64,000 nucleotides of DNA, from positions 8,786,001 through 8,850,000 of the forward strand of contig NZ_CP069396.1 of assembly GCF_016887565.1 (NCBI RefSeq), in the 5' to 3' direction. Below, one piece after another: positions 1 through 64,000 of the stretch (position 1 is the first letter of the stretch; each line of letters starts with the position of its first letter). The translations under genes were made by a program, and so were the position numbers. Source of the stretch: Archangium violaceum. GTDB taxonomy: Bacteria > Myxococcota > Myxococcia > Myxococcales > Myxococcaceae. The notes under the pieces were generated by a model. That model did not search any database, was not told the DNA's origin, and saw only the letters and a program-made list of their open reading frames with translations.

Positions 1-36
1 TCCCGCTCTTCCCGCAGCTCCGACTCGTTCGACATG

Positions 37-77
37 AAAAAACCCCGGTCCCCACCTTCGGGGAACCGGGGTTTTTT
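37..77 (-). terminator. Intrinsic terminator of cdnL
   Basis: A GC-rich stem (CCCCGG at 43-48 pairing with CCGGGG at 66-71, extended inward by CCCC/GGGG) is flanked by A-runs and T-runs on both sides. It lies 18 bp beyond the cdnL stop and gives a run of six U on the minus-strand transcript. The symmetric A/T flanks mean it could also work from the left. Confidence 0.88.
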
Positions 78-95
78 AACTCCGCCTCGTGACGA

Positions 96-590
96 CTAGG
101 CGATGTTGAAGATCTTCTTCAGATCCGACTCGATCTCTTCCTCGGAGCAGTCCTTGGCCAGCGACAGTTCCTTGATGAGCAGCGAGCGCGCCGTGTCCAG
201 CATCTTGCGCTCACCGAACGACAGGTCCTTGTCTCCCTTGAGGAGGTACAGGTCGCGAAGCACCTCGGCGATCTCGAACACCGAGCCCGTCTTGATCTTC
301 TCCATGTACTCCCGGTAGCGACGGTTCCACGTCGTGGAGTCGACCGAGATGTCCTTCTCCTTCAGGATGGAGTAGACTTGCTTGACATCCTCCTCGCTGA
401 TGATCTCCCGGAGGCCGACCGATCCCACCTTGTTGATCGGGATCATGATCCGCATCCCATTCTCCAGGATGCGCAGCACATAGAAGGATTGGCGCTGCCC
501 GGCTACTTCGGTGTGCTCGATACCCATCACCTCGCCGACACCCTGCCCCGGGTAAACCGCCTTATCGCCGGTCTTGAAGCTCGTCTGCAC
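96..590 (-). CDS. cdnL: CarD/CdnL-type RNA polymerase-binding transcription regulator
   Basis: A 164-residue protein of the CarD_CdnL_TRCF family, the full length of myxobacterial CdnL. The N-terminal RNA-polymerase-interaction domain is roughly residues 5-66 (GDKAVYPGQGVGEV start, then a beta-rich segment). The rest is the helical DNA-contacting domain with the WNRRYREYMEK stretch. CdnL binds the RNAP beta subunit and stabilises open complexes at sigma-A promoters, including rRNA promoters, and is essential in Myxococcus. It lacks the AT-hook tail of CarD itself, so it is the CdnL paralogue. It starts at GTG, with an AAGGAGG ribosome-binding site at 601-607, and is followed directly by a strong terminator, so it is likely monocistronic. 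Confidence 0.95.
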   Translation of the reverse strand: MQTSFKTGDKAVYPGQGVGEVMGIEHTEVAGQRQSFYVLRILENGMRIMIPINKVGSVGLREIISEEDVKQVYSILKEKDISVDSTTWNRRYREYMEKIKTGSVFEIAEVLRDLYLLKGDKDLSFGERKMLDTARSLLIKELSLAKDCSEEEIESDLKKIFNIA

Positions 591-686
591 TCGTTACCGC
601 CTCCTTACGATGGCTTGGCTTGACACCCGGCCTCAGAAAGCAGAGCACGAGTACCACAATCGACCCCATCCAGCAACATTGAAGCC

Positions 687-716
687 TTGACCCGCCCGGA
701 ATTTCCCGACTAGCCT
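687..716 (+). promoter_or_regulatory. Candidate sigma-70 type promoter for comEC
   Basis: TTGACC at 687-692 and TAGCCT at 711-716 are separated by 18 bp, about 80 bp before the comEC start, in the 204-bp divergent gap between cdnL and comEC. The match to -35/-10 consensus is good upstream and fair downstream. It was assigned by eye only. Confidence 0.35.
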
Positions 717-794
717 GGGCACCTTTGCGTGTATGCGCTCGCTCGGTAGGGCGGTGCACCACGACGGGACGGATCGGGTGGGTGGTGGGGGTGG

Positions 795-3266
795 ATGGTG
801 GGCCGGTACTCGTGGCGCGATCTGACCGCGCGTCCTCTTTTCTTTCCCGCTGTGAGCCTCATGCTCGGCGCGGGTCTGGGACTGAGAACGCAGGTCATTG
901 GTGGATTATTCCAACTAATGGTTGCTTCGGCCCTGGGGATTCTCTCCCTGTGGCTCGCTCGCTTGCCCGGTGCTCATCTGGGCGTGCTCCTGTGTCTGGG
1001 GTTCACCGGCGCGGGCCTGGCCACCCTGGAGGCCGGTGCCGATGTGCCTCATGCCCTCGCGGCAGGAGGCACCACGGTGCTCGAGGGCGAGGTGGAGCGC
1101 GTGGACCGCTTCGAGGACTCCACTCGACTCCTCGTCGCGGTGGCTCGCGTGGGACAGGGCGCCGGAAGCCCCGCGCGCTTCCACGCGAGCCTCTACGTCC
1201 ATGGCGAGCCACCCCCGCTCCTGCCCGGACAGCGCCTGCGCGCCGAGGCGAAACTCAAGCCGCTCGAGCCCGCGTCGAACCCCGGAGAAAAGGATTTATC
1301 CGCGACACGGTGGCGACAGGGACTCGCCTTCTCCGGCAGCATCCAGGGCTCGCGGCTGCTCGTGCTGTCCCCGCCTTCCGGCTGGCGCCAGTACCTGGTG
1401 CGCACGCAGGAAGGGCTCTCCCAGGCGGTGCGCGCCGTGGCCCCCTCGCCCGACGCCGCGGCCCTCTTCCTCACCCTGGCCGCCGGACAGCGCGCCGCGC
1501 TCGATGACTCCCTGGAGGAGGATTTCTCTCGGAGTGGGCTCGCACACGTACTCAGCGTGAGTGGACTGCACGTGGCGGCGCTCGCGCTCATGACGCTGGC
1601 CCTGCTGCGCCAGGTGTTCGTCCGGGCCGGGGCGCGGCTGCGGAGCCTGCGCCGGGTGGATGCCCGCCGGCTGGCGGCCCCCGCCTCCGTGCCCTTCGTC
1701 TGGGCCTACGTCGTCTTCACCGGCAACCAGCCTCCCGCGGTGCGCTCGGCGGTGATGGCCAGCGTGGTGCTGTTGGGGCTCGCGCTCTGGCGGCGGGCCG
1801 ATGGGCTCAACAGCCTGGCCACCGCCGCCGCGGTGCTCGTCGCCTGGGCGCCCTCCAGCGTCGTCGATCTGTCGCTGCAGCTCTCCTTCCTCGCCGTCTT
1901 CAGCCTGCTGCTGCTCACCCCCGCCCTGCGCGAGGCCATCCCCCTCCCTCCTCCGGACCCGAAGGAGTCCCACCGGGTGAAGCGCCTGCTCGCGAGCACC
2001 CGGGAGACGGTGCTGGAGACGTTCTGCGCGAGCGCCGCGGTGACGGTGGCCAGCATGCCCCTGGTGGCGGGCACCTTCGGCCGCGCGAGCCTCGCCGGCC
2101 TCGTCTCCAACATCGTCTGCATGCCCCTGTGCGGCCTGCTCACCGGCTTCGCGGCGGGCGGCGCGGCCCTGTACGTGGTGGCGCCCGTGCTGGCCACTCC
2201 GCTGCTGTGGGGCGGGGCCTGGGTCTCGGAGCTGCTGCTCTGGCTCACCCGCTTCTTCGCGCACGTGCCGCTGGCCACGATGGAGCTGCCCTCCTTCGGC
2301 GTCACGGCCTCCCTGCTCTACGCCGCGGGGCTCGCGTGCTGGGCACTCGGTGAGCGGCGCTGGCGTCTGGGTGGGCTCCTCACCCCGCTGGGGGTGGTGC
2401 TCGTCGTCCTCCTGCCCCGCCTCGCGCCCGAGCCCGGTCTGCGCATCACCTTCCTCTCCGTGGGTCAGGGAGACTCGATGGTGCTCAGCTCTCGCGGGCA
2501 CCACGTGCTCCTCGACGGAGGCGGCGTGCCCGGCGGCGCGGATCCGGGGCAGCGGGTCATCGTCCCCTTCCTGAAGGCCTCGCGCATCGACAGGTTGGAC
2601 CTCACCGTCCTCTCCCACCCCCACCCGGACCATGCGCTCGGGCTCATCTCCACGCTGGCGCAGGTGCGCACCGAGCGCCTCTGGCTCTCCGCCGGCAGCG
2701 CGGACGGGCCCCTGTCGAAGCAGCTCATCGCCGCGGCCATGGGGGCCCGGGTGGAGGAGGTACAGCTCGGGCACCCCGCCTTCCCACTGGGAGAGGCCAC
2801 CCTGGAGGTGCTCGGCCCGCCCGAGGACCGTGAGTTGATGGAGGGCGCGAACGACAAGAGCGTGGTGCTGCTCGTGCGCCATGGAGACGTCACCGTGCTG
2901 CTCCCCGGCGACGTGGAGGAAGAGGGCGAGGCCGCGCTCCTCGCGACCGGGAAGCTCGGACGGGTGACGGTGTTGAAGGCCGCCCACCATGGCTCGCGCA
3001 CCTCGTCCACGGAGGAGCTCCTCGAGCGGGTCCGCCCCCGGTATGTCGTCTTCTGCGTGGGCCGCCGCAACCGCTTCGGCTTTCCCCATCCGGAGGTGGA
3101 GGAGCGCTACCGCACCCTGGGCACCGAGTGCCTCCGTACGGATGTGCACGGTGCCATCACCCTGGAGAGCGATGGGAAAGACGTCCGCCTGAGTGCCTTC
3201 CTGCCGCCCGATGGCCCAGCTCCGGAGCCCCAGGTTGCCCCGGTGGCCTCGCATCCCCAACCTTGA
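795..3266 (+). CDS. comEC: ComEC/Rec2-family DNA internalisation membrane protein
   Basis: An 823-residue inner-membrane channel protein for uptake of single-stranded DNA in natural transformation. The full three-part ComEC architecture is present: two N-terminal membrane segments and an OB-like DUF4131 region (to about residue 190), the Competence domain with many membrane helices (about 220-520, including LAHVLSVSGLHVAAL), and a C-terminal metallo-beta-lactamase-like domain. That domain carries LSVGQGDS (about 554-561), the metal ligands HPHPDH (608-613), PGDVEEEG and the late KAAHHGSRTSS motif. The metal site is intact, so nuclease activity is plausible. The start follows a GGGGGTGG ribosome-binding site. 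The next gene begins 4 bp after the stop. Confidence 0.93.
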   Translation: MVGRYSWRDLTARPLFFPAVSLMLGAGLGLRTQVIGGLFQLMVASALGILSLWLARLPGAHLGVLLCLGFTGAGLATLEAGADVPHALAAGGTTVLEGEVERVDRFEDSTRLLVAVARVGQGAGSPARFHASLYVHGEPPPLLPGQRLRAEAKLKPLEPASNPGEKDLSATRWRQGLAFSGSIQGSRLLVLSPPSGWRQYLVRTQEGLSQAVRAVAPSPDAAALFLTLAAGQRAALDDSLEEDFSRSGLAHVLSVSGLHVAALALMTLALLRQVFVRAGARLRSLRRVDARRLAAPASVPFVWAYVVFTGNQPPAVRSAVMASVVLLGLALWRRADGLNSLATAAAVLVAWAPSSVVDLSLQLSFLAVFSLLLLTPALREAIPLPPPDPKESHRVKRLLASTRETVLETFCASAAVTVASMPLVAGTFGRASLAGLVSNIVCMPLCGLLTGFAAGGAALYVVAPVLATPLLWGGAWVSELLLWLTRFFAHVPLATMELPSFGVTASLLYAAGLACWALGERRWRLGGLLTPLGVVLVVLLPRLAPEPGLRITFLSVGQGDSMVLSSRGHHVLLDGGGVPGGADPGQRVIVPFLKASRIDRLDLTVLSHPHPDHALGLISTLAQVRTERLWLSAGSADGPLSKQLIAAAMGARVEEVQLGHPAFPLGEATLEVLGPPEDRELMEGANDKSVVLLVRHGDVTVLLPGDVEEEGEAALLATGKLGRVTVLKAAHHGSRTSSTEELLERVRPRYVVFCVGRRNRFGFPHPEVEERYRTLGTECLRTDVHGAITLESDGKDVRLSAFLPPDGPAPEPQVAPVASHPQP

Positions 3267-3270
3267 GGCG

Positions 3271-3525
3271 ATGATTTCCGACGACCTTGATCTGCGTCAG
3301 CTCACCGCCGAACTGAAGCAAAAGCTGGCCCCGGGCGAGCCCGTGGGCTACCTGCGCGGCAAGTCGCTCATGCGCGACATGCTCGTCGACATGAAGGGCT
3401 TCTCCGAATACGAAGCCGAGGAGCTCATCGACACCCTCGAGCTGCGCGGCTTCCTGCGCTTCCTGGGGGACCCCACCGAGCGCTCCATCGCGGACGCCCA
3501 CTGGGAGATCTCCCCGCACTCGTAG
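3271..3525 (+). CDS. Small conserved hypothetical protein downstream of comEC
   Basis: An 84-residue soluble, acidic, helix-rich protein (MISDDLDLRQL start) with no signal peptide or membrane segment. I do not recognise the family. The ATG lies 4 bp after the comEC stop, which supports translational coupling in one transcript. An in-frame upstream extension would run back inside comEC and is not credible. The LIDTLELRGFLRFLGDP stretch looks like a small helical or winged fold, but that is not enough for a function. Confidence 0.72.
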   Translation: MISDDLDLRQLTAELKQKLAPGEPVGYLRGKSLMRDMLVDMKGFSEYEAEELIDTLELRGFLRFLGDPTERSIADAHWEISPHS

Positions 3526-3528
3526 CGG

Positions 3529-4728
3529 CTACTCGAAGACGAGCCACCCGAAGCGTGGCAGCGCGTGGAAGTCCCCCACGAAGAGGGGGGAGAAGGCCTG
3601 GCCTTCCACCTGCCGCCGCTCCACGTGCTCCAACCGGTAGAGGTTGAAGCGCCAGCGGTCTCCCTTGCCCGGGGGCAGGCGCGGCACCTCGGCCAGCCGG
3701 GCGAAGGGGATGCGCATCTCCACCCGCCAGCCCTCGTCGCGGTCCGACGGCTCGTCCAACGTGCCGCGCACCTTCACCGCCGTCGTCATCCCCGAGTCCC
3801 AGGCCAGATCCATTCCCTGCCGACGCGCGGGGAAGTAGGCGTCGAACGTGACGTTGTGCGGAGACACCTGCATCTCGTTGTAGGTGCGCCCGTCCGCGTT
3901 GGCGTCGAGGAAGATCTCCACCACCTCCTGCTCGTAGATGGGCTCGTCGCGCTTGCGCAACGTGCCCCAGACGTCCGGGTCCTCCACGTCGAAGGCAACG
4001 TAGAGGTGCTGGTCGTCGTAGGCCAGACGCGCCTCGGTGCGCAGCGAGGCCGGGCGGCCATCGAAGCTGCCGCGGAGCACCACCGGGGTGGCGTCCTTCC
4101 ACACCGCGTCATCGAGCACCCCGTCGATGGCCGGGGCCTTCGCCGCACGGCGCACGCTGTACTCGGGCAGCAAGGGGGCGGCCCCACCCAGCTGCGGGCC
4201 GAAGAGGCGGTTGTCACCCATGTGGGCGCTCGGGTCATCCACCGGGAGACGGGCGTCCCCCTGCCAGAAGCCGAGCACCACCCGGCTGGGTGACGGAGGC
4301 ATGGGCACCGTGTGGACGTCCTCCACCACCTTGCCCACGGGCCAGGAGCCCAGCGGCGCCGCGCCTCCCGCGAAACCGTGGTCCGCGTTGACCATCATCT
4401 GCCCGGTGGAGGGATCCACCACGTGCACGAAGAACTCCCAGCCCTGGGGCATGGGGCGCAGGGCCTCGAAGTAGTGCGAGAGCTGCACCGGCTGACCGGG
4501 CACCGCCACCGGAGGGGAGACGCGCGTGCCGAGGTAGCGCACCGCGCCCCCCGCGAACGTGACCCCGCTGCGCCAGGTGAGGTCCGCCGGCGCGGCGTCC
4601 AGCACGCGGGCCTGGGCGGGGGGTGGCAGGGCCTTGGCGCGGGGCTTCGGTCCGGCCTGCTCGTCGCGGCAACCGGTGGCGAGCAGCGTGAGCGACAACA
4701 ACGTCAGGAGGCGGAAGGGGGGACGCAT
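3529..4728 (-). CDS. Lipoprotein with C-terminal CBM9-like (sugar-binding) domain
   Basis: A 399-residue predicted lipoprotein. The start used (ATG at 4728) gives a classical signal, MRPPFRLLTLLSLTLLATGC, with a lipobox ending at Cys20. Residues about 45-190 form a beta-rich region whose function I cannot name. About 210-399 resembles carbohydrate-binding module family 9-like domains (AYDDQHLYVAFDVEDPDVWGT, then EIFLDANADGRTYNEMQVSPHNVTFDAYF and a C-terminal WRFNLYR). Such domains occur in myxobacterial surface proteins that bind glycans. It runs convergent to comEC, leaving only 3 bp between stops. Upstream in-frame codons lack a ribosome-binding site and overlap the divergent FHA gene. Confidence 0.8.
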   Translation of the reverse strand: MRPPFRLLTLLSLTLLATGCRDEQAGPKPRAKALPPPAQARVLDAAPADLTWRSGVTFAGGAVRYLGTRVSPPVAVPGQPVQLSHYFEALRPMPQGWEFFVHVVDPSTGQMMVNADHGFAGGAAPLGSWPVGKVVEDVHTVPMPPSPSRVVLGFWQGDARLPVDDPSAHMGDNRLFGPQLGGAAPLLPEYSVRRAAKAPAIDGVLDDAVWKDATPVVLRGSFDGRPASLRTEARLAYDDQHLYVAFDVEDPDVWGTLRKRDEPIYEQEVVEIFLDANADGRTYNEMQVSPHNVTFDAYFPARRQGMDLAWDSGMTTAVKVRGTLDEPSDRDEGWRVEMRIPFARLAEVPRLPPGKGDRWRFNLYRLEHVERRQVEGQAFSPLFVGDFHALPRFGWLVFE

Positions 4729-4896
4729 CGAGGCCGGGAATCCTAGGGCTCCCTCTGGAGGATGTCTCGGAGAAGGGACCCGGAGCCCGTCCGCGTACTT
4801 GGATGGGCAGCCGGAGACGAGACGGCCAGGAGGCGGCAACTCCCCGCAATCCGGTCCGCCCGGAGCGGCACCCGGATTGCTGCTCCGCCCGGAGCC

Positions 4897-5745
4897 ATGC
4901 ACTTCGAATTCGAGCACCTGAATACCGCCACCCCCTTCGAGCTGCCCGAGGGCATCCACCTGCTGGGCGGAGGCGCCGAGGACCACGTCCGGCTCGAGGG
5001 GCTCCCGGACCGCCTGCTGACGCTGCGCATCGAGGCCGACCGCCTGATGGTCGAGGCCACCCGCGCCTTCACCGTGGCCGGGGTGATGGTGCCGCCGGGG
5101 GTCCCGCGCCTGGTGCTGCCGGGAGAGGTGGTGGGGCTACCCGAGAGGATGAGCCTGAAGGTGTTGGCGCCCGCCGGAGACACCGAGCGGCAGGTGGGCA
5201 CCATGGCCGTGCTCAAACACCTCCTCACGGACCTGGAGGAACCGCCCCCCTCGCGGGCCGCCGCCCTCACCTGCCTCATGGGAGCGGACGTGGGCCGCAC
5301 CTTCGCCCTCGCCGAGGCGAGCACCGACATCGGCCGGGGCAAGGAGGCTTCGGTGCGCCTGCGGGACATCGCCGTGTCCCGCCGCCACGCGCGCATCCGT
5401 CACCAGGAGGGGGCCTTCCTCCTGGAGGACCTGGACAGCCCCAACGGCCTCTACCTCAACGGCCAGCGGGTGGAGACGGCCTCCACGTTGAAGGAGGGCG
5501 ACGTCATCGAGCTGGGCCGGACGCTGCTGCGCTTCCAGGCGCCCATGGCCGAGCCCCCTCCGCCCCAGGAGGAGGAGCCCCCCGCCGAGCAGGAGACAGC
5601 CCCCGCCTCGGACGACTCCCCCACGGTGGCCTCCAGTGAAGAGACACCGGAGGGCTCGCGGCCGCGGGGGGAGTGGTGGCTCATCGGGCTCGGGGCGACG
5701 CTGGCCCTGGTGGGGATGCTCGCCACCTACGCCCTGGTGGCCTGA
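4897..5745 (+). CDS. FHA-domain protein with C-terminal membrane anchor
   Basis: A 282-residue protein. The FHA phosphothreonine-binding domain spans roughly residues 130-217 and holds the hallmark order IGRG, SRRHARI and NGLYLNG. A proline- and acid-rich linker (PPPPQEEEPPAEQE, about 220-250) leads to one C-terminal membrane helix (about 258-280), so the FHA domain should face the cytoplasm on a tail anchor. Residues 1-125 form another beta-rich, FHA-like region without the key residues. FHA proteins read Ser/Thr kinase signalling, which is abundant in myxobacteria, but no kinase is adjacent. The ATG at 4897 begins the conserved-looking sequence; earlier in-frame codons overlap the divergent lipoprotein. 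Confidence 0.85.
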   Translation: MHFEFEHLNTATPFELPEGIHLLGGGAEDHVRLEGLPDRLLTLRIEADRLMVEATRAFTVAGVMVPPGVPRLVLPGEVVGLPERMSLKVLAPAGDTERQVGTMAVLKHLLTDLEEPPPSRAAALTCLMGADVGRTFALAEASTDIGRGKEASVRLRDIAVSRRHARIRHQEGAFLLEDLDSPNGLYLNGQRVETASTLKEGDVIELGRTLLRFQAPMAEPPPPQEEEPPAEQETAPASDDSPTVASSEETPEGSRPRGEWWLIGLGATLALVGMLATYALVA

Positions 5746-5748
5746 GCC

Positions 5749-6177
5749 TCAGGCGCGCATCGGAGAGAGACCCGAGCGCTCGATGAGCAGCCGCGCCAGG
5801 TGGCGGTGATGCGCGAAGAGGCTGGTGAAGTGCACGAAGCCCCGGCTACCACGCACGGGGTACACCGTCACCGGGCCGGGCATCACATCCACCTTGCGGA
5901 TGTCCGCGAAGCTGAAGCGCCGCGTGCGCACCAGGCCCCGGTACGTCATGCCGCCCGAGTCCACCACGATGCGGGTGCGCCCGTAGTACGTCACGGACAC
6001 CCCGAAGAAGAGGACGAAGAAGAGCGCCGAGAGGAACGTCTGAACCGGGACTCCGTCGAAGCGGAGCAAGTACACCAGCACGCCCAACCAGAGCAGTGTC
6101 GCGGCGCCCATGACGGCCGCGAGCACAGCGTGTGGACGGAACACCTGCTTGCCTGCCTTCGCATCGCGCCTGTCCAT
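5749..6177 (-). CDS. Membrane protein with bacterial PH-like domain
   Basis: A 142-residue protein with two hydrophobic segments (about 17-37 and 44-63) followed by a compact beta-rich region (TRIVVDSGGMTYRG, FSFADIRKVDV, GFVHFTSLFA). That pattern is seen in bacterial PH-like membrane proteins (DUF304/bPH type). No catalytic residues are visible. It lies tail-to-tail with the FHA gene (3 bp apart) and 123 bp downstream of purA on the same strand, so it may be read through from the purA operon. Confidence 0.72.
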   Translation of the reverse strand: MDRRDAKAGKQVFRPHAVLAAVMGAATLLWLGVLVYLLRFDGVPVQTFLSALFFVLFFGVSVTYYGRTRIVVDSGGMTYRGLVRTRRFSFADIRKVDVMPGPVTVYPVRGSRGFVHFTSLFAHHRHLARLLIERSGLSPMRA

Positions 6178-6300
6178 GCCGGAAAAACTAAGACTCCGGT
6201 CTGACGTGCGCCACCCACTCCCCCGCCGGGCAGGCAGGGGAGTCCAGGAGTCGACTTCCAGGGAACTCCGATTGTCCGGAGCTTCTCGGCTCCGAGCCCG

Positions 6301-7623
<1,323 letters not shown>

Positions 7624-10600
7624 TTAGCACGCACGAGGGCCCGCGTGACAGTGTTCCGCGAAGCCACACCCCAGTGATTCGCAAGTCGACCGCTCCCTGC
7701 CCGGCCACCTGCCACCCACATCCGCCTCCACCAGCCCCCGAGCCGCCTCCCGGAGACGCTCGGCGATGGCGCCCAGGTCTTTGGGAAGCGAGGGGAACTC
7801 CGGCTCTGGCACGTCCTCGCCCAGGAAGGCCACGCCCACCTCCACGGGGACTCCCTCACGCACCAGCCGACGAGAGGCCAGTAACAGGGCCGAGAGGGAC
7901 TCGGCATGGGCGGCCACGCCCCTCGGAGGGCGCTTGCCCGGCTTGAAGGCCACCACCCGGGCCTCGCCCGAGGGCGTCTCCCAGAGGAGGTCCACCTGGC
8001 CCTCGAGGGCGGCCGACCCGTCGCCCGTCAACGGCAGCACGAAGGGCAGCGCGCGGTGCACGTCCGCCGAGGGGGCTTCCGCCAGCCGGCGGGCGAAGGC
8101 GGTGCCCAGGAAGCGCTCCACGGTGGCGAGCGCCTCCTCCACTCCGTCCTCGCCCATGTCCCAGCCCACCTCGCGCACGAGCGCCTCCAGGCGGGCGCGC
8201 CGCTCGGAGGCCTCCGTCCTGGCGAGGCGGAAGTCCACCCCTCGCAGGAGGGTCAGCACCCGACCCGAGGGACTCGGAGCGGCTCCGCCCCAGGCATCCA
8301 GCTCGAGGTACGCCGGGGACTCGCGAGGCGTCTCCCAGGTCGCTCCCTCCGCGCGCAACCCGAGCCGGTGCACGTAGTGGTAGCGGCGCGGGCAGGTGAG
8401 GAAGTCCTGCACGGCCTCGGGCTCCACCACCGCCACCTCGGGCGTGATGGCGGCCATGCCCTCGTAGACCCGCCGCACCGCCGCCTCGACACGGGCCTCC
8501 TGCTCCGACGGGTCCACGTCCTCCGGCTCGAGGGCTTCCGCGGGAGGGGGCAGCGTCTCCACGTCCACATCCTCGACGAGCCCGCGCAGCCGCGTGTTGT
8601 CCTTCACTTGCTCGTCGAGCAGGCACCACCACGAGTCGGACGCGCCACGCTCCTCGCCGCCGGAGAGGATGAGCCTGTCCCTCGCGCGGGTGAGCGCGAC
8701 GTACAGCAGGCGCCGGTACTCGGCCGTCTCGCGCCGCTTCAGCTCGTCCTTCACCTGGTCGAAACGGGGAGAGCGGTACTTGTCGAGGCTGTCCGGCAAC
8801 CACGGCCGCAGGCACAGGCCATGGCCCCGCTCGAAGAGGGCCCGCCCGCTGGAGAAGCGCCGCAGGCTGCCGAGCGAAGGCGCCACCACCACCGGCCACT
8901 CCAGGCCCTTGGCGCGGTGGATGGTGAGGAGCTGCACCGCGCGAGGATCTCCCGCCTCCAGCAGGTCCGCCTGGGACTCGGTGGGCTCCTCGTTGGCCAG
9001 CCGTTGCAGCTCGCGGGCGAAGGTCACGCAGCCACCCGTGCCGCGCTCGTCACGCCGGCCCGCCAGCGCGAGCAGCTTTTCCACGTTGGCGCTCGCCTGC
9101 TCCGCGTACGGAGTACCCGCGAGCGCCTCCCGGTAACCCGTCACGTCCATCGCGGCCCGCAGCAGGGCACGCACCCCGAGCCGGTCCCGCTCGCGCCGCA
9201 GCTCCGGCAGTGCCGAGAGGAAACGCTCCAGGCGGACGCGCTCGCCCTCGGGCAGCGCCTCCAATGCGGAGGACCCCAGGCGCTCCACGACGGGCAGCGA
9301 CAGGCCCTCGGGCCCGGCGAGCCGGAAGAGCGAGGCATCCGACAGGCCCACCAGCGGCGAGCGAAGCACCGCCGCGAAGGCGAGCGCGTCCTCGGAGTCC
9401 GCCAGCAGCGACAGCAGCGAGGCCAGGTCCAGCACCTCCTGCGCTCCATAGAAGCCGCGCCCGCGCAACACCCGGTGGGGAATCCCGTGGCGGATGAGCG
9501 CCTGCCGGTACACCTCCAGGTGCGAGAAGGTCCGGAAGAGCATGGCCACGTCGCCGCCACGCGCCGGACGCAGACCCTCGCCGTCCTCGCGCGCCACGCA
9601 GGGCTCCGCGTCCGGGGCCAGCATCACCTTCAGCCGCTTCGCCACCGCGTCCGCATCCGCCAGGCGCAGCTCGCCCGTGGACAGCTCGTCGTCCAGCTGG
9701 AGCCGCTCCACCACCGCGTCCGGCACGGGCGTCTCGCGCACCGCCGCGAGGTCGTCCTCCTTCGGGACGTACACCACCTCGTAGGGGCGCGCTCCACCCT
9801 CCCCCGCCACCAACACGCCCGAGAAGGCCTCGTTGAAGAAGTCGAGCAGCGGCTTCACCGAGCGCCGGTTGTGCTGGAGGAAGCCGCGCGCTCCGCCCTC
9901 GTCCTCGATCTTCTTCGCCAGCACCTGGAAGACGGACACGTCGGCGCCGCGGAACTCGTAGATGGACTGCTTGCGGTCTCCCACCGCGCACAGGAAGGCG
10001 GGCTCCAACGGGAGCGCGGCCACCAGATCCGCGTCCGGAGGCAGCGGGCGGGGGCCACCGTCGCGCTTCTCGGCCAGCAGCAGCACCAGCTCCAACTGCA
10101 ACCGGTTGGTGTCCTGGAACTCGTCCACCAGCAGCGCACCCAGGCGCTCCTGCGTCTGGCGGCGGAAGTCCGGGAGATCTCTCAGCAGATCCCGCGTCTT
10201 CACCAGCAGCGCGGTGAAGTCCAGTGCGTTGCGCCGGGAGAGTTCCTCCTCGTGGCGCGCCGCCACCTGCGTGAGCAGCGAACGGAAGGAGGCCTCGAAG
10301 GGCGCCGTGCGCCACCCGGCATACGTGTCCTCCAGGCGCATCACCGAGCCGTCGCTCTTCCCGAAGAAGGCCCAGTACAGCTCCTTCATCGAGTTGCCCG
10401 GCTCCTTCTTCAGCCGGCGCACATCGCGGCCGTCCTCGAGGAAGGCCGCCTTGAGCGAGGGCAACCGCTCGTGCTCGAAACAGTTCTCCGGCGTGAGGCC
10501 ATCCAGCGCGGCCTCGAGCTGCACTCGGAGCTCACTCCACTCGCCCTTGACGTCGAGTTCCCGCACGGTGGAGCACAGGTGACGGCACCGCTCGACGAGC

Positions 10601-11271
10601 TTCTCGAACGTGGCCCGGGCCTCGTCCACGTCGGAGATGCGGACGTCCGCGGCGCGCAGGCCCTCCTCGCGCAGCTTGCCGTAGGTGGCGGCCAGCGAGG
10701 ACACCAGGCCCTCGGTGAAGTCGGAGCCGGAGAAGGTCAGCTCCTGGCACAGCTCTCGTACCCCGGCGTCACCAGACTCCAGCGCTTCCAGCACCACGCG
10801 CTCGCACACGTCCAGCACGAGCGATCGGGCCTCCAGGTCGTCGAGCACCTCGTAGGACGGGTCAACACCCGAGCCCGGGGGCGCGCGGCGCAGCAACTGG
10901 CCGCACAGCGAGTGGAAGGTGCCCACCGAGGCAGAACTCAACTCCTCGCGCAGGGCCCGCCATGCGTCCCGGGTGGGAAAGGGCTTGTCCAGCCGCTCGA
11001 GCGAGGCCCGCAGCTCCGGCTCCAGCAGCGCCTTCGGCTCGGCCTGGACGAGCGCATCCAGACGGGTCCGGACGCGCGCGCGCATCTCCGCGGCGGCCTT
11101 GTCGGTGAACGTCACCATGCACAGCCGCGAGGGACGCAGGGGCTTCAGGCCCTCGCGCGCACCGGCCATCAGGTGCAGCGTCATCGTCACCAGGCTGTAC
11201 GTCTTGCCCGCGCCGGCACCCGCCATCAGGGCGAGGTTCTTCTCCAGCGCCAGGAGCGAGGTCTCACTCAT
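7624..11271 (-). CDS. addA: AddA/RecB-like helicase-nuclease subunit, nuclease site altered
   Basis: A 1215-residue UvrD/RecB-family helicase that should pair with AddB to process double-strand breaks. Helicase motifs are complete: P-loop GAGAGKT (18-24), VTFTDKAAAEMR, LLVDEFQDTN, AVGDRKQSIYEFRGAD, LLTIHRAKGLEWPVV and YVALTRARDRL. The C-terminal RecB-type nuclease region keeps four iron-sulphur-type cysteines (FLTCPRRYHY and the final CESLGCGFAEHC) and the first acidic residue (Asp1094 in EGQVDLL). However, the usual DYK reads VAFK (Ala1108, Lys1110), so a metal-binding aspartate is missing. The ATG at 11271 overlaps the addB stop by 8 bp. An earlier ATG would sit deep inside addB. Confidence 0.92.
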   Translation of the reverse strand: MSETSLLALEKNLALMAGAGAGKTYSLVTMTLHLMAGAREGLKPLRPSRLCMVTFTDKAAAEMRARVRTRLDALVQAEPKALLEPELRASLERLDKPFPTRDAWRALREELSSASVGTFHSLCGQLLRRAPPGSGVDPSYEVLDDLEARSLVLDVCERVVLEALESGDAGVRELCQELTFSGSDFTEGLVSSLAATYGKLREEGLRAADVRISDVDEARATFEKLVERCRHLCSTVRELDVKGEWSELRVQLEAALDGLTPENCFEHERLPSLKAAFLEDGRDVRRLKKEPGNSMKELYWAFFGKSDGSVMRLEDTYAGWRTAPFEASFRSLLTQVAARHEEELSRRNALDFTALLVKTRDLLRDLPDFRRQTQERLGALLVDEFQDTNRLQLELVLLLAEKRDGGPRPLPPDADLVAALPLEPAFLCAVGDRKQSIYEFRGADVSVFQVLAKKIEDEGGARGFLQHNRRSVKPLLDFFNEAFSGVLVAGEGGARPYEVVYVPKEDDLAAVRETPVPDAVVERLQLDDELSTGELRLADADAVAKRLKVMLAPDAEPCVAREDGEGLRPARGGDVAMLFRTFSHLEVYRQALIRHGIPHRVLRGRGFYGAQEVLDLASLLSLLADSEDALAFAAVLRSPLVGLSDASLFRLAGPEGLSLPVVERLGSSALEALPEGERVRLERFLSALPELRRERDRLGVRALLRAAMDVTGYREALAGTPYAEQASANVEKLLALAGRRDERGTGGCVTFARELQRLANEEPTESQADLLEAGDPRAVQLLTIHRAKGLEWPVVVAPSLGSLRRFSSGRALFERGHGLCLRPWLPDSLDKYRSPRFDQVKDELKRRETAEYRRLLYVALTRARDRLILSGGEERGASDSWWCLLDEQVKDNTRLRGLVEDVDVETLPPPAEALEPEDVDPSEQEARVEAAVRRVYEGMAAITPEVAVVEPEAVQDFLTCPRRYHYVHRLGLRAEGATWETPRESPAYLELDAWGGAAPSPSGRVLTLLRGVDFRLARTEASERRARLEALVREVGWDMGEDGVEEALATVERFLGTAFARRLAEAPSADVHRALPFVLPLTGDGSAALEGQVDLLWETPSGEARVVAFKPGKRPPRGVAAHAESLSALLLASRRLVREGVPVEVGVAFLGEDVPEPEFPSLPKDLGAIAERLREAARGLVEADVGGRWPGRERSTCESLGCGFAEHCHAGPRAC

Positions 11272-14200
11272 ACGAGCCCTCCTCCTCCACGAGCCGCCGC
11301 TCGGTGATGCGGCACACGGGGCGGTAGCCACAGCTGCCGCAGTCCTTCGGTCTCATGGCGAACTGTCCCGCCCTCACGGTGCGAATCAAGGCCTCCACGG
11401 CGTTGGCCAGGTTGGGCTTCGCCTCCGCCGCCAGCCGCTCTCGCACCTTGGGCTCGGTGGACAACAGCTCGTCCATCTCCACCGCGTCCTTCTCCAGCAC
11501 CTCCGACAGGTGGATGACCTCGCCCGTCCTCAGTGAGAACCATGCCGCCTGGCGCGTCTGGAGGTGGCCGCTCGCCCGCGCCGCGTACAGGTACAGCGGG
11601 AGCTGGAAGTCCGAGTCGAGCAGCTTCTTCTTCAGCTCCGACCTGGAGAGCCTGCCGGACTTGTAGTCGATGACGCCCACCTCGCCGCCCGCCATGTCCA
11701 ACCGGTCGATGGTGCCCTCGAAGTGGATGACGTCCTCGTCCACCTGGAGCGTCACTTCGTTCCACCCCTCGGCCGGGTTACGAGGCCCGAAGCGCAGCTC
11801 GAACTCCTTCGGCTCGAAGCGCTCGAAGGGCAGGCCCCGCCGTTCGTCCATGAGGATGCGGCGCACCATGTTCTTCGCCCGCTCGCGCGCCAGGCGCCAC
11901 AGCGCGGGGTGCCCCACGTAGTGCCGCTCCTCGAAGTGCGCCCGCACCTCGTCGAGCACCGTGTCCAACAGCGCCTCCGGTATCTCGTCGAGGCCCCGGC
12001 CCAACAGCTTGCGCTCCTTGAGCCGCTTGAAGAACTCCTCCAGCACGCGGTGCCAGAAGACACCCTGCCCCCGGCGGTCGAACTCCTCGCCCGGCTGCTC
12101 CGGCTCGGGCACCTTCAGCCCGTAGGACAGGAACCCCTGGAAGCCGCAATTGCCGAAGCGCGCGAGCGCCGAGGCGGACAGCGGGCGCTCGGCACCGAAG
12201 CGGAACGCCTCCCGGACCGCCTCGCCCAGGGCCGGGTCATCCACCGCGCCGGTGTACCGGCCGGCGCCCTTGCGCGAGTCCCCGAAGAAGTGCAGGCGTT
12301 CGATCTCCACCTGCACCATCTCCTTCGACGAGGCGAGCCATGGCGCGTCCGTGAAGCGGCTCCTGAGCACGTTCCGGGCGGGGTCCGGCGCGGAGACACG
12401 CAGCTTCTCGAGCGCGAGCGACTCCAGCACCACCCGCTGACGCAGCTCCGCCTCCGTGAGCACCTCGTCGAGCGGCACGATGGCCGGCAGCGAGCGCGCC
12501 TCCCACGTCGTCCCCGTCAGCCGCCGCACCTCCTCGAGGAAGGCCGAGGGCGCCTGCTCCTGACCACCCGGGCCCTCCACGGAGAAGGACAGGCTCACCG
12601 TCTCCTCGGCGGCGGCCAGCACGCTGGCGAACAGGAGCCGGTCCTCGGTGAGGCGCCAGGGCGCGCGGTCCTCGAACTCGCCGCCCGTGAGGCGGAAGAC
12701 GTCCCGGCCCAGGTGCTTGTTGAGGGCGATGCGCTCGGCGTCGCCCAGCAGCGGGTTGGGCGGCTCGCTCCCGGGGAAGCGGCCCTCGGCCATGCCCCCG
12801 AGGAAGACGTGACCGAAGGAGCGCCCCTCCAACTCGCGCACGTCCAGCACCTCCACGGCGGCCGTCGAGGGCCCGCGCGCGGGCAGGTGCACGTCGCGCA
12901 TCATGTCCTGCAACCAGCGGCCGAAGGTGCGCCGCCGCAGCCGGGGGCCACCGCCCACCGCCGCGAGCGTCCGCTCCAGCTCTCGCACCCGCGCCACCAG
13001 CGCCAACCGCGCCGCGTCGTCCCGGGCCCTCGCGTCCAGCGCGAGCGCTCCCAGTCCCTCGTCCGCGGGGGCGTCCAGCGCGCCCTCCGAGTCCAACAGC
13101 CCCAGCCGACGCACCACCTGCCACCACGCGGCGAGCAACTCCGAGGCCTTGCCCTGCTCCGGAATGCGGCGACAGGACTCCAGCAGGAAGAGGCACCGCT
13201 CGCGCAGCACCCGGGCCTCGTGGGCGCGCCGCTGCTCCCTGGGGCGCACCTGATTGGGCAGCGGCTCCAGCCGCTTCGCCAGGGCCTCCAGGCGCAGGTC
13301 GTACGCCCCCTTCCCGCGCGTCGCGCCCAGCCGGTCGTCCCGGACGGCCGCGAGCGTGAGGAGCGTCGCCGGAGCCTCCGGGGCTCCCCGCGAGAGGATG
13401 GGCGCGTAGCGGCTGGACACCAGCTCCGCCACGCGCTCGGCGGGGAAACCGTCCTCCACCAGCAGCGGCAGGTCCAACGCCAGACGCACGGGGCCGGCCA
13501 GCGCGAGCGGCTCGCCCCAGGGCAGGCGCACGGGCACGCCCAGCTCGGAGAAGGCATCCGCCACCCAGCGGGCCTCGGTCCCCAGGTCGCGCCACGCCAC
13601 GACGATGCTGCCAGGAGACACGCCCTCCGACACCAGGCGGCGCACGTCCCGGGCGATGAGCCGAGCCTCGTCCCGCGCCGTCCCCGCGCTCCACATCCGC
13701 AGGCCCTCCACCTCGCCCCGGAGCACGTCCTTCTCCGCTCGAGGGGAGAAGAGGTGGCGGCCGAGCTCCACCATCGGGCGGGATTCGAAGGTGACGTCCG
13801 CCTTGAAGAGGTCGACGTGGGGGAGCGCCTCGCCCCGGTTCTCGAAAGCGCGGAAGAGGGCCGCCAGGGCCGCGTCCGCCACCGGCGAGCCACCCACCGG
13901 AGTCTCCACGCGCAGCGTCACCCGCCGCGCGTCGCAGGCCGCCGCCAGGGCCATCAGCAGCTCCAACTTCGAGGGCCGGACGTCGTAGATGCCGTGCAGC
14001 ACCAGGGTGCCCACGTCGTCCCAGGCGGCGGGCCAGGCGTTGCGCTCGAGGGCCTCGCGCGCCCCGCGCACCACGTCCTCGCGGTCCGCCAGGCCCAGCT
14101 CGGCCATCTTCTGCTCATAGGCGTGGTGAAGGAGGGCGAGCGTCCGGACGCGGTTGCGCCGCTCGGGAGGGAGCACCTCCAGGGCATCCTGTAGCTCGCG

Positions 14201-14515
14201 CGGGGAGAGCCGGCCGGCCTCGAGGTCCAACAGCACCTCCAGGGCGGCGCGGGCGAAGGCGGGCTCGTGGACGAAGTCGCCAAAAGGAGTGGAGCCCAGA
14301 CCCTGGGCGAGCGAGGCCACCACGGTGCGAGCGGCGACGGGCGAGCACGGGCGCCGGCCCAGCTCGCGCGCTCCACCCAGGGCCTCCAGGAAGCCGTCCC
14401 AGGTGAGGAAGGCGTCTCCCCGGACGATGCCGGAGGAGCCCCGCGCGGCGCGCAGGGCGGCCTGCCGGCGGCCGGCATCGGGGAAGACCTGAAGGGTACG
14501 ACGAGGAGAGGACAT
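11264..14515 (-). CDS. addB: AddB-like helicase-nuclease subunit with intact PD-(D/E)XK nuclease
   Basis: A 1083-residue partner of AddA. The N-terminal two thirds is a degenerate UvrD-like helicase fold without a convincing P-loop, as in AddB proteins. The C-terminal nuclease is complete: GTIDRLD (Asp937), VIDYKSG (Asp950, Lys952), then DFQLPLYLYAA. Iron-sulphur cysteines flank it (NCGFQGFL before, DCGSCGYRPVC at the end). Together with AddA it should resect double-strand ends for RecA loading. It is the first gene of addB-addA-purA and diverges from the PAP2 gene with only 40 bp between starts, so the promoters are crowded. Confidence 0.9.
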   Translation of the reverse strand: MSSPRRTLQVFPDAGRRQAALRAARGSSGIVRGDAFLTWDGFLEALGGARELGRRPCSPVAARTVVASLAQGLGSTPFGDFVHEPAFARAALEVLLDLEAGRLSPRELQDALEVLPPERRNRVRTLALLHHAYEQKMAELGLADREDVVRGAREALERNAWPAAWDDVGTLVLHGIYDVRPSKLELLMALAAACDARRVTLRVETPVGGSPVADAALAALFRAFENRGEALPHVDLFKADVTFESRPMVELGRHLFSPRAEKDVLRGEVEGLRMWSAGTARDEARLIARDVRRLVSEGVSPGSIVVAWRDLGTEARWVADAFSELGVPVRLPWGEPLALAGPVRLALDLPLLVEDGFPAERVAELVSSRYAPILSRGAPEAPATLLTLAAVRDDRLGATRGKGAYDLRLEALAKRLEPLPNQVRPREQRRAHEARVLRERCLFLLESCRRIPEQGKASELLAAWWQVVRRLGLLDSEGALDAPADEGLGALALDARARDDAARLALVARVRELERTLAAVGGGPRLRRRTFGRWLQDMMRDVHLPARGPSTAAVEVLDVRELEGRSFGHVFLGGMAEGRFPGSEPPNPLLGDAERIALNKHLGRDVFRLTGGEFEDRAPWRLTEDRLLFASVLAAAEETVSLSFSVEGPGGQEQAPSAFLEEVRRLTGTTWEARSLPAIVPLDEVLTEAELRQRVVLESLALEKLRVSAPDPARNVLRSRFTDAPWLASSKEMVQVEIERLHFFGDSRKGAGRYTGAVDDPALGEAVREAFRFGAERPLSASALARFGNCGFQGFLSYGLKVPEPEQPGEEFDRRGQGVFWHRVLEEFFKRLKERKLLGRGLDEIPEALLDTVLDEVRAHFEERHYVGHPALWRLARERAKNMVRRILMDERRGLPFERFEPKEFELRFGPRNPAEGWNEVTLQVDEDVIHFEGTIDRLDMAGGEVGVIDYKSGRLSRSELKKKLLDSDFQLPLYLYAARASGHLQTRQAAWFSLRTGEVIHLSEVLEKDAVEMDELLSTEPKVRERLAAEAKPNLANAVEALIRTVRAGQFAMRPKDCGSCGYRPVCRITERRLVEEEGSYE

Positions 14516-14555
14516 ACGGAGTGGGGGATTCTAGAACGGAGCGAGGGACGCATTT

Positions 14556-15467
14556 ATGCTCGCCTCCGTGCCAACTTCCCTCTGTTTTCTAGCGCTTGCT
14601 TCCCTGGTTGCTTCCTCCCCCGTCCCGGCCGAGGCCCTGCCTGGCGCCCAGCAGGCCGCGGATGCCCCGACGATTCACGCGCTCGAGTTCAATTGGACGC
14701 GTGACGCGCTCATCACCGGTATCGGAGGGGCGCTGTGGGTCGGCAGCGAGACCATCCTCAAGAAGCAGATCGACCTGACCCGGTGCAGCTGGTGCGACCG
14801 CGCGGCGGACGGCACGGACACCCTCAACGGGGTGGACCGGTGGGGCCGGGGCGTGGCGGCGGAGACCGAGGCGGGCCGCGAGCGCTGGAACAAGGTGAGC
14901 GACGTGGCGGACTTCGTCGTGCTGCCGGTGGGGTTGCTCGGAGCGCAGTACCTGCTGGGCCGAGGCAGCGGGGCCCCCCCCCGCTACTTCGCGGAGGACG
15001 CCACCATCATCGTGGAGTCGGCGGTGGTGGCCGCGGTGGTGAACCAGGCGGTGAAGTTCTCCGTGCGCCGCGAGCGCCCCTTCGTGCACGTGCTGCCCGA
15101 GGAGGAAAAGGGGAACACAGAGCACCCCACCGACAACAACGTGTCCTTCTACAGCGGGCACACCAGCCTGGCCTTCTCGCTGGTGACGGCGGCGGGCACG
15201 GTGTCCGAGCTGCGCGGCTACAAGAACCGGTGGCTCATCTGGGCGGTGGGCCTGCCGGCGGCGGCCTCGGTGGGACTGCTGCGCATGGGCGCGGACAGGC
15301 ACTACCTCACGGACGTGCTGGTGGGAGCGGCGGCGGGCTCGCTCTTCGGCGTGGGAGTGCCCCTGTTGCTGCACGGGCGCCAGGAGCAGACGGAGTCGAA
15401 GGCCACGGACCTGTCGATGAACGTGTCCGGCAACCTTGGTGGCGTGATGCTGTCCGGGCGGTTCTGA
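14556..15467 (+). CDS. PAP2-superfamily phosphatase with signal peptide
   Basis: A 303-residue protein with an N-terminal signal (cleavage likely after PVPAEA near residue 26). The complete three-part PAP2 signature is present: K167-x6-R174-P175, S200-G201-H202 and R243-x5-H249-x3-D253. This family removes phosphate from lipid substrates such as phosphatidic acid or undecaprenyl pyrophosphate, or acts as a non-specific acid phosphatase. The motifs lie between hydrophobic helices, so the active site should face the periplasm. Substrate cannot be told from sequence. It is monocistronic, diverging from addB. Confidence 0.87.
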   Translation: MLASVPTSLCFLALASLVASSPVPAEALPGAQQAADAPTIHALEFNWTRDALITGIGGALWVGSETILKKQIDLTRCSWCDRAADGTDTLNGVDRWGRGVAAETEAGRERWNKVSDVADFVVLPVGLLGAQYLLGRGSGAPPRYFAEDATIIVESAVVAAVVNQAVKFSVRRERPFVHVLPEEEKGNTEHPTDNNVSFYSGHTSLAFSLVTAAGTVSELRGYKNRWLIWAVGLPAAASVGLLRMGADRHYLTDVLVGAAAGSLFGVGVPLLLHGRQEQTESKATDLSMNVSGNLGGVMLSGRF

Positions 15468-15492
15468 GGGCTCTCGGTCCCCTGCCGGGGAC

Positions 15493-15957
15493 TCAGCCCA
15501 GCTCTTCGTGGCAAGACGACCCGAGGCATTGCCGGACCCGCCGCGCGTGCTCGCTCAGCCCGTCTGCCTCCAACCGGTCCGCCGCCCACGACACCGCCGC
15601 CGGCCACGAGGTCAGGACGGAGTACGGCACGACCGAGGGCTTGATGCGGTGGACGATGAGCCGGATCACCAGCGCCAGGGCTGGAGAGTTGATGAGTGTC
15701 ACGATCCCCATCGACCACCGACGCATCAGGTCCTCCTGCTGTCGCAGGAAGGCCCCCTGCATCTCGCGCTGCTCGGAGGTGAGCGACCGGAGCTGGCGCA
15801 TGTCTATCAGACTGACGTGCCGCTCCCGCCGCTGCAGATAAGACAGTCTGCGCTCCAGTAACTCCGTATATTGCTCATTCGTGACCACGCGCGGAAACGT
15901 CACCCGCAGCAGAGGCCAGAGCGAATCATCCACGAGAATCGAAGTCGGCGAACCCAT
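15493..15957 (-). CDS. STAS/SpoIIAA-like single-domain protein
   Basis: A 154-residue soluble protein. The order of elements (LRVTFPRVVTNEQYTELLERRLSYL, VSLIDMRQL, then a helix-rich half ending AVSWAADRLEADGL) is that of a myxobacterial STAS/SEC14-like family I have seen annotated only by fold. Such proteins are thought to work by protein-protein contact; no catalytic residues are visible. The ATG at 15957 is preferred because upstream codons encode a Cys/Trp-rich stretch unlike the rest. It is convergent with the PAP2 gene. Confidence 0.7.
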   Translation of the reverse strand: MGSPTSILVDDSLWPLLRVTFPRVVTNEQYTELLERRLSYLQRRERHVSLIDMRQLRSLTSEQREMQGAFLRQQEDLMRRWSMGIVTLINSPALALVIRLIVHRIKPSVVPYSVLTSWPAAVSWAADRLEADGLSEHARRVRQCLGSSCHEELG

Positions 15958-16107
15958 GCGGCAAGTATAGAAGTATAGGAGGGGTTGGCCGCGCCAGCAC
16001 TCCTCACCAACCAGCAGCGCCGCCAACAGCGTCTGCGACTACCATGACGACCCACGGGGTCGGCTCGGCGGATGGACGGTGTTCCATGGCGGCCCTATGC
16101 TGCGCAC

Positions 16108-16545
16108 ATGGCAGGAATAGAGCTCATACCGGCCTCCCTCACCCGGCACCTGCTCGTGATCGCGAAGCAGATGATCGACGACATGGATGAAGCCATCCGT
16201 CTCTACGAATCGGGCCAGACGGAGGGGAATGACTGGGTCGATCCCAACGATTACTTCATCTGGCAGGCGTTCATTCTCGACGTTCTCGAGGAAAAGCGGG
16301 ACAGCGGATTCCATCAGGACGAGATGCTCGACAAGGGATACGGATTCCTCATGGGCTGCATACCCGCCTACCTGAAGCAGGAGCGGGAGCTCGAGACGTC
16401 TCACCGCGGAGGGCTCATGCGGTTGTACGTCCGCTGGACGCTTGAAGGTGAGATGGCTTACATCGGTTTTCTGAACGATGCCGACTGGCCGGCCAATCTT
16501 CATTCCATACAGCAGCGCCTCCGGCGAATCCTGGATCTGACCTGA
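16108..16545 (+). CDS. Hypothetical acidic soluble protein
   Basis: A 145-residue protein (MAGIELIPASLTRHL start) with no signal peptide or membrane helix. It is rich in aromatic and acidic residues (DWVDPNDYFIWQAFILDVLEE, WTLEGEMAYIGFLNDADWP). Size, charge and the aromatic-acidic pattern recall immunity proteins of polymorphic toxins, but I cannot assign a family and no toxin is adjacent. The start is uncertain: an in-frame ATG at 16072 would add 12 residues, and neither has a clear ribosome-binding site. Its GC at third positions is lower than its neighbours', hinting at recent acquisition. Confidence 0.62.
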   Translation: MAGIELIPASLTRHLLVIAKQMIDDMDEAIRLYESGQTEGNDWVDPNDYFIWQAFILDVLEEKRDSGFHQDEMLDKGYGFLMGCIPAYLKQERELETSHRGGLMRLYVRWTLEGEMAYIGFLNDADWPANLHSIQQRLRRILDLT

Positions 16546-16597
16546 GGGCCGACCTCGCCGGCGTGAAGCAAGAGGTTGAGCTGAAAGGCAGTGCATT

Positions 16598-17272
16598 TCA
16601 TGGCGAGGCGACGCCCCGCTTTGTCCTCAACCTCTCCAGCCCATCGAGGATCAACTCCAACCCGAACTCGAACTGCTGCACGCCGTGGTGGGCGCCGTCG
16701 GCCACCAGCTGGGTGAGCTCCCGCATGTAGGGATACTGCTCGGCGGGAAGCCTGGGGAGGAAGCCCCGCGCCGCACTCGCATACTCCGCGCGATCGAGGG
16801 GGAAGTTCAGCGCCTGGAGCGTGAAGCCGTAGATGTGGCTGTCGATCGCGTTCCAGGCGTGATCGGCGAGCTGATACGAGAAGCCGGCTTCGCGCAGGCA
16901 GCCGAGGGTGGCGTTCACGTAGCGCAACATCGCCGGCCCGATGTTGAGGCGGGAGACGATCAGCATCGAGGCCCAGGGGTGGCGCAGCAACACCTCATGG
17001 GCGGAGTGAGCGCGCTTTCGTATCGCTGTCTTCCAATCGCCGCCAATCGCGGGCAGCTCGATCTGGGCCACCACCAGGTCGGCGATGCCGTCGAGCACGT
17101 CGTCCTTGTTGGCGACGTGGTGGTAGAGCGACATCGCCTCCACCCCCAGCTCCTGGGCGAGCTTGCGCATCGAGACAGCCTCGAGGCCCCCCTCGTCGGC
17201 GAGGCGGATGGCCGCGCTCAAGACCCGCTCCCGGGTCAAGGGAGCACGTGATTTGGAAGGTCGACTTGACAC
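16598..17272 (-). CDS. TetR-family repressor
   Basis: A 224-residue TetR regulator. The N-terminal helix-turn-helix is residues about 11-57 (LTRERVLSAAIRLADEGGLEAVSMRKLAQELGVEAMSLYHHVANKDDVLDGI). The rest fits the TetR_C_1 type ligand-binding domain common in regulators of small-molecule oxidoreductases. It starts at GTG with no Shine-Dalgarno sequence, because a perfect palindrome begins just 2 bp upstream of the start codon. The mRNA may be leaderless. It diverges from the oxidoreductase at 17335, with two identical-core operators between, so autoregulation and control of that gene are likely. Confidence 0.9.
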   Translation of the reverse strand: MSSRPSKSRAPLTRERVLSAAIRLADEGGLEAVSMRKLAQELGVEAMSLYHHVANKDDVLDGIADLVVAQIELPAIGGDWKTAIRKRAHSAHEVLLRHPWASMLIVSRLNIGPAMLRYVNATLGCLREAGFSYQLADHAWNAIDSHIYGFTLQALNFPLDRAEYASAARGFLPRLPAEQYPYMRELTQLVADGAHHGVQQFEFGLELILDGLERLRTKRGVASP

Positions 17273-17273
17273 G

Positions 17274-17322
17274 GCTTACACCGTAAGCCTAGCTTCTGTT
17301 CGAGTCAACTTACACCGTAAGT
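17274..17322. promoter_or_regulatory. Twin TetR operators
   Basis: Two perfect inverted repeats with the same core occur 34 bp apart, centre to centre: GCTTAC-ACC-GTAAGC at 17274-17288 and ACTTAC-ACC-GTAAGT at 17308-17322. They fill the whole gap between the divergent tetR (start 17272) and oxidoreductase (start 17335) genes. Dimeric TetR proteins bind such 15-bp palindromes, and two sites allow repression of both promoters. Confidence 0.82.
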
Positions 17323-17334
17323 CAGGAGAACCCG

Positions 17335-18315
17335 ATGGAGACCATGAACGCGATCGTCCAACCCGCCTACGGATCGACCGCGGTGCTCCGGTTCGAGCAG
17401 GTGGAGCGGCCGGCACTGGGAGACGGCGAGGTGCGGGTCCGGGTGCATGCGGCTTCGGTGAACAAGGGCGACGTGCACCTGCTCACCGGCACGCCGTACC
17501 TGGTCCGCCTGGCGTTCGGCCTGAGCCGGCCCAAGCACCGCATCGCGGGACAGGACATGGCCGGGACGGTGGAGGCGGTGGGCCCCAACGTCACCGCGTT
17601 CAAACCCGGAGACGAGGTCTACGGTCAGATGCCGGGGGGCGCCTTCGCCGAATACGTGTGCGCGCCCGCGGACATGCTCGTGCCCAAGCCGGCCAACCTG
17701 ACCTTCGAGCAGGCGGCGGCGGTGCCCATCTCGGGAATGACCGCGCTACAGGGGCTGCGCGACGCCGGACAGCTCAAACCGGGACAGAAGGTCCTGATCA
17801 ACGGCGCCTCAGGAGGCGTGGGCACCTTCGCGGTGCAGATCGCCAAGGCATTGGGCGCGGAGGTGACCGCGGTCTGCAGCACGCGCCACGTCGACAAGGT
17901 CCGCTCGCTCGGAGCCGACCGGGTGATCGACTACACCCGCGAAGACTTCGCGCGGGGCCCGGAGCGCTATGACGTGATGCTCGACCTGGTGGGCAATCGT
18001 TCCCTCGCCGACTGCCGGACGGTGCTCGCGCCAGCGGGCGTGTTCGTCTCCTCCGCCGGCTCGCCGGGCGGAAACTGGATCGGGCCCATCGTCTGGATGC
18101 TCAAGGTGATGCTGGCGGGAATGTTCGGCAGCCAGAAGATGACCATGCTGATGAGCAGGCCGCGGCGGGAAGATCTGCTCTTCCTCCGGTCGCTGATCGA
18201 AGCCGGAAAGGTGACTCCGGTGATCGAGCGGCGGTACGCACTGCGTGAGACCGCCGCGGCAATGGGTCACGTGGCCGAGGGGCACGCACAAGGAAAGACG
18301 GTGATCTCAGTCTAG
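17335..18315 (+). CDS. Zinc-free MDR oxidoreductase (quinone reductase-like)
   Basis: A 326-residue medium-chain dehydrogenase/reductase. The N-terminal GroES-like half (HAASVNKGDVHLLTG, GQDMAGTVEAVG, FKPGDEVYG) is followed by a Rossmann half with INGASGGVGTFAVQIAKALGAEV for NADPH. Zinc-ligand cysteines are absent, as in quinone oxidoreductases and enoyl/alkenal reductases. It should reduce an activated double bond or a quinone using NADPH. AGGAG lies just before the ATG. The adjacent TetR gene and twin operators suggest induction by a small toxic substrate. Confidence 0.88.
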   Translation: METMNAIVQPAYGSTAVLRFEQVERPALGDGEVRVRVHAASVNKGDVHLLTGTPYLVRLAFGLSRPKHRIAGQDMAGTVEAVGPNVTAFKPGDEVYGQMPGGAFAEYVCAPADMLVPKPANLTFEQAAAVPISGMTALQGLRDAGQLKPGQKVLINGASGGVGTFAVQIAKALGAEVTAVCSTRHVDKVRSLGADRVIDYTREDFARGPERYDVMLDLVGNRSLADCRTVLAPAGVFVSSAGSPGGNWIGPIVWMLKVMLAGMFGSQKMTMLMSRPRREDLLFLRSLIEAGKVTPVIERRYALRETAAAMGHVAEGHAQGKTVISV

Positions 18316-18391
18316 AGCCAAGGACGGGGTCCGATGTCGAGGCGTTTAAGGTGGGCTGATTGCATCTGAAACGAGATGGCGGAGGTGAGGC

Positions 18392-19252
18392 GTGTCTTCG
18401 CGCACAAACTCCTGCCGACCCTTTAGAATCGCTCACATGACGACACGTGAACGCACAGTGAGAAAGGGACCCTTCCCCATCCGGGTCCGCATCCTCGAGG
18501 TCCTGCGAACGGTCCGCCTCAGTCCGAACATGGTGCGCGTGACGCTCGGCGGAAAGGATCTGGATGGCTTCCGGAGCGAGGCCGCGGATGACCATGTGAG
18601 GTTGTTCTTCCCCGCCCCGGGAGAAAGGATGCCAGTCGTTCCGACGGGGATGGGGCCCCGGGGATTGGAGTTTCCACCGGACAAACCGCGTCCGGCGCTT
18701 CGCGACTACACGCCCCGGCGCCATGACCCCGTCGCGGGGGAGTTGGACATCGATTTCGTGATCCACGGCTCGGGCCCTGGCTCCACGTGGGCCGCGCAGG
18801 CGAAGCCGGGCGACATGCTGGGAGTGGCCGGCCCACGCGGCTCGTTGGTGGTCACCTACGATTTCGACTGGTACCTCTTCTTCGGCGACGAGACCTCGCT
18901 TCCGGCACTTGCCCGCAGGCTCGAGGAACTGCCCTCGGGCGCGCGGGCCATCGTGTTCGTCGAAGTCGCCGACGCCTCCGCGCGGGTGCCGCTCCAGAGC
19001 CAGGCCAACCTGGAGCTGACCTGGCTGTACAGGGAGGGCGCCCGCCCCGGCACCACGAACCATCTGGAGAAGGCCGTGCGTGAACTGGCTTTTCCTCCCG
19101 GGGATTACTTCGCGTGGGGCGCGGGCGAATCCACTGTCATGCGGACGCTGCGTCAGCACCTGATCAACGAGCGTGGCATCAACAAGGCCTGGATGAGCGT
19201 CACCGGCTATTGGAAGCGGGGCGTGTCGGACCACGATCACGACGAGGAATGA
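18392..19252 (+). CDS. Siderophore-interacting FAD reductase (SIP family)
   Basis: A 286-residue cytoplasmic flavoprotein that releases iron from ferric siderophores by reduction. The FAD site LRDYTPRRHD, the following GELDIDFVIHGSGPGSTWA block, the NAD(P)H-pocket FFGDETSLPAL and the C-terminal WGAGESTVMR are family hallmarks. A GTG start at 18392 is chosen because GGAGGTGAGG sits 6 nt before it. An ATG at 18437 also lies before the conserved region but has no ribosome-binding site. It converges with the haem transporter operon, so the two iron genes share a location but not a transcript. Confidence 0.87.
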   Translation: MSSRTNSCRPFRIAHMTTRERTVRKGPFPIRVRILEVLRTVRLSPNMVRVTLGGKDLDGFRSEAADDHVRLFFPAPGERMPVVPTGMGPRGLEFPPDKPRPALRDYTPRRHDPVAGELDIDFVIHGSGPGSTWAAQAKPGDMLGVAGPRGSLVVTYDFDWYLFFGDETSLPALARRLEELPSGARAIVFVEVADASARVPLQSQANLELTWLYREGARPGTTNHLEKAVRELAFPPGDYFAWGAGESTVMRTLRQHLINERGINKAWMSVTGYWKRGVSDHDHDEE

Positions 19253-19282
19253 ATCAACGTGGCCCTCGCGGGCCACGGGAAT

Positions 19283-20104
19283 TCATGAGCCCTGTTTCAG
19301 GAGGGCATTGGACGAACGCTCTCCTGAAACGATGATCGGGCAATCCAGCCAGGGATGGGGAAGCGTGGTCATGGGGTAGTCGAAAGCCCGGCTGAGGATG
19401 TTTGTCGTCATGACCGAGCGAGGCTCTCCGATTGCAAGGGCTTTCCGCTCGGCGAGCACCAGGACCTTGTCCGCGTATTGGGCGACCAGGTTCAGGTCAT
19501 GGAGGATGAGGAGCGCCGCGACGCCTTCCCGGGTCGCCTCCTTCACCAGTTGCAAGGCCTTGTGCTGATGAGCGATGTCCAGACTGCTCGTGGGCTCATC
19601 CAGCAGGAGCAACCGGTGTCCAGCGGTGTCATGAATCTGGGCGAGCGCGCGCGCGAGGTGGACACGCTGCTGCTCTCCCCCTGAGAGCGTCAGGTAGTTG
19701 CGCGACTCATACCCCTTGAGCCCGACCCGCTCCAGGCAGGCGCGAGCGATCCGCACGTCCTCCCGCGACTCCGGACGGTGCTGCTGGTGGGGGATCCTCC
19801 CCAACATCACGACCTCCAGGGCCTCGTAGGCGAACTGGAGGTTCGTGCTCTGGGGCAACACGGCCCGTCTCCGGGCGAGCTCCGTCCGCGAGCTGCTGCC
19901 CAGGGGGGAGCCGAAGGCGAGCACCTCGCCACTCTGGCTGCGCAGCTCTCCCGTCAGGTGTTTGAAGAGCGTGCTCTTTCCCGCCCCATTGCGTCCGATG
20001 ACCACCAGCAGCTCGCCGGGCTCCAGGGTCAGGTGGATGCCGGACAGGAGCCGCGTCTGGCCGAGCTGACAATGAAGGTCGCGGACCTCGAGGACCGGGT
20101 TCAT
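19283..20104 (-). CDS. hmuV: Haemin ABC transporter ATPase
   Basis: A 273-residue ABC ATPase of the FecE/HmuV group. P-loop GRNGAGKST (37-45), Q-loop PQSTNLQF, signature LSGGEQQRVHLARAL, Walker B LLLLDEPTS and H-loop LILHDLNL are all intact. The extra residues between signature and Walker B (AQIHDTAGHR) are typical of HmuV. It powers haem uptake with HmuU and HmuT. The start ATG overlaps the hmuU stop by 4 bp (ATGA). The last 50 bases contain a 10-bp inverted repeat. Confidence 0.92.
   Translation of the reverse strand: MNPVLEVRDLHCQLGQTRLLSGIHLTLEPGELLVVIGRNGAGKSTLFKHLTGELRSQSGEVLAFGSPLGSSSRTELARRRAVLPQSTNLQFAYEALEVVMLGRIPHQQHRPESREDVRIARACLERVGLKGYESRNYLTLSGGEQQRVHLARALAQIHDTAGHRLLLLDEPTSSLDIAHQHKALQLVKEATREGVAALLILHDLNLVAQYADKVLVLAERKALAIGEPRSVMTTNILSRAFDYPMTTLPHPWLDCPIIVSGERSSNALLKQGS
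19294..19330. repeat. 10-bp inverted repeat at the hmuV 3' end
   Basis: GTTTCAGGAG (19294-19303) and CTCCTGAAAC (19321-19330) are exact reverse complements around a 17-bp loop, inside the final codons of hmuV. No U-run follows on the minus strand, so it is not a standard intrinsic terminator. It could still protect the transcript end or limit collision with the convergent SIP gene. Confidence 0.6.
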
Positions 20105-21180
20105 AGGACGTGGGTCCTTCGCTGCCGCAAGAGCAGGTACAGGAAGAAGGGCGAGCCGGCGAGCGATGTCACGATGCCGATGGGCAACTCGGAAGGAACC
20201 ACGACGGTACGGGCGACCAGATCCGCGAGGACCAGGAGCGCCGAGCCCAGGAGCGCGGAAAGAGGCAACAGGACGCGGTGGTTGGGACCGAGCCACAACC
20301 GGATGAGATGGGGAACCACGAGCCCGATGAAACCGATCATCCCCGAGACGGCGACTCCCGCCCCCACGCCCAGGGCCACGAGCGCCACGATCTTCCACTT
20401 GGTGCGCTCCACGGAGATGCCCAGGTGATGCGCGTTCGCCTCGCCCAGGAGGAGGGCATTGAGTGGGTTCGCGAGAAACAGCATGCCCACGGCGCAGAGC
20501 AGCACCAGGGGCGTGATGGTGGAGACCAGGGTCCACGTCGCTCCCGCGAGCGAGCCGAGCTGCCAGAAGGTCAGGGTCCGCAGCTGATCGTCGGTCGAGA
20601 GATAGGTGAAGAGGCCCGTTCCGGACACGCAGAGCGCGTTGATGGCGACCCCGCACAGAAGCATCATCGCGACGTTGGTCTTGCCGTTCTCCTGGGCCAG
20701 TGAAGCGATGAGGAGGATGGCCACGAAGCTCCCGACGAACGCCGCCACCGGAAGGGTGTAGAAGCCGAGGAGCTGGAGCTTGAGCACCGTGACGGCGGCC
20801 ACGGCGAACGAGGCTCCACCCGACACCCCGAGGAGACCGGGATCGGCGAGCGGATTGCGGAACAGTCCCTGGAGGGCCACACCCGCCACGGAGAGCGCGG
20901 CCCCGACCAGGACGCCCAGGAGGACGCGCGGCAGGCGGATGGCGTAGAGGACCGCCGCCTGCTGCTCCGTGAACGTGGTGAACGGAGGCAGACCGACCTG
21001 CTCGAGAAGGATGGAGACCACCTGGGCGGGGGTGATGGAGACGGCCCCGACCCCCAGGGAGGTCACGACGCAGAGCACCAGGAGCGGGACGAGGACGAGC
21101 AGACCCTTCGTCCTCTTGCCGAGAGCCGTCGAAACGTGCTCGCCCGACCGCGAGATGCTCTCACTGCTGAGGCTTCGCAT
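20101..21180 (-). CDS. hmuU: Haemin ABC transporter permease (FecCD family)
   Basis: A 359-residue inner-membrane permease with about ten membrane helices. The FecCD hallmark RLPRVLLGVLVGAALSVAGVALQGLFRNPLADPGLLGVSGGA is present around residues 82-124, followed by the conserved GxxxPH segment (GLVVPHLIRL). It forms the dimeric channel energised by HmuV. The ATG at 21180 overlaps the end of hmuT by 20 bp, so translation is coupled. Confidence 0.92.
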   Translation of the reverse strand: MRSLSSESISRSGEHVSTALGKRTKGLLVLVPLLVLCVVTSLGVGAVSITPAQVVSILLEQVGLPPFTTFTEQQAAVLYAIRLPRVLLGVLVGAALSVAGVALQGLFRNPLADPGLLGVSGGASFAVAAVTVLKLQLLGFYTLPVAAFVGSFVAILLIASLAQENGKTNVAMMLLCGVAINALCVSGTGLFTYLSTDDQLRTLTFWQLGSLAGATWTLVSTITPLVLLCAVGMLFLANPLNALLLGEANAHHLGISVERTKWKIVALVALGVGAGVAVSGMIGFIGLVVPHLIRLWLGPNHRVLLPLSALLGSALLVLADLVARTVVVPSELPIGIVTSLAGSPFFLYLLLRQRRTHVL

Positions 21181-22057
21181 GGATTGCCGTGAAGATCGCG
21201 TCAGCGAATTGGGGGAAGCGGGGGCCGACCCAGCGGATGCTGTTGTCCACGGCCAGGATCTTCTTGTTCCGGCCCGCTGGAGTCAGGGCCACGCCCGGGA
21301 GCTTCAGGGCGCCGTCGATTCCGCCCACCGCTTCGAGGCCCCGGTTCAACATGATGATCGCATCGGGGGACGCGAGCACCATCCCCTCCGCCGTCAGCAC
21401 CTTGGTTCCCGTGGTGAAGTCCGCGGCGTTCTGACCTCCCGCCAGCTCGATGAGCACGTGGACGCCCGTGTCTTTTCCGTAGACGAAGGCTTCTCCGGGA
21501 CCATGAGCGTAGAGGAAGAGGATCCGGGGCTTCTTCTTCACCGCGGAGCTCTTCTTCCCCAGCTCCGCGCACTGCTTGTCGAGCTCCTGGGTCATCCGCT
21601 TCCCCGCCTCCTGGACGTTGAAGAGCCGCGCGACGACATCGATGCGCCTCTTCAAGCCGTCGATCCCATCCTTGGCGGAGTTCTCGAGGATCAACACGGG
21701 AATCCTGGCGCTCCGGAGCTGCGCGGCGGTGGCGGGCGTCAGGTTCTCCTCCGTCGCGAGAACGAGGTCCGGCTTCAGGCTGACGATGCCCTCGACGCTG
21801 GGATGGTAGGGGTGGCCGACCTTGGCGATCTTCTCCTGCTCGGGAGGATAGGTGCCCCCCACGTCGGTTCCGACGATGGTGTCCCCCTTGCCCAAGCCGA
21901 ACAGGATCTCCACCAGCGAGGAGTTGACCGCGACCACCCGCTTCGGCGGGCCCAGCTCCACGGTCTGTCCGTCGACGCCCTTGAACTGCTCCGCGTGAAC
22001 GAGGGAGCTCGCGAGGACGGAACTCATGAGCAACAACGAGAAGGCTGGATTCCTCAT
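21161..22057 (-). CDS. hmuT: Periplasmic haemin-binding protein
   Basis: A 298-residue periplasmic binding protein with a signal peptide (about 1-22, ending LVHAE). The class III (BtuF/HmuT) pattern is clear: PPKRVVAVNSSLVEILFGLG, GTDVGGTYPPE, KPDLVLATEENLTP and the late WVGPRFPQFADAI. It should deliver haem to HmuUV. The start used is the first ATG with a proper signal sequence; in-frame extension upstream would cross the Fur-like box. First gene of hmuTUV. No TonB-dependent outer-membrane receptor is in the window. Confidence 0.9.
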   Translation of the reverse strand: MRNPAFSLLLMSSVLASSLVHAEQFKGVDGQTVELGPPKRVVAVNSSLVEILFGLGKGDTIVGTDVGGTYPPEQEKIAKVGHPYHPSVEGIVSLKPDLVLATEENLTPATAAQLRSARIPVLILENSAKDGIDGLKRRIDVVARLFNVQEAGKRMTQELDKQCAELGKKSSAVKKKPRILFLYAHGPGEAFVYGKDTGVHVLIELAGGQNAADFTTGTKVLTAEGMVLASPDAIIMLNRGLEAVGGIDGALKLPGVALTPAGRNKKILAVDNSIRWVGPRFPQFADAIFTAIHAKPQQ

Positions 22058-22108
22058 GACAACCCCACTGCATCCCAAGAGCGCACGGGACTCTCTTTTT
22101 CGGAGATG

Positions 22109-22125
22109 TTGATTTTGAAAATCAA
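22109..22125. promoter_or_regulatory. Fur-box-like palindrome before hmuTUV
   Basis: TTGATTTTGAAAATCAA is a perfect 8-1-8 palindrome 52 bp upstream of the hmuT start. It is strikingly AT-rich in a GC-rich genome. Shape and composition fit a Fur operator, and the downstream genes are iron/haem uptake genes. Assignment is by pattern and context, not by a matrix score. Confidence 0.68.
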
Positions 22126-22196
22126 AGTCAAGAACCACGGAGACATTCCACGCTCGCGGGGCCCCTGTCAAGGGCGAGGAGTGGCCACATCTCGCG

Positions 22197-23210
22197 TCAG
22201 TAGAGGTTGGTCTTGTAGTCCTTGTCCAAGCCCTTCTGCAGAAGGCCGGTGACGCCGGGAACGGACAGGACCGCGCCCGCCAGCCTGGCCCCGAGGCCCT
22301 TATCACCATTCAGCTTGATGTGCGCGACGAACACCTTTGCCGGGTCGACGTCCTCGGTACGCGCTTTGACCGGCCAGAGATTGGCGCGGACGAGCGTGGG
22401 GCTCTCGCGCAGGTCGATGGTCGGGTCATTGATTCCGGTGACCAGCGTCGGCGTCTTGCCCTGAACGACGAATCGCGCGCGCACCGCCTCATCGGTCGTG
22501 ATCCGCGCGACCCCCGATAGATGAGCGACGTGCGTCGAACCGGGAATCAGGAGCGCGGCGGCGATGTGCGGCTGGGCGATGATGTTACGGAAGCTGTCCA
22601 CACGGCGGTTTCCCGGGCGCTCGGCGAACCAGGCGCTGCCGTTCTCGAGACTCGCCATCGTGCCAGCCGGATCCCCCTTGGGGCTGAGGTCGGCGCGTCC
22701 CTGCGCGTCGATCGTCGCCAACGCCATGAAGCGGCTGGCGGAAAGGAAGGCCGCGGCATCCCGCGGCGTGGCCGCGCCAGGCGAAGCAGCCCAGAAGTCC
22801 GAGCGGATCAGCGACTTGGCGCAATGGCCATAGCATTCCTCGACCGTGATGCGCAGTTCGCCATCATTCGCCTTCACCACCCTGCCGTTGACGCGCAGGG
22901 TCTCGCCGATGCCAGGGAGCAGGAACAACGAGCCGAACCCCATGCCCGGCCGGGCCAGCGTCGGGTCGTCGAGCAGCTCGGTGGGCAGTCGCAGCTCGCG
23001 GGCGTCACCCCCAGCGAAACCGGGGTGGCCGCCGCCCAAGGTGACGCCGAGGCGGGGGGCATCCCCGAACCCGGCGAACATCAGGGGCGACGCGGCGATC
23101 CAGCGCAGCGCGCCTTCGTCCAGATGATCGATGACCTTGAGGTTCACCGGCGCCGGCGTCTTGCCGATGCGGGCTTCCAGCGCGGCAATCGTGGTGATGT
23201 CGCCGCTCAT
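22197..23210 (-). CDS. Pyridoxamine-phosphate-oxidase-like flavoprotein (PPOX family)
   Basis: A 337-residue protein. The central split-barrel FMN-binding region is recognisable (SRFMALATIDAQGRADLSPKGDPAGTMA, RRVDSFRNIIAQPHIAAALLIPGSTHVAHLSGVARITTDE). This is the arrangement of PPOX-type enzymes related to MSMEG_1061, which bind FMN or F420 and reduce small molecules. About 110 extra N-terminal residues form a second, similar barrel. It diverges from an AraC regulator. The reaction is unknown. Confidence 0.82.
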   Translation of the reverse strand: MSGDITTIAALEARIGKTPAPVNLKVIDHLDEGALRWIAASPLMFAGFGDAPRLGVTLGGGHPGFAGGDARELRLPTELLDDPTLARPGMGFGSLFLLPGIGETLRVNGRVVKANDGELRITVEECYGHCAKSLIRSDFWAASPGAATPRDAAAFLSASRFMALATIDAQGRADLSPKGDPAGTMASLENGSAWFAERPGNRRVDSFRNIIAQPHIAAALLIPGSTHVAHLSGVARITTDEAVRARFVVQGKTPTLVTGINDPTIDLRESPTLVRANLWPVKARTEDVDPAKVFVAHIKLNGDKGLGARLAGAVLSVPGVTGLLQKGLDKDYKTNLY

Positions 23211-23334
23211 CGCAGGCTCCTGGGCTCGGGCAAGCCCGGAAGGGGCATCAAGTTCGTTCTACGCACGATGTTCGCTCCTTCTGATGAGGATGGCAGGCGT
23301 GAGCTCTGCCCCTTCAACCTGACCTGATTTTCGT

Positions 23335-23360
23335 TTGACCGCATTACGAAACCCGGTCAA
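23335..23360. promoter_or_regulatory. Inverted repeat between the PPOX and AraC genes
   Basis: TTGACCG (23335-23341) and CGGTCAA (23354-23360) are exact reverse complements 12 bp apart, in the divergent gap, 41 bp before the AraC start. The position suits an operator for the adjacent AraC-family protein, although AraC sites are more often direct repeats. Confidence 0.5.
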
Positions 23361-23400
23361 CTTGTTTCGAGATTCGGCCACGGCACTGAATGGACCCCGA

Positions 23401-24222
23401 ATGAGCCTCCCGGAACTTCCCCCGCACCTTCTCGATGTCGATCCGGATGATGTCCCCCGCCCCGTCCTGGTGGTTGGGATGGGGCTGGTGACCGGAGGGT
23501 TCGAGCTGAACTTTCACACCCACCGCAAGGCACAGCTGTTCTTCATGCTCCGGGGCGAGGTGACGTGTGAGGCGTCAAACGCCCTGTGGCTCGTCCCACC
23601 CCAGTCGGCGCTGTGGATTCCAGGCAATACGAACCACAGCATCAAGGGCCGGGCACCTCTCGAAGGGCTCGCTCTGTTCGTGGAGCCCGACGCGATCGCC
23701 ACATTGCCCAGGGAATGCTGTGCGGTTTCAGTCAGCCCCCTACTCCGGGAGCTCCTGTTCCGTGCCGCGACGCTGCCCGCCCTGTATCCACTCGACGGGC
23801 CGGAGGCCCGGCTCGTCACCGTGCTGCTCGACGAACTGGCGGCGGCGCAGGTGGAGAATCTGCGGCTTCCCATGCCCACGGACGCGCGGCTTCGGCGGCT
23901 CGTCGAGATGATCACCGCCCATCCGGCGGACGGCGCGACCATGAAGGAATGGGCGAGGCGGATTGGCGTTGGCGAGCGGACGCTGAGCCGCCTGCTCGTT
24001 CACGAGACCGGCATGAGCTTTGGTCGATGGCGCCAGCAACTTCACATCATCCTGGCGTTGCAATGGCTCACGCGGGGAGCCTCCGTGCAGAGCGTGGCAA
24101 TCGACCTGGGCTACGAAAGCGCGAGCAGCTTCGTGACCATGTTTCGAAAGGCGCTCGGCACGTCGCCCGCGCGATACATCACGCGGCGGCTCGACCTTGC
24201 CAGAGTTGACGCGGGCGACTGA
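23401..24222 (+). CDS. AraC-family transcriptional regulator
   Basis: A 273-residue regulator with an N-terminal cupin-like sensing domain (FELNFHTHRKAQLFFMLRGEV, WIPGNTNHSI) and a C-terminal double helix-turn-helix (about residues 165-260; MKEWARRIGVGERTLSRLLVHETGMSFGRWRQQL and VAIDLGYESASSFVTMFRKALGTSPARYI). The ATG at 23401 is preferred to an in-frame TTG at 23335, which lies inside the inverted repeat. By position it should control the divergent PPOX gene. The effector is unknown. Confidence 0.9.
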   Translation: MSLPELPPHLLDVDPDDVPRPVLVVGMGLVTGGFELNFHTHRKAQLFFMLRGEVTCEASNALWLVPPQSALWIPGNTNHSIKGRAPLEGLALFVEPDAIATLPRECCAVSVSPLLRELLFRAATLPALYPLDGPEARLVTVLLDELAAAQVENLRLPMPTDARLRRLVEMITAHPADGATMKEWARRIGVGERTLSRLLVHETGMSFGRWRQQLHIILALQWLTRGASVQSVAIDLGYESASSFVTMFRKALGTSPARYITRRLDLARVDAGD

Positions 24223-24239
24223 CTGCCCGTGTTCGCTGA

Positions 24240-25034
24240 TTACTCGGTCTTCTGCTTCTTGGCCGGGGACTGCGACGCATCCGGTTTGTCATCGCCTTCC
24301 TGGAAGGTCTGCGGGCCCCACTTCTGGGTGGTCACGACGATGGAGTCCTTGCCGTAGCCCTCCGAGGTGCCATACCGGGCCTTGAAGGAGTCCTGCTTGT
24401 CGCCCACCCGGTACATGTCCATGGTCGGGTAGGTGTTTCGAGCCGTGGCATCATTGGTCCCCGCGGTCTGCTCCGCGGTCACGGTCTGTTTCCCATCCTT
24501 GGCCACGACGGGCGCGAAGTGGAAGGGCGACTGATTCTTGCCCGGCTCGTTCTGCCGGATGATTCCATAGGACTCGCCAGGCTGGGGGTCCGCGTGGTGA
24601 TCGACCGCCTTGGGGTTCTGCTTCTTGGCCTGCTTGGACACCGCGATGTTGTCTTCGTCGGTATAGCCAAACACATCACCCGTCACCTTCTCCTTGCTGG
24701 CGAGGGTGTATTCATTGTTCTTGTGCTTGGTGGGCAGGGGGCTGCCGTGCTGGAACTCCTCGGCGTTGTGCGCGCAGTCCTTCACGCCCTTCTGGAACTG
24801 ATAGCGCTCGAAGGTGTCCTTCCCGTGGGTATAGGTCGTGGGACTCTTCGCCTCATTCCCGAGTCCTTGGAACTTGGGGTTGTCCTGGACCTTGGTGTTG
24901 ACGAAAAGCGAGGCTTTCGTCTTCTTGTCCAGACTCTTGCCATCCACCTTCGCGTCTTCCGGGTGGATGCCATACCTCTTGTTGTCCGTGAGCTTGACGG
25001 TGGACGGCAGGGGCTTGCTGATGCCTTTGGGCAT
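24240..25034 (-). CDS. Hypothetical protein, possible papain-like (Cys/His/Glu) effector
   Basis: A 264-residue, Lys-, Asp- and Asn-rich protein (MPKGISKPLP start) with no signal peptide. Three candidate catalytic residues stand in papain/NlpC-P60 order: Cys87 in VKDCAHNAEEF, His172 in SPFHFAPVVAKDGKQ and Glu188 in TVTAEQTAG. The block from His172 through NTYPTMDMYRVGDKQDSF resembles effectors I associate with contractile-injection and polymorphic-toxin loci. That link is from memory and is tentative. Base composition is lower in GC than neighbouring core genes, and it borders a Sit-type toxin locus. The ATG at 25034 follows the unlikely leader of a longer frame. Confidence 0.68.
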   Translation of the reverse strand: MPKGISKPLPSTVKLTDNKRYGIHPEDAKVDGKSLDKKTKASLFVNTKVQDNPKFQGLGNEAKSPTTYTHGKDTFERYQFQKGVKDCAHNAEEFQHGSPLPTKHKNNEYTLASKEKVTGDVFGYTDEDNIAVSKQAKKQNPKAVDHHADPQPGESYGIIRQNEPGKNQSPFHFAPVVAKDGKQTVTAEQTAGTNDATARNTYPTMDMYRVGDKQDSFKARYGTSEGYGKDSIVVTTQKWGPQTFQEGDDKPDASQSPAKKQKTE

Positions 25035-25403
25035 GGTGTGGCCTCGCTTTCGAGTACCGGACAAGGCAGCCAGGGTCCCTGCCGGTGGGGGTGGGGGAAG
25101 CAGGTTCCCGTCACCCTGTCAGAGATGACGCTGTGGGACAACGAATCTCAATATCCGCGAATCCGAGAGTCTAGATAATGGAACGAAACGCATGTGCTCC
25201 GTCCACGACTGCCAGTGTAGGGAGTCATACTGCGGAAAAAACCACTCAGAAGCCCAAGAGAATACTCACCCGGAAGAGGGAGCATTCGCTCACCGGCCCA
25301 CGGCGCATCGAGGGTGGAGGAGACGGGTCTGCGGGAGCGACGACTTGGTGGCCTCCTCCTGCCCGAGCTTCGCCTGCCGTGTCATGGCGCGCTCTTCTCA
25401 AGC
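25035..25403. other. Intergenic stretch, no gene seen
   Basis: A 369-bp region of reduced GC between two minus-strand genes. It must carry the promoter of the gene starting at 25034. The stretch around 25135-25185 is AT-rich and is the likeliest place, but I see no confident -35/-10 pair, terminator or RNA. Plus-strand open frames here show no coding character. Confidence 0.5.
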
Positions 25404-25880
25404 TCAACCGCCCGACTTGTCCCTCTTGCTCCCCTTCCGTCTATCAGTACCAGCGCGCTCCGTGCGTGGTCGGCTTCGCTTACTCGGTGAGGCTGGGCGG
25501 GTTGGTTCTGGCTGCTCCGCAGTATCCTCGGCAGGATCAAGGGCCCATGTGCCGCTTTCCCAATTTTTCAGCACCAGTGAGGCTTCAAACGGTACCAACC
25601 CCTCACCCTTCGCCGCTTCTTCGAGTATCGCGCGGGCCTCTGTCGTCCGGTATCGGAGCAAATAAGCAGCGGCCGAGACCCGAACGTCCATGCGAGGGTG
25701 AGTAAACAGCACAGTGAGCGCATCGCGCCCGGCATCACCATGTGCGGTCAACTTGCCGAACGCCGCTATGTATCGTTTGGCGTGTTTGTTGCCGGTCTTC
25801 GCGTCACCTTTCCAGATCGAGTCCGTCTGTGCAGCCACGTTCTCAGCAAACTCCGCAACAAGCTTCTCGATCTCAGTCAC
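25404..25880 (-). CDS. DUF2019-type protein, probable immunity partner of the SitA toxin
   Basis: A 158-residue protein. Residues about 1-115 match the DUF2019 helical-repeat pattern (NKHAKRYIAAFGKLTAHGDAGRDALTVLFTHPRMDVRVSAAAYLL, then ARAILEEAAKGEG and a closing WESGTW). The tail (120-158) is a charged, Arg/Lys-rich disordered extension. The GTG start at 25880 overlaps the toxin stop as GTGA, with AGGGGG upstream. Tight coupling directly after a polymorphic toxin is the normal position of its immunity gene, which is the basis for the proposed role. Confidence 0.82.
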   Translation of the reverse strand: MTEIEKLVAEFAENVAAQTDSIWKGDAKTGNKHAKRYIAAFGKLTAHGDAGRDALTVLFTHPRMDVRVSAAAYLLRYRTTEARAILEEAAKGEGLVPFEASLVLKNWESGTWALDPAEDTAEQPEPTRPASPSKRSRPRTERAGTDRRKGSKRDKSGG

Positions 25881-27274
25881 CAAATGCCCCCTAGAACGTT
25901 CTTGATGGCCAGCAAGCCGAACTCACGCTGGGCCTCATAGGATTGAGTGCTGAGCCACTGCCGCACGGTAAGGGTGTTTGAGTTCGTGATCTTTGGCTGA
26001 ATTGACGAGTAAAGTGCACTGATGCGCGTATGAGCTGATTCCCGTAACGCAAGGATATTCTCGGTGTTGTGTAGGGCCTCGCCCCCGAACCGCTTCACGT
26101 TGCCTGGAGTCTGCTCCACGATGTGATGCCACTCGTTGCCCTTTCCCGCTGGCCCCATGGCCGACTTGAAACCACTGTACGACCCCCACGCCCTGTGTCC
26201 GTTGGGGAGGAGCTTACCCCGACTCAGCGCAGGACTCCCAGCAGCAACGCCCCGGGCAGCCATGGCCACGGCATGAGGGGCCAACACCATGCGGATCGTT
26301 CCCTCGGGCACAGAGACAATAACGCGCTCGGCTCCGGTCGCCGTCTCCAGCAGACTCAAGCCGGTACTCGCCGCGACTCTCTCCGACGCTTGCGCGAATC
26401 CGGGGAGCTTCGGGGCCCTGGAAGCGAGGGCCGCCGTTTCACCAATGGCCGCCGTCCCTACGATTACGAGAATCCGCACACTGTTGGGACCGATGACACG
26501 TCCGAAACGTTCGCCAATCTCGCGCAACTCCGCAAAGCTAGAGGCCCGGGGCGCATCCTCGTAAAGCTGCGCATAGGCCCGCAGCAAGTCGAAGAATTCG
26601 TAACCAAGATAACCCCACAAGGCAGCGCTAAACACCAGGGCCGCGCCCTTTGTCACCGGCTCGGGCACTGGAGCCAGCAGCAGCGCCATATAAACCGTGA
26701 TGCCAATACTCAGCATTGCGAGCATTCGCGTAGGGTCGAGCATGGCCCGTACTTCCGCGTTAACTCCTTCCAGGGCTGGCCCAACCGCCAGGGCGAGCGC
26801 AAGGCTTCGCTTGTCACCATCCTGGAGGCGAGGCCCGTCTTCAAATAGCGTCAGGCAATCCCCCGGAGTGCCGCACCGCTCGCAAAACTGCCCATAGGAG
26901 CGGGCCAGGTCTGATTGCCACGCTTCGCCGCTCAAGGGCGCGGAAGCCAACGCCAGCCTACGGCCCACATACAACAGGGGGCGGGACGCGGCTACCCGAA
27001 GCGGCATGTTGAGCCAAAGCGTTGTCATGGCCGCCGAAAACTCGGCGTCACTCACCTGCACCGGCACAAAGTCCGTGGGCAGCTTGGTAAAAATAGCCGA
27101 TTCGGGCGAGTCGTGCGGCATGGTCGGACGGTAACGGGAAGCCGTCAACCCTCCACCCATGGGGGCTCCCGTGGCACACGCTGAAACCAGCATCAGCGCC
27201 GCCAGGGCCAGCGCCCCCGCACGCAAGGGGCACCGTGTGTCCACGGGGCGAGTATCGACAAAATGCCTAGACAT
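25877..27274 (-). CDS. SitA5-like lipoprotein toxin with HNH/AHH-type C-terminal domain
   Basis: A 465-residue polymorphic toxin. The lipoprotein signal ends in LVSAC (Cys33), as required for swarm-inhibition toxins passed between kin cells by TraA/TraB outer-membrane exchange. The middle (about 125-330) is the conserved Sit scaffold with two hydrophobic stretches, also found in the toxin at 44280. The C-terminal 90 residues hold GKGNEWHHIVEQ (about 382-390), HNTENILAL and ESAHTRI, the histidine layout of HNH/AHH nucleases, so DNA or RNA cleavage is the likely action. GGAGAGGTG precedes the ATG at 27274. An immunity-type gene overlaps its stop. Confidence 0.85.
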   Translation of the reverse strand: MSRHFVDTRPVDTRCPLRAGALALAALMLVSACATGAPMGGGLTASRYRPTMPHDSPESAIFTKLPTDFVPVQVSDAEFSAAMTTLWLNMPLRVAASRPLLYVGRRLALASAPLSGEAWQSDLARSYGQFCERCGTPGDCLTLFEDGPRLQDGDKRSLALALAVGPALEGVNAEVRAMLDPTRMLAMLSIGITVYMALLLAPVPEPVTKGAALVFSAALWGYLGYEFFDLLRAYAQLYEDAPRASSFAELREIGERFGRVIGPNSVRILVIVGTAAIGETAALASRAPKLPGFAQASERVAASTGLSLLETATGAERVIVSVPEGTIRMVLAPHAVAMAARGVAAGSPALSRGKLLPNGHRAWGSYSGFKSAMGPAGKGNEWHHIVEQTPGNVKRFGGEALHNTENILALRESAHTRISALYSSIQPKITNSNTLTVRQWLSTQSYEAQREFGLLAIKNVLGGIW

Positions 27275-27572
27275 TGCCGCACCTCTCCGGGCGAGCCGCC
27301 CGAGTTGGAAGCCCAAACCCGTCGATTACAAAGAGCGGCTGACAGCCAGGTCAAGCCTTTGGGTTTGGTGAGGTACTGAAAACCCATCGACGAGTTGAAG
27401 CCTTACCGCCATGCTTCCCCGGTGGTTGTAGCTCCGGGCCGCATCTGTCCTGAGTGCGTCGGCGGGGTGGCGCTTCAAGTCTCGGCTAATGTCGTCTGAC
27501 GCAACCTCCCTTTCGCGCTCCAGCCATGCGGCGCCCATGAGTCCGGGCCCCAGGTGCCCCGATTTGGTCCCC
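27275..27572. other. Intergenic region, possible remnant
   Basis: About 300 bp upstream of the SitA gene. A minus-strand open frame (27326-27580) gives an Arg/Asp-rich peptide (DDISRDLKRHPADALRTD) that could be debris of a coding sequence, but I cannot identify it and codon use is not convincing. The promoter of the toxin operon must lie in the left part. Confidence 0.4.
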
Positions 27573-27613
27573 AAAAACAAGCCGCGCCCCCCTGCCCGGA
27601 GAGGAGCGCGGCT
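27573..27613 (-). terminator. Intrinsic terminator after the tmRNA-like 3' end
   Basis: AGCCGCGC (27580-27587) pairs with GCGCGGCT (27606-27613) in an 8-bp GC stem. On the minus strand the stem is followed by TTGTTTTT (27580-27573). It sits 22 bp beyond the tmRNA-like 3' end at 27636, the distance expected for a native RNA-gene terminator. Confidence 0.8.
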
Positions 27614-27635
27614 CAGAGCGGCGGGTAACTTCTAG

Positions 27636-27664
27636 TGGAGGCGGCGGGAATCGAACCCGCCGCC
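27636..27664 (-). ncRNA. 3' fragment of tmRNA (ssrA)-like gene, probable attachment site
   Basis: On the minus strand a T-stem GCGGG, loop TTCGATT and CCCGC are followed by acceptor strand CGCCTCC and discriminator A. This is the alanine-accepting end shared by tmRNA and tRNA-Ala (U70 for a G3-U70 pair). The T-arm and acceptor look like a textbook ssrA 3' end. No matching 5' acceptor (GGGGGCG) is found about 76 or about 350 nt upstream, and no tag-peptide reading frame is visible, so only the 3' end remains. Such fragments are typical of integrase attachment sites. Confidence 0.6.
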
Positions 27665-27954
27665 GGAGGCTTCCGGCGAGAACGCTCCAGAACGGTGGGG
27701 AGCGGTCTTCGTAGGAGCTCCGGCTGCTACGCCGCTCCCTGCCTCGCGCCGAGTTGTGTGGAGAGCGCTCCAGCGCGGGGCTGCTGTAGCAATCTGACGC
27801 CTTCCGCGCTCCCTCGGCCTGCTAGCCGAGAACCAGGGGGCTCGTCTCAGCCGGGCCGTCGCGTCACATCGGGTCGCAGCCATGTCCATCCAGTTGGCCT
27901 CGGAATGCGCTGGGCCGATCCCGCGAACAAGCCACACTGACGGATGGTGTCTGT

Positions 27955-28605
27955 ATGCAAGAGGCCATGAGCATCGGAGATGGGGTTGACGGACGGGACG
28001 CTCCGGAGGTGCTGGACGCGGTCCCCACGGGAGTGCTCGAGAAGCTGAAGGAGTGGATGGAGACGTTCGACCCTTCCGCCCGGCTCCAACTTCCACAGCA
28101 CCTGGTCCACAAGAGAGATCCACGCAACGTCTTCATTGCCCGGCTCGAGCGCGTCTCGGAGGCACGGCCAGACGAGCTCGCGGCGCAGCTCCTCTTCGAC
28201 CCGACCCACCCGTACCACTTCGAGCACCCGCAGGACCACGTCCCGGGGATGATGCTCATGGAGGCAGGTCGACAGCTCGGGCTGGCGGTGACGCACCTGT
28301 TCTACGGGGTACCGCTGGACGCCCTGTTCGTGCTCAACGACGTGAATGCCCGCTTCCGCCGCTTCGCGGAGCTGAGCGAGCCCGTCTTCGTGTACTCGGC
28401 CGTGCGCGAGAAGGTGTACCGGCGGGGGCGCCTCATGTCGATGCGCCAGGCGGGGATCTTCATCCAGCGGGGCGAGCTCCTCGGCTCGATGGATGGGAGC
28501 TGGAGCGTGTACGACCGGCGGCTCATGGAGCGGCTCCGGCGCCGGCCGCGGCCGGAGGATGGGCCGGCCGCCTCCCACCCGATGGCGGCCCCCGCCGCGG
28601 AGTGA
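27955..28605 (+). CDS. AfsA-related hotdog-fold protein
   Basis: A 216-residue protein with one AfsA-type hotdog repeat: LPQHLVHKRDPRNVFIARLE, then LLFDPTHPYHFEHPQDHVPGMMLMEAGRQLGLAVTH (about residues 80-120). In AfsA of Streptomyces two such repeats join a beta-keto acyl chain from ACP to dihydroxyacetone phosphate during gamma-butyrolactone signal synthesis. This one has a single repeat, so it may dimerise or have another acyl-chain role. It is the first gene of a five-gene plus-strand cluster. The next gene starts 6 bp later. An in-frame ATG at 27967 is an alternative start. Confidence 0.8.
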   Translation: MQEAMSIGDGVDGRDAPEVLDAVPTGVLEKLKEWMETFDPSARLQLPQHLVHKRDPRNVFIARLERVSEARPDELAAQLLFDPTHPYHFEHPQDHVPGMMLMEAGRQLGLAVTHLFYGVPLDALFVLNDVNARFRRFAELSEPVFVYSAVREKVYRRGRLMSMRQAGIFIQRGELLGSMDGSWSVYDRRLMERLRRRPRPEDGPAASHPMAAPAAE

Positions 28606-28610
28606 AGCCC

Positions 28611-29909
28611 ATGACGAAACGCTATGTGGTGGTGGGGGGCGGGGTATCTGGCATCGCTGCGGCACACTATCTCCGGGAGGCAGGGGCCGAGGTGGAGCTC
28701 GTCGAGCGGGAGGACTCGCTGGGCGGGCGCGTGGCACCAGCGCTGCTCGACGGCCAGCCCATCGAGCTGGGGGGCAAGAACATCGGCCGGCGCTACCACC
28801 TCTTCCGCGAGTTCGCGCGGAAGATGGGGGAGACGGACTTCGAGCCATTCGGCATCAACTCCTCGCGCGTGCGGCCCAACGGCCGGTTGATGACCGTGGA
28901 CAGCTCGCGCCGATGGAGCAGCGTGCGGGAGCTGATGCGGGCCTGTCCTCCCTCGGACCTGCTCCGCTTCGCCACGCTCTGCGCGCGCGCGGTCTCCCCC
29001 CCGGAGAACGGCTACCTGGGCTCCGTCCGCTTCGATGCCCTCGGCGAGCGCCGGGATGACCGCCCGCTGAGCGCGTACTTCAGCGAGGCCTTCAGCGAGG
29101 CCGTGCTCCGCCCCATGGTGGTCCGGATGAATGGCGCCGAGCCGGACGAGGTCTTCCCCGGCAACGTCGGCACCAATCTCCGGATGCTGCTGGACACGTA
29201 CGAGCAGCCGAAGCGCGGCATGCGGGCCCTCTTCGATCGCTTCGCGAGGACTGTACGGGTGACGCGAGGCACTCGCGCCCGAGGGCTGGTGGTGCGGGAC
29301 GGGCGGGTAGAGGCCCTGGAGCTGGAGGGGCCCGGGGGCGCCCGCGAGGAGCGCACGTGTGATGGGGTGCTGCTCGCCATGCCCGCGCACGCCAGCGCCG
29401 CGCTGCTGACTCCGCACGAGCCGGGTCTGGCCCAGGCACTCGGCCACGTGCGCTACTTCCCGGTGCTGGTGGTGGTGGCCCGGTACGCGCGGGAGGTCTT
29501 CTCCCACTCCACCCGCGCGCTCGTCTTCGGCCCGGAGCACCCGCTGAGCAACGCGGGGGCGTACGGCATCAACGCCCTGGACGTGGTGCGCTACACGTTC
29601 AGCGGGCGCACCGCACGCCGGGCCCTGGAGGCCGGGGCGGACGCGGAGGCACTGCTGCGCGCCGGGGAGGAGCTGCTCGGCCGCCACTTCCCCGTCCACC
29701 CCGCCGAGCGGGTGACCTACGTCGCACGGCGCTTCGAGCCGGGACTGTGCGCCTACACACCCCACCATGCCCGCCTGCGGCGCGAGCTGGACACTGGCCT
29801 GGGGAGGCTCCGCGGCCTCCAGCTCGCCGGGGACTACCTGCGGGGCGCCTCCATCGAGGCCTGCTTCCGCGCGGCGAAGGAATCTGCGGGGCAGATGCTG
29901 AGGAGCTAG
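28611..29909 (+). CDS. FAD-dependent oxidoreductase (amine oxidase/desaturase-like)
   Basis: A 432-residue flavoprotein. The N-terminal dinucleotide-binding motif is VVGGGVSGIAAAHYLREAGAEVELVERED with the following LGGRV (residues 6-41). The C-terminal FAD motif GLQLAGDYLRGASIEACFRAAKESA is the form found in the phytoene desaturase / protoporphyrinogen oxidase / amine oxidase superfamily. No membrane segment is obvious. Its ATG lies 6 bp after the AfsA-like stop. An oxidative step on a lipid or polyene intermediate is plausible from context. The substrate is unknown. Confidence 0.85.
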   Translation: MTKRYVVVGGGVSGIAAAHYLREAGAEVELVEREDSLGGRVAPALLDGQPIELGGKNIGRRYHLFREFARKMGETDFEPFGINSSRVRPNGRLMTVDSSRRWSSVRELMRACPPSDLLRFATLCARAVSPPENGYLGSVRFDALGERRDDRPLSAYFSEAFSEAVLRPMVVRMNGAEPDEVFPGNVGTNLRMLLDTYEQPKRGMRALFDRFARTVRVTRGTRARGLVVRDGRVEALELEGPGGAREERTCDGVLLAMPAHASAALLTPHEPGLAQALGHVRYFPVLVVVARYAREVFSHSTRALVFGPEHPLSNAGAYGINALDVVRYTFSGRTARRALEAGADAEALLRAGEELLGRHFPVHPAERVTYVARRFEPGLCAYTPHHARLRRELDTGLGRLRGLQLAGDYLRGASIEACFRAAKESAGQMLRS

Positions 29910-29958
29910 TGAGCGGCGCTGGCGCTCCACCTGACGAGTGCAAGCAAAGGAGAGGACG

Positions 29959-31434
29959 ATGCGGAAATACTATCTGGGGCCGGAGCCCAGCCATGAAGTG
30001 CCGTTCAAGAAGCTCCTGGCGATCTCCCACTACATCATGCCCAACTTCGCCACGCTGGAGTGGGATCGGGTCTCACGCGAGCAGGTGGACGAGAACCTGC
30101 GCTCGTTGCAGGACCCGGGGGGGGCGCTGAACGACGAGCTGATGATGTACATCCACGTGCCGTACTGTCAGTCGTTCTGCCATTACTGCAACTTCAACAA
30201 GAACCACTATCCCTGGCAGGACGAGGAGCGGCTACAGCGATACACGGACTACCTCATCAAGGAGATCGACTACTACCTGTCGCTCCCCTACGTGCAGGCG
30301 CGGAGGTTCACGGCCATCTACATCGGGGGGGGAAGCCCCTCCACGCTCCCGGTCTCGGCGGTGGAGCGGCTGTTCGGGCACATGGCGAAGGCAGTGCCGG
30401 GGTTCGACACCATCGAGAAGACGTTCACGGGCGAGCCGCGCACGCTGCGCAAGCCGGACCTGCTGAAGGTCATCCACGACTACGGCTTCGACCGCGTGAC
30501 GTTCGGCATCGAGACGCTCAACCCGGAGATCCACAAGCAGATAGGCCGGTGGGACTCTCGGAGCGACGTGGACGCGGTGTTCGAGGGGCTGCAGAAGCTG
30601 GGGTACAAGGGCGACCGCTGCGTCGACCTCATGTATGACCTGCCGGGGCAGTCGCTGGTGGGCTTCCAGGAGGAGCTGGCGACGCTGGTGGAGCACTACC
30701 GGCCGGACGAGATCGACGCATTCGGGACCGTGTACCTGCCGTACCGGCCGCTGCACAAACTCATCCTCGACGGGCGGGTGCCACAGCCGGGGAGCATCTG
30801 GCAGCTCCTGCGGATGCGCGAGCACCTGTATGACTACCTGCTGGAGAACGGCTACCACAACACCATCGCCGAGACGTACTCGCGCAAGCCCCAGCGCAGC
30901 ATGTACCAGACGGCGCACTGCGCGCGGCAGGACATCATCGGCATCGGCTGCGCGGCGCGCAGCAACATCAAGGACATGGTGTCCATCAACCCGGACAAGG
31001 TCGATGTCTGGATGAACAACATCGACCAGTACGGGGTATCCACGCAGACGCTGCAGAGCATCGGACGGGGCGGAGTGCTGGACCGGATCATGGTGATGTT
31101 CCCGCGTTACAAGGAGCTCTCCAAGGAGCTGCTCGACCGCTACTCGGACGTGGAGCACTTCGAGCAGGTGGAGGACGTCCTGCGCTCGCACATCGAGGTG
31201 GGGTGCGTGGAGGAGCAGGAGGACCGGTACGTCGTCAACAAGCTGGGCGTCATCTGGCACGGCAACCTGCAGACGGACTACATGGAGCGTTCGCTGAACC
31301 TGCAGGGAAAGGTCCTCCTGAAGGTCATCTCGGAGAAGGAGAGCGACTTCGATCGAGAGGAGCGCTTCAAGGTGAACACGGCGACCCGATTCATCGCGAA
31401 GCACATCGACAAGTACCCGAAGCTGATGAAGTAG
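29959..31434 (+). CDS. HemN-like radical SAM enzyme
   Basis: A 491-residue radical SAM protein with the cluster motif YCQSFCHYC (Cys70, Cys74, Cys77) and SAM-site GGGSPSTLP, in the layout of HemN/HemW-type (class C) enzymes. A true HemN would serve haem synthesis. Here the neighbours are lipid-type enzymes, and class C relatives also make cyclopropanes and methylate in natural-product pathways, so such a role is inferred. The ATG at 29959 has AGGAGAGGA just upstream. A 49-bp gap separates it from the FAD oxidoreductase, and 19 bp from the hydrolase. Confidence 0.87.
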   Translation: MRKYYLGPEPSHEVPFKKLLAISHYIMPNFATLEWDRVSREQVDENLRSLQDPGGALNDELMMYIHVPYCQSFCHYCNFNKNHYPWQDEERLQRYTDYLIKEIDYYLSLPYVQARRFTAIYIGGGSPSTLPVSAVERLFGHMAKAVPGFDTIEKTFTGEPRTLRKPDLLKVIHDYGFDRVTFGIETLNPEIHKQIGRWDSRSDVDAVFEGLQKLGYKGDRCVDLMYDLPGQSLVGFQEELATLVEHYRPDEIDAFGTVYLPYRPLHKLILDGRVPQPGSIWQLLRMREHLYDYLLENGYHNTIAETYSRKPQRSMYQTAHCARQDIIGIGCAARSNIKDMVSINPDKVDVWMNNIDQYGVSTQTLQSIGRGGVLDRIMVMFPRYKELSKELLDRYSDVEHFEQVEDVLRSHIEVGCVEEQEDRYVVNKLGVIWHGNLQTDYMERSLNLQGKVLLKVISEKESDFDREERFKVNTATRFIAKHIDKYPKLMK

Positions 31435-31453
31435 CCCGGGAAGGGGGTGCTCG

Positions 31454-32368
31454 ATGGTCGACGTGGTGCGCAGGCGCGAGGTCGTGCCGGTGGAGGATGG
31501 TACGCGGCTGGAACTGGAGGTCTTCGAGCAGGTGGAGGGAAGGGAGGCACCGGTCCTCCTGTGCCTGCCGGCGATGGGAGTCCCAGCGCGGTACTACGAG
31601 CCGTTCGCGCTCGAGCTGCACCGGCGGGGTTTCCACGTCGTCACGAGCGACCTGCGCGGGCACGGGGCGAGTTCCGTACGCGTGGGCCGGGGGACGGACT
31701 TCGGCTACTACGAGATGGTGGCGCGGGACCTGGGGGCGGTGGTGCGGGCGGTACGCGCGGCCTTCCAGGACAGCCCCCTGTTCCTGGTGGGGCACAGCCT
31801 GGGCGGGCAGCTCGGCTCGCTCTACCTGGGCCTGGAGGGCGAGGGAGTACGAGGGCTCGTCCTCGTGGCGGCCTCTTCGGTGTACTACCGGAATTACGGG
31901 GCGCTGGGCGGAGTGAAGGTGCTGCTCGGCACGCAGCTCGCGGCGGTCATCGCCACGGTGTGGGGGTACTTCCCGGGGCGGAGGCTGCGGTTCGCGGACA
32001 ACGAGTCGGCCCGGGTGATACAGGACTGGGCGCGTCAGGCGAGGACGGGGCGCTACGTGCTCTCCGGGGCCGCGCAGGACTTCGAGGCGCTGCTCGCCCG
32101 GGTGGAGCGGCCGGTGCTGGCCATCTCGGTGGATGGGGATTCGCTGGCGCCACCGGCCGCGGTGGATCACCTGTACGGGAAGATGCCGCGGGCCCGGGTG
32201 GTGCGGTGGCACTTCACGCAGTCCGATGCAGGGGGAGCGCACTTGGATCACTTCCGCTGGGTACGCCACGGTGCGCCCGTGGCGGCGCGCATCGCGGGGT
32301 GGGTGGGGGAGGTGCTCGCGGGGGAGGCGGGCGCCGGACAGGACCCGCGGACGGAGGGCCGGCCATGA
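31454..32368 (+). CDS. Alpha/beta-fold hydrolase
   Basis: A 304-residue hydrolase. The nucleophile elbow is GHSLGG (Ser115), the acid is likely Asp227 or Asp229 in SVDGDSLAPP, and the histidine His263 or His266 in GAHLDHFRW. The oxyanion region LPAMGVPARYY lies at 38-48. It could be an esterase, thioesterase or acyltransferase; sequence alone does not separate these. It starts 19 bp after the radical SAM gene and overlaps the desaturase start by 4 bp (ATGA), so it belongs to the same operon. Confidence 0.87.
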   Translation: MVDVVRRREVVPVEDGTRLELEVFEQVEGREAPVLLCLPAMGVPARYYEPFALELHRRGFHVVTSDLRGHGASSVRVGRGTDFGYYEMVARDLGAVVRAVRAAFQDSPLFLVGHSLGGQLGSLYLGLEGEGVRGLVLVAASSVYYRNYGALGGVKVLLGTQLAAVIATVWGYFPGRRLRFADNESARVIQDWARQARTGRYVLSGAAQDFEALLARVERPVLAISVDGDSLAPPAAVDHLYGKMPRARVVRWHFTQSDAGGAHLDHFRWVRHGAPVAARIAGWVGEVLAGEAGAGQDPRTEGRP

Positions 32369-33312
32369 GCGACACGGCCCCGGCGCTCCCGCGCCTGCCA
32401 CGCGAGCTGTACACCCCGTCACTCGTGGGCGGGGCCAGCTTCATCGGCTACGCGGTGGGGCTGTTCGTCGTGCCCGCGTGGCTGGCCGTGGAGCTCGTAT
32501 CGAGCCCGGTGGCGCTGGCCCTGCGCATCCCCGGCGTGCTGGCCCTCCTGCTCGTGGCGCAGCAGGGAGTCCACCTGCTGGGGTGGGTGGGACATGAGGG
32601 GTTCCACTTCAACCTGCACCGCAACCGGTACGTCAGTGCCCTGCTGGGCATCTTCTTCTCCTCGATGGTGCTGTCCTTCTTCCAGGTGGGCGTGGGGCCG
32701 ACGCATTGGGTGCACCACCGGTACACCAACCGGCCCGAGGATCCGGACTGGCGCATCTTCTCGCGCTACCAGACGCTCGGGCGGCGGCTCCTCCTGGGGC
32801 GGGCGCAGGCGAACCGCGTCTTCCTGCGGAACCTGCTCAAGGTGGCCCTCGGCCGGGAGCTGGACTTCCCCCACGTCGTGCCGTTCCGGCCCGCGGAGCT
32901 ACGGGCACTCGCGTGGGTGAACATCGCCTGCTCTCTGCTGTGGTTGTCGGTGTACGTGGCCATCACCGTGCGGAGCCCGCTGGCGGGGCTGGTGGGCATC
33001 CTGCTGCCGCACGTGCTGGGGTTCTTCTTCAGCGGCCCAAGGCCCTACGTGGAGCACGCGGGGACGGGGGTGGGACAGGGCCGGGATGCCCGCACGTGCT
33101 CCTCGAAGTTCATGACGGTGCTCTTCATGGGAAACAACTTCCACCTGGAGCACCACCTCTATCCCGCCATCCCCTGCTACCGCCTGCCCTCGGTCCATCG
33201 CTACCTGACCGAACAGGGCTTCTTCGAGCGAGAGGGCATCCCCATCGAGACCACGGTGCGCGGCGCCTATGCACATGCGTCGGGGCGCTCGCGTTACCCG
33301 TCGTATGTGTAA
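32365..33312 (+). CDS. Membrane fatty-acid desaturase
   Basis: A 315-residue integral membrane di-iron enzyme with the three histidine boxes of the FA_desaturase family: H77-EGF-H81, H114-WV-HH (114-118) and H260-LE-HH (260-264). About four to five membrane helices surround them. The family inserts double bonds into acyl chains or hydroxylates/ketolates carotenoids and lipids. Last gene of the five-gene cluster, coupled to the hydrolase. Its stop is 4 bp from the convergent lipoprotein gene with no terminator between. Confidence 0.88.
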   Translation: MSDTAPALPRLPRELYTPSLVGGASFIGYAVGLFVVPAWLAVELVSSPVALALRIPGVLALLLVAQQGVHLLGWVGHEGFHFNLHRNRYVSALLGIFFSSMVLSFFQVGVGPTHWVHHRYTNRPEDPDWRIFSRYQTLGRRLLLGRAQANRVFLRNLLKVALGRELDFPHVVPFRPAELRALAWVNIACSLLWLSVYVAITVRSPLAGLVGILLPHVLGFFFSGPRPYVEHAGTGVGQGRDARTCSSKFMTVLFMGNNFHLEHHLYPAIPCYRLPSVHRYLTEQGFFEREGIPIETTVRGAYAHASGRSRYPSYV

Positions 33313-33316
33313 TCCT

Positions 33317-35227
33317 CTACGGGCCCGAGAACACGCCGATGGCCCCGGGCGTGGTGTCGTCCCCCTGGAAGGCCACGAGGATGCGCCGCGGGTTGCTCGA
33401 GCGGTCCACCTGGATGTCCGAGATGCGCATCCAGACCAGCTCACTCGGGAGGACTCCGCTGCCGTACTTCAGCACCGTGGAGCCCTGCACGCGGCTCAGG
33501 CCTCCGCCCCAGCTCGCGCCCGCCCACACGCTGTTGTCGAGCGGGTCCCCCGCGACGGCCGACACGTAGCCCTTTCCATCGACGAGCTCGGTGGACAGCG
33601 TGCGCAGGCGAGTCCCGCTCGCGTCGAGCAGCGCCAGGCCCCGGTTCCAGCTCCCCACCCAGACGCTCTGATCGCTCATCACCGCCATGCCCGACACGTT
33701 GTCATCCACGCGCTGCGCCAGGGTGGGAATGGAGGGCTCGCCCACGGCGTCCGGCCAGATGTCATAGCGATTCCACGCGTAGGCACTGTCCTCGGTCTGC
33801 GATTGGGCCGCCCAGTAATTGTAGCCGTTGGTGCCGTAGCGGAAGCGGGTGGAGCGGTTGGCACCGCCAAACCACACGTCTCCATTCGAGGCCACCGAGA
33901 CGCCGTAATACGCGTCGGTGAGCAGCACCAGGCCCGTCTGGTTGGAGTTCCACGCGTTGATGGCCGGGTGCGCGTGCTCCTTCACTCCGGCGCAGCTGTA
34001 GTCCCAGGTCCCCGGGGGGCAGCTGTACCCGGCGAAGTCCGCGTTGCCCCAGGCGAAGCCGTGGTTGGCGCCGAACCAGACGCTCCTCGTCCGCGAGTCG
34101 TAGGCAATGCGCCAGATGTTGCAGAGCTTCTCGCGCCCGCGCGGCTCGGCGGAGACCTTGTTGGGGCCGGTGGAGAGATCGTAATGCACCACCTGGATGC
34201 CCGTGGACGTCAGCGTCACGCGGTCCGCGTCACCACTCTTGTAGATGCTCGCATCGGGAGCGCGGCCTTCCGCGGGGGCCTGATCCCATTCGTCCTCGCA
34301 CGTGGGCATGCCCGCGGCGGGCTTCTTGCCCTCGTACCCGACGAAGGCGACGCCCGGGGGGCCTCCGGCGACGGAGATGACCTTCAGGTACTTCTCACCC
34401 GCGGGGGCACTCCCGTCGAGCATGTAGCCGTAGGGCCGCAGGCCATCCGCCATGGTGAAGCGGCGGAACTGCGTCTGGCCCTTCTGGAGGACGAACAGCC
34501 CCTCCTCACCTCCGGCCACCCAGAGGTTTCCCCCCTCGTCGGCGCTCACGCCGAACACATACCGGGGCCCCCCCTGTGCCGTGCCGAGGAACGTCCAGCC
34601 GTTCCCGGTCGGAGGAGGTGGATTGGTACTGCCCGTCTCCACCGTCACGACGAGCTGGGGCCTCCGGGCGGTGTTGGACGCCTCCCGCGATTGGAACTCG
34701 GTGCCATCCGCGCCCGTGGCGATCAGCGCGAGGTTCACCGTGCCATTGCCCTGGACGGCGGCGGTCACGTCCCACTCGGTCCAGGTGCTGGAGGCCACCG
34801 AGGTGACGCGGGACAGCTGGGTCCGCGCCACGGGCTTCGTCTGGAAGGTGACGGTGCCCTCCTGCCATGTGGAATCCGTCGTGTAGACGGCGGGACCCGT
34901 GGTGGTCGAGCCCGTCGCGTACAGGCGGAGTCTGGCGCTGCGCACGGTGCCATTGAGCCCGCTCAGCTCGAAGCGCAGGAAGGACGCGTACTCGGGTGAG
35001 CCGTCCACCTTCAGCGTACTGTCCCCCCCGAAGTTCTGGGCCGGGTAGTCCGACTCCACCCGCGCATCGGCGACAGGGGTGAAGACACGCGTCTCCTCGA
35101 GGCCCTGGCTCACCGTCGAGAGCCCACCCGCCGTCTCCTCCAATTCAACCGTCCCCCCACAGTGCGTGAGCAGCCCCACCGCGGTCACGCACATTCCCCA
35201 CCTCGCCCACCCCTTCAGCCTTCCCAC
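33317..35227 (-). CDS. Lipoprotein with DNRLRE domain and beta-propeller
   Basis: A 636-residue surface-type protein. The signal ends LLTHC (Cys23). Residues about 45-195 form a DNRLRE domain (VADARVESDYPAQNFGGDSTLKVDG, then TWQEGTVTFQTKP, TEWDVTAAVQ), a beta-sandwich common in secreted bacterial proteins. About 210-636 shows repeated blades like those of two-component-regulator propellers (GGNLWVAGGEEGLFVL, GDVWFGGANRSTRF, SVWVGSWNRGLALLD, NSVWAGASWGGGLSRV). Probably a cell-surface binding protein; the ligand is unknown. Confidence 0.85.
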   Translation of the reverse strand: MGRLKGWARWGMCVTAVGLLTHCGGTVELEETAGGLSTVSQGLEETRVFTPVADARVESDYPAQNFGGDSTLKVDGSPEYASFLRFELSGLNGTVRSARLRLYATGSTTTGPAVYTTDSTWQEGTVTFQTKPVARTQLSRVTSVASSTWTEWDVTAAVQGNGTVNLALIATGADGTEFQSREASNTARRPQLVVTVETGSTNPPPPTGNGWTFLGTAQGGPRYVFGVSADEGGNLWVAGGEEGLFVLQKGQTQFRRFTMADGLRPYGYMLDGSAPAGEKYLKVISVAGGPPGVAFVGYEGKKPAAGMPTCEDEWDQAPAEGRAPDASIYKSGDADRVTLTSTGIQVVHYDLSTGPNKVSAEPRGREKLCNIWRIAYDSRTRSVWFGANHGFAWGNADFAGYSCPPGTWDYSCAGVKEHAHPAINAWNSNQTGLVLLTDAYYGVSVASNGDVWFGGANRSTRFRYGTNGYNYWAAQSQTEDSAYAWNRYDIWPDAVGEPSIPTLAQRVDDNVSGMAVMSDQSVWVGSWNRGLALLDASGTRLRTLSTELVDGKGYVSAVAGDPLDNSVWAGASWGGGLSRVQGSTVLKYGSGVLPSELVWMRISDIQVDRSSNPRRILVAFQGDDTTPGAIGVFSGP

Positions 35228-35411
35228 GTTCCATCCCCCTTCGTCGCAACAGGCGCCCCGCCAACACAGGCACGCCCTCGCGGGCTGGCACTTGCAGCCG
35301 TGGTGCCGGTCCTACGGGCAACACTCCCGAGGGGTGGCAGGCCCGATGAGGGCAAACCACTTCCTCGGCGTGGGCAGGCAGCACCAGGCAGGCAGAAGGT
35401 CCCTTCCGCAC

Positions 35412-36413
35412 TCAGGGGTCGGACACCTTCACCTGCAGCTTGCCGGTATTGCCTCCCACGAAGAGCTTGCGGAAGGCGGTGGGGAGATTCTCCATTCCCT
35501 CCACGACGTCCGCGCGCCACTTGAGCCGGCCCTCGCGCACCCAGGGCACCAGCCGCTCGTAAGCGTCGTTCGCCCGGGGGAAGTAATCCGAGACGATGAA
35601 GCCCTCCAGCCGCACGCGCTTCATGAGGAACAGGCTGAAGTCCTTCGGGCCGGGCGTCGGGCCCGGGTCGTTGTACCCGCTGATGAGCCCACAGAGGCTC
35701 ACACGCGCGTGCTTGTTGAGCAGCGCATAGACGGGCTCGGACACGGCACCACCCACGTTTTCGAAGTAGACGTCCACGCCCTTCGGGCAGGCCTCGCGCA
35801 GGCGGGCCTCCCAGTCCGGCTGCTTGTAATTGACGGCCGCGTCGAAGCCGAGCTCGCCCGTCAACCACGCGCACTTCTCGTCCGAGCCCGCGATGCCCAC
35901 CACCCGGCATCCATGAATCTTCGCGAGCTGTCCGGCCTGCGAGCCCACCGCACCGGCCGCCGCCGACACCACCACCGTCTCGCCCGGCTTCGGCTGACCG
36001 ATCTCCATCATCCCGAACCAGGCGGAGATTCCAATGTGGCCCAGTGCCGAGAACCACGCCGGCAGGGGGATGCCCGGCGGCAGCTCGCGCGCGTCCGCGC
36101 CGTTCACCACCGAGTAGGCCCTCCAACCTCCCGGGATGCTCACCACGGCGCCCTCGCGAAGCCCCGGGTAGCGCGACGCATCCACCACGCCCACGGTGAA
36201 GCCCGTCACCACCGCGCCCAGCGGTATCGCCGGACCGTACGTCTCCCGCTGCATCCGCAGCCGGGTCGCCGGCTCCAGCGACACGTAGACATTGCGGACA
36301 CGCACCTGCCCTTCCCCCGGCTCGGGAAGCGGCCCCTCGCGGAGCTCCAGACAGTTCTCGAACTCCAGGCCCGTCGGCCGGGCCGTCAACACCCACTCGC
36401 GGTTCGTACGCAT
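35412..36413 (-). CDS. CurA-like NADP-dependent oxidoreductase
   Basis: A 333-residue MDR-superfamily enzyme of the curcumin-reductase / leukotriene B4 dehydrogenase branch. It has N-terminal NREWVLTARPTG, mid-domain SAAAGAVGSQAGQLAKIHGCRVVGIAGS for NADPH and the YFENVGGAVSEPVYALL signature. No zinc ligands. It should reduce an alpha,beta-unsaturated ketone or aldehyde. The ATG at 36413 matches the family's usual start; upstream in-frame codons overlap the divergent small lipoprotein gene. Confidence 0.9.
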   Translation of the reverse strand: MRTNREWVLTARPTGLEFENCLELREGPLPEPGEGQVRVRNVYVSLEPATRLRMQRETYGPAIPLGAVVTGFTVGVVDASRYPGLREGAVVSIPGGWRAYSVVNGADARELPPGIPLPAWFSALGHIGISAWFGMMEIGQPKPGETVVVSAAAGAVGSQAGQLAKIHGCRVVGIAGSDEKCAWLTGELGFDAAVNYKQPDWEARLREACPKGVDVYFENVGGAVSEPVYALLNKHARVSLCGLISGYNDPGPTPGPKDFSLFLMKRVRLEGFIVSDYFPRANDAYERLVPWVREGRLKWRADVVEGMENLPTAFRKLFVGGNTGKLQVKVSDP

Positions 36414-36518
36414 CAGCTCCTCCGAGGCACCTTCACCATCCTCCCCCGGAGCAGGTGCCCTCGTCACGCATGCTGAAAGCAACAACGCGCGCGACGGGCC
36501 CTGCGTTAGAATGGACGG

Positions 36519-36800
36519 ATGCACTCCCTCCGTCTCGCGCTGGCTTGTGTTCTGGCTCTCTCCACCCTGCCCGCCTGCTCGGGCCATGACGACTCCGCTT
36601 CGCTGGAGAAAGGAGGATCGTGCCCGGCGGATCAGTCACTGTGGTACGCCGAGGCAGGCTGTGGCCCCGAAATCAAACCACGCTGCATGAGTACACCACC
36701 CCCCTGCGCGGATGCCTTCTGTGGCTGCTCGGGCCAGACGATCTACGGCTGTGGCGTCACCCGCGAGCCCTACCGCTCCAAGGGGGCGTGCGAGAACTGA
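36519..36800 (+). CDS. Small cysteine-rich lipoprotein
   Basis: A 93-residue protein with a lipoprotein signal ending LPAC (Cys20). The mature part has nine further cysteines (CPADQ, GCGPEIKPRC, PPCADAFCGCSG, GCGVTREPY, ACEN), suggesting a small disulphide-bonded surface domain. The family resembles short myxobacterial lipoproteins often seen singly; function unknown. It diverges from the CurA-like gene. Confidence 0.72.
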   Translation: MHSLRLALACVLALSTLPACSGHDDSASLEKGGSCPADQSLWYAEAGCGPEIKPRCMSTPPPCADAFCGCSGQTIYGCGVTREPYRSKGACEN

Positions 36801-36899
36801 AGCCCCCTCGGGAGCCACCTGCAACGCGGCTCCCGTCCCGCGCACACCTACCAGTCTCCAGCGGTCATGTTACGCTGCACCACTTCGGAGGTGCAGTGC

Positions 36900-38912
36900 A
36901 TGAACACAGCCCAGCCTGGTCGGCCAGGACATGAAGGAATTCGGCGGCAGGTGCCACATCCGCCTCGGCGGCACGACGAGCCGGAGCAGCACCTGCCCCA
37001 GGTGGGGATGGAGGTGGCCGGTTACCGGCTGGAGGCGACCCTGGGTCGCGGGGGCCAGGGCACCGTGTTCCGCGCCCGGCGCGAGGACCAGCTCTTCGCG
37101 GTGAAGTTCATCTCCCAGCCCCATGCTGCGTCATGGGCCCGGCGCGAGCTGGACGTCATGATGAAGCTCTGGCACGCGGGAGGGTTGCCATTGGTGGGAC
37201 ACGGCGAGTGGCCCGCCCTCGAGCCCCACTTCCTCTTCCTCGTCACGCCCTATGTGCGGGGGCTGCCGCTGGACGCCTGGGCCCGGGAGCACAACCCCAA
37301 CGCGCTCGAGGTGGCGGACCTGGTGCGCCAGGCCGCGCGGTTGCTGGGAGCGGTGCACGCGGCCGGAGTCGTCCACCGCGATGTGAAGGGGTCCAACCTG
37401 CTGGTGTACGGCGAGCGACGGCTGGTGCTGGTGGACTTCGGGGTGGCCACGTACGAGGGCGCTCCCAGGGTGACGGGGCCCGTGCCTCCGGGCACCTGGC
37501 CCTATCTCAGCCCCCGGGTATGGCGCTCCTGGCGTGGCGAGGAGGACTCGCGCGCCAGCCCGGGTGATGACCTCTGGGCCCTGGGAGTGGAGCTCTACCA
37601 ATTGCTGACCGGCGGGCTGCCCTTCCGTGGAAGCGAGGGCGAGCTGGTGCACGCCATCCTGCACGAGGAGCCGAGGGTACCGCATGAGCTCAACCCGCGG
37701 GTGCCCAGGGCGCTGGGGGAGGTGTGCTGGCTCATGCTGCGCAAGCAGCCTGGGGAGAGGTACGCGGATGCGCGGGCGGTGGAGGTAGCGCTGGAGGAGG
37801 TGGTGAAGCAGGCGGACGAGGCGTGGAAGGTGCCACTGTGCGAAGCCTGGGGTCCGAACAACGCCACCACCTCATGGCAACAGGAGCTGGGAGGAGACGT
37901 GGACCTGCTGGCGCTCTACGAGCGCCGGGCTGCCTACGCGCAACAGCCGGTGAGGGGAAAACCGCGTCCGCCGGATGAAGTATCCACCCAGGGCGTGCCA
38001 GGAGAGATGCCGCCTGGACCCGAAGAGCCAGCGCGACCGCGTGCCCCGGACTCGCCCACCCCGCGCTCGCGACGGGTGCTCCAGGTCGCTGGTGCGGTGC
38101 TGGTGTTGGGCCTGAGCGTGTGGCTCGCCGTGCGCGCGCTCCCGCGGCCCTCCATGTCCACGACCTCACCGGTGGGAACACCCCTTGCCACCCTACCGGA
38201 GGAGTTCTACCCCATCACCCTGGAGCCGGGCGGCCAGGAAGTGGCGCCTCCGTGGCGGCGGCTGGAAGGTGACGGCGGCGCGGCGCCCGAAGAGGCGGTA
38301 ACCCCCGCGCCCGTTGCCAGCGCGACGCACTCCCAGGACACGCGCGTGAGGACACTTCGCAAGGCTCCCCAGGACACCCCGCAGCAGCCGCCGAAGGACT
38401 CGGGCTCCACAGCCACGAAGGTGGGGGCGGCCCTCCTCGGCTGCACCCTCGCCGCCGGTTGCCCCGGCCCCACCACCACGGCCGTCCAGGTGCGGCCCCT
38501 GCCCGCTCCCACCGAGTGTCCACCCGACTCGGTGCAAACCATGAAGGAGCTGGGCTTCCGCATCGGCAAGAGCGAAACGGCCTTGTTCCCCCAACAGGAC
38601 AAGAGCGAGCCCTTCGTTCCCGTGCGAGAGGGCCCGGGCACCACGATGCGCATCCTCCTGAGAAGACCCACGACGGAGGTGCCCGCGGGCTCCATGGTCT
38701 CGGGGCAGCTCTTCTTCGGCACGGACCGCATCCACGGCCGCTTCACCCATCTCCACACGCCGAATGGGTACACGTACCCCATCTGCATGGTGCTCGTTGA
38801 TCGGAGCGACGACATGGGCGTGGGCGACGAGGATGTGAAGCCGGGCGAGAAGCCGGGCACCCTGCGCATGTCGTGGTCCGAGGGCGTCATGCCGGTGGAG
38901 CGTTTCAAGTAG
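36900..38912 (+). CDS. Membrane-anchored serine/threonine protein kinase
   Basis: A 670-residue Hanks-type kinase. Kinase motifs are intact: GRGGQGTVF (49-57), Lys69, VHRDVKGSN (Asp161), DFG (179-181). One membrane helix follows at about 405-425 (VLQVAGAVLVLGLSVWLAV). The outer part has a second hydrophobic stretch and a C-terminal domain (about 525-670; GTTMRILLRRPTTEVPAGSMVSGQLFFG) that I do not recognise by name. GGAGGTG at 36887-36893 supports the ATG at 36900 over the ATG at 36867. It precedes a DUF2381 gene, a recurrent pairing in myxobacteria. Confidence 0.9.
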   Translation: MNTAQPGRPGHEGIRRQVPHPPRRHDEPEQHLPQVGMEVAGYRLEATLGRGGQGTVFRARREDQLFAVKFISQPHAASWARRELDVMMKLWHAGGLPLVGHGEWPALEPHFLFLVTPYVRGLPLDAWAREHNPNALEVADLVRQAARLLGAVHAAGVVHRDVKGSNLLVYGERRLVLVDFGVATYEGAPRVTGPVPPGTWPYLSPRVWRSWRGEEDSRASPGDDLWALGVELYQLLTGGLPFRGSEGELVHAILHEEPRVPHELNPRVPRALGEVCWLMLRKQPGERYADARAVEVALEEVVKQADEAWKVPLCEAWGPNNATTSWQQELGGDVDLLALYERRAAYAQQPVRGKPRPPDEVSTQGVPGEMPPGPEEPARPRAPDSPTPRSRRVLQVAGAVLVLGLSVWLAVRALPRPSMSTTSPVGTPLATLPEEFYPITLEPGGQEVAPPWRRLEGDGGAAPEEAVTPAPVASATHSQDTRVRTLRKAPQDTPQQPPKDSGSTATKVGAALLGCTLAAGCPGPTTTAVQVRPLPAPTECPPDSVQTMKELGFRIGKSETALFPQQDKSEPFVPVREGPGTTMRILLRRPTTEVPAGSMVSGQLFFGTDRIHGRFTHLHTPNGYTYPICMVLVDRSDDMGVGDEDVKPGEKPGTLRMSWSEGVMPVERFK

Positions 38913-38938
38913 AGGGCCCAAGCCAGCTGGAGTCAGTT

Positions 38939-39055
38939 CTTTCAGGGGTGCTCCCGCGGGAAAAGACGGGGCACCTTCCGGGTGCGCTCCGGACGAACTG
39001 GTCCGACTGTCGGACCAGTTGCTCCCGAGCACGACCGGGACCTCCCTCCTGAAAG
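38939..39055. repeat. Nested inverted-repeat element between kinase and DUF2381 genes
   Basis: Three nested complementary pairs share one centre. The outer arms are CTTTCAGG (38939) and CCTGAAAG (39048). The middle arms are GTGCTC and GAGCAC. The core is a perfect 12-1-12 palindrome: AACTGGTCCGAC at 38996 and GTCGGACCAGTT at 39009. The whole could fold into one long hairpin. No U-run follows, so it is more than a plain terminator. A miniature mobile element or a regulatory RNA structure are options. Confidence 0.6.
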
Positions 39056-39155
39056 GACCTACCCACCTGGCCTGGCTGCGAACAAGGGCGGACGAAAAGC
39101 AGGGGCGACGTAGGAGGTGCTTGTTTCCCAGAGCACTCCGGAGGTAGTACGGCCC

Positions 39156-39678
39156 ATGCCCAGCCCACCACCCACCGTCCCCCTGCTGCTCGCGATTCTC
39201 GCCACGGCTCCAGCCCTCGCCGAGCCTCCGTCTGAAGCTTGGGACACGGCGGCCGCTCGCCACCTCGAGCTGACGGCAGAGAGCCCCGGGCAGGTGCACG
39301 AGGTGCGTATCAGCCCTGGCCTCACCACCACCCTGGTGTTCAACGCGCCGCTGCTGCGTGGGAGCGTGGTACTGGAGGCGCGCGAGCGCTTCCGGGTGGT
39401 AACGGTGGACGAAACCATGGGCTTTGTTGCGCTCCTGCCTTCGGGGGCGCTGTCACCGGGACAGCAACTGCGCCTGGAGGTGCGCTTCGCGGATGGCGCG
39501 GTGCCGGCGAGCATCACCTTCTCGCTGGTGGTGCACCCCACCCGGGCCGAGCCGCAGGTGAATGTGTACCGCCAGCCGCGCTCGGCCGAGTCCTTTCAAC
39601 AGGAGGCGCGGCAGGAGCATGAGCGTGCCGAGCGGTGCGAAGCGCGGCTGGCGCAAACCCAGACTGCGCGCGTCGGCC
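39156..39678 (+). pseudogene. 5' part of a DUF2381 gene, cut by an IS21 element
   Basis: The first about 174 codons of a DUF2381-family protein. It has a signal peptide (LLLAILATAPALA), then RHLELTAESPGQVHEVRISPGLTTTLVFNAPL and LRLEVRFADGAVPASITFSLVVHP, and a charged helix (QQEARQEHERAERCEARLAQ). GGAGGT sits 11 nt before the ATG. The frame breaks at the left end of the insertion and reads only two foreign codons into it. The matching C-terminal part lies beyond the element at 42400. DUF2381 proteins are secreted, of unknown function, and often follow Ser/Thr kinases. Confidence 0.88.
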
Positions 39679-39767
39679 CATCGTGATCACCAGGATCGGA
39701 GCATCGTGATCAGCGAGATCGGAGCATCGTGATCACCGGGATCGGCCATCGTGCTCAGCGGGCCAAG
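39679..39767 (+). repeat. Left-end multiple terminal repeats of the IS21 element
   Basis: Four near-identical tandem copies of about 21 bp begin at 39679, 39702, 39725 and 39747 (period 22-23 bp). Each starts CATCGTG and most continue ATCA then (A/G)(A/G)GATCGG. The fourth is the most diverged. They match the IS21 transposase-binding sites at left ends. Confidence 0.85.
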
Positions 39768-39906
39768 GTGCCCGAGGACTACGCTGGAGGTCAGGTGGTT
39801 CGCCCTACGGGGCCCGTCGGCTGGTAGCAACCGGACGCGGGAGGGCGGGCGAGCCGAGCGAGCACGCTGGACGGCATTCGTCGACGGCCCTCCGCGAGGA
39901 GGGCCG

Positions 39907-41451
39907 ATGGCCACGGAGCGACTGTCCATGCGTCACATACGAGAAGTGCTACGGCAGAAGTGGGAGCAGAAGAGAAGCCACCGGGAGGTGGCCAGCAGCC
40001 TGGGAATCAGCGCGGGGGCGGTGGGGAGCGTGCTGGCGCGCGCTGCGGCGGCGAAGCTGAGCTGGGAGCAGGTGGAGCAGATGCGGGAGGAGGAGCTGGA
40101 GGAGCGGCTGTATGGCGCCGTGCCGAAGCCCACGGCCCAGAGGCCCCTGCCCGACCCGGTGTACATCCACACGGAGAGAAAGAAGCCCGGCGTCACGCTG
40201 GAGCTGTTGCACCTGGAGTACCTGGAGAAACACCCGGAGGGGTACCGCTACACGCAGTTCTGCGAGTACTACCGGCAGTGGTTGGCCAAACACCGGCTCA
40301 CCATGAGGCAGGAGCACCGGGCGGGAGAAAAGCTCTTCGTCGACTACTCGGGAAACAAGCCGCACCTGGTGGACGAGACAACGGGCGAGCGCGTGGAGGT
40401 GGAGCTGTTCGTGGCGGTGCTGGGGGCCTCCAACTACACGTACGCGGAGGCCACGCGCACGCAGCGAGGGCCGGACTTCATCGCCAGTCACCAGCGCTGC
40501 TTCGTGTACCTCGGTGGCGTGCCGGGAGCGCTGGTGCCTGACCAGCTCAAGAGCGGGGTGACGCGCGCGTGCCGCTACGAGCCGGGAGTGCAGCGCACGT
40601 ACGAGGAATTCGCGCGGCACTGCGGCACGGTGGTGCTGCCAGCGCGCCCGCGCTCGCCCCGGGACAAGGCGAAGGTGGAGGTGGGCGTGCTGGTGGTGCA
40701 GCGCTGGCTACTGGCGCGGCTGCGCCACCACACCTTCTTCTCGCTGGAGGCGCTCAACGAGCGCATTGGCGAGCTGCTGGAGGACCTCAATAACCGAAAA
40801 ATGAGGCTGTACGACGCGAGCCGGAGAGAGCTCTTCGAGCGGCTGGACAAACCGGCGCTGCGGCCGCTACCGGCCGAGGCTTTCACCTACGGCGAGTGGA
40901 AGCAGGTGCGAGTCAACATCGACTACCACGTGCAGGTGCACCATCACTTCTACTCGGTGCCGTACGCGCTGGTGCACCAGGTGCTGGAGGCGCGAGTGAC
41001 GGCCACCACGGTGGAGCTGTACCAGCGCGGCGAGCGCGTGGCGAGTCACGTGCGTAGCGACGAGCGGGGCCGGCACACCACGCAGCCGGAGCACATGCCC
41101 AAGGCGCACCAGAAGCACCTGGAGTGGACGCCCTCGCGGCTGGTGCACTGGGCGGGCACCATCGGCCCCAACACCCAGAAGCTGGTGGAGAGCATCCTGC
41201 GCGAGCGTCCTCACCCGGAGCTGGGTTACCGCTCCTGCCTGGGGATACTGCGGCTGGCCAGGCGCTACGGCAACGAGCGGCTGGAGGCGGCGTGCACGCG
41301 AGCCCTGGCCGTGAGCGCCCGCTCCTTCCGGCACGTGGACTCCATTCTCCAGAATGGGCTGGACCGGCTCGCCCCACCAACGGACGAAGCGCAACCGGAG
41401 CTCGCCGCGCAGACGCACGAGAACGTGCGCGGCAGCGACTACTACCACTGA
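39907..41451 (+). CDS. istA: IS21-family transposase IstA
   Basis: A 514-residue DDE transposase. The N-terminal helix-turn-helix (MRHIREVLRQKWEQKRSHREVASSLGISAGAVGSVLAR) binds the terminal repeats. The catalytic core starts at GEKLFVDYSGNKPHLVD (first Asp), with later PDQLKSGVTRA and SPRDKAKVEVGVLVVQRWLL (Glu), followed by the C-terminal beta domain. Length is normal and no stop interrupts it, so it may be active. The ATG at 39907 has GAGGAGG upstream. Confidence 0.93.
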   Translation: MATERLSMRHIREVLRQKWEQKRSHREVASSLGISAGAVGSVLARAAAAKLSWEQVEQMREEELEERLYGAVPKPTAQRPLPDPVYIHTERKKPGVTLELLHLEYLEKHPEGYRYTQFCEYYRQWLAKHRLTMRQEHRAGEKLFVDYSGNKPHLVDETTGERVEVELFVAVLGASNYTYAEATRTQRGPDFIASHQRCFVYLGGVPGALVPDQLKSGVTRACRYEPGVQRTYEEFARHCGTVVLPARPRSPRDKAKVEVGVLVVQRWLLARLRHHTFFSLEALNERIGELLEDLNNRKMRLYDASRRELFERLDKPALRPLPAEAFTYGEWKQVRVNIDYHVQVHHHFYSVPYALVHQVLEARVTATTVELYQRGERVASHVRSDERGRHTTQPEHMPKAHQKHLEWTPSRLVHWAGTIGPNTQKLVESILRERPHPELGYRSCLGILRLARRYGNERLEAACTRALAVSARSFRHVDSILQNGLDRLAPPTDEAQPELAAQTHENVRGSDYYH

Positions 41452-41578
41452 CCCTCACGCTACCCACGAGCCTCGTGCGTGAGGGGCGCGCCGTCGCACT
41501 GCGTGCGCCGGCGCGCGACGACGAAGCTCTCCAACACCGCGGCACCCAAGCAGGTGCCACACACCCGAGGACAAGCAC

Positions 41579-42319
41579 ATGCTGAACGAACCGACGATGC
41601 AGAAGCTGCACTCCCTGAAGCTCTCCGCCCTGGCGGCCGAGTGGGAACGGCAGCAGAAGGACCCCGAGCTGGCGAAGCTGTCCTTCGATGAGCGGCTGGG
41701 GATGTTGGTGGACGCCGAGTGGCTGCACCGGGAGAACGCGCGTACGGCGCGCTGCCTGCGCGAGGCGAAGCTGCGGCTGAGCAGCGCGAGCCTGGAGGAC
41801 CTCGACTACGCGCCCAAGCGCGAGCTGGACAAGAGTCTGGTGCGCCAGCTGGGCTCGTGCCGCTGGGTGGCCGAGCACCAGAACGTGGTGATTACGGGAG
41901 CCACGGGGACCGGCAAGACGTACCTGGCCTGCGCACTGGCGGAGGCTGCGTGCCGCAAGGGCTACAAGGCGCTCTACCGCAGAGCGCCCCGGCTCTTCGA
42001 CGAGCTGACGCTGGCACACGCGGATGGCTCGTACGCGCGGGTGCTGGCGCGTCTGGCCAAGGTGGACGTGCTGGTCATCGACGACTGGGGGCTGGCTCCA
42101 CTCAAGGAGCAGGAGCGCCGGGACATGCTCGAGATTCTCGAGGACAGGTACGGCAACCGCAGCACCCTCATGACCAGCCAGCTGCCCACCACGAAGTGGC
42201 ACGACCACCTGGGGGACCCGACGGTAGCCGACGCTATTTGCGACAGGGTGCTACATAACTCCCATCGGGTCGTGTTAAAGGGCCCCTCCCGCAGGAAGGA
42301 GGAGTCTGCGGAGAAGTAG
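41579..42319 (+). CDS. istB: IS21-family helper ATPase IstB
   Basis: A 246-residue AAA+ ATPase of the DnaC/IstB type that bends target DNA and licenses IstA. Walker A is GATGTGKTY (about 105-113) and Walker B is VLVIDDWG (about 161-168), followed by LEILEDRYGNRSTLMTSQLP with sensor residues. Complete and in the usual order, 127 bp after istA. Confidence 0.93.
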   Translation: MLNEPTMQKLHSLKLSALAAEWERQQKDPELAKLSFDERLGMLVDAEWLHRENARTARCLREAKLRLSSASLEDLDYAPKRELDKSLVRQLGSCRWVAEHQNVVITGATGTGKTYLACALAEAACRKGYKALYRRAPRLFDELTLAHADGSYARVLARLAKVDVLVIDDWGLAPLKEQERRDMLEILEDRYGNRSTLMTSQLPTTKWHDHLGDPTVADAICDRVLHNSHRVVLKGPSRRKEESAEK

Positions 42320-42345
42320 GTCCCCGGTCAGCGTCGCTTCGCTCC

Positions 42346-42399
42346 GATCACGATGACCGATCCAGGTGATCACGATCGACCGATCTGGGTGATCACGAT
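42346..42399 (-). repeat. Right-end terminal repeats of the IS21 element
   Basis: Three copies of the same motif in inverse orientation: GATCACGATG at 42346, GGTGATCACGAT at 42365 and again at 42388, each preceded by CGATC-type sequence. They mirror the left-end repeats and mark the right border. Confidence 0.82.
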
Positions 42400-42844
42400 G
42401 GCCGGAATACGCACCCAGACAGAGCAGAAGAGTCCCGGGAGCATCATCGGGCTCATCAACTCCGGGCTGGTGGTGGGCAAGAAAGGCATCGCGGCACAGG
42501 ACATTTCAAACACCACCCGGCAATCCCTCGGAGAGGCCCTCGAGAGAAACAAGGCTTACAGCTACCGGGCCGAGGGACGGGTGGCGGTGGCGCTGGAGGT
42601 GGACAACACGAGCGCGCAGCCCTGGACGGTGGACGAGGAAGGTGCGGCGCTGGTGAGCAGGGGCGGCGCGCGGCTGCGGGTGCTGCGCGTATGGCAACCG
42701 GAGCCCCTCCCCCCCGGAGGAACGGACCGGGTAGTGGTGGAGGTAGAGGCCACGGAGGAACAGGCCCGGGGGACCTATGTCCTCCGACTGGGAGAGGCGA
42801 GCGGTCCGCGCACCATCACCCTTCGTGGCGTGACGTTCCCGTGA
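42400..42844 (+). pseudogene. 3' part of the DUF2381 gene cut by the IS21 element
   Basis: The C-terminal half of a DUF2381 protein: SPGSIIGLINSGLVVGKKGIAAQDI, YSYRAEGRVAVALEVDNTSAQPWTVDEEGAALV, LRVLRVWQPEPLPPGGTDRVVVEVEATEEQA and the typical ending RTITLRGVTFP. It continues the part at 39156. Removing the element with one GGCC copy leaves the two halves one base out of frame, so a further small change at the junction is needed to explain the break. No start codon of its own is convincing. Confidence 0.85.
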
Positions 42845-42946
42845 GTCTCCAGCCCAGGCCCTTGTCCGCTATCCGGCAATGACCGGTCTCGCGTCCGGAC
42901 ATACAGCGCAGAACCCTCCGTAGCATGCGGATGAAAGGGAGGTCTC

Positions 42947-43342
42947 ATGCGCATGCGGCTCTCACTCACTGCACGCGGAGTCTTGTTGTCATGGGTAGTC
43001 CTCGGCGCGCTCCAGCTCGCATGCGTCGGCGGCCACATCCCGCCGTCCATGTTCCAGTTCCAGAACGTCGTGCCCTACACCCCTCCAGATGGAGGGGGAT
43101 GGAAGGTCGCCCAGGTGCTCGTTCTGCTAGGAAAGATTTCACCCATCTTTTCCTCGACCGCAACCTGCGACATCGAGGTCGGCGTTCCGGAAAAAAATGT
43201 GAACGGGTGGGTTCTGGATGAATTCGCACAAGTGGAGGCAGCCAAGGCAGCGGACGAGGCTGCTCGCATCGTCCTGCGGGAGCAATTGCCAACCGCCCTG
43301 GCCCACTCTTCACGGAAGGGCTTGAGGAACTTCCACTCATGA
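42947..43342 (+). CDS. Hypothetical lipoprotein, possibly truncated
   Basis: A 131-residue predicted lipoprotein (signal ending LQLAC, Cys26). The segment SSTATCDIEVGVPEKNVNGWV recurs in altered form about 850 bp downstream. Its last codons overlap the next gene as ATGA. The next frame, read back in frame, also continues smoothly upstream (GLEELPLMKSD), so this gene and the following one may be one gene split by a frameshift. Not recognised. Confidence 0.6.
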   Translation: MRMRLSLTARGVLLSWVVLGALQLACVGGHIPPSMFQFQNVVPYTPPDGGGWKVAQVLVLLGKISPIFSSTATCDIEVGVPEKNVNGWVLDEFAQVEAAKAADEAARIVLREQLPTALAHSSRKGLRNFHS

Positions 43343-43919
43343 AATCGGACTCGTTCGCGGACGCGCTCGTCCAACTCGTTCACTGCTACTACCCTTCCGG
43401 CCTCTGCAATGATGATCCTCGATACAAGGAATCAGAAGAGGGGCAGCGCCTCACCCGGCTGGTTCAAGCCAATGTGCAACCTTCGCCAACCTGGAAGGGT
43501 TTCACCCAACGAGTCGTCCAGGAATTTCCCGATTGCAACATCTGGGACACGACCGTGCCCTGGCATGATCCCTGTAACAGTGTCCGGGTGTACCTCGCGG
43601 GATTCGTGGAAGGAGGCCCCCGTTATGACTGCGTCGTCTGCCTCCTGAGCCAACTCGCACCGGTGTATGCCCTCTATGCTTCCCACACGGACAAGAGCAT
43701 CCCCGAAGGGGAATACTGGCTCCGCGTCCCCCCGTTCCCCCCGAATTCCAGGCACACGAGGCGAAGCTCTCCGGGCTCATCGAGTCCACCTTGGGTTTCA
43801 CCCGCCTGCCCAACGAGACCCTCTTCATCCCCGTACCGGACCTCGTCCCGCGCTCGGCCAATTACGGGCCCGGCGAGGCTCAGCTCATCGACTGCCTCTT
43901 CACCCCGCATCGCTGGTGA
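43339..43919 (+). pseudogene. Frameshifted hypothetical (immunity-like) gene
   Basis: Translation from 43339 gives MKSDSFADALVQLVHCYYPSG and remains sensible to LRVPPFP near 43738, then turns to Ser/Pro/Arg noise. After a poly-C run (43737-43742) another frame continues sensibly as EFQAHEAKLSGLIESTLGFTRL and ends DCLFTPHRW at 43919. One extra C would restore a protein of about 193 residues, so a single-base deletion in a C tract explains the break. The same C-terminal motif is left as debris at 46746. Position near Sit toxins suggests, but does not show, an immunity family. Confidence 0.68.
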
Positions 43920-44129
43920 GGAACGGTCCGGAGACGCCTATGTCCTCCAACTGGGAGAGGCGAGTGGGGCGCGCACCATTGTTTCTCCCGTCTTCCTTGA
44001 GCCCGCCACCTGCGACATTGAGGTCGGCGTTCCGAAAAACCATGGAAGCACGTGGGTGACGAACGAAGCCGCCTGTGGGACGCGGATCGTCAGCGCACAG
44101 TCACCCTGGGCAACGTGACGCTCCCGTAG
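43920..44129 (+). pseudogene. Interrupted C-terminal remnant of a second DUF2381 gene
   Basis: The first part encodes EERSGDAYVLQLGEASGARTI and the last part (about 44090-44129) RTVTLGNVTLP plus stop. Both are the end of DUF2381 proteins, compare GTYVLRLGEASGPRTITLRGVTFP at 42780-42841. Between them about 100 bp encode PATCDIEVGVPKNHGSTWV, a diverged copy of a segment of the lipoprotein at 42947. The three pieces form a mosaic produced by recombination. Confidence 0.65.
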
Positions 44130-44279
44130 CGCCAAACCACGAAGCGACGCTCCACCGTCTGAGACTACCCGCAGCATCTTCCAGGATTTTACCTACCCGG
44201 CAGCTTGACGGGCGCACACACATTTCCGTGTAATTCCGGAGCGACGGTTTTCTGGCCGCGTCGCTACCCGAGGTGCGCC

Positions 44280-45965
44280 GTGTCCACCCGTCCTGTCGGT
44301 ACGCGCCCACCTGGCGCTCGGCTACGCCCTTTTCTGGGCGGCTGGTTTCTCCTCGTCCTCTTCCTCCAGGCCTCCTGCGCCACAGGCACCCCACCCGGCA
44401 GCCTCCTCGTCGGCTACCGCTCCAACTCACTCACGCCCCCGCCGGCTCCCAAGGAGCGCGTGACCAGCACAGTGGAGCCCGGCTTCGAGTCCGCCACCGT
44501 GTACGTGGTGGACTTCATGGAGCCCGGTGCCATCACAACCCGGCCGGTGCCAATACCGAGGCCCGAGTTCCAGCAGGCCATCCAGCGGCTCGCTCGCGAC
44601 GTGCGATTGAAGCGGAAGTCGCCACGCGAGGCCGCCCACGAGTTGCTGGGCCTCGTGGCGACGGAGCCGGACGACCCATGGGTCACCATGACGGGTTATT
44701 GGGAGGTGGAGCAGCACTACCGCGCGGCCCCCACCTGGACACCGCTGCGTCAGGACGGCCCGGTCGAGCTCATTCCCGAGGCCGAAGCAGCCCTCAAGCA
44801 GAAGTACCTCAAGTGGTGTGAGCACCAGGGTGGCGGCGACTGCCTCGGTCTGCTGGACGACGGGCCCTACCTGCGCGCCGATGACCGGCGGGCGTTCGCC
44901 CTGGCGCTGGCTTTTGGCTCGGTGCTCGACGAGACGTACGAAGCCCTCAAGAGCGAGTTGCTGGACGTGCAGGTACTCGTCTCCATGGTCGTCTGGACGG
45001 TGGCCCTCTACTGCATGATGTGGGTAGTGCCCGAGCCGACGACCAAGGCCATTGCCGCCGGCATGACCCTCCTCCTGGTGGGCTACCTGGGTCTCAACAC
45101 GGTGTACGGCCTCATGGACGGGTGGGCCCGTATGGCCGACACGGCGCACCACGCCACCACCTTCAAGGAGCTGCGCACGGCGGGTGAGGAATTCGGCAAG
45201 GTGCTGGGCGAGGATGCGGCCCGGACCATGATTCTCGCCGTGTCCACACTCGCTGGACACACGCTGGGGCAGGTGGTGGCCCGGGTGAAGTCGCTTCCGC
45301 GCTTCAACCTCGCGGGGGCGCAGTTCGAGGCGCAGGGCGGCGCCGCCGTCATGGGGCGCCTGGAAGTCACCGAGGCGGCGGTCGCATCGGAAGGCGCCCT
45401 GGCCAAGGCGGTAGCGGCGGTGGAGACGGTGGCCACCTCTCCTCAGGGCCCCATGGCCGTGGTCATGCTCAAGAAGGGGACGGGCGGTGGGACGGGACAG
45501 GCCCCAGGGGGCCGCTTCGCCGAAACCGTCATTCGTCACCGGGGCGGCAACCGACAGGTGGAGCTCAGCGACGGCCAGCGTTGGCACTTGCCACGCGGCA
45601 ACTCTGCTGCGGACATTCCCGCCGAGGACAAGGTGGGAGACATGCTCCAGGAGGCCGTCACCAAGATCGCGAGGGAGTGGGGACCCCACAGGCTCTCGCG
45701 CAACGAGCGAGATGCCATCGACGAGGCCCTGAAGCAGGGCGAATACTGGCTGGCGAGACTGCTGGAGCGCGAGGCCCGGGGGCGTTATGTGCACGCACGG
45801 CTGAAAGCACAGTTCGAGGGACCCCTCCGATTCAAGCACCAAGGCGTTGACGTGGTTGACCCCGCCACGGGTCGCAAGTACGAGATTCTCTCCGGGACGG
45901 AATCCAATTTGGCTCGGCATGGTCGCCGCATGGCGAGCGAGTTCTTCCGGATGCTCACCTTCTGA
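44280..45965 (+). CDS. SitA-type lipoprotein toxin with a different C-terminal domain
   Basis: A 561-residue polymorphic toxin. The signal ends LQASC (Cys33). Residues about 170-345 match the scaffold of the SitA-like protein at 25877: CLGLLDDGPYLRADDRRAFALALAFG against CLTLFEDGPRLQDGDKRSLALALAVG, PEPTTK against PEPVTK, and a shared hydrophobic pair. The C-terminal about 110 residues are unrelated to that toxin and end VDVVDPATGRKYEILSGTESN, which could be the Asp and Glu strand of a PD-(D/E)XK nuclease; this is tentative. GTG start with GAGGTG upstream at 44270. The partner gene follows 11 bp after the stop. Confidence 0.83.
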   Translation: MSTRPVGTRPPGARLRPFLGGWFLLVLFLQASCATGTPPGSLLVGYRSNSLTPPPAPKERVTSTVEPGFESATVYVVDFMEPGAITTRPVPIPRPEFQQAIQRLARDVRLKRKSPREAAHELLGLVATEPDDPWVTMTGYWEVEQHYRAAPTWTPLRQDGPVELIPEAEAALKQKYLKWCEHQGGGDCLGLLDDGPYLRADDRRAFALALAFGSVLDETYEALKSELLDVQVLVSMVVWTVALYCMMWVVPEPTTKAIAAGMTLLLVGYLGLNTVYGLMDGWARMADTAHHATTFKELRTAGEEFGKVLGEDAARTMILAVSTLAGHTLGQVVARVKSLPRFNLAGAQFEAQGGAAVMGRLEVTEAAVASEGALAKAVAAVETVATSPQGPMAVVMLKKGTGGGTGQAPGGRFAETVIRHRGGNRQVELSDGQRWHLPRGNSAADIPAEDKVGDMLQEAVTKIAREWGPHRLSRNERDAIDEALKQGEYWLARLLEREARGRYVHARLKAQFEGPLRFKHQGVDVVDPATGRKYEILSGTESNLARHGRRMASEFFRMLTF

Positions 45966-45976
45966 AAGGGGCGGCC

Positions 45977-46609
45977 ATGGGGTGGCTGGAGAACGTCATC
46001 TTCAAAGACCAGGAGATTGAGAACGAGCGGCTGGAACTGACCGACAAGAATTCGCTCTACTATCTCAGCACCGGCTTGACGCTGCGCAATTGCACCGTCG
46101 TCCTGAAGGTTCCCGCCAGCCGCCTGATCATCAAGCAGGCCCAGTTCATCGATTGCACCTTCGAGGTGAAGCAGGAGCTAAAGAACCACCAATTTTGGGT
46201 GGCCGCGTCCCTGAAGGGCTGCCGCTTCAAGGGAAAGCTGACGGGGTGTGACTTCGGGTACTGGCCCGAATACGGAAGCGACCCTTGGTTTCAGCATGGA
46301 GCCATCGAGGACTGTGACTTCACCGAGGCCCGGCTGGATGGCTGCCGTATCATGGGCTGTGACCCTGCCACCATTCGCTTTCCCAAGTGGCCCTGCTTCA
46401 CCATCCTCGACCCCATCGGGCGAGCCTGCGAACTCAACAGCGTCCAGTGGCCGGGAGGTTTTCGCCCGATCATTGTGGAGGGGCAGTACGGGGATCCACC
46501 CCGCACGATGGCCGTAACGTTCTACGCCCCGGCCCTCGCCAAGCGCCGCGAGACCACCGAGGAAGCATTCAGGGCGGTCATTGAGCGGTTCGACTGCATC
46601 GTCTACTGA
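45977..46609 (+). CDS. Probable SitI-type immunity protein, pentapeptide-like
   Basis: A 210-residue soluble protein placed 11 bp behind the toxin gene. It contains irregular pentapeptide-like repeats (LTLRNCTVVLKV, IIKQAQFIDCTFEVK, ASLKGCRFKGKLTGCDFG, GAIEDCDFTEARLDGCRIMGCD), predicting a right-handed beta helix. This family is typical behind Sit and other myxobacterial toxins and should bind and block the toxin's tip. The ATG follows an AAAGGGG site. Confidence 0.8.
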   Translation: MGWLENVIFKDQEIENERLELTDKNSLYYLSTGLTLRNCTVVLKVPASRLIIKQAQFIDCTFEVKQELKNHQFWVAASLKGCRFKGKLTGCDFGYWPEYGSDPWFQHGAIEDCDFTEARLDGCRIMGCDPATIRFPKWPCFTILDPIGRACELNSVQWPGGFRPIIVEGQYGDPPRTMAVTFYAPALAKRRETTEEAFRAVIERFDCIVY

Positions 46610-46654
46610 CAGGACCGTGCGGAGAATCGCCCTATTGAGGGGGCGCGAGGCAGC

Positions 46655-46748
46655 GACAACACTGCGGCCTGCCCGCGTTGCCCGGTTCGCAACCTGTGCG
46701 TCCTCCGTGCCCCCCGCCGACTGTCTCTTCACGTGGCACCGCTGGTGA
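46655..46748 (+). pseudogene. C-terminal debris of the immunity-like family
   Basis: The frame ending at 46748 reads PPADCLFTWHRW and stops, nearly the same as the ending DCLFTPHRW of the frameshifted gene at 43339. Upstream of this the sequence has no clear coding character. It lies directly after the second Sit pair and looks like what is left of a spare immunity gene. Confidence 0.55.
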
Positions 46749-46754
46749 GCCGTT

Positions 46755-48074
46755 TCAACGACCCGCCACCGCTTCTTTCAGCCACCGCTCTATCTCATCC
46801 GCGGCGTGCACCTCGGCACCCTCGTTGCTGGCACGCATACCGAGCGCCCTGGCCCGCTCGCGGACCTCTGGACGATCGACTTCCCGGAGCGCCGAGGCCA
46901 GACCGTCCACGCTCAGCTCACGTCTGGACAGCATCGTCCCGATCCCCTTCTCGCGCACGATGTGTCCCCAGACATCCTGCGCGAAGAAGGCCGGAATGAT
47001 CACCGAGGGCACGCCCGCCGTGGTCACCGCCCCCGTCGTCCCCGCTCCTCCGTGGTGCACGACCGCCTTCACCCGGGGGAAGAGCCAGTCGTGCGGCAGG
47101 TTGTCATCCACGTACACGTCCGCCGGGAACGAGCTCCGCCCGTCCACGGTGTTGCGGTGCAGGATGCCCCGCTGACCCGTGACCCGCAGGGCCTCGAGCA
47201 GGAGGTCCGTCACGGCCTTCTTGTCGTGCACGCCCCAGCTCCCGAAGCCGATGTAGACGGGGGGCGCTCCCGCCTCGACGAAGTCCTTCAACCGCGCGTC
47301 CGGCTGCTGCTGCTGCGTCGCCAGGCGCCAGCGCCCGGTCTGGGAGAACCACTCGGGCCAGTCATCGGGCCGCTCCACCAACTCCCGGCTCCACGCCACC
47401 AGCACCGGCAACCGGAAGAGGAGTCCGGGACGGTGGTACTCACCCAGCAGGTCCACCGGCAGCCGCTGCTCCCTCCGCCACGCGTTCACCAGGTCCCACG
47501 TGAAGAGCCCCCCGACAAGGTTCTTCAGCCGCGTGGTGGCGAGGTTGAGAAGCTCGTTGCGCTGCTGGACGCGGTTGTCCGAGACGCAATAGCGCCGCGT
47601 CGGGATGAAGCCCGGATCGAAGAAGGCCTGGAAGATGGGGATGCCGCGCCGCTCGGCGATGTGGAGCGCGGGGCTCGTGAAGGCGGCGTTGCTGAGGAGG
47701 ACGTCGGCCCCCGCGGTCGCCTGCCAGAACTGCCGGAACTGGGAGGGCACCATGCGCCGCTGCCACGACGCTAAGAGCTTCACCCCGTCCGGCCCTCCAT
47801 CGCTGCTCGCGAGGGAGTGCATCAGCTCCTCGGTGCCGTCTTCCTCCAGTTCGAAGAAGTCGAGCCCGTGCTCCTCGACGAAGGAGCGGAAGGGAGCCCT
47901 CGCCGCGAGCACCACGCGGTGGCCACGGCGGATGAGCTCCGACCCGAGGGCGACGAAGGGCTGAACGTCCCCCCGCGAGCCCCACGTGAGCGCCACGAAC
48001 CGGAGGGAAGGCTTCCGCTGGAAATGGCGCAGGTACTCCCTGGGCCAGAGGCTCCTCTTCGAGATCGTCATCAT
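46755..48074 (-). CDS. Sterol/lipid glycosyltransferase (GT1 family)
   Basis: A 439-residue GT-B enzyme. The N-terminal domain opens with RFVALTWGSRGDVQPFVALGSELIRRGH, the hallmark of sterol 3-beta-glucosyltransferases and related GT1 enzymes. The nucleotide-sugar end is present (VYIGFGSWG, then VKAVVHHGGAGTTGAVTTAGVPSVIIPAFFAQDVWG with the catalytic-domain HHGGAGT). It should glycosylate a sterol, hopanoid or polyketide acceptor. Some myxobacteria make sterols, so the acceptor question is open. The start is ATG at 48074 or 48071, both near GGAAGG. It follows the phosphoesterase gene by 7 bp. Confidence 0.88.
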   Translation of the reverse strand: MMTISKRSLWPREYLRHFQRKPSLRFVALTWGSRGDVQPFVALGSELIRRGHRVVLAARAPFRSFVEEHGLDFFELEEDGTEELMHSLASSDGGPDGVKLLASWQRRMVPSQFRQFWQATAGADVLLSNAAFTSPALHIAERRGIPIFQAFFDPGFIPTRRYCVSDNRVQQRNELLNLATTRLKNLVGGLFTWDLVNAWRREQRLPVDLLGEYHRPGLLFRLPVLVAWSRELVERPDDWPEWFSQTGRWRLATQQQQPDARLKDFVEAGAPPVYIGFGSWGVHDKKAVTDLLLEALRVTGQRGILHRNTVDGRSSFPADVYVDDNLPHDWLFPRVKAVVHHGGAGTTGAVTTAGVPSVIIPAFFAQDVWGHIVREKGIGTMLSRRELSVDGLASALREVDRPEVRERARALGMRASNEGAEVHAADEIERWLKEAVAGR

Positions 48075-48081
48075 CCTTCCT

Positions 48082-48990
48082 TCAGTACCCTGTTCCCAAG
48101 GGCTCGGGCCCGGAGGGGACCGGCAAGGAGCGCAGGCCCCACGGCTCACCGGCCCGCCAGGACACCTCGCCGGAGATGCCCCACCCGGCGCACACCATGT
48201 CCCGGCCCCGGAACTCCATCCAGAACACCGACTCGTCGGGCCTCGCCGCCTGGTCCAGGCAGGCCACGCGCGTCAGCGCCCTCCCGCCGCTCGACCCCAG
48301 CGTCACCGCGAAGGCCCGGTGTGAGTGCCCGCAAAGCACCCACTTCGGATGCACCGTCTCCACCAGCCTCCGGGTGATGGGGTTGCCAATCCAGTACGAC
48401 GGCAGCGTCCGGCCCGGCGGCGGCTCTCCCTGCTCCTGCGCCCGCTGCGGCAGACCCCTCGGCCACTCGTGCACCAGCAGCAGGTCCACGTCCCTCAGCG
48501 CCGCCACTTTCTCCACCTCGGGCGCGCGGAAGTACCCGGCCTGCTTCGCCGTGTCGAGCGAGCGCGGCCGCTTCAGCGGCTGCTCGTAGAAGCGCGGCGC
48601 GTGGATGCCCGACAGGTACCCCACCCGCAGCCCGTACAGCTCCTTCAGGCCCGCCCGCCCCAGGTAGTGCATGTTCGGCGCGAGCTGACAGCCATCCGGC
48701 GCGTCGTGCAGCGTCTCGAAGTCCTCGTTGTTCCCGGCGATGAAGTACATCGGCCGCTTCATCGCCCGCACCCCGTCCGCGTACTCGGCGAACTCGGCCG
48801 GCATGGCGCGCTTGGTCGCCTTGCGCTTCAGGTCGTCCGCCTGCCGGAAGGCCTCCACGTCCCCTACCGCCAGCACCAGATCCACCGGGCGGCCCCGCGC
48901 CTCCGCCAGCGCGTCGAGCCACGCATCAACGCGCTGAAAACGCCCGTGGATGTCTCCCACACCGGCGACCAGGAGGGATTCTGGAGCCAT
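48082..48990 (-). CDS. Dbr1-like calcineurin-type metallophosphoesterase
   Basis: A 302-residue phosphoesterase with every metal motif: GDIHG (Asp13, His15), GDVEAF, GNNE, HEWP and CGHSHR. The arrangement GDVEAFRQADDLKRKATKRAMPAEFAEYADG followed by APNMHYLGRAGLKELYGLRVGYLSG resembles the N-terminal domain of lariat-debranching enzymes, which recur in myxobacteria and other bacteria with unknown substrates. The ATG at 48990 is used; a GTG at 49002 is possible. First gene of a pair with the glycosyltransferase. Confidence 0.85.
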   Translation of the reverse strand: MAPESLLVAGVGDIHGRFQRVDAWLDALAEARGRPVDLVLAVGDVEAFRQADDLKRKATKRAMPAEFAEYADGVRAMKRPMYFIAGNNEDFETLHDAPDGCQLAPNMHYLGRAGLKELYGLRVGYLSGIHAPRFYEQPLKRPRSLDTAKQAGYFRAPEVEKVAALRDVDLLLVHEWPRGLPQRAQEQGEPPPGRTLPSYWIGNPITRRLVETVHPKWVLCGHSHRAFAVTLGSSGGRALTRVACLDQAARPDESVFWMEFRGRDMVCAGWGISGEVSWRAGEPWGLRSLPVPSGPEPLGTGY

Positions 48991-49050
48991 CGTGCCTACC
49001 ACCCTGCCCCGCCCCGCTCGCCCTGTCGAGTGGGTTCTCCCCGCGCTGTG

Positions 49051-49089
49051 TCAAATAGGAAAAGGGACGCCCCCCCTCGGGAGCGTCCC
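49051..49089 (-). terminator. Intrinsic terminator of the vWA lipoprotein gene
   Basis: GGGACGC (49064-49070) pairs with GCGTCCC (49083-49089). On the minus strand the stem is followed by TTTTCCTATTT. It lies 25 bp past the stop of the large lipoprotein gene and separates it from the phosphoesterase gene. Confidence 0.85.
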
Positions 49090-49113
49090 CTCTGATTCCC
49101 CCAGCCCCCGGCC

Positions 49114-52077
49114 CTAGCAGCCCACCGGGTAGGTGATCTCCACGGACGCCCCGGGCGGAGGCGCCGTCTCACTGTCGAAGACGAGGGTGTTGGTGTTCCG
49201 GTCGTACACCCACCCGGTCTTCACCTCCACGCCGTCCACCTTCACCACGATGCGCGAGGGATCCGAGGGCGCCTCGCTCAGCGGGAAGGTGCGGTTGGGC
49301 CCGAAGGCGCTCTCGGAGATGTTCTCCAGCGAGTCGGCCCAGTTCGGCGTGCAGATGTTCTCCACCACACCTCCCGTACTCTGGGCGAGCTGGATGTAGC
49401 GGCTGCCGGAGCTGCTGGCCTTGGGGCACACGCTCAGGTCCCCCGGCCCGACGATGGCGGAGAAGACGACCTTGGTCCGGTCCCCGCCCTTCAGACCCAG
49501 CAGGAACGTTTCGTAGAAGGACACCGGCTGCGGCGAGAAGTCCTCCTCGTCCGACAGCGCGATGATGGCCAGCTTGGCGTCCTCGCGCAGGAAGCCGGAG
49601 TTGCCGTCCAGCACCTGCGGCGTGCGCGGATCATCCACGTTGTACACCAGCGGATCCGCCAGGGCGCGGTACATGGCCTCCAGGCCCTGCTCGTTCCAGT
49701 GGCACACGCCCACGTTGGTGTTGCGCGCGAAGACCGACTCGGCCGCCGGCGTGGTGGGCGTGATGATGCGCGGCGACGAGTTGTCGACGGGGAAGAAGCG
49801 GCCGTTCTCACCACCCTCGGCGCCACCCGGGCACATCGCCCAGCCACCCGAGGAGCGCTCGAGGCCCGTGGTGGTGACGGCGATGTGGTAGTCCACGCCC
49901 GTGTTCGCCGCGTGCGACAGGAAGGCCGCGAAGTTCTGACCCAGGTTCTGCTGCTCGTCCATCATCGAGCCCGAGTTGTCCACCAGGAACAGCACGTCCA
50001 CCTTGGACAGCGACTGCTGGACGAACTGGTCCGTCTGCTCGTTCTTGAGGACGCCCTTGCCCACCAGGCCCACGGTGTAGGGCGTGCCCGTGCCCAGGTC
50101 GAAGCGCATGGCGGCGGCGTCGTCCCCATCACCCTGGGGCTCGTACGTCACCTTCACGCGGGACACGCTGTTGGCGCCGAGCACCTGGGGGAAGAGGAAG
50201 CCGTGCGACACCTTGAAGTCGCTGGCGTCACCGTCGAGGCCCAGGCCCACCAGCGTGGTGGGGCCGGCGCACTTGTTGTAGACGACCAGCTCGCGCTCCT
50301 TCGGACCGCAGGTGAGCCGGGTGACGCCGAAGTCCAGGTTGGTGGGCTGCACGGAGAAGCAGCCCTGCACGCCGCGGCCGTGGAGCTGCGCCGTCAGGTG
50401 GCCGTTGCTCGGGTGGTTCACCCAGCCCTCCGCGATGCCGGAGAACTCCCCCTCCGCGCCCGGCTTGAAGCGCGCCAGCAGCAGGGCCCGCTGCCCCGGC
50501 TGCAACACGGTGTTGCCCGTCTTGTCCGCGCGGAAGGCCTCATCCGAGCCCTCGGAGATCTGCATCCCGGCCAGGTAGCACTCGGAGGAGCCCACGTTGC
50601 GCACCCCCACCGCGAGCGTCACCTCCGAGCCCACCGGCACGTTGCCGAACTCCAACCGGGCCGGCTCCACCTGGTACTGGCAGGGCGAGAACACCTTGCC
50701 CGTCCCCAGCACCTTCACCACCTCGGTGGAGGTGCTGCGCCCGTTGAGCAGCCTGGCGACGAGCTCCGCCTCGCCCCCGCCGACGCCCGCGCGCGGCATG
50801 AAGGTGATGGGCACGGTGGCCGTCTGCCCCATGGGAATGGGCAGGCTGGTGGAGGCCTGATTCAGCATGAAGTAGCCGCCCTTCTTCGTGGTGAGCTTCA
50901 GGTCGCTCAGCAGCACGTCGTTGCGGCAGCGGTTGATGATCTGTACGTCCCGGGTGGCGCTCATGCCCTCGGCCACCACGCCGAAGTCGAGCGGATCCGG
51001 CTGCAGCACCACGCACGAGGCGCCCCCCTCGCCCGCGAGCGCCACCTTGGGGCCCGGCTTCGAGGTGCCCATGGGCCGCACGTCCAGCTCCAGGCGCGCC
51101 TCGCGCATGGTGCCACTGACCGTTGGCGAGAAGCCCACCTTCACCTCCACCACCGCGCCCGGAACGAGCACGTTGCCCGAGACGGTGGGCGCGCTCACCA
51201 CCCGGAAGGCCCCGCTCACGTTGTCCAGCAGGTTCACCCCGCCCCAGGACATGGGTTCGGTGCCCAGGTTGCGGATGGTGATGCGCTCCTCGGCGACGGC
51301 GCCCAGCGCCACGCGGCCGAAGTCCACCCGCAGGGGCGTCACCTCCAACTTCGAGGCGATGCCAGCCCCCGCCAGCGTCACCACGACGGGCTCGCACGTG
51401 GGACACACGCCCACGCGCGCCAGGCCCTGCGCCGGGCCCAGCCGCTCCGGCCGGAAGGACAGCTGCAACGCGCGCTGCTCACCCGGCTTGAGCGTGAAGG
51501 ACGCGCCCGCGTCACTGGACCCGAACTCGTCCGCGTCCGCGCCGTCGAGCACCAGGTTCACCGGGCTCTCCACCCGGGTGGGGTTGCGCACCACCAGCTC
51601 GCGCACCACCACGTTGCCCAGCTCCACGTTGCCGAAGTCGATCTGCGCCGCCTTCACCTCCACCCACGCCTTCACGCCCTGGCCGGCCACGCCCAGCTGC
51701 GCCACGCCGTCCTTGCCCGCGTTGCCGGCGTCCGTGAGCACCTCCAGCACGCCCTGCACCGAGCCCTCCACGTCCGGCGTGAAGCGCACCTCCAGCTCAC
51801 GCTCACCCCCCGCCTTCAGCTCGAAGGAATCAAAGGGCAGCACCTCCACATTGGGCAGGCTCGCGGTGGCTCCGTGCACCGTGAAGGCCGCGCGGCCCTG
51901 GTTCACCAGCCGCACCTTCATCGTCTTGGAGACACCCACCGCCGACAGGCCGAATTCGATCTTCTCGGGCGAGGCCACCAGCCCCGACTGTGCGCGATGC
52001 GACGAGGGCCTATCGCACCCCACCCCCATCAGGGCCCACAGGCACGCCGCCATGCACACCCAGCGCAATCCAACCAT
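49114..52077 (-). CDS. Large lipoprotein with choice-of-anchor repeats and vWA domain
   Basis: A 987-residue protein with a lipoprotein signal (ALMGVGC, Cys21). Residues about 35-700 contain some seven immunoglobulin-like ASH/choice-of-anchor-D repeats (SPEKIEFGLSAVG, AAQIDFGNVELG, PLRVDFGRVALG, PDPLDFGVVAEG, PARLEFGNVPVG, PTNLDFGVTRL). A vWA domain follows with an intact metal-site LVDNSGSM near residue 700 and SDEED later, then a short beta-rich tail. The architecture suggests an outer-surface adhesion or scaffolding role. Monocistronic with its own terminator. Confidence 0.9.
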   Translation of the reverse strand: MVGLRWVCMAACLWALMGVGCDRPSSHRAQSGLVASPEKIEFGLSAVGVSKTMKVRLVNQGRAAFTVHGATASLPNVEVLPFDSFELKAGGERELEVRFTPDVEGSVQGVLEVLTDAGNAGKDGVAQLGVAGQGVKAWVEVKAAQIDFGNVELGNVVVRELVVRNPTRVESPVNLVLDGADADEFGSSDAGASFTLKPGEQRALQLSFRPERLGPAQGLARVGVCPTCEPVVVTLAGAGIASKLEVTPLRVDFGRVALGAVAEERITIRNLGTEPMSWGGVNLLDNVSGAFRVVSAPTVSGNVLVPGAVVEVKVGFSPTVSGTMREARLELDVRPMGTSKPGPKVALAGEGGASCVVLQPDPLDFGVVAEGMSATRDVQIINRCRNDVLLSDLKLTTKKGGYFMLNQASTSLPIPMGQTATVPITFMPRAGVGGGEAELVARLLNGRSTSTEVVKVLGTGKVFSPCQYQVEPARLEFGNVPVGSEVTLAVGVRNVGSSECYLAGMQISEGSDEAFRADKTGNTVLQPGQRALLLARFKPGAEGEFSGIAEGWVNHPSNGHLTAQLHGRGVQGCFSVQPTNLDFGVTRLTCGPKERELVVYNKCAGPTTLVGLGLDGDASDFKVSHGFLFPQVLGANSVSRVKVTYEPQGDGDDAAAMRFDLGTGTPYTVGLVGKGVLKNEQTDQFVQQSLSKVDVLFLVDNSGSMMDEQQNLGQNFAAFLSHAANTGVDYHIAVTTTGLERSSGGWAMCPGGAEGGENGRFFPVDNSSPRIITPTTPAAESVFARNTNVGVCHWNEQGLEAMYRALADPLVYNVDDPRTPQVLDGNSGFLREDAKLAIIALSDEEDFSPQPVSFYETFLLGLKGGDRTKVVFSAIVGPGDLSVCPKASSSGSRYIQLAQSTGGVVENICTPNWADSLENISESAFGPNRTFPLSEAPSDPSRIVVKVDGVEVKTGWVYDRNTNTLVFDSETAPPPGASVEITYPVGC

Positions 52078-52270
52078 CGAAGCCTCCCCGGATCAGCGCA
52101 CACACAAGCCGCGCGATCTCCAGCCACACCTGGGGTGAGGGCCTCTGCAACCTCGGGGCCTGGGGAAGCACGTGCCCCACTGACGCGACAAGTCGCGGGA
52201 CTACAGGGAAAACTATTGGACCCAACGTGGAAACGAGCTGCCCTGCCGTCGGTCCTCCCTGAAAACTTTT

Positions 52271-52314
52271 CCTGAGTGCCCAGCGGATGACGGGAAAAAA
52301 CCGGAACACTCAGG
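52271..52314. repeat. 8-bp inverted repeat upstream of the vWA lipoprotein gene
   Basis: CCTGAGTG (52271-52278) and CACTCAGG (52307-52314) are exact complements about 28 bp apart, in the 266-bp gap between the EamA stop and the lipoprotein start. There is no U-run on either strand. It may be a weak terminator of the EamA gene or an operator. Confidence 0.4.
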
Positions 52315-52343
52315 GACAGGAAGGGGAAACACGAACTCCACGC

Positions 52344-53240
52344 TCAGGGTGAAGGTCGGGAAGCTGGGAGTAATAGGCGAGGAGCCAGGCCCGTTCCCCA
52401 CAGCACGCCACTCATGCACACCAATGCACCCACCATGGCGAGCGGCTGGAGGGGCTCGCCCAGCAGCAGCGCGCCGAGCAGCCAGGAGAAGGCCGGGGTG
52501 AGCTGGGTGGTGATGCCACCGCCCGCCGCCGTCACGTAGCCCATGGCGTAGGTGAAGATCATCTGAGCGGCCACGGAGGACAGGCCCACGCCAAGCAGCG
52601 GCCCCAGCATGTCCCAGCTCAGGGGACGCCAGTCCTGTAGGGCGAAGGGCAGGCCGAACAGCAGCCCGAAGAAACAGAAGGAGAGGAAGATGGAGGCGGC
52701 GTCGGTATCACCGCGCAGGGCCCGCAGGGCGATGACGGCCGCGCCACTGAGGACGGCGGACAGCGCCCCGGCCAGGGCCCCGGTGCCGAGCGTGAGGCCC
52801 ACCCCGTCCTGCACCGTGCTCCAGATGACGAGCCCCGCGCCCACCGTGGTGGCCACCAGCCCGGTGGCCAGGTACCCGTTCACCCGCTCGCCCAGGATGA
52901 AGATGCCGAGGATGGCGGCGCAGAGGGGCCAGCAGGAGTTGAGCAGCGAGGCGGGCCCCACGGCGATCCGGTCGATGGCCATGAAATAGAAGTAGACGGA
53001 GCCGCCACCGAAGAGGCCTCGCAGGGCCCACAGCCCGGGCCGGCCCATGCGCGGCCGTTGCCCGGTGAGCGGGAAGTAAAGCGCGAGGAAGACGAGCCCG
53101 ATGGCGAAGCGCGCGCACACCACCTGTCCCACCGAGAGACGGCCCGCCACGGAGCGCGCGAAGAAGGCCATGAAGGCGAAGAGCAGGCTGGAGACGACGA
53201 GCAGGGGCGAGCCGCGGAAGCGCTCGGGGATGGGGGGCAT
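52344..53240 (-). CDS. EamA/DMT-family transporter
   Basis: A 298-residue inner-membrane protein with ten predicted helices in two EamA repeats (about 10-145 and 160-290; LRGLFGGGSVYFYFMAIDRIAVGPASLLNSCWPLCAAILGIFILGERVNGYLATG, and VTAAGGGITTQLTPAFSWLLGALLLGEPL). Drug/metabolite transporters of this type export amino acids, nucleotides or drugs; the substrate cannot be inferred. It diverges from uvrA with 176 bp between the starts. Confidence 0.9.
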   Translation of the reverse strand: MPPIPERFRGSPLLVVSSLLFAFMAFFARSVAGRLSVGQVVCARFAIGLVFLALYFPLTGQRPRMGRPGLWALRGLFGGGSVYFYFMAIDRIAVGPASLLNSCWPLCAAILGIFILGERVNGYLATGLVATTVGAGLVIWSTVQDGVGLTLGTGALAGALSAVLSGAAVIALRALRGDTDAASIFLSFCFFGLLFGLPFALQDWRPLSWDMLGPLLGVGLSSVAAQMIFTYAMGYVTAAGGGITTQLTPAFSWLLGALLLGEPLQPLAMVGALVCMSGVLWGTGLAPRLLLPASRPSP

Positions 53241-53331
53241 GGCGGCGGCACCCTAACCCGGAAGCGTCCGGGTCCCCAGCCCTGCTCCGCCCGCCCGGTG
53301 CCCGGCCGGCCAGCAGGGGAATGGGCCTTGA

Positions 53332-53348
53332 AAATCCATCCGTTCAGG
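53332..53348 (+). promoter_or_regulatory. Possible LexA-type SOS site before uvrA
   Basis: A 17-bp window ending GTTCAGG resembles the SOS motif described for Myxococcus (a degenerate left half followed by GTTCAG plus G or C). The right half matches fully; the left half matches at about seven of ten positions. It lies 68 bp before the uvrA start, a sensible operator distance. Pattern-based only. Confidence 0.35.
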
Positions 53349-53416
53349 ACCATTCAAGCCCCGCCCCCGCTTTCCCCCTACCTGAGCGCCCTTTCAGTGG
53401 TGTAGACCCCGCCCCC

Positions 53417-56290
53417 ATGTCCGAGCCCGACGTCATCTCCATCCGCGGAGCCAAGGAGCACAACCTCAAGAACATCTCCCTGGAGATTCCGAAGAAGAAG
53501 CTGGTGGTGTTCACCGGCGTCTCCGGCTCCGGGAAGAGTTCGCTGGCGTTCGACACCCTCTATGCCGAGGGTCAACGCCGCTACGTGGAGAGCCTCTCCG
53601 CCTATGCCCGGCAGTTCCTCGGGCAGATGGAGAAGCCCAAGTACGACACCATCCGCGGCCTGTCGCCCACCATCTCCATCGAGCAGAAGGCGGCCAGCAA
53701 CAACCCGCGCTCCACGGTGGGCACCGTCACCGAGGTGCACGACTACCTGCGCGTGCTCTTCGCCTCGGTGGGAGTGCAGCACTGCCCCAACTGCGGCAAG
53801 CGCGTGGGCAAGCAGAGCGCCCAGCAGATCGTCGACACGCTGATGGAGTCGCCTGCGGGCACCAAGGTGATGGTGATGGCGCCCGTGGTCACCAACCGCA
53901 AGGGCGAGCACAAGGACATCCTCACCGAGGCGCTCAAGCGCGGCTTCACCCGCGCCCGGGTGGACGGCAAGGTGAAGGGGCTCGAGGAGCGCATCGAGCT
54001 GGACAAGAAGTCCAAGCACGACATCGCGCTCGTCATCGACCGGCTGGTGCTCAAGCCCGAAATCCGCACGCGCCTGACGGACGCGGTGGAGACGGCGCTG
54101 CGCGAGGGCAAGGGCATGCTCATCCTCGCGGATGAGACGGGCAACCCGGCGAGCGACCGCATCATGAGCGAGCTCAACGCCTGCCACGCGTGCGGCCTGT
54201 CCTTCGGCGAGCTGTCGCCCTCCTCGTTCTCCTTCAACAACCCGCTGGGCATGTGCTCGGACTGCAACGGCCTGGGCACCAAGGCGGAGATGGATCCGGA
54301 CCGGATCGTCCCGGACCCCTCGCGCAGCCTGCGCGAGGGCGCGGTGGAGCCGTGGGCCAGCGGCATGAACAAGGGCGAGGGCTGGACGGCGGACTTCGTG
54401 GAGAGCCTGGCCGGGGCCTTCGACATCGATCTGGACACGCCCTTCGCGAAGCTGCCGGCGAAGGCGAAGAAGATCATCATGTACGGCGCCGAGGGCAAGC
54501 GCTTCACCGTCCAGTGGGGCGATGGCGGCCGCTACGAGATGGAGTGGGAGGGCCTCGTCAACAAGCTGATGCGCGGCTTCAAGACGACCACGTCCGAGGC
54601 GATGCGCACCTACTACCAGAAGTTCTTCAGCGACAAGCCGTGCCCCACGTGCGACGGCGCGCGCCTGAAGCCGGAGAGCCGGGCGGTGAAGGTGCACGGG
54701 CGCTCCATCGTGGAGCTGAGCCGGCAGACCATCGGCGACGCGCTGCGCTGGCTCAAGGACATGCAGCTCACGGAGACGGAGCGGAAGATCGCCACCGAGC
54801 TGCTCAAGGAGATCCGCAGCCGCCTGGGCTTCCTGGAGGACGTGGGCCTGGCGTACCTGACGTTGGACCGGACGGCGTCCACGCTGTCCGGCGGCGAGAG
54901 CCAGCGCATCCGCCTGGCGTCGCAGATGGGCAGCGAGCTGACGGGCGTCATCTACATCCTCGACGAGCCGTCCATCGGCCTGCACCAGCGAGACAACGGC
55001 AAGCTGCTGGCCACGCTGAAGCGGCTGCGCGACCTGGGCAACTCCGTCGTCGTGGTGGAGCACGACGAGGAGACGATGGAGGAGGCGGACTGGCTCGTCG
55101 ACTTCGGGCCGGGCGCGGGTGAGCTGGGCGGCCAGGTGGTGGCCGAGGGCACCCCCGCCCAGGTGATGGCGAACGAGAAGAGCTCCACCGGCGCGTACCT
55201 CTCCGGCCGCAAGGAGATCGAAATCCCCGAGCAGCGGCGCGCTCCTGGCAAGACGAAGGTGCGCATCGAGGGCGCGAAGGAGAACAACCTCAAGGACGTG
55301 ACGGTGGACATCCCGTTGGGGCTGTTCGTGGCCGTCACCGGCGTGTCCGGGGCGGGCAAGTCCACGCTCATCAATGAGATCCTCTACCCCGCCGCCGCGC
55401 GCGCCCTGTACGAGAGCCGCGAGGTGCCGGGCAGGCACAAGGCGATTACGGGGCTGGAGAACCTGGACAAGGTCATCGACATCGACCAGCGGCCAATCGG
55501 CCGGACACCCCGGAGCAACCCGGCCACGTACACGAAGCTGTTCGACTCCATCCGCGACGTGTTCGCGATGACGCCGGAGGCGCGGGCGTTCGGGTACACG
55601 CCGGGCCGCTTCTCCTTCAACATCAAGGGCGGACGCTGCGAGGCGTGCGAGGGCGATGGCGTGAAGCTGGTGGAGATGCACTTCCTGGCGGACGTGTACG
55701 TGCCGTGCGAGGTGTGCCACGGCAAGCGCTTCAACGACGCCACGCTGCGGGTGCTCTACAAGGGGAAGAACATCGCCGAGGTGCTCGAGATGAGCGTGCG
55801 CGAGGCGATGCAACACTTCAGCGCGCACAAGGACATCATGCGCGTGCTGCAGACGCTGGAGGACGTGGGGCTGGGCTACATCCGGCTGGGGCAGAGCTCC
55901 CCTACCCTGTCCGGCGGCGAGGCCCAGCGCATCAAGCTGGCGCGCGAGCTGGCGCGCGTGGCCACGGGCCGCACCCTCTACATCCTCGACGAGCCCACCA
56001 CGGGTCTGCACTTCGAGGACATCCGCAAGCTTTTGCACGTGCTCAACCGGCTGGTGGAGGCAGGCAACACGGTGCTGGTCATCGAGCACAACCTGGACGT
56101 CATCAAGAGCGCGGACTGGGTGATTGATTTGGGCCCCGAGGGTGGCGCGGGCGGTGGTCAGCTGCTGGCCACGGGCACGCCGGAGCAGGTGGCCGAGGTG
56201 AAGGAGAGCCACACCGGGCGCTACCTCAAGCACGTGCTGACGAAGTCCCGGAAGCACCGCGTGGGCCGCAGGCCCGGCACGGCAGCCTGA
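53417..56290 (+). CDS. uvrA: Excinuclease ABC subunit A
   Basis: A 957-residue damage-recognition ATPase of nucleotide excision repair. Both ABC modules are complete: P-loops GVSGSGKSS and GVSGAGKST, signatures [14 protein letters not shown] and [15 protein letters not shown], and Walker [14 protein letters not shown] and [13 protein letters not shown]. Zinc-finger cysteines are present ([11 protein letters not shown] with CSDCNG, and CEACEGDG with CEVCHGKRF). The ATG at 53417 starts the conserved [19 protein letters not shown]. UvrB and UvrC are not in the window, as is common. Confidence 0.96.
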
Positions 56291-56384
56291 GCCGCCCAAG
56301 GGTGTAGGACCCGCTTCCTTCGGGCCGCCAGCCGACGCACCTCCCCCTCTAACGACGCGTGCCCGAGCCCGATAAGCTCGCGGC

Positions 56385-58526
56385 ATGCGTCGACTCTGGA
56401 TGTTGGGACTGCTCTTGTCGTTCGTCGCGTGCCGCGAGAAGGCCCCTCCCGAAGGGGCCGTGCGGGTCACGGTGAAGTACGGCTCCTACCGGCCCGTGTG
56501 TCTGCGGGTGGTGGCCAATGACTCTCAGGGGGAGGTGGGCCGGGTGGATATCCCTCAGAGCAGGTTCCAGAATCCGGAGGCGAGGCAGATCCTCGTCGCG
56601 GTGTTCCGAAAGGCCGACTCAGGACGGGAGCTGACACTGGAGGTGTCCTCCTTCGCTGAGGCCTCGGAAGAGGCGTGCTCCGGCTCGCTGGTGGAGCAGC
56701 TTTCCTCGCAGCCCATCCCGGTGCCCCTGGGGGATTACGCCTCGTTCGAGGCGACCCTGCGGGCGAAGGACGATGATGGGGACACCTTCATCGCCCGGGA
56801 AGAGGGAGTGAAGGGAACGGACTGCGACGACGGGAGCGGCGAGGTGTTCCCGGGGGCCGCCGAGCGCTGCAGTGTCTCGGTGGACTACGACTGCGACGGT
56901 GCCTCGGGCTGCCAGGACTCCAAGTGCCAGCAGAAGGCGTGCGACGATGGCAACGCCTGCACCACGGGCGACCGATGCGAGGGCTCGGGAGTGTCGGCGC
57001 AGTGCAAGGGCCAGGCGGTGCAGTGCGAGAAATCCGCTTCGGGCTGCGTCACGGCCTCCACGTGCTCCCAGGAGACGGGCCGGTGCGTCGAGACCCGCAA
57101 GGCGTGCAACGCGCCGCCGACGGCGTGCTACGAGAGCGCGGGCGCGTGCAATGACGCCACGGGCGAATGCGAATATGCCGTCAAGGCGGCCTCCGTAAGC
57201 TGCGATGACAGCCAGGCCTGCACCACGGGGGATGTGTGTAACGGCGCGGGGGTTTGTCAGGGCACCCAGACCCCGTGCACCGCCTCCAGCATCTGTTTCC
57301 GGGTGACCGGAGGCTGTACGGCGCTCGGCAATTGCACCGAGGAGCCGGACCCCGGCAAGGTGAACACCACGTGCATGCTCGCGAGTGGAACCGAGAATGG
57401 GGTGTGTCGTGCCTCCGATGGCAGGTGCAGCCGCTTCCCCTACGCTCCGAGCAACTTCGATCCGGATGCCATTCCCACGGCGAGCATTCTTCCCCTGGCC
57501 ACGACGTGTAACATCACCTTCAACTCGACGACGCTGAGTTGGAACCCCACGAACTGCGTCAGCAATCCGCCCACTCCCATCGAGTTGCCCCAGGGCAACG
57601 GGATGGTGTTGTTCGCCTTGTCGACCCTGAATCTGAACGGGGAACTCCGGCTGGTGGGCAACCGCCCCGTCATCCTGGCCGTCTACGGAGATGCCACGCT
57701 GAACAGCAACATCCTCGCCCATGCGGAAGGCACGGCACCTGGCGCGGGCGGCAGCCTGGCGCTGGCCTGCGAGGACCGACGTGGCAGGGGGGGAGTGTTC
57801 AGCGCGACCTGGGTGGGAGGTGGTGGCGGAGGCGCTGGAGGTGGCACCACGGGGGGTAATGGAGCGACCGGAACGGGTACGGGTTCAACGCCCGGTGATG
57901 GCGGGAACGCGGGGGGAGATGTCTTCGTCCCACTCGTCGGAGGTTGTTCGGGAGGGAGTGGGGGCGGCGATCTGGGAGGCGCGGGAGGCGCGGGAGGAGG
58001 CGCCGTGCAACTCTCCGTGGCGCGTACCCTCACGGTGAATCAACAGATCTCCGCCAGCGCGGGCGGAGGGAGTGGAGGGCGGTTCAGCACCACCAACGGC
58101 GGTCAGGTCGGAGGGGGCGGTGGAGGCGGAAGCGGAGGGCAGGTGTTGCTCGAGGCCCACCAGTTGGAGCTCGGCTCATCAAGCCGGCTGACCGCGAATG
58201 GAGGGGGTGGTGGGGAAGGCAGTGGCTATTCCGCCATCAGCCAGGCCAATGGCGACGTGGGGGATGATGGTTCCCGGACCTCGGCGAACCAGGCCGCGGG
58301 TGGGACCGGGGACTCCCTGGCAGGTGGAGAGGGCGGCAACGGAGGCGCTCTCAACAAGTCACCCGGTGCTGGCACCGCGGGCAGTGACGTGGGCGTCGGT
58401 GCCAAGGGAAGTGGCGGAGGAGGCGGAGGCGCCGTGGGCCACATCCGGCTGAGGTCCGTGAGGCCCTGCACCATCAATGGCTCCAGCGTCATCAGCCCGG
58501 CGACCAACGCGCAGTGCCCGCTGTAG
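56385..58526 (+). CDS. Lipoprotein with MopE-like metal-binding motif, Cys repeats and glycine-rich tail
   Basis: A 713-residue protein (signal LLSFVAC, Cys17). Residues about 125-175 hold a MopE-type metal-binding pattern (DDDGDTF, then TDCDDGSGEVFPGAAERC and DYDCDGASGC). About 180-340 has repeated Cys-rich blocks (CDDGNACTTGDRC, CDDSQACTTGDVC) of the kind followed by myxosortase-type or export domains in other proteins, but no sorting tail is seen here. From about 470 the sequence is very rich in glycine (GGGGGAGGGTTGGNGATG). A surface-exposed, metal-binding, structural protein is likely. Confidence 0.88.
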   Translation: MRRLWMLGLLLSFVACREKAPPEGAVRVTVKYGSYRPVCLRVVANDSQGEVGRVDIPQSRFQNPEARQILVAVFRKADSGRELTLEVSSFAEASEEACSGSLVEQLSSQPIPVPLGDYASFEATLRAKDDDGDTFIAREEGVKGTDCDDGSGEVFPGAAERCSVSVDYDCDGASGCQDSKCQQKACDDGNACTTGDRCEGSGVSAQCKGQAVQCEKSASGCVTASTCSQETGRCVETRKACNAPPTACYESAGACNDATGECEYAVKAASVSCDDSQACTTGDVCNGAGVCQGTQTPCTASSICFRVTGGCTALGNCTEEPDPGKVNTTCMLASGTENGVCRASDGRCSRFPYAPSNFDPDAIPTASILPLATTCNITFNSTTLSWNPTNCVSNPPTPIELPQGNGMVLFALSTLNLNGELRLVGNRPVILAVYGDATLNSNILAHAEGTAPGAGGSLALACEDRRGRGGVFSATWVGGGGGGAGGGTTGGNGATGTGTGSTPGDGGNAGGDVFVPLVGGCSGGSGGGDLGGAGGAGGGAVQLSVARTLTVNQQISASAGGGSGGRFSTTNGGQVGGGGGGGSGGQVLLEAHQLELGSSSRLTANGGGGGEGSGYSAISQANGDVGDDGSRTSANQAAGGTGDSLAGGEGGNGGALNKSPGAGTAGSDVGVGAKGSGGGGGGAVGHIRLRSVRPCTINGSSVISPATNAQCPL

Positions 58527-58946
58527 CCAATCCCAGGGAGCGTTCTAAGGAGCGGCCATCCACAGCCAATTGTACACAAGAAACTCTTGATTCCAAACGC
58601 ATCTCAGGTGCCGGACGCGGCCGTCCAGCGGTCAACCGCTCGAATGGCTACACGCGATCAACCCTTGACTCCCTGACCGAACGGTCAAATGAAATTTTTC
58701 CAGGTGGGCAAAGGGAGGATTCAGGAGACACGGAAATCCAGGTAAAAGCCCTTGCATCCACCCGGCCCTGACTGCGAATATGAAACGCCGAGCCATGGGC
58801 ATGAAATGCAATGCCTGGGCACGGCCGGGCCGGCGGCGAATGACGGATGGCTGGTCTTCGTGACGGAATCTTCACGCGACTTTCTCACTTTCTGCGTCGC
58901 TGAAGTTTCATCCCATTCAAGGACGATTGTCTGACGAGGAGTTCTC
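58527..58946. other. 420-bp intergenic region with promoter and operator signals
   Basis: There are no coding features on either strand that I trust. It separates the glycine-rich lipoprotein from the three-gene export module and holds a promoter-operator at 58665-58696. The AT-rich tract AAATGAAATTTTTCC near 58687 is unusual for this genome. Confidence 0.55.
58665..58696 (+). promoter_or_regulatory. Candidate promoter with an internal palindromic operator
   Basis: TTGACT (58665-58670) is a good -35. A weak -10 (TGAAAT at 58690) follows after 19 bp. Between them lies TGACCG-AA-CGGTCA (58674-58687), a perfect 6-2-6 palindrome, the usual place for a repressor. It lies about 250 bp before the cytochrome-like gene; the long leader is a reason for caution. 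Confidence 0.45.
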
Positions 58947-60365
58947 GTGTTTCGACGACTCATTGTAGGGGTCGCCGTTTGCCTATCGGGGGTGGCGATG
59001 GCCAAACCACCCTCGGGCACGGCGTTCTGCTCCACCTATCCCTCGGCGCCCGTGTGTACGGGTCAACAGCCGGCCTGCACGTACTGTCACGTCGCGCCGC
59101 CGCAGCGCAACGCCTTCGGCGCCAGTCTGGAGCCCCACCTGGCACCCGGCGCGTCGCGCCCCCTGTCCGACAGTGACTTCGCGGCCGCGCTCCCCTGGGC
59201 GCTCAAGGCCGTCGAGGCGGAGGATGCCGACGGTGACGGCGTGTCCAACCTCGTGGAGATCCAGCGCGGCACCCTGCCGGCCGATCCCACCAGCGTGCCC
59301 GTGGACACCGGCCGCTGCCAGGCGGGGGAGAATCCCCAGTACGACGTGTGCCGTTACGACGCGCGCTTCGCGTACAAGCGCCTGCTGCTCGACTTCTGCG
59401 GCGTGCCGCCCACCTACGCGCAACTCAAGGAGTTCAGCGCGTTGAGCGCCGACGACCAGCGCGCCCGGATGGATGCCGAGCTGGACCGGTGCACCACCTC
59501 CGAGTTCTGGCGCGGCAAGAACGGGCAGCTGTGGAAGCTGGCGCACCCGAAGATCCGCCCGGTGGGCTCGCTCAAGGCCGGTGAGGACGCCGGGACCATC
59601 CCCCTCGCCGACTACTATGACGACTACGCGCTCTACGCCTACGCGCAACTGGACGATCACGACGCGCGCGAGGTGATGACCGCGAAGTACTTCGTGAGTC
59701 GGGAAACCAATCCCACCCGCTACTCGGTGGTGCCGACGCGGCCGACGCAGTCCGTCGACGAGCTGCACCGCGCGGGCAACATCACCAGCAGGTGGAGCCT
59801 CATCTACTTCGTGATGTTCACCGCGCTGCCGCGCAACGCCGCGTCGCAGGCCTACCGGGCGTACCTGGGTCTCGACATCGCCAAGCAGGAGGGCCTCTTC
59901 AGCGTCCCCGGCGAGCCCCGCGACTACGACGCCAAGGGAGTGGACGCGCCCGCCTGCGCGGCCTGCCACGCCACGCTCGATCCGCTGAGCTACCCCTTCC
60001 GCAACTACGAGGGTCTCTCCTTCCCCCGCAACCCCGAGGTTCCCTGGGCGAGCTACGTGCCCGGCCGCATCGAGAAGCGCTTCGGCAACGCCTCGCCGAT
60101 CATCACCCAGATGCCGGAGTCCGGCTACCTCTTCGGCCAGCCGGTGGACAACCTCGTCGAGTGGGCGGAGGTCGGGGCCAACAGCGATGCCTTCGCCATC
60201 GCCGCCGTCACCGACTACTGGAAGCTGCTCGTGGGCCATCCCCCCACCGCCGAGGAGCACGCCGAGTTCGTCACCACCTGGAAGCGCTTCAAGGGCACGC
60301 ACCAGTACCGCGTGCAGCGCATGCTTCACGACCTGATCCGCACGGAGGCCTACGGTGCGCCCTGA
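58947..60365 (+). CDS. Exported cytochrome-c-like protein (DUF1588-type)
   Basis: A 472-residue secreted protein with a signal peptide (GVAMAKP). It carries two c-type haem motifs, CTYCH (Cys44, Cys47, His48) and CAACH (Cys337-His341). The second sits in CHATLDPLSYPFRNYEGL, the form found in the DUF1588/DUF1592 group. A calcium-loop-like DADGDGVSNLVEIQRGTLP follows the first. It starts at GTG with GAGGAG upstream. Its stop overlaps the next gene by 11 bp. Probably acts in the periplasm or outside the cell in redox or substrate binding; role unknown. Confidence 0.82.
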   Translation: MFRRLIVGVAVCLSGVAMAKPPSGTAFCSTYPSAPVCTGQQPACTYCHVAPPQRNAFGASLEPHLAPGASRPLSDSDFAAALPWALKAVEAEDADGDGVSNLVEIQRGTLPADPTSVPVDTGRCQAGENPQYDVCRYDARFAYKRLLLDFCGVPPTYAQLKEFSALSADDQRARMDAELDRCTTSEFWRGKNGQLWKLAHPKIRPVGSLKAGEDAGTIPLADYYDDYALYAYAQLDDHDAREVMTAKYFVSRETNPTRYSVVPTRPTQSVDELHRAGNITSRWSLIYFVMFTALPRNAASQAYRAYLGLDIAKQEGLFSVPGEPRDYDAKGVDAPACAACHATLDPLSYPFRNYEGLSFPRNPEVPWASYVPGRIEKRFGNASPIITQMPESGYLFGQPVDNLVEWAEVGANSDAFAIAAVTDYWKLLVGHPPTAEEHAEFVTTWKRFKGTHQYRVQRMLHDLIRTEAYGAP

Positions 60366-61029
60366 TTTCCTTCGCGTGTTGTTGCTGTCCTCCGCCTGTG
60401 TCCTCTCCGCGTGCCCGTCCCCCTCTCCCTCGGGAGAACAGGATGCCGGCACACCGCCCGCCGATGCCGGTACGGGTTCCTCCGGTGAGGTGGCGCCTTC
60501 CTCGCGCAACAACCTGCGCTTCAAGAATCCGGAGCAGCTGACGGCCCACTTCTCCGCGGCGCTGTCCCTGCCACCGGAGCAGGTGTGCAACGAGCTGGGC
60601 CAGTACCCCTGCACCACGTACGTGCACAACGTGGCCCTGGGCGGCGTCGAGCCCTATGGCATTGGTCTCTACGAGCCCATCTCGGTCACGGGTGTGACGA
60701 CCCCCATCGCCATCGACCGCCTGGCGCTGGCGGCCTGTGTCCGGCGCGTCTCGCTCGACGTCACCAGCCCCGGGGAGGCGGTGCTCTTCAAGGGCATCGA
60801 GCTCGACGGCCAGGGGCGTCTGGCGAGCCGGGACGGCGCGCCGGTCCGCGACGCCATCACCTCGCTCTACCAGCGCGCCCTGTTGCGAGACCCCACGGAG
60901 ACCGAGGTGGGTACCCTGTCGCAACTGGCCACACAGATCGAATCCAAGGGCAGCCAGACGCCGGGCCGCGACTGGATGGTCGCGTCCTGCTTCGCCGTCC
61001 TCTCTTCCGCCGAATCCGTCTTCTTCTAA
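60355..61029 (+). CDS. Lipoprotein of the cytochrome-like / DUF1501 module
   Basis: A 224-residue protein starting at GTG with a lipoprotein signal ending VLSAC (Cys20). A Gly/Pro/Ser-rich linker follows, then a helical domain with three further cysteines (VCNELGQYPC, LAACVRR) and a closing helix pair. Not recognised. It overlaps the cytochrome-like gene by 11 bp and precedes the DUF1501-like gene by 9 bp, so the three are cotranscribed and probably act together. Confidence 0.8.
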   Translation: MRPDFLRVLLLSSACVLSACPSPSPSGEQDAGTPPADAGTGSSGEVAPSSRNNLRFKNPEQLTAHFSAALSLPPEQVCNELGQYPCTTYVHNVALGGVEPYGIGLYEPISVTGVTTPIAIDRLALAACVRRVSLDVTSPGEAVLFKGIELDGQGRLASRDGAPVRDAITSLYQRALLRDPTETEVGTLSQLATQIESKGSQTPGRDWMVASCFAVLSSAESVFF

Positions 61030-61038
61030 GGGAACGTC

Positions 61039-62589
<1,551 letters not shown>

Positions 62590-62600
62590 TGAGCCCGGGA

Positions 62601-62621
62601 CCGGGGGGAGCCTTCCCCCGG
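62601..62621 (+). terminator. Hairpin after the export module
   Basis: CCGGGGG and CCCCCGG form a 7-bp stem around a 7-base loop, 11 bp past the stop of the DUF1501-like gene and before the convergent DTW gene. No clear U-run follows, so it may be Rho-assisted or a weak terminator. Confidence 0.5.
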
Positions 62622-62664
62622 CCCGTGGGCGACGAGCGCGTCGAACAGCGCTGGCGGTGGGGGC

Positions 62665-63237
62665 TCAATTCAGCGTCCCGCACTCGGCGATCCGCTGAAC
62701 CCGAAGCGCGGCCAGCCGCTCCAGCGGCGCCGCCGCCTCCGGTCCCTCGAGCACCGCCACCGCGCGGGCAATCGCATCCAGGGTGGACATCCCGGACGGG
62801 TGCGTGGGCTCGCGGAGCTTGAGCGTCCCGGGCGCGGGCGGCGGTAGCACCAGCCGGGGGAGCGTCCGCAGCGCGTGGAGCCGCTGGGTCATCCGCCGCG
62901 CCTGCGACCAGCTCGCGTCCAGCACCACCAGCTGACTCGGCGCGGGGGCGTCCGGCGGCGCGGTGGGGCCATCCGGGTAGAGCAGCCAGGTGCCGGGCTC
63001 GGAGAGCAGCGCGGTGTCGAGGGGCTCGGCGGGAGCGCCATAGGTGAGCAGCCTGGCATTCGCGAGGGCCAGCGCGGCCACCCTCCCGGTGTTGCTCTTC
63101 TTGGGAATCTCCACCACGTGCTGGAGGATGAGGAAACGGGTGCGTGTCTCCACCCGGGGAATCTCGGCACACAGGCACAGATGCAGCGGAAGGTTGCAGC
63201 GAAGACAGCGGGGCCTGGGCGGGACTGGCGAAGACAT
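62665..63237 (-). CDS. DTW-domain tRNA-uridine aminocarboxypropyltransferase
   Basis: A 190-residue enzyme. The N-terminal zinc-type cysteines CLRCNLPLHLCLC are followed by LILQHVVEIPKKSNTGR and the family core LVVLDASWSQARRM, where DxxW is DASW. TapT-type enzymes transfer a 3-amino-3-carboxypropyl group from SAM to U47 of tRNA. The start at 63237 fits the family; longer in-frame readings cross the next promoter region. It is convergent with the export module. Confidence 0.88.
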   Translation of the reverse strand: MSSPVPPRPRCLRCNLPLHLCLCAEIPRVETRTRFLILQHVVEIPKKSNTGRVAALALANARLLTYGAPAEPLDTALLSEPGTWLLYPDGPTAPPDAPAPSQLVVLDASWSQARRMTQRLHALRTLPRLVLPPPAPGTLKLREPTHPSGMSTLDAIARAVAVLEGPEAAAPLERLAALRVQRIAECGTLN

Positions 63238-63412
63238 CCTCCAGCATCCTGTTCCGGTGGCCACGGGAAGAGAAGCGTTCGTTCCCGCTCCCAGGCTGTG
63301 GGGCCGGATGCCAGGAACTCGAGCGGTTCGGGCAGGAGGGTAGGCCCTCGTCCTTCCGCGCGATGGCCTTCCGGTTGCGACCGGTACTCGACCCACGTAT
63401 AGGGAGAGCACC

Positions 63413-63805
63413 GTGTCGCTGGCTCTTCGCATCTTCACGCTCGCGCTTCTCCTCGGCTGGCAGGCCGTCGCCAGCGGAGTGGGCCTCCCCCACTTCTGCC
63501 CGAAGCAAGCCAGGACGAGCACCGCCTGCCAGTGCCCGCACGAAGAGAAGAAGGCGGAAAAGGCCTCGCACGACGAGACGGCGTTGAGGAAGGATTGCTG
63601 CGACGCGTTGGAACGGGACATCCCCGCGCCGGCTCTCGTGGACGCCTCCGGCCACGCCTCCCCGCTCGCGGTCCCACCGGCCTCGCCGGTGTGGCTCACC
63701 TCCAAGGCTCCCGAGAGTGGCGGCCGCCTATCGCTCGCCCTCTGGGACACGCCCCAGGCCCAGGGGCCACCTGTCTTTCTCCGTCTCCGCTCGCTCCTCA
63801 TTTGA
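63413..63805 (+). CDS. Small secreted Cys/His-rich protein, possible metal-response protein
   Basis: A 130-residue protein, GTG start, with a signal peptide (LLLGWQAVASG). The mature part carries HFCPKQ, CQCPHEEKK and KDCCDALE, a possible metal-binding cluster. Such short proteins often stand before heavy-metal efflux genes in myxobacteria, and such genes could begin just beyond the window edge. Function not established. Confidence 0.66.
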   Translation: MSLALRIFTLALLLGWQAVASGVGLPHFCPKQARTSTACQCPHEEKKAEKASHDETALRKDCCDALERDIPAPALVDASGHASPLAVPPASPVWLTSKAPESGGRLSLALWDTPQAQGPPVFLRLRSLLI

Positions 63806-64000
63806 GCTCTCCCGGCGCGTCCCGGGTTCCTCGCCTTTCCTCCACCTTGACGTGAGGAGGCCGAGGCCCTGAGTGCCGCGCCGGACGGGAGAGAAGCCGC
63901 TCGAAGCGTTCCCGCCGTGCCACTCCCGGACGACCCGTCCGAAGGATGCCGCCGGCGTGACGACAATGATGGATGTCGAGATGGAGTAAGAGAACCCCAT
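63806..64000. other. Right-hand end of the window, no gene seen
   Basis: About 195 bp after the small secreted protein. No ribosome-binding site, start codon or terminator is convincing. A minus-strand open frame begins exactly at the edge but has no coding character. Confidence 0.4.

Follow-up and report, generated by a model that had tools for sequence, protein, structure and literature searches.

AfsA/ScbA gamma-butyrolactone synthases are built on the PF03756 hotdog domain and carry the His, Glu, Arg, and Gln residues of a DHxPG...EAxRQ signature, and both features are shared by the hotdog protein of the locus described here. In gladiostatin biosynthesis, as far as the available part of its description extends, the AfsA-like domain is biosynthetic and does not serve signaling, as is also proposed here (PMC8868522). 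According to the portion of a survey that could be consulted, the class C enzymes that resemble HemN, ChuW among them, draw on a second SAM for the methylene group that they transfer (PMC6050322). ChuW/HutW and the class C methylenetransferases C10P, NosN, and Jaw5 resemble the radical SAM enzyme of the present locus in best family score and CxxxCxxC motif, and Rahnella HutW has the same C-terminal GxxWxxN motif. Anammox ladderane FASII clusters, likened here by description from an excerpt of their source, follow the same idea in combining fatty acid synthesis (FAS) genes with radical SAM enzymes and amine-oxidase/phytoene-desaturase-like flavoenzymes (PMC2649909). The horizontally acquired killing cluster of Ruegeria pomeroyi, a non-actinomycete, contains an AfsA-type gene, SPOA0342, for which the part of the report available gives an experimental phenotype (PMC7426152).

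Here, a locus from a 64-kb window (the whole stretch of DNA analyzed) is compared with these systems. The reading favored, with fair confidence, is that a horizontally spread cassette of four enzymes makes a fatty-acid-derived natural product or a specialized lipid. No account of the cassette was found in the open-access literature searched, in keeping with the remark in the initial annotation that no described pathway has this gene set.

Organization of the Locus

Five tightly spaced genes occupy positions 27955-33312 of the window, all on the plus strand. The close packing first noted is thus borne out, except that the first gap, given as 6 bp, is 5 bp by coordinates; the intergenic gaps are 5, 49, 19, and -4 bp. 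The features are as follows:

27955..28605, + strand: AfsA-type hotdog protein, single-domain, 216 aa (PF03756, 112 bits; FabZ-like predicted fold)
28611..29909, + strand: PPO-like FAD oxidoreductase of the amine-oxidase family, 432 aa (PF01593, 91 bits)
29959..31434, + strand: HutW-like radical SAM enzyme of the HemN superfamily, 491 aa (CxxxCxxC; Radical_SAM, 63 bits)
31454..32368, + strand: alpha/beta hydrolase, 304 aa (Hydrolase_4, 72 bits; conserved Ser-Asp-His)
32365..33312, + strand: membrane fatty-acid desaturase/hydroxylase-type protein, 315 aa, accessory (PF00487, 111 bits)
27778..33326: mobile cassette, delimited by conservation in G063 (97.2%; in G092, 27828-32348, 94.7%), between unrelated flanks

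Each Pfam score exceeds its cut-off (AfsA 112, Amino_oxidase 91, Radical_SAM 63, Hydrolase_4 72, and FA_desaturase 111 bits), so the AfsA, FAD oxidoreductase, alpha/beta hydrolase, and three-His-box desaturase identities assigned at the outset stand, the His boxes being HEGFH, HWVHH, and HLEHH. A stretch near 27630 looks tRNA-like by eye. A tRNA integration site beside the cassette was considered and rejected, as ARAGORN detects no tRNA in the window.

The Hotdog Protein, FAD Enzyme, and Hydrolase

The hotdog protein (P0001) matches PF03756 at 112 bits against a cut-off of 24, and falls below the NF041195 ScbA/BarX equivalog cut-off (93.7 vs. 200 bits). Its predicted model, of moderate quality (pLDDT 75), superposes on FabZ (7qv0_C) with a Z score of 16.3 and an rmsd of 2.0 over 132 aligned residues. 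In alignment with the genome's own FabZ, H91 and E103 fall on its His and Glu, which we take to be the functional dyad of that enzyme. The AfsA-type EAGRQ motif (E103, R106, and Q107) is matched by EATRQ and EAARQ in two ScbA proteins, the genome's own FabZ having EAMAQ, and the His, Glu, Arg, and Gln are retained in all 12 homologues. By sequence, the protein lies outside the FabZ family, with only PF03756 reported at E 0.01 and EAGRQ replacing EAMAQ. PF03756 forms one domain in the window protein and two stretches in both actinomycete homologues scanned (n = 2).

The FAD enzyme (P0002) has protoporphyrinogen oxidase as its best NCBIfam, at 73.2 bits and short of the cut-off of 517, and its best solved structure (2ivd) is also a protoporphyrinogen oxidase. 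Its glycine-rich motifs are invariant across 12 homologues; another alignment (A4) holds 9 of the 12 cassette proteins and one from Aliiroseovarius. In a search of 142 alphaproteobacterial genomes at E 1e-20, the FAD profile found nothing beyond the search's center genome. A relative from Pseudonocardia was discarded, as it adjoins an MFS transporter and a dapA-like gene and no AfsA is annotated within 7 kb. In the hydrolase, S115, D229, and H266 are invariant in 12 homologues and presumably form the Ser-Asp-His triad, an assignment made by motif. Its relatives in Nocardia, Streptomyces sp. 3211, and Rhodococcus (35-42% identity) were likewise set aside, with no AfsA, FAD, or radical SAM match within 8 kb.

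Purifying selection is seen in most cassette gene comparisons, including dN 0.019 and dS 0.098 for the radical SAM gene between the window and G092; the AfsA gene gives a dN/dS of ~0.8 between the window and G063, a value that reflects weak constraint over a short distance.

The Radical SAM Enzyme

The radical SAM enzyme (P0003) carries its CxxxCxxC motif at C70, C74, and C77. It had been called HemN-like, which holds at the level of the HemN superfamily, but its closest curated family is ChuW/HutW (TIGR04107; 171.4 bits, short of the cut-off of 400) and not HemN (TIGR00538; 110.6 bits, short of 324.95). The ChuW/HutW model matches all 15 aligned radical SAM proteins with the best E-value among all models, and HemW is also among the best-scoring families. 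Against solved structures, the profile scores higher with HemN (1olt, 150 bits) than with the methyltransferase NocN (101 bits), HutW not being among the structures listed. The predicted model of the enzyme is poor (pLDDT 65).

Identity with HemN was rejected on three grounds: the score below the cut-off, the missing NFQGYT segment, and the tree. NFQGYT is present in the genome's own HemN, a Rhizobium HemN, and 1olt, and is a gap in P0003 and the two relatives shown. In the tree, which includes 10 of the 12 cassette proteins (L010 and L027 being left out), these 10 form a separate clade with 100/100 support, while the genome's own HemN joins that of Rhizobium (100/99); the deep branching order is unresolved and the branches are long. 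The genome encodes a separate HemN, identified by motif and tree, along with a HemW that exceeds its cut-off. A jawsamycin-type cyclopropanase (Jaw5) was also dismissed, as such an enzyme has Cx7CxxC according to the available part of its description (PMC13389473), and P0003 has CxxxCxxC.

Two alignments were used, one of 9 of the 12 cassette proteins (A1) and one of all 12 with three distant ones (A2). The catalytic motifs are invariant in nine proteins, and mean identity between the myxobacterial, alphaproteobacterial, and actinomycete groups is 57-67%. More distant relatives in the window's phylum (26-29%; L016-L018) lie in another gene neighborhood and were excluded.

Distribution and Probable Horizontal Transfer

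Each of the 12 loci with a close radical SAM homologue has the full set of AfsA, FAD, radical SAM, and hydrolase genes; several of these loci are near-duplicates, and chance is rejected as an explanation because of this co-occurrence. These loci comprise three from the window's family of myxobacteria (the window, G063, and G092), two from Alphaproteobacteria (L013, a Hyphomonadaceae MAG of the Hyphomonadales, and G609, grouped into the same order), and seven from actinomycetes. One of the latter (L010) is titled Streptosporangium, a doubtful label given that its cluster encodes proteins as much as 98% identical to their S. roseoverticillatus counterparts. Gene order is identical in the three myxobacterial and two alphaproteobacterial loci. 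The desaturase is present in only two of the 12 loci (the window and G063), with no match in G092, the seven actinomycete loci, or the two alphaproteobacterial loci; across the window's family, a search at E 1e-20 detects it in 2 of 96 genomes. The five genes are therefore split into a conserved four-gene core and an optional desaturase. The system of five genes proposed by the initial annotation is real as a set of conserved content and order, and is not confined to the window; its core is smaller than supposed, and the expected conservation of order across myxobacteria holds for the core in the three loci found.

Rare within the window's phylum (3 of 195 genomes), the cassette has unrelated flanks in the three genomes of the window's family. 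Between the window and G092, which belongs to another genus, the cassette is 94.7% identical, compared with 85.0% for HemW, the one housekeeping gene used, a HemN query having no blastn match in the G092 loci examined; this difference indicates, at the level of sequence, a recent transfer between genera. More broadly, the cassette appears to have spread horizontally between unrelated bacteria. Pairwise distances of the four core proteins are strongly correlated (Mantel r 0.94-0.99, reached by none of 2000 permutations in any of the six comparisons), a result that cannot separate co-transfer from parallel descent because the test shares the three-taxon grouping. Phage carriage was considered in a viral_contigs scan and rejected: 43 stretches matched a pattern, none of which encodes a relative.

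Probable Substrate and Proposed Pathway

In all seven actinomycete loci, an ACP and a ketosynthase (KS) gene adjoin the core and a crotonase lies nearby, and SDR/FabG-, FabI-, and FabH-like genes are found near the core in six. The KS motifs SACxAG, NAHGT, and GHLLGAAG, which we take to mark its functional residues, occur in six of the seven, L012 being without the first. The context of one actinomycete locus (L008) may differ, because FabG, FabI, and FabH matches are absent and another KS-like match (33%) lies 1.6 kb beyond the FAD gene. The six actinomycete queries (KS, ACP, FabI, FabH, SDR, and crotonase) have no match in the 64-kb window at E 1e-5, which agrees with the earlier observation that no full fatty acid synthase is present, and the actinomycete FAS proteins have none in the myxobacterial or alphaproteobacterial loci. 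Given the ACP and KS beside the actinomycete cores, the enzymes probably act on an acyl chain carried by ACP. This chain had been assumed to come from the host, which is not obligatory, as the actinomycete cores have their own ACP and ketosynthase alongside.

From these families, motifs, and neighbors we infer the reactions and their order. The acyl-ACP would be supplied by the host in myxobacteria and Alphaproteobacteria and by cassette-adjacent genes in actinomycetes. The hotdog protein may then join its beta-keto acyl group to a small acceptor by condensation, off-loading the chain, or may instead dehydrate it. The HutW-like enzyme would place a methylene taken from SAM on an sp2 carbon, with methylation, cyclopropanation, or formation of a ring as the outcome. 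Oxidation (desaturation) of the product would fall to the PPO-like flavoenzyme, and its release, or the opening of an ester, to the hydrolase. A further modification may come from the desaturase in the window and one congener.

A more specific version is put forward tentatively: the hotdog protein, a methylene-transferring radical SAM enzyme, and the flavoenzyme might together equip acyl-ACP with a new carbon ring or a cyclopropane, making the cassette the first of an undescribed class and a self-contained, inter-phylum plug-in to the host's fatty acid synthesis. Among the points against the proposed pathway as a whole, FAS genes adjoin the core only in actinomycetes, and HutW is a distant relative (171 vs. 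400 bits). Radical SAM chemistry on acyl chains could yield rings or branches that few other enzymes make. With only four genes, and with natural versions across three phyla that either have or lack adjoining FAS genes, the cassette would offer a workable way into this chemistry and could guide genome mining for a class of compounds absent from the literature searched.

Alternative Functions

A membrane-lipid remodeling operon, yielding for example cyclopropanated or methyl-branched phospholipid fatty acids and not a secreted natural product, is unlikely. It would suit the lack of a transporter gene, the lack of FAS matches in myxobacterial and alphaproteobacterial loci, the membrane desaturase in two loci, and the position of the L013 cassette between genes that resemble, by eye, PLD/cardiolipin-synthase and GlpD. 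However, the distribution is very patchy, the actinomycete ACP, KS, and FabH-like genes resemble secondary metabolism, and the hydrolase suggests release.

Butyrolactone-type signaling, in which AfsA would make a butenolide from beta-ketoacyl-ACP and a C3 acceptor for others to tailor into an autoinducer, is decidedly improbable. P0001 does belong to the true AfsA family, with the EAxRQ motif as in the ScbA C-terminal domain, and the accessible part of the R. pomeroyi study finds its AfsA gene needed for competitor killing and own-cluster transcription (PMC7426152). Against this, the ScbA/BarX cut-off is missed, and the cassette loci lack the expected partners. The two ScbA genes used as yardsticks adjoin ScbR receptors, but tblastn with two ScbR proteins as queries found no receptor in the 12 cassette loci (most with 6-10 kb on each side), the one match being a weak 54-residue HTH at 17102-17263 in the window, 10 kb from the cassette. 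The HAD phosphatase of an ScbA locus likewise has no homologue in the 12 loci and their mostly 6-10 kb flanks; in the same comparison, L011 and L027 show matches to an NAD(P)H-binding protein ~6 kb past the cassette. Searching the literature for ScbA mutants returned nothing. With no ScbR-type receptor nearby, a lipid natural product is favored over a butyrolactone signal, and of the lipid or signaling pathway first suggested, the lipid part probably holds and the signaling part finds no support here. The AfsA protein is in an apparently biosynthetic setting and not a signaling one.

Modification of a porphyrin by the HemN/HutW-like and protoporphyrinogen-oxidase-like enzymes is very remote, for although the best families (ChuW/HutW, HemW, and HemN; protoporphyrinogen oxidase) and best solved structures (1olt; 2ivd) point that way, both enzymes score far under curated cut-offs, the radical SAM enzyme has no NFQGYT segment, the genome already has its own HemW and HemN, and the partners are AfsA and, in actinomycetes, also ACP, KS, and mostly FabH-like genes.

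Comparison With Known Systems

The lipid-forming cassette favored here differs from each of its described relatives. Relative to the AfsA/ScbA synthases, the window hotdog is single-domain, lies under the ScbA/BarX cut-off, and is partnered with a radical SAM enzyme, and no ScbR or HAD phosphatase match accompanies the cassette in the 12 loci searched beyond the weak HTH. The AfsA-like step in gladiostatin biosynthesis releases a PKS chain, whereas here a free-standing hotdog occurs with a radical SAM enzyme, an FAD enzyme, and a hydrolase, the two being set apart by description from part of the source (PMC8868522). The cassette radical SAM enzyme departs from ChuW/HutW in its score (171 vs. 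a cut-off of 400 bits) and its own clade (100/100), and while Rahnella hutW adjoins hutX, the neighbors of the cassette enzyme are AfsA, the FAD enzyme, and the hydrolase, none of them a gene for heme use. Polycyclopropane enzymes have Cx7CxxC in the part of the source available, in contrast to CxxxCxxC here (PMC13389473). Unlike the cassette, the anammox ladderane clusters have no AfsA hotdog mentioned in the excerpt of their description (PMC2649909). The neighbors of SPOA0342 in R. pomeroyi are a HAD hydrolase, a tautomerase, and hypothetical proteins, with no radical SAM enzyme annotated in the 35 kb shown. Aliiroseovarius plasmids carry an adjacent AfsA-FAD pair in 8 of 8 matching records, with the radical SAM gene absent. 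Their FAD enzyme is 28% identical to P0002, their hotdog has EGAVQ where the cassette type has EAxRQ, and TrpF- and TrpA-like enzymes stand where the cassette has its radical SAM enzyme and hydrolase.

A Four-Gene Core With an Optional Desaturase

Five genes are packed on one strand in the window, as the initial annotation had described; the intergenic gaps are 5, 49, 19, and -4 bp in order.

Genes of the cassette in the window, each with a Pfam family match above the curated cut-off
27955-28605, +: AfsA-type hotdog protein, P0001 (AfsA hotdog)
28611-29909, +: FAD enzyme, P0002 (flavin amine oxidoreductase)
29959-31434, +: radical SAM enzyme, P0003 (Radical_SAM)
31454-32368, +: hydrolase (alpha/beta hydrolase)
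32365-33312, +: desaturase (FA_desaturase)

The genome, a single contig of 13.2 Mb, contains one AfsA match. Although the five genes had been read as one system, only the first four recur as a core, being grouped together in all 12 loci compared (three myxobacterial, two alphaproteobacterial, and seven actinomycete; the total includes the window and some near-duplicates), whereas the desaturase is present in two, the window and its congener G063. A desaturase search of 96 genomes of the family (E 1e-20) found none beyond these two, and in G092, from another genus of the family, an unrelated gene directly follows the hydrolase. The cassette is a real, rare, and mobile four-gene biosynthetic set with an optional desaturase, and its chemistry is what we infer. 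The order AfsA-FAD-radical SAM-hydrolase is common to the myxobacterial and alphaproteobacterial loci, and the actinomycete loci have AfsA-(FabH)-radical SAM-hydrolase-FAD.

The FAD enzyme belongs to the amine-oxidase family, with protoporphyrinogen oxidase nearest but far below its cut-off, and its motifs are invariant in homologues; the hydrolase keeps S115, D229, and H266. Plasmid relatives of the FAD enzyme (E 1e-5) occur on eight Aliiroseovarius crassostreae records, and one of these (L057, 4104-7805) carries a run of four genes (TrpF-like, TrpA-like, AfsA hotdog, and an FAD gene of amine-oxidase-like type), after which come MFS and LysE transporters. Gene coordinates place AfsA next to the FAD gene on all eight records, in one case across the record start; therefore, the pairing of AfsA with this type of flavoenzyme also recurs where the radical SAM enzyme is missing.

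Distribution and Mobility

Searches with P0003 found the block outside the window genome, in G063, G092, actinomycetes, and alphaproteobacteria. At E 1e-40, six of 195 genomes of the phylum have a match: the window, G063, and G092 at 96-100% identity and three others at 26-29%. The congeners G061, G062, G064, and G065 have none. A pattern scan of a genome collection described as covering 84,980 species returned six loci at 62-67%, which by record title are five actinomycetes and one Hyphomonadaceae MAG. A sample of 392 genomes from the S. roseoverticillatus genus contained the enzyme in four, two of them new, and a sample of 348 from the order to which the Hyphomonadaceae MAG belongs contained it in two, one of which was new. 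At E 1e-60, the centre genome alone matched, both among 396 genomes from the actinomycete phylum and among 398 from the proteobacterial phylum.

The cassette is 97.2% identical to that of G063 over 27778-33326 and 94.7% identical to that of G092 over 27828-32348. Outside it, comparison of the 19.9 kb G063 and G092 stretches with the 64 kb window (E 1e-5) found nothing in common except one G063 match of 116 columns at 70%. HemW of the window genome is 85.0% identical to that of G092, well below the cassette value, which indicates a recent transfer between these genera, based on this one housekeeping gene. For G063, HemW (95.3%) and HemN (97.3%) are close to the cassette value while the flanks differ, a pattern that fits vertical descent together with a move inside the genome. 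The two alphaproteobacterial loci have downstream genes in common. Most comparisons among the three cassette copies show purifying selection, weakest for AfsA between the window and G063 (dN/dS about 0.8). Elsewhere in the window, an open reading frame at 39751-41451 (+) resembles, by eye, an IS21-type transposase. A lipoprotein-like gene at 25404-27316 (-), with a C-terminal motif that looks like an HNH/AHH nuclease, and its small neighbor resemble by eye a polymorphic toxin/immunity pair.

Substrate and the Signalling Question

An ACP and a FabF-like ketosynthase adjoin the core in all seven actinomycete loci, and a crotonase is also near it in all seven. FabG-, FabI-, and FabH-like genes occur in six of these, with no match to any of the three in the seventh, L008 (NRRL B-1140). 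The ketosynthase motifs SACxAG, NAHGT, and GHLLGAAG are found in six of the seven, L012 being without the first pattern. When the actinomycete fatty-acid-synthesis proteins were used as queries against the window, nothing was found. Since these genes adjoin the actinomycete core and have no match in the window, we infer that the substrate is most likely an ACP-bound acyl chain, which would come from the host where no fatty-acid-synthesis genes adjoin the cassette. Beyond the NRRL B-1140 cassette, positions 15218-21471 of L008 contain an additional ketosynthase-like tblastn match (33%) and, on the opposite strand, a 1603-residue open frame, perhaps a polyketide synthase.

A signalling role, also proposed initially, is possible but finds no support. 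ScbR receptors adjoin both plasmid-borne ScbA genes used as yardsticks, yet neither ScbR nor the HAD phosphatase has a counterpart in the 12 cassette loci, apart from a short TetR/ScbR-like helix-turn-helix match in the window (17102-17263, -; 35% over 54 residues, E 5e-5). Matches to an NAD(P)H-binding protein lie about 6 kb outside the cassette in two loci, L011 and L027. A search of mainly open-access literature gave no description of the AfsA/FAD/radical SAM/hydrolase set, in agreement with the earlier statement that no pathway with exactly the five-gene set was known; as far as searched, the cassette is undescribed, although subscription journals may contain a description.

Comparison With Known Enzymes

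P0001 has 216 residues and one AfsA domain, and aligns to the second half of the longer actinomycete homologues (294-353 residues). Its AlphaFold2 model (pLDDT 75) matches FabZ (7qv0_C; Z 16.3, rmsd 2.0, 132 residues), and H91 and E103 align to a His and a Glu in the FabZ encoded by this genome. However, the EAGRQ motif of P0001 differs from EAMAQ of that FabZ and is of the type found in the ScbA C-terminal domain (EATRQ, EAARQ). Condensation and dehydration are both possible as its reaction. A Mycetohabitans rhizoxinica megaplasmid (L056, 7953-8513) carries, next to transposase genes, a single-domain AfsA hotdog that shares 41% identity with P0001; within 8 kb of it there is no match to the radical SAM enzyme, the FAD enzyme, or the hydrolase.

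Among the four core proteins, the radical SAM enzyme shows the highest conservation, with mean identities of 57-67% across the three groups. Its initial designation as HemN-like can be narrowed, as the ChuW/HutW model ranks first. This model scores 171 bits (cut-off 400) against P0003, ahead of STM4012 (123), HemW (121), and HemN (111) among NCBIfam models; it matches all 15 aligned rows, as do 15 other models, with the best E-value. Among the solved structures listed, which include no HutW, HemN scores above NocN. In a tree of 20 rows, whose deep branches are long and unresolved, the cassette enzymes form a clade (100/100) and the HemN rows group apart (100/99). Three genomes of the family (L016, 7820-17647; L017, 8913-18768; and L018) carry another HutW-like radical SAM gene, 26-29% identical to P0003, in a partly conserved neighborhood of other genes. 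On a Klebsiella pneumoniae plasmid (L041, 2959-5275), a HemN-superfamily radical SAM gene (21% identical to P0003) overlaps a cytochrome P450 gene, and a gene for an MFS transporter lies farther along.

HemN-like class C enzymes, ChuW included, are described as transferring a methylene from a second SAM (PMC6050322), and P0003 would transfer a SAM-derived methylene in the same way. HemN contains an NFQGYT segment that P0003 lacks, whereas HutW and P0003 both carry a C-terminal GxxWxxN motif.
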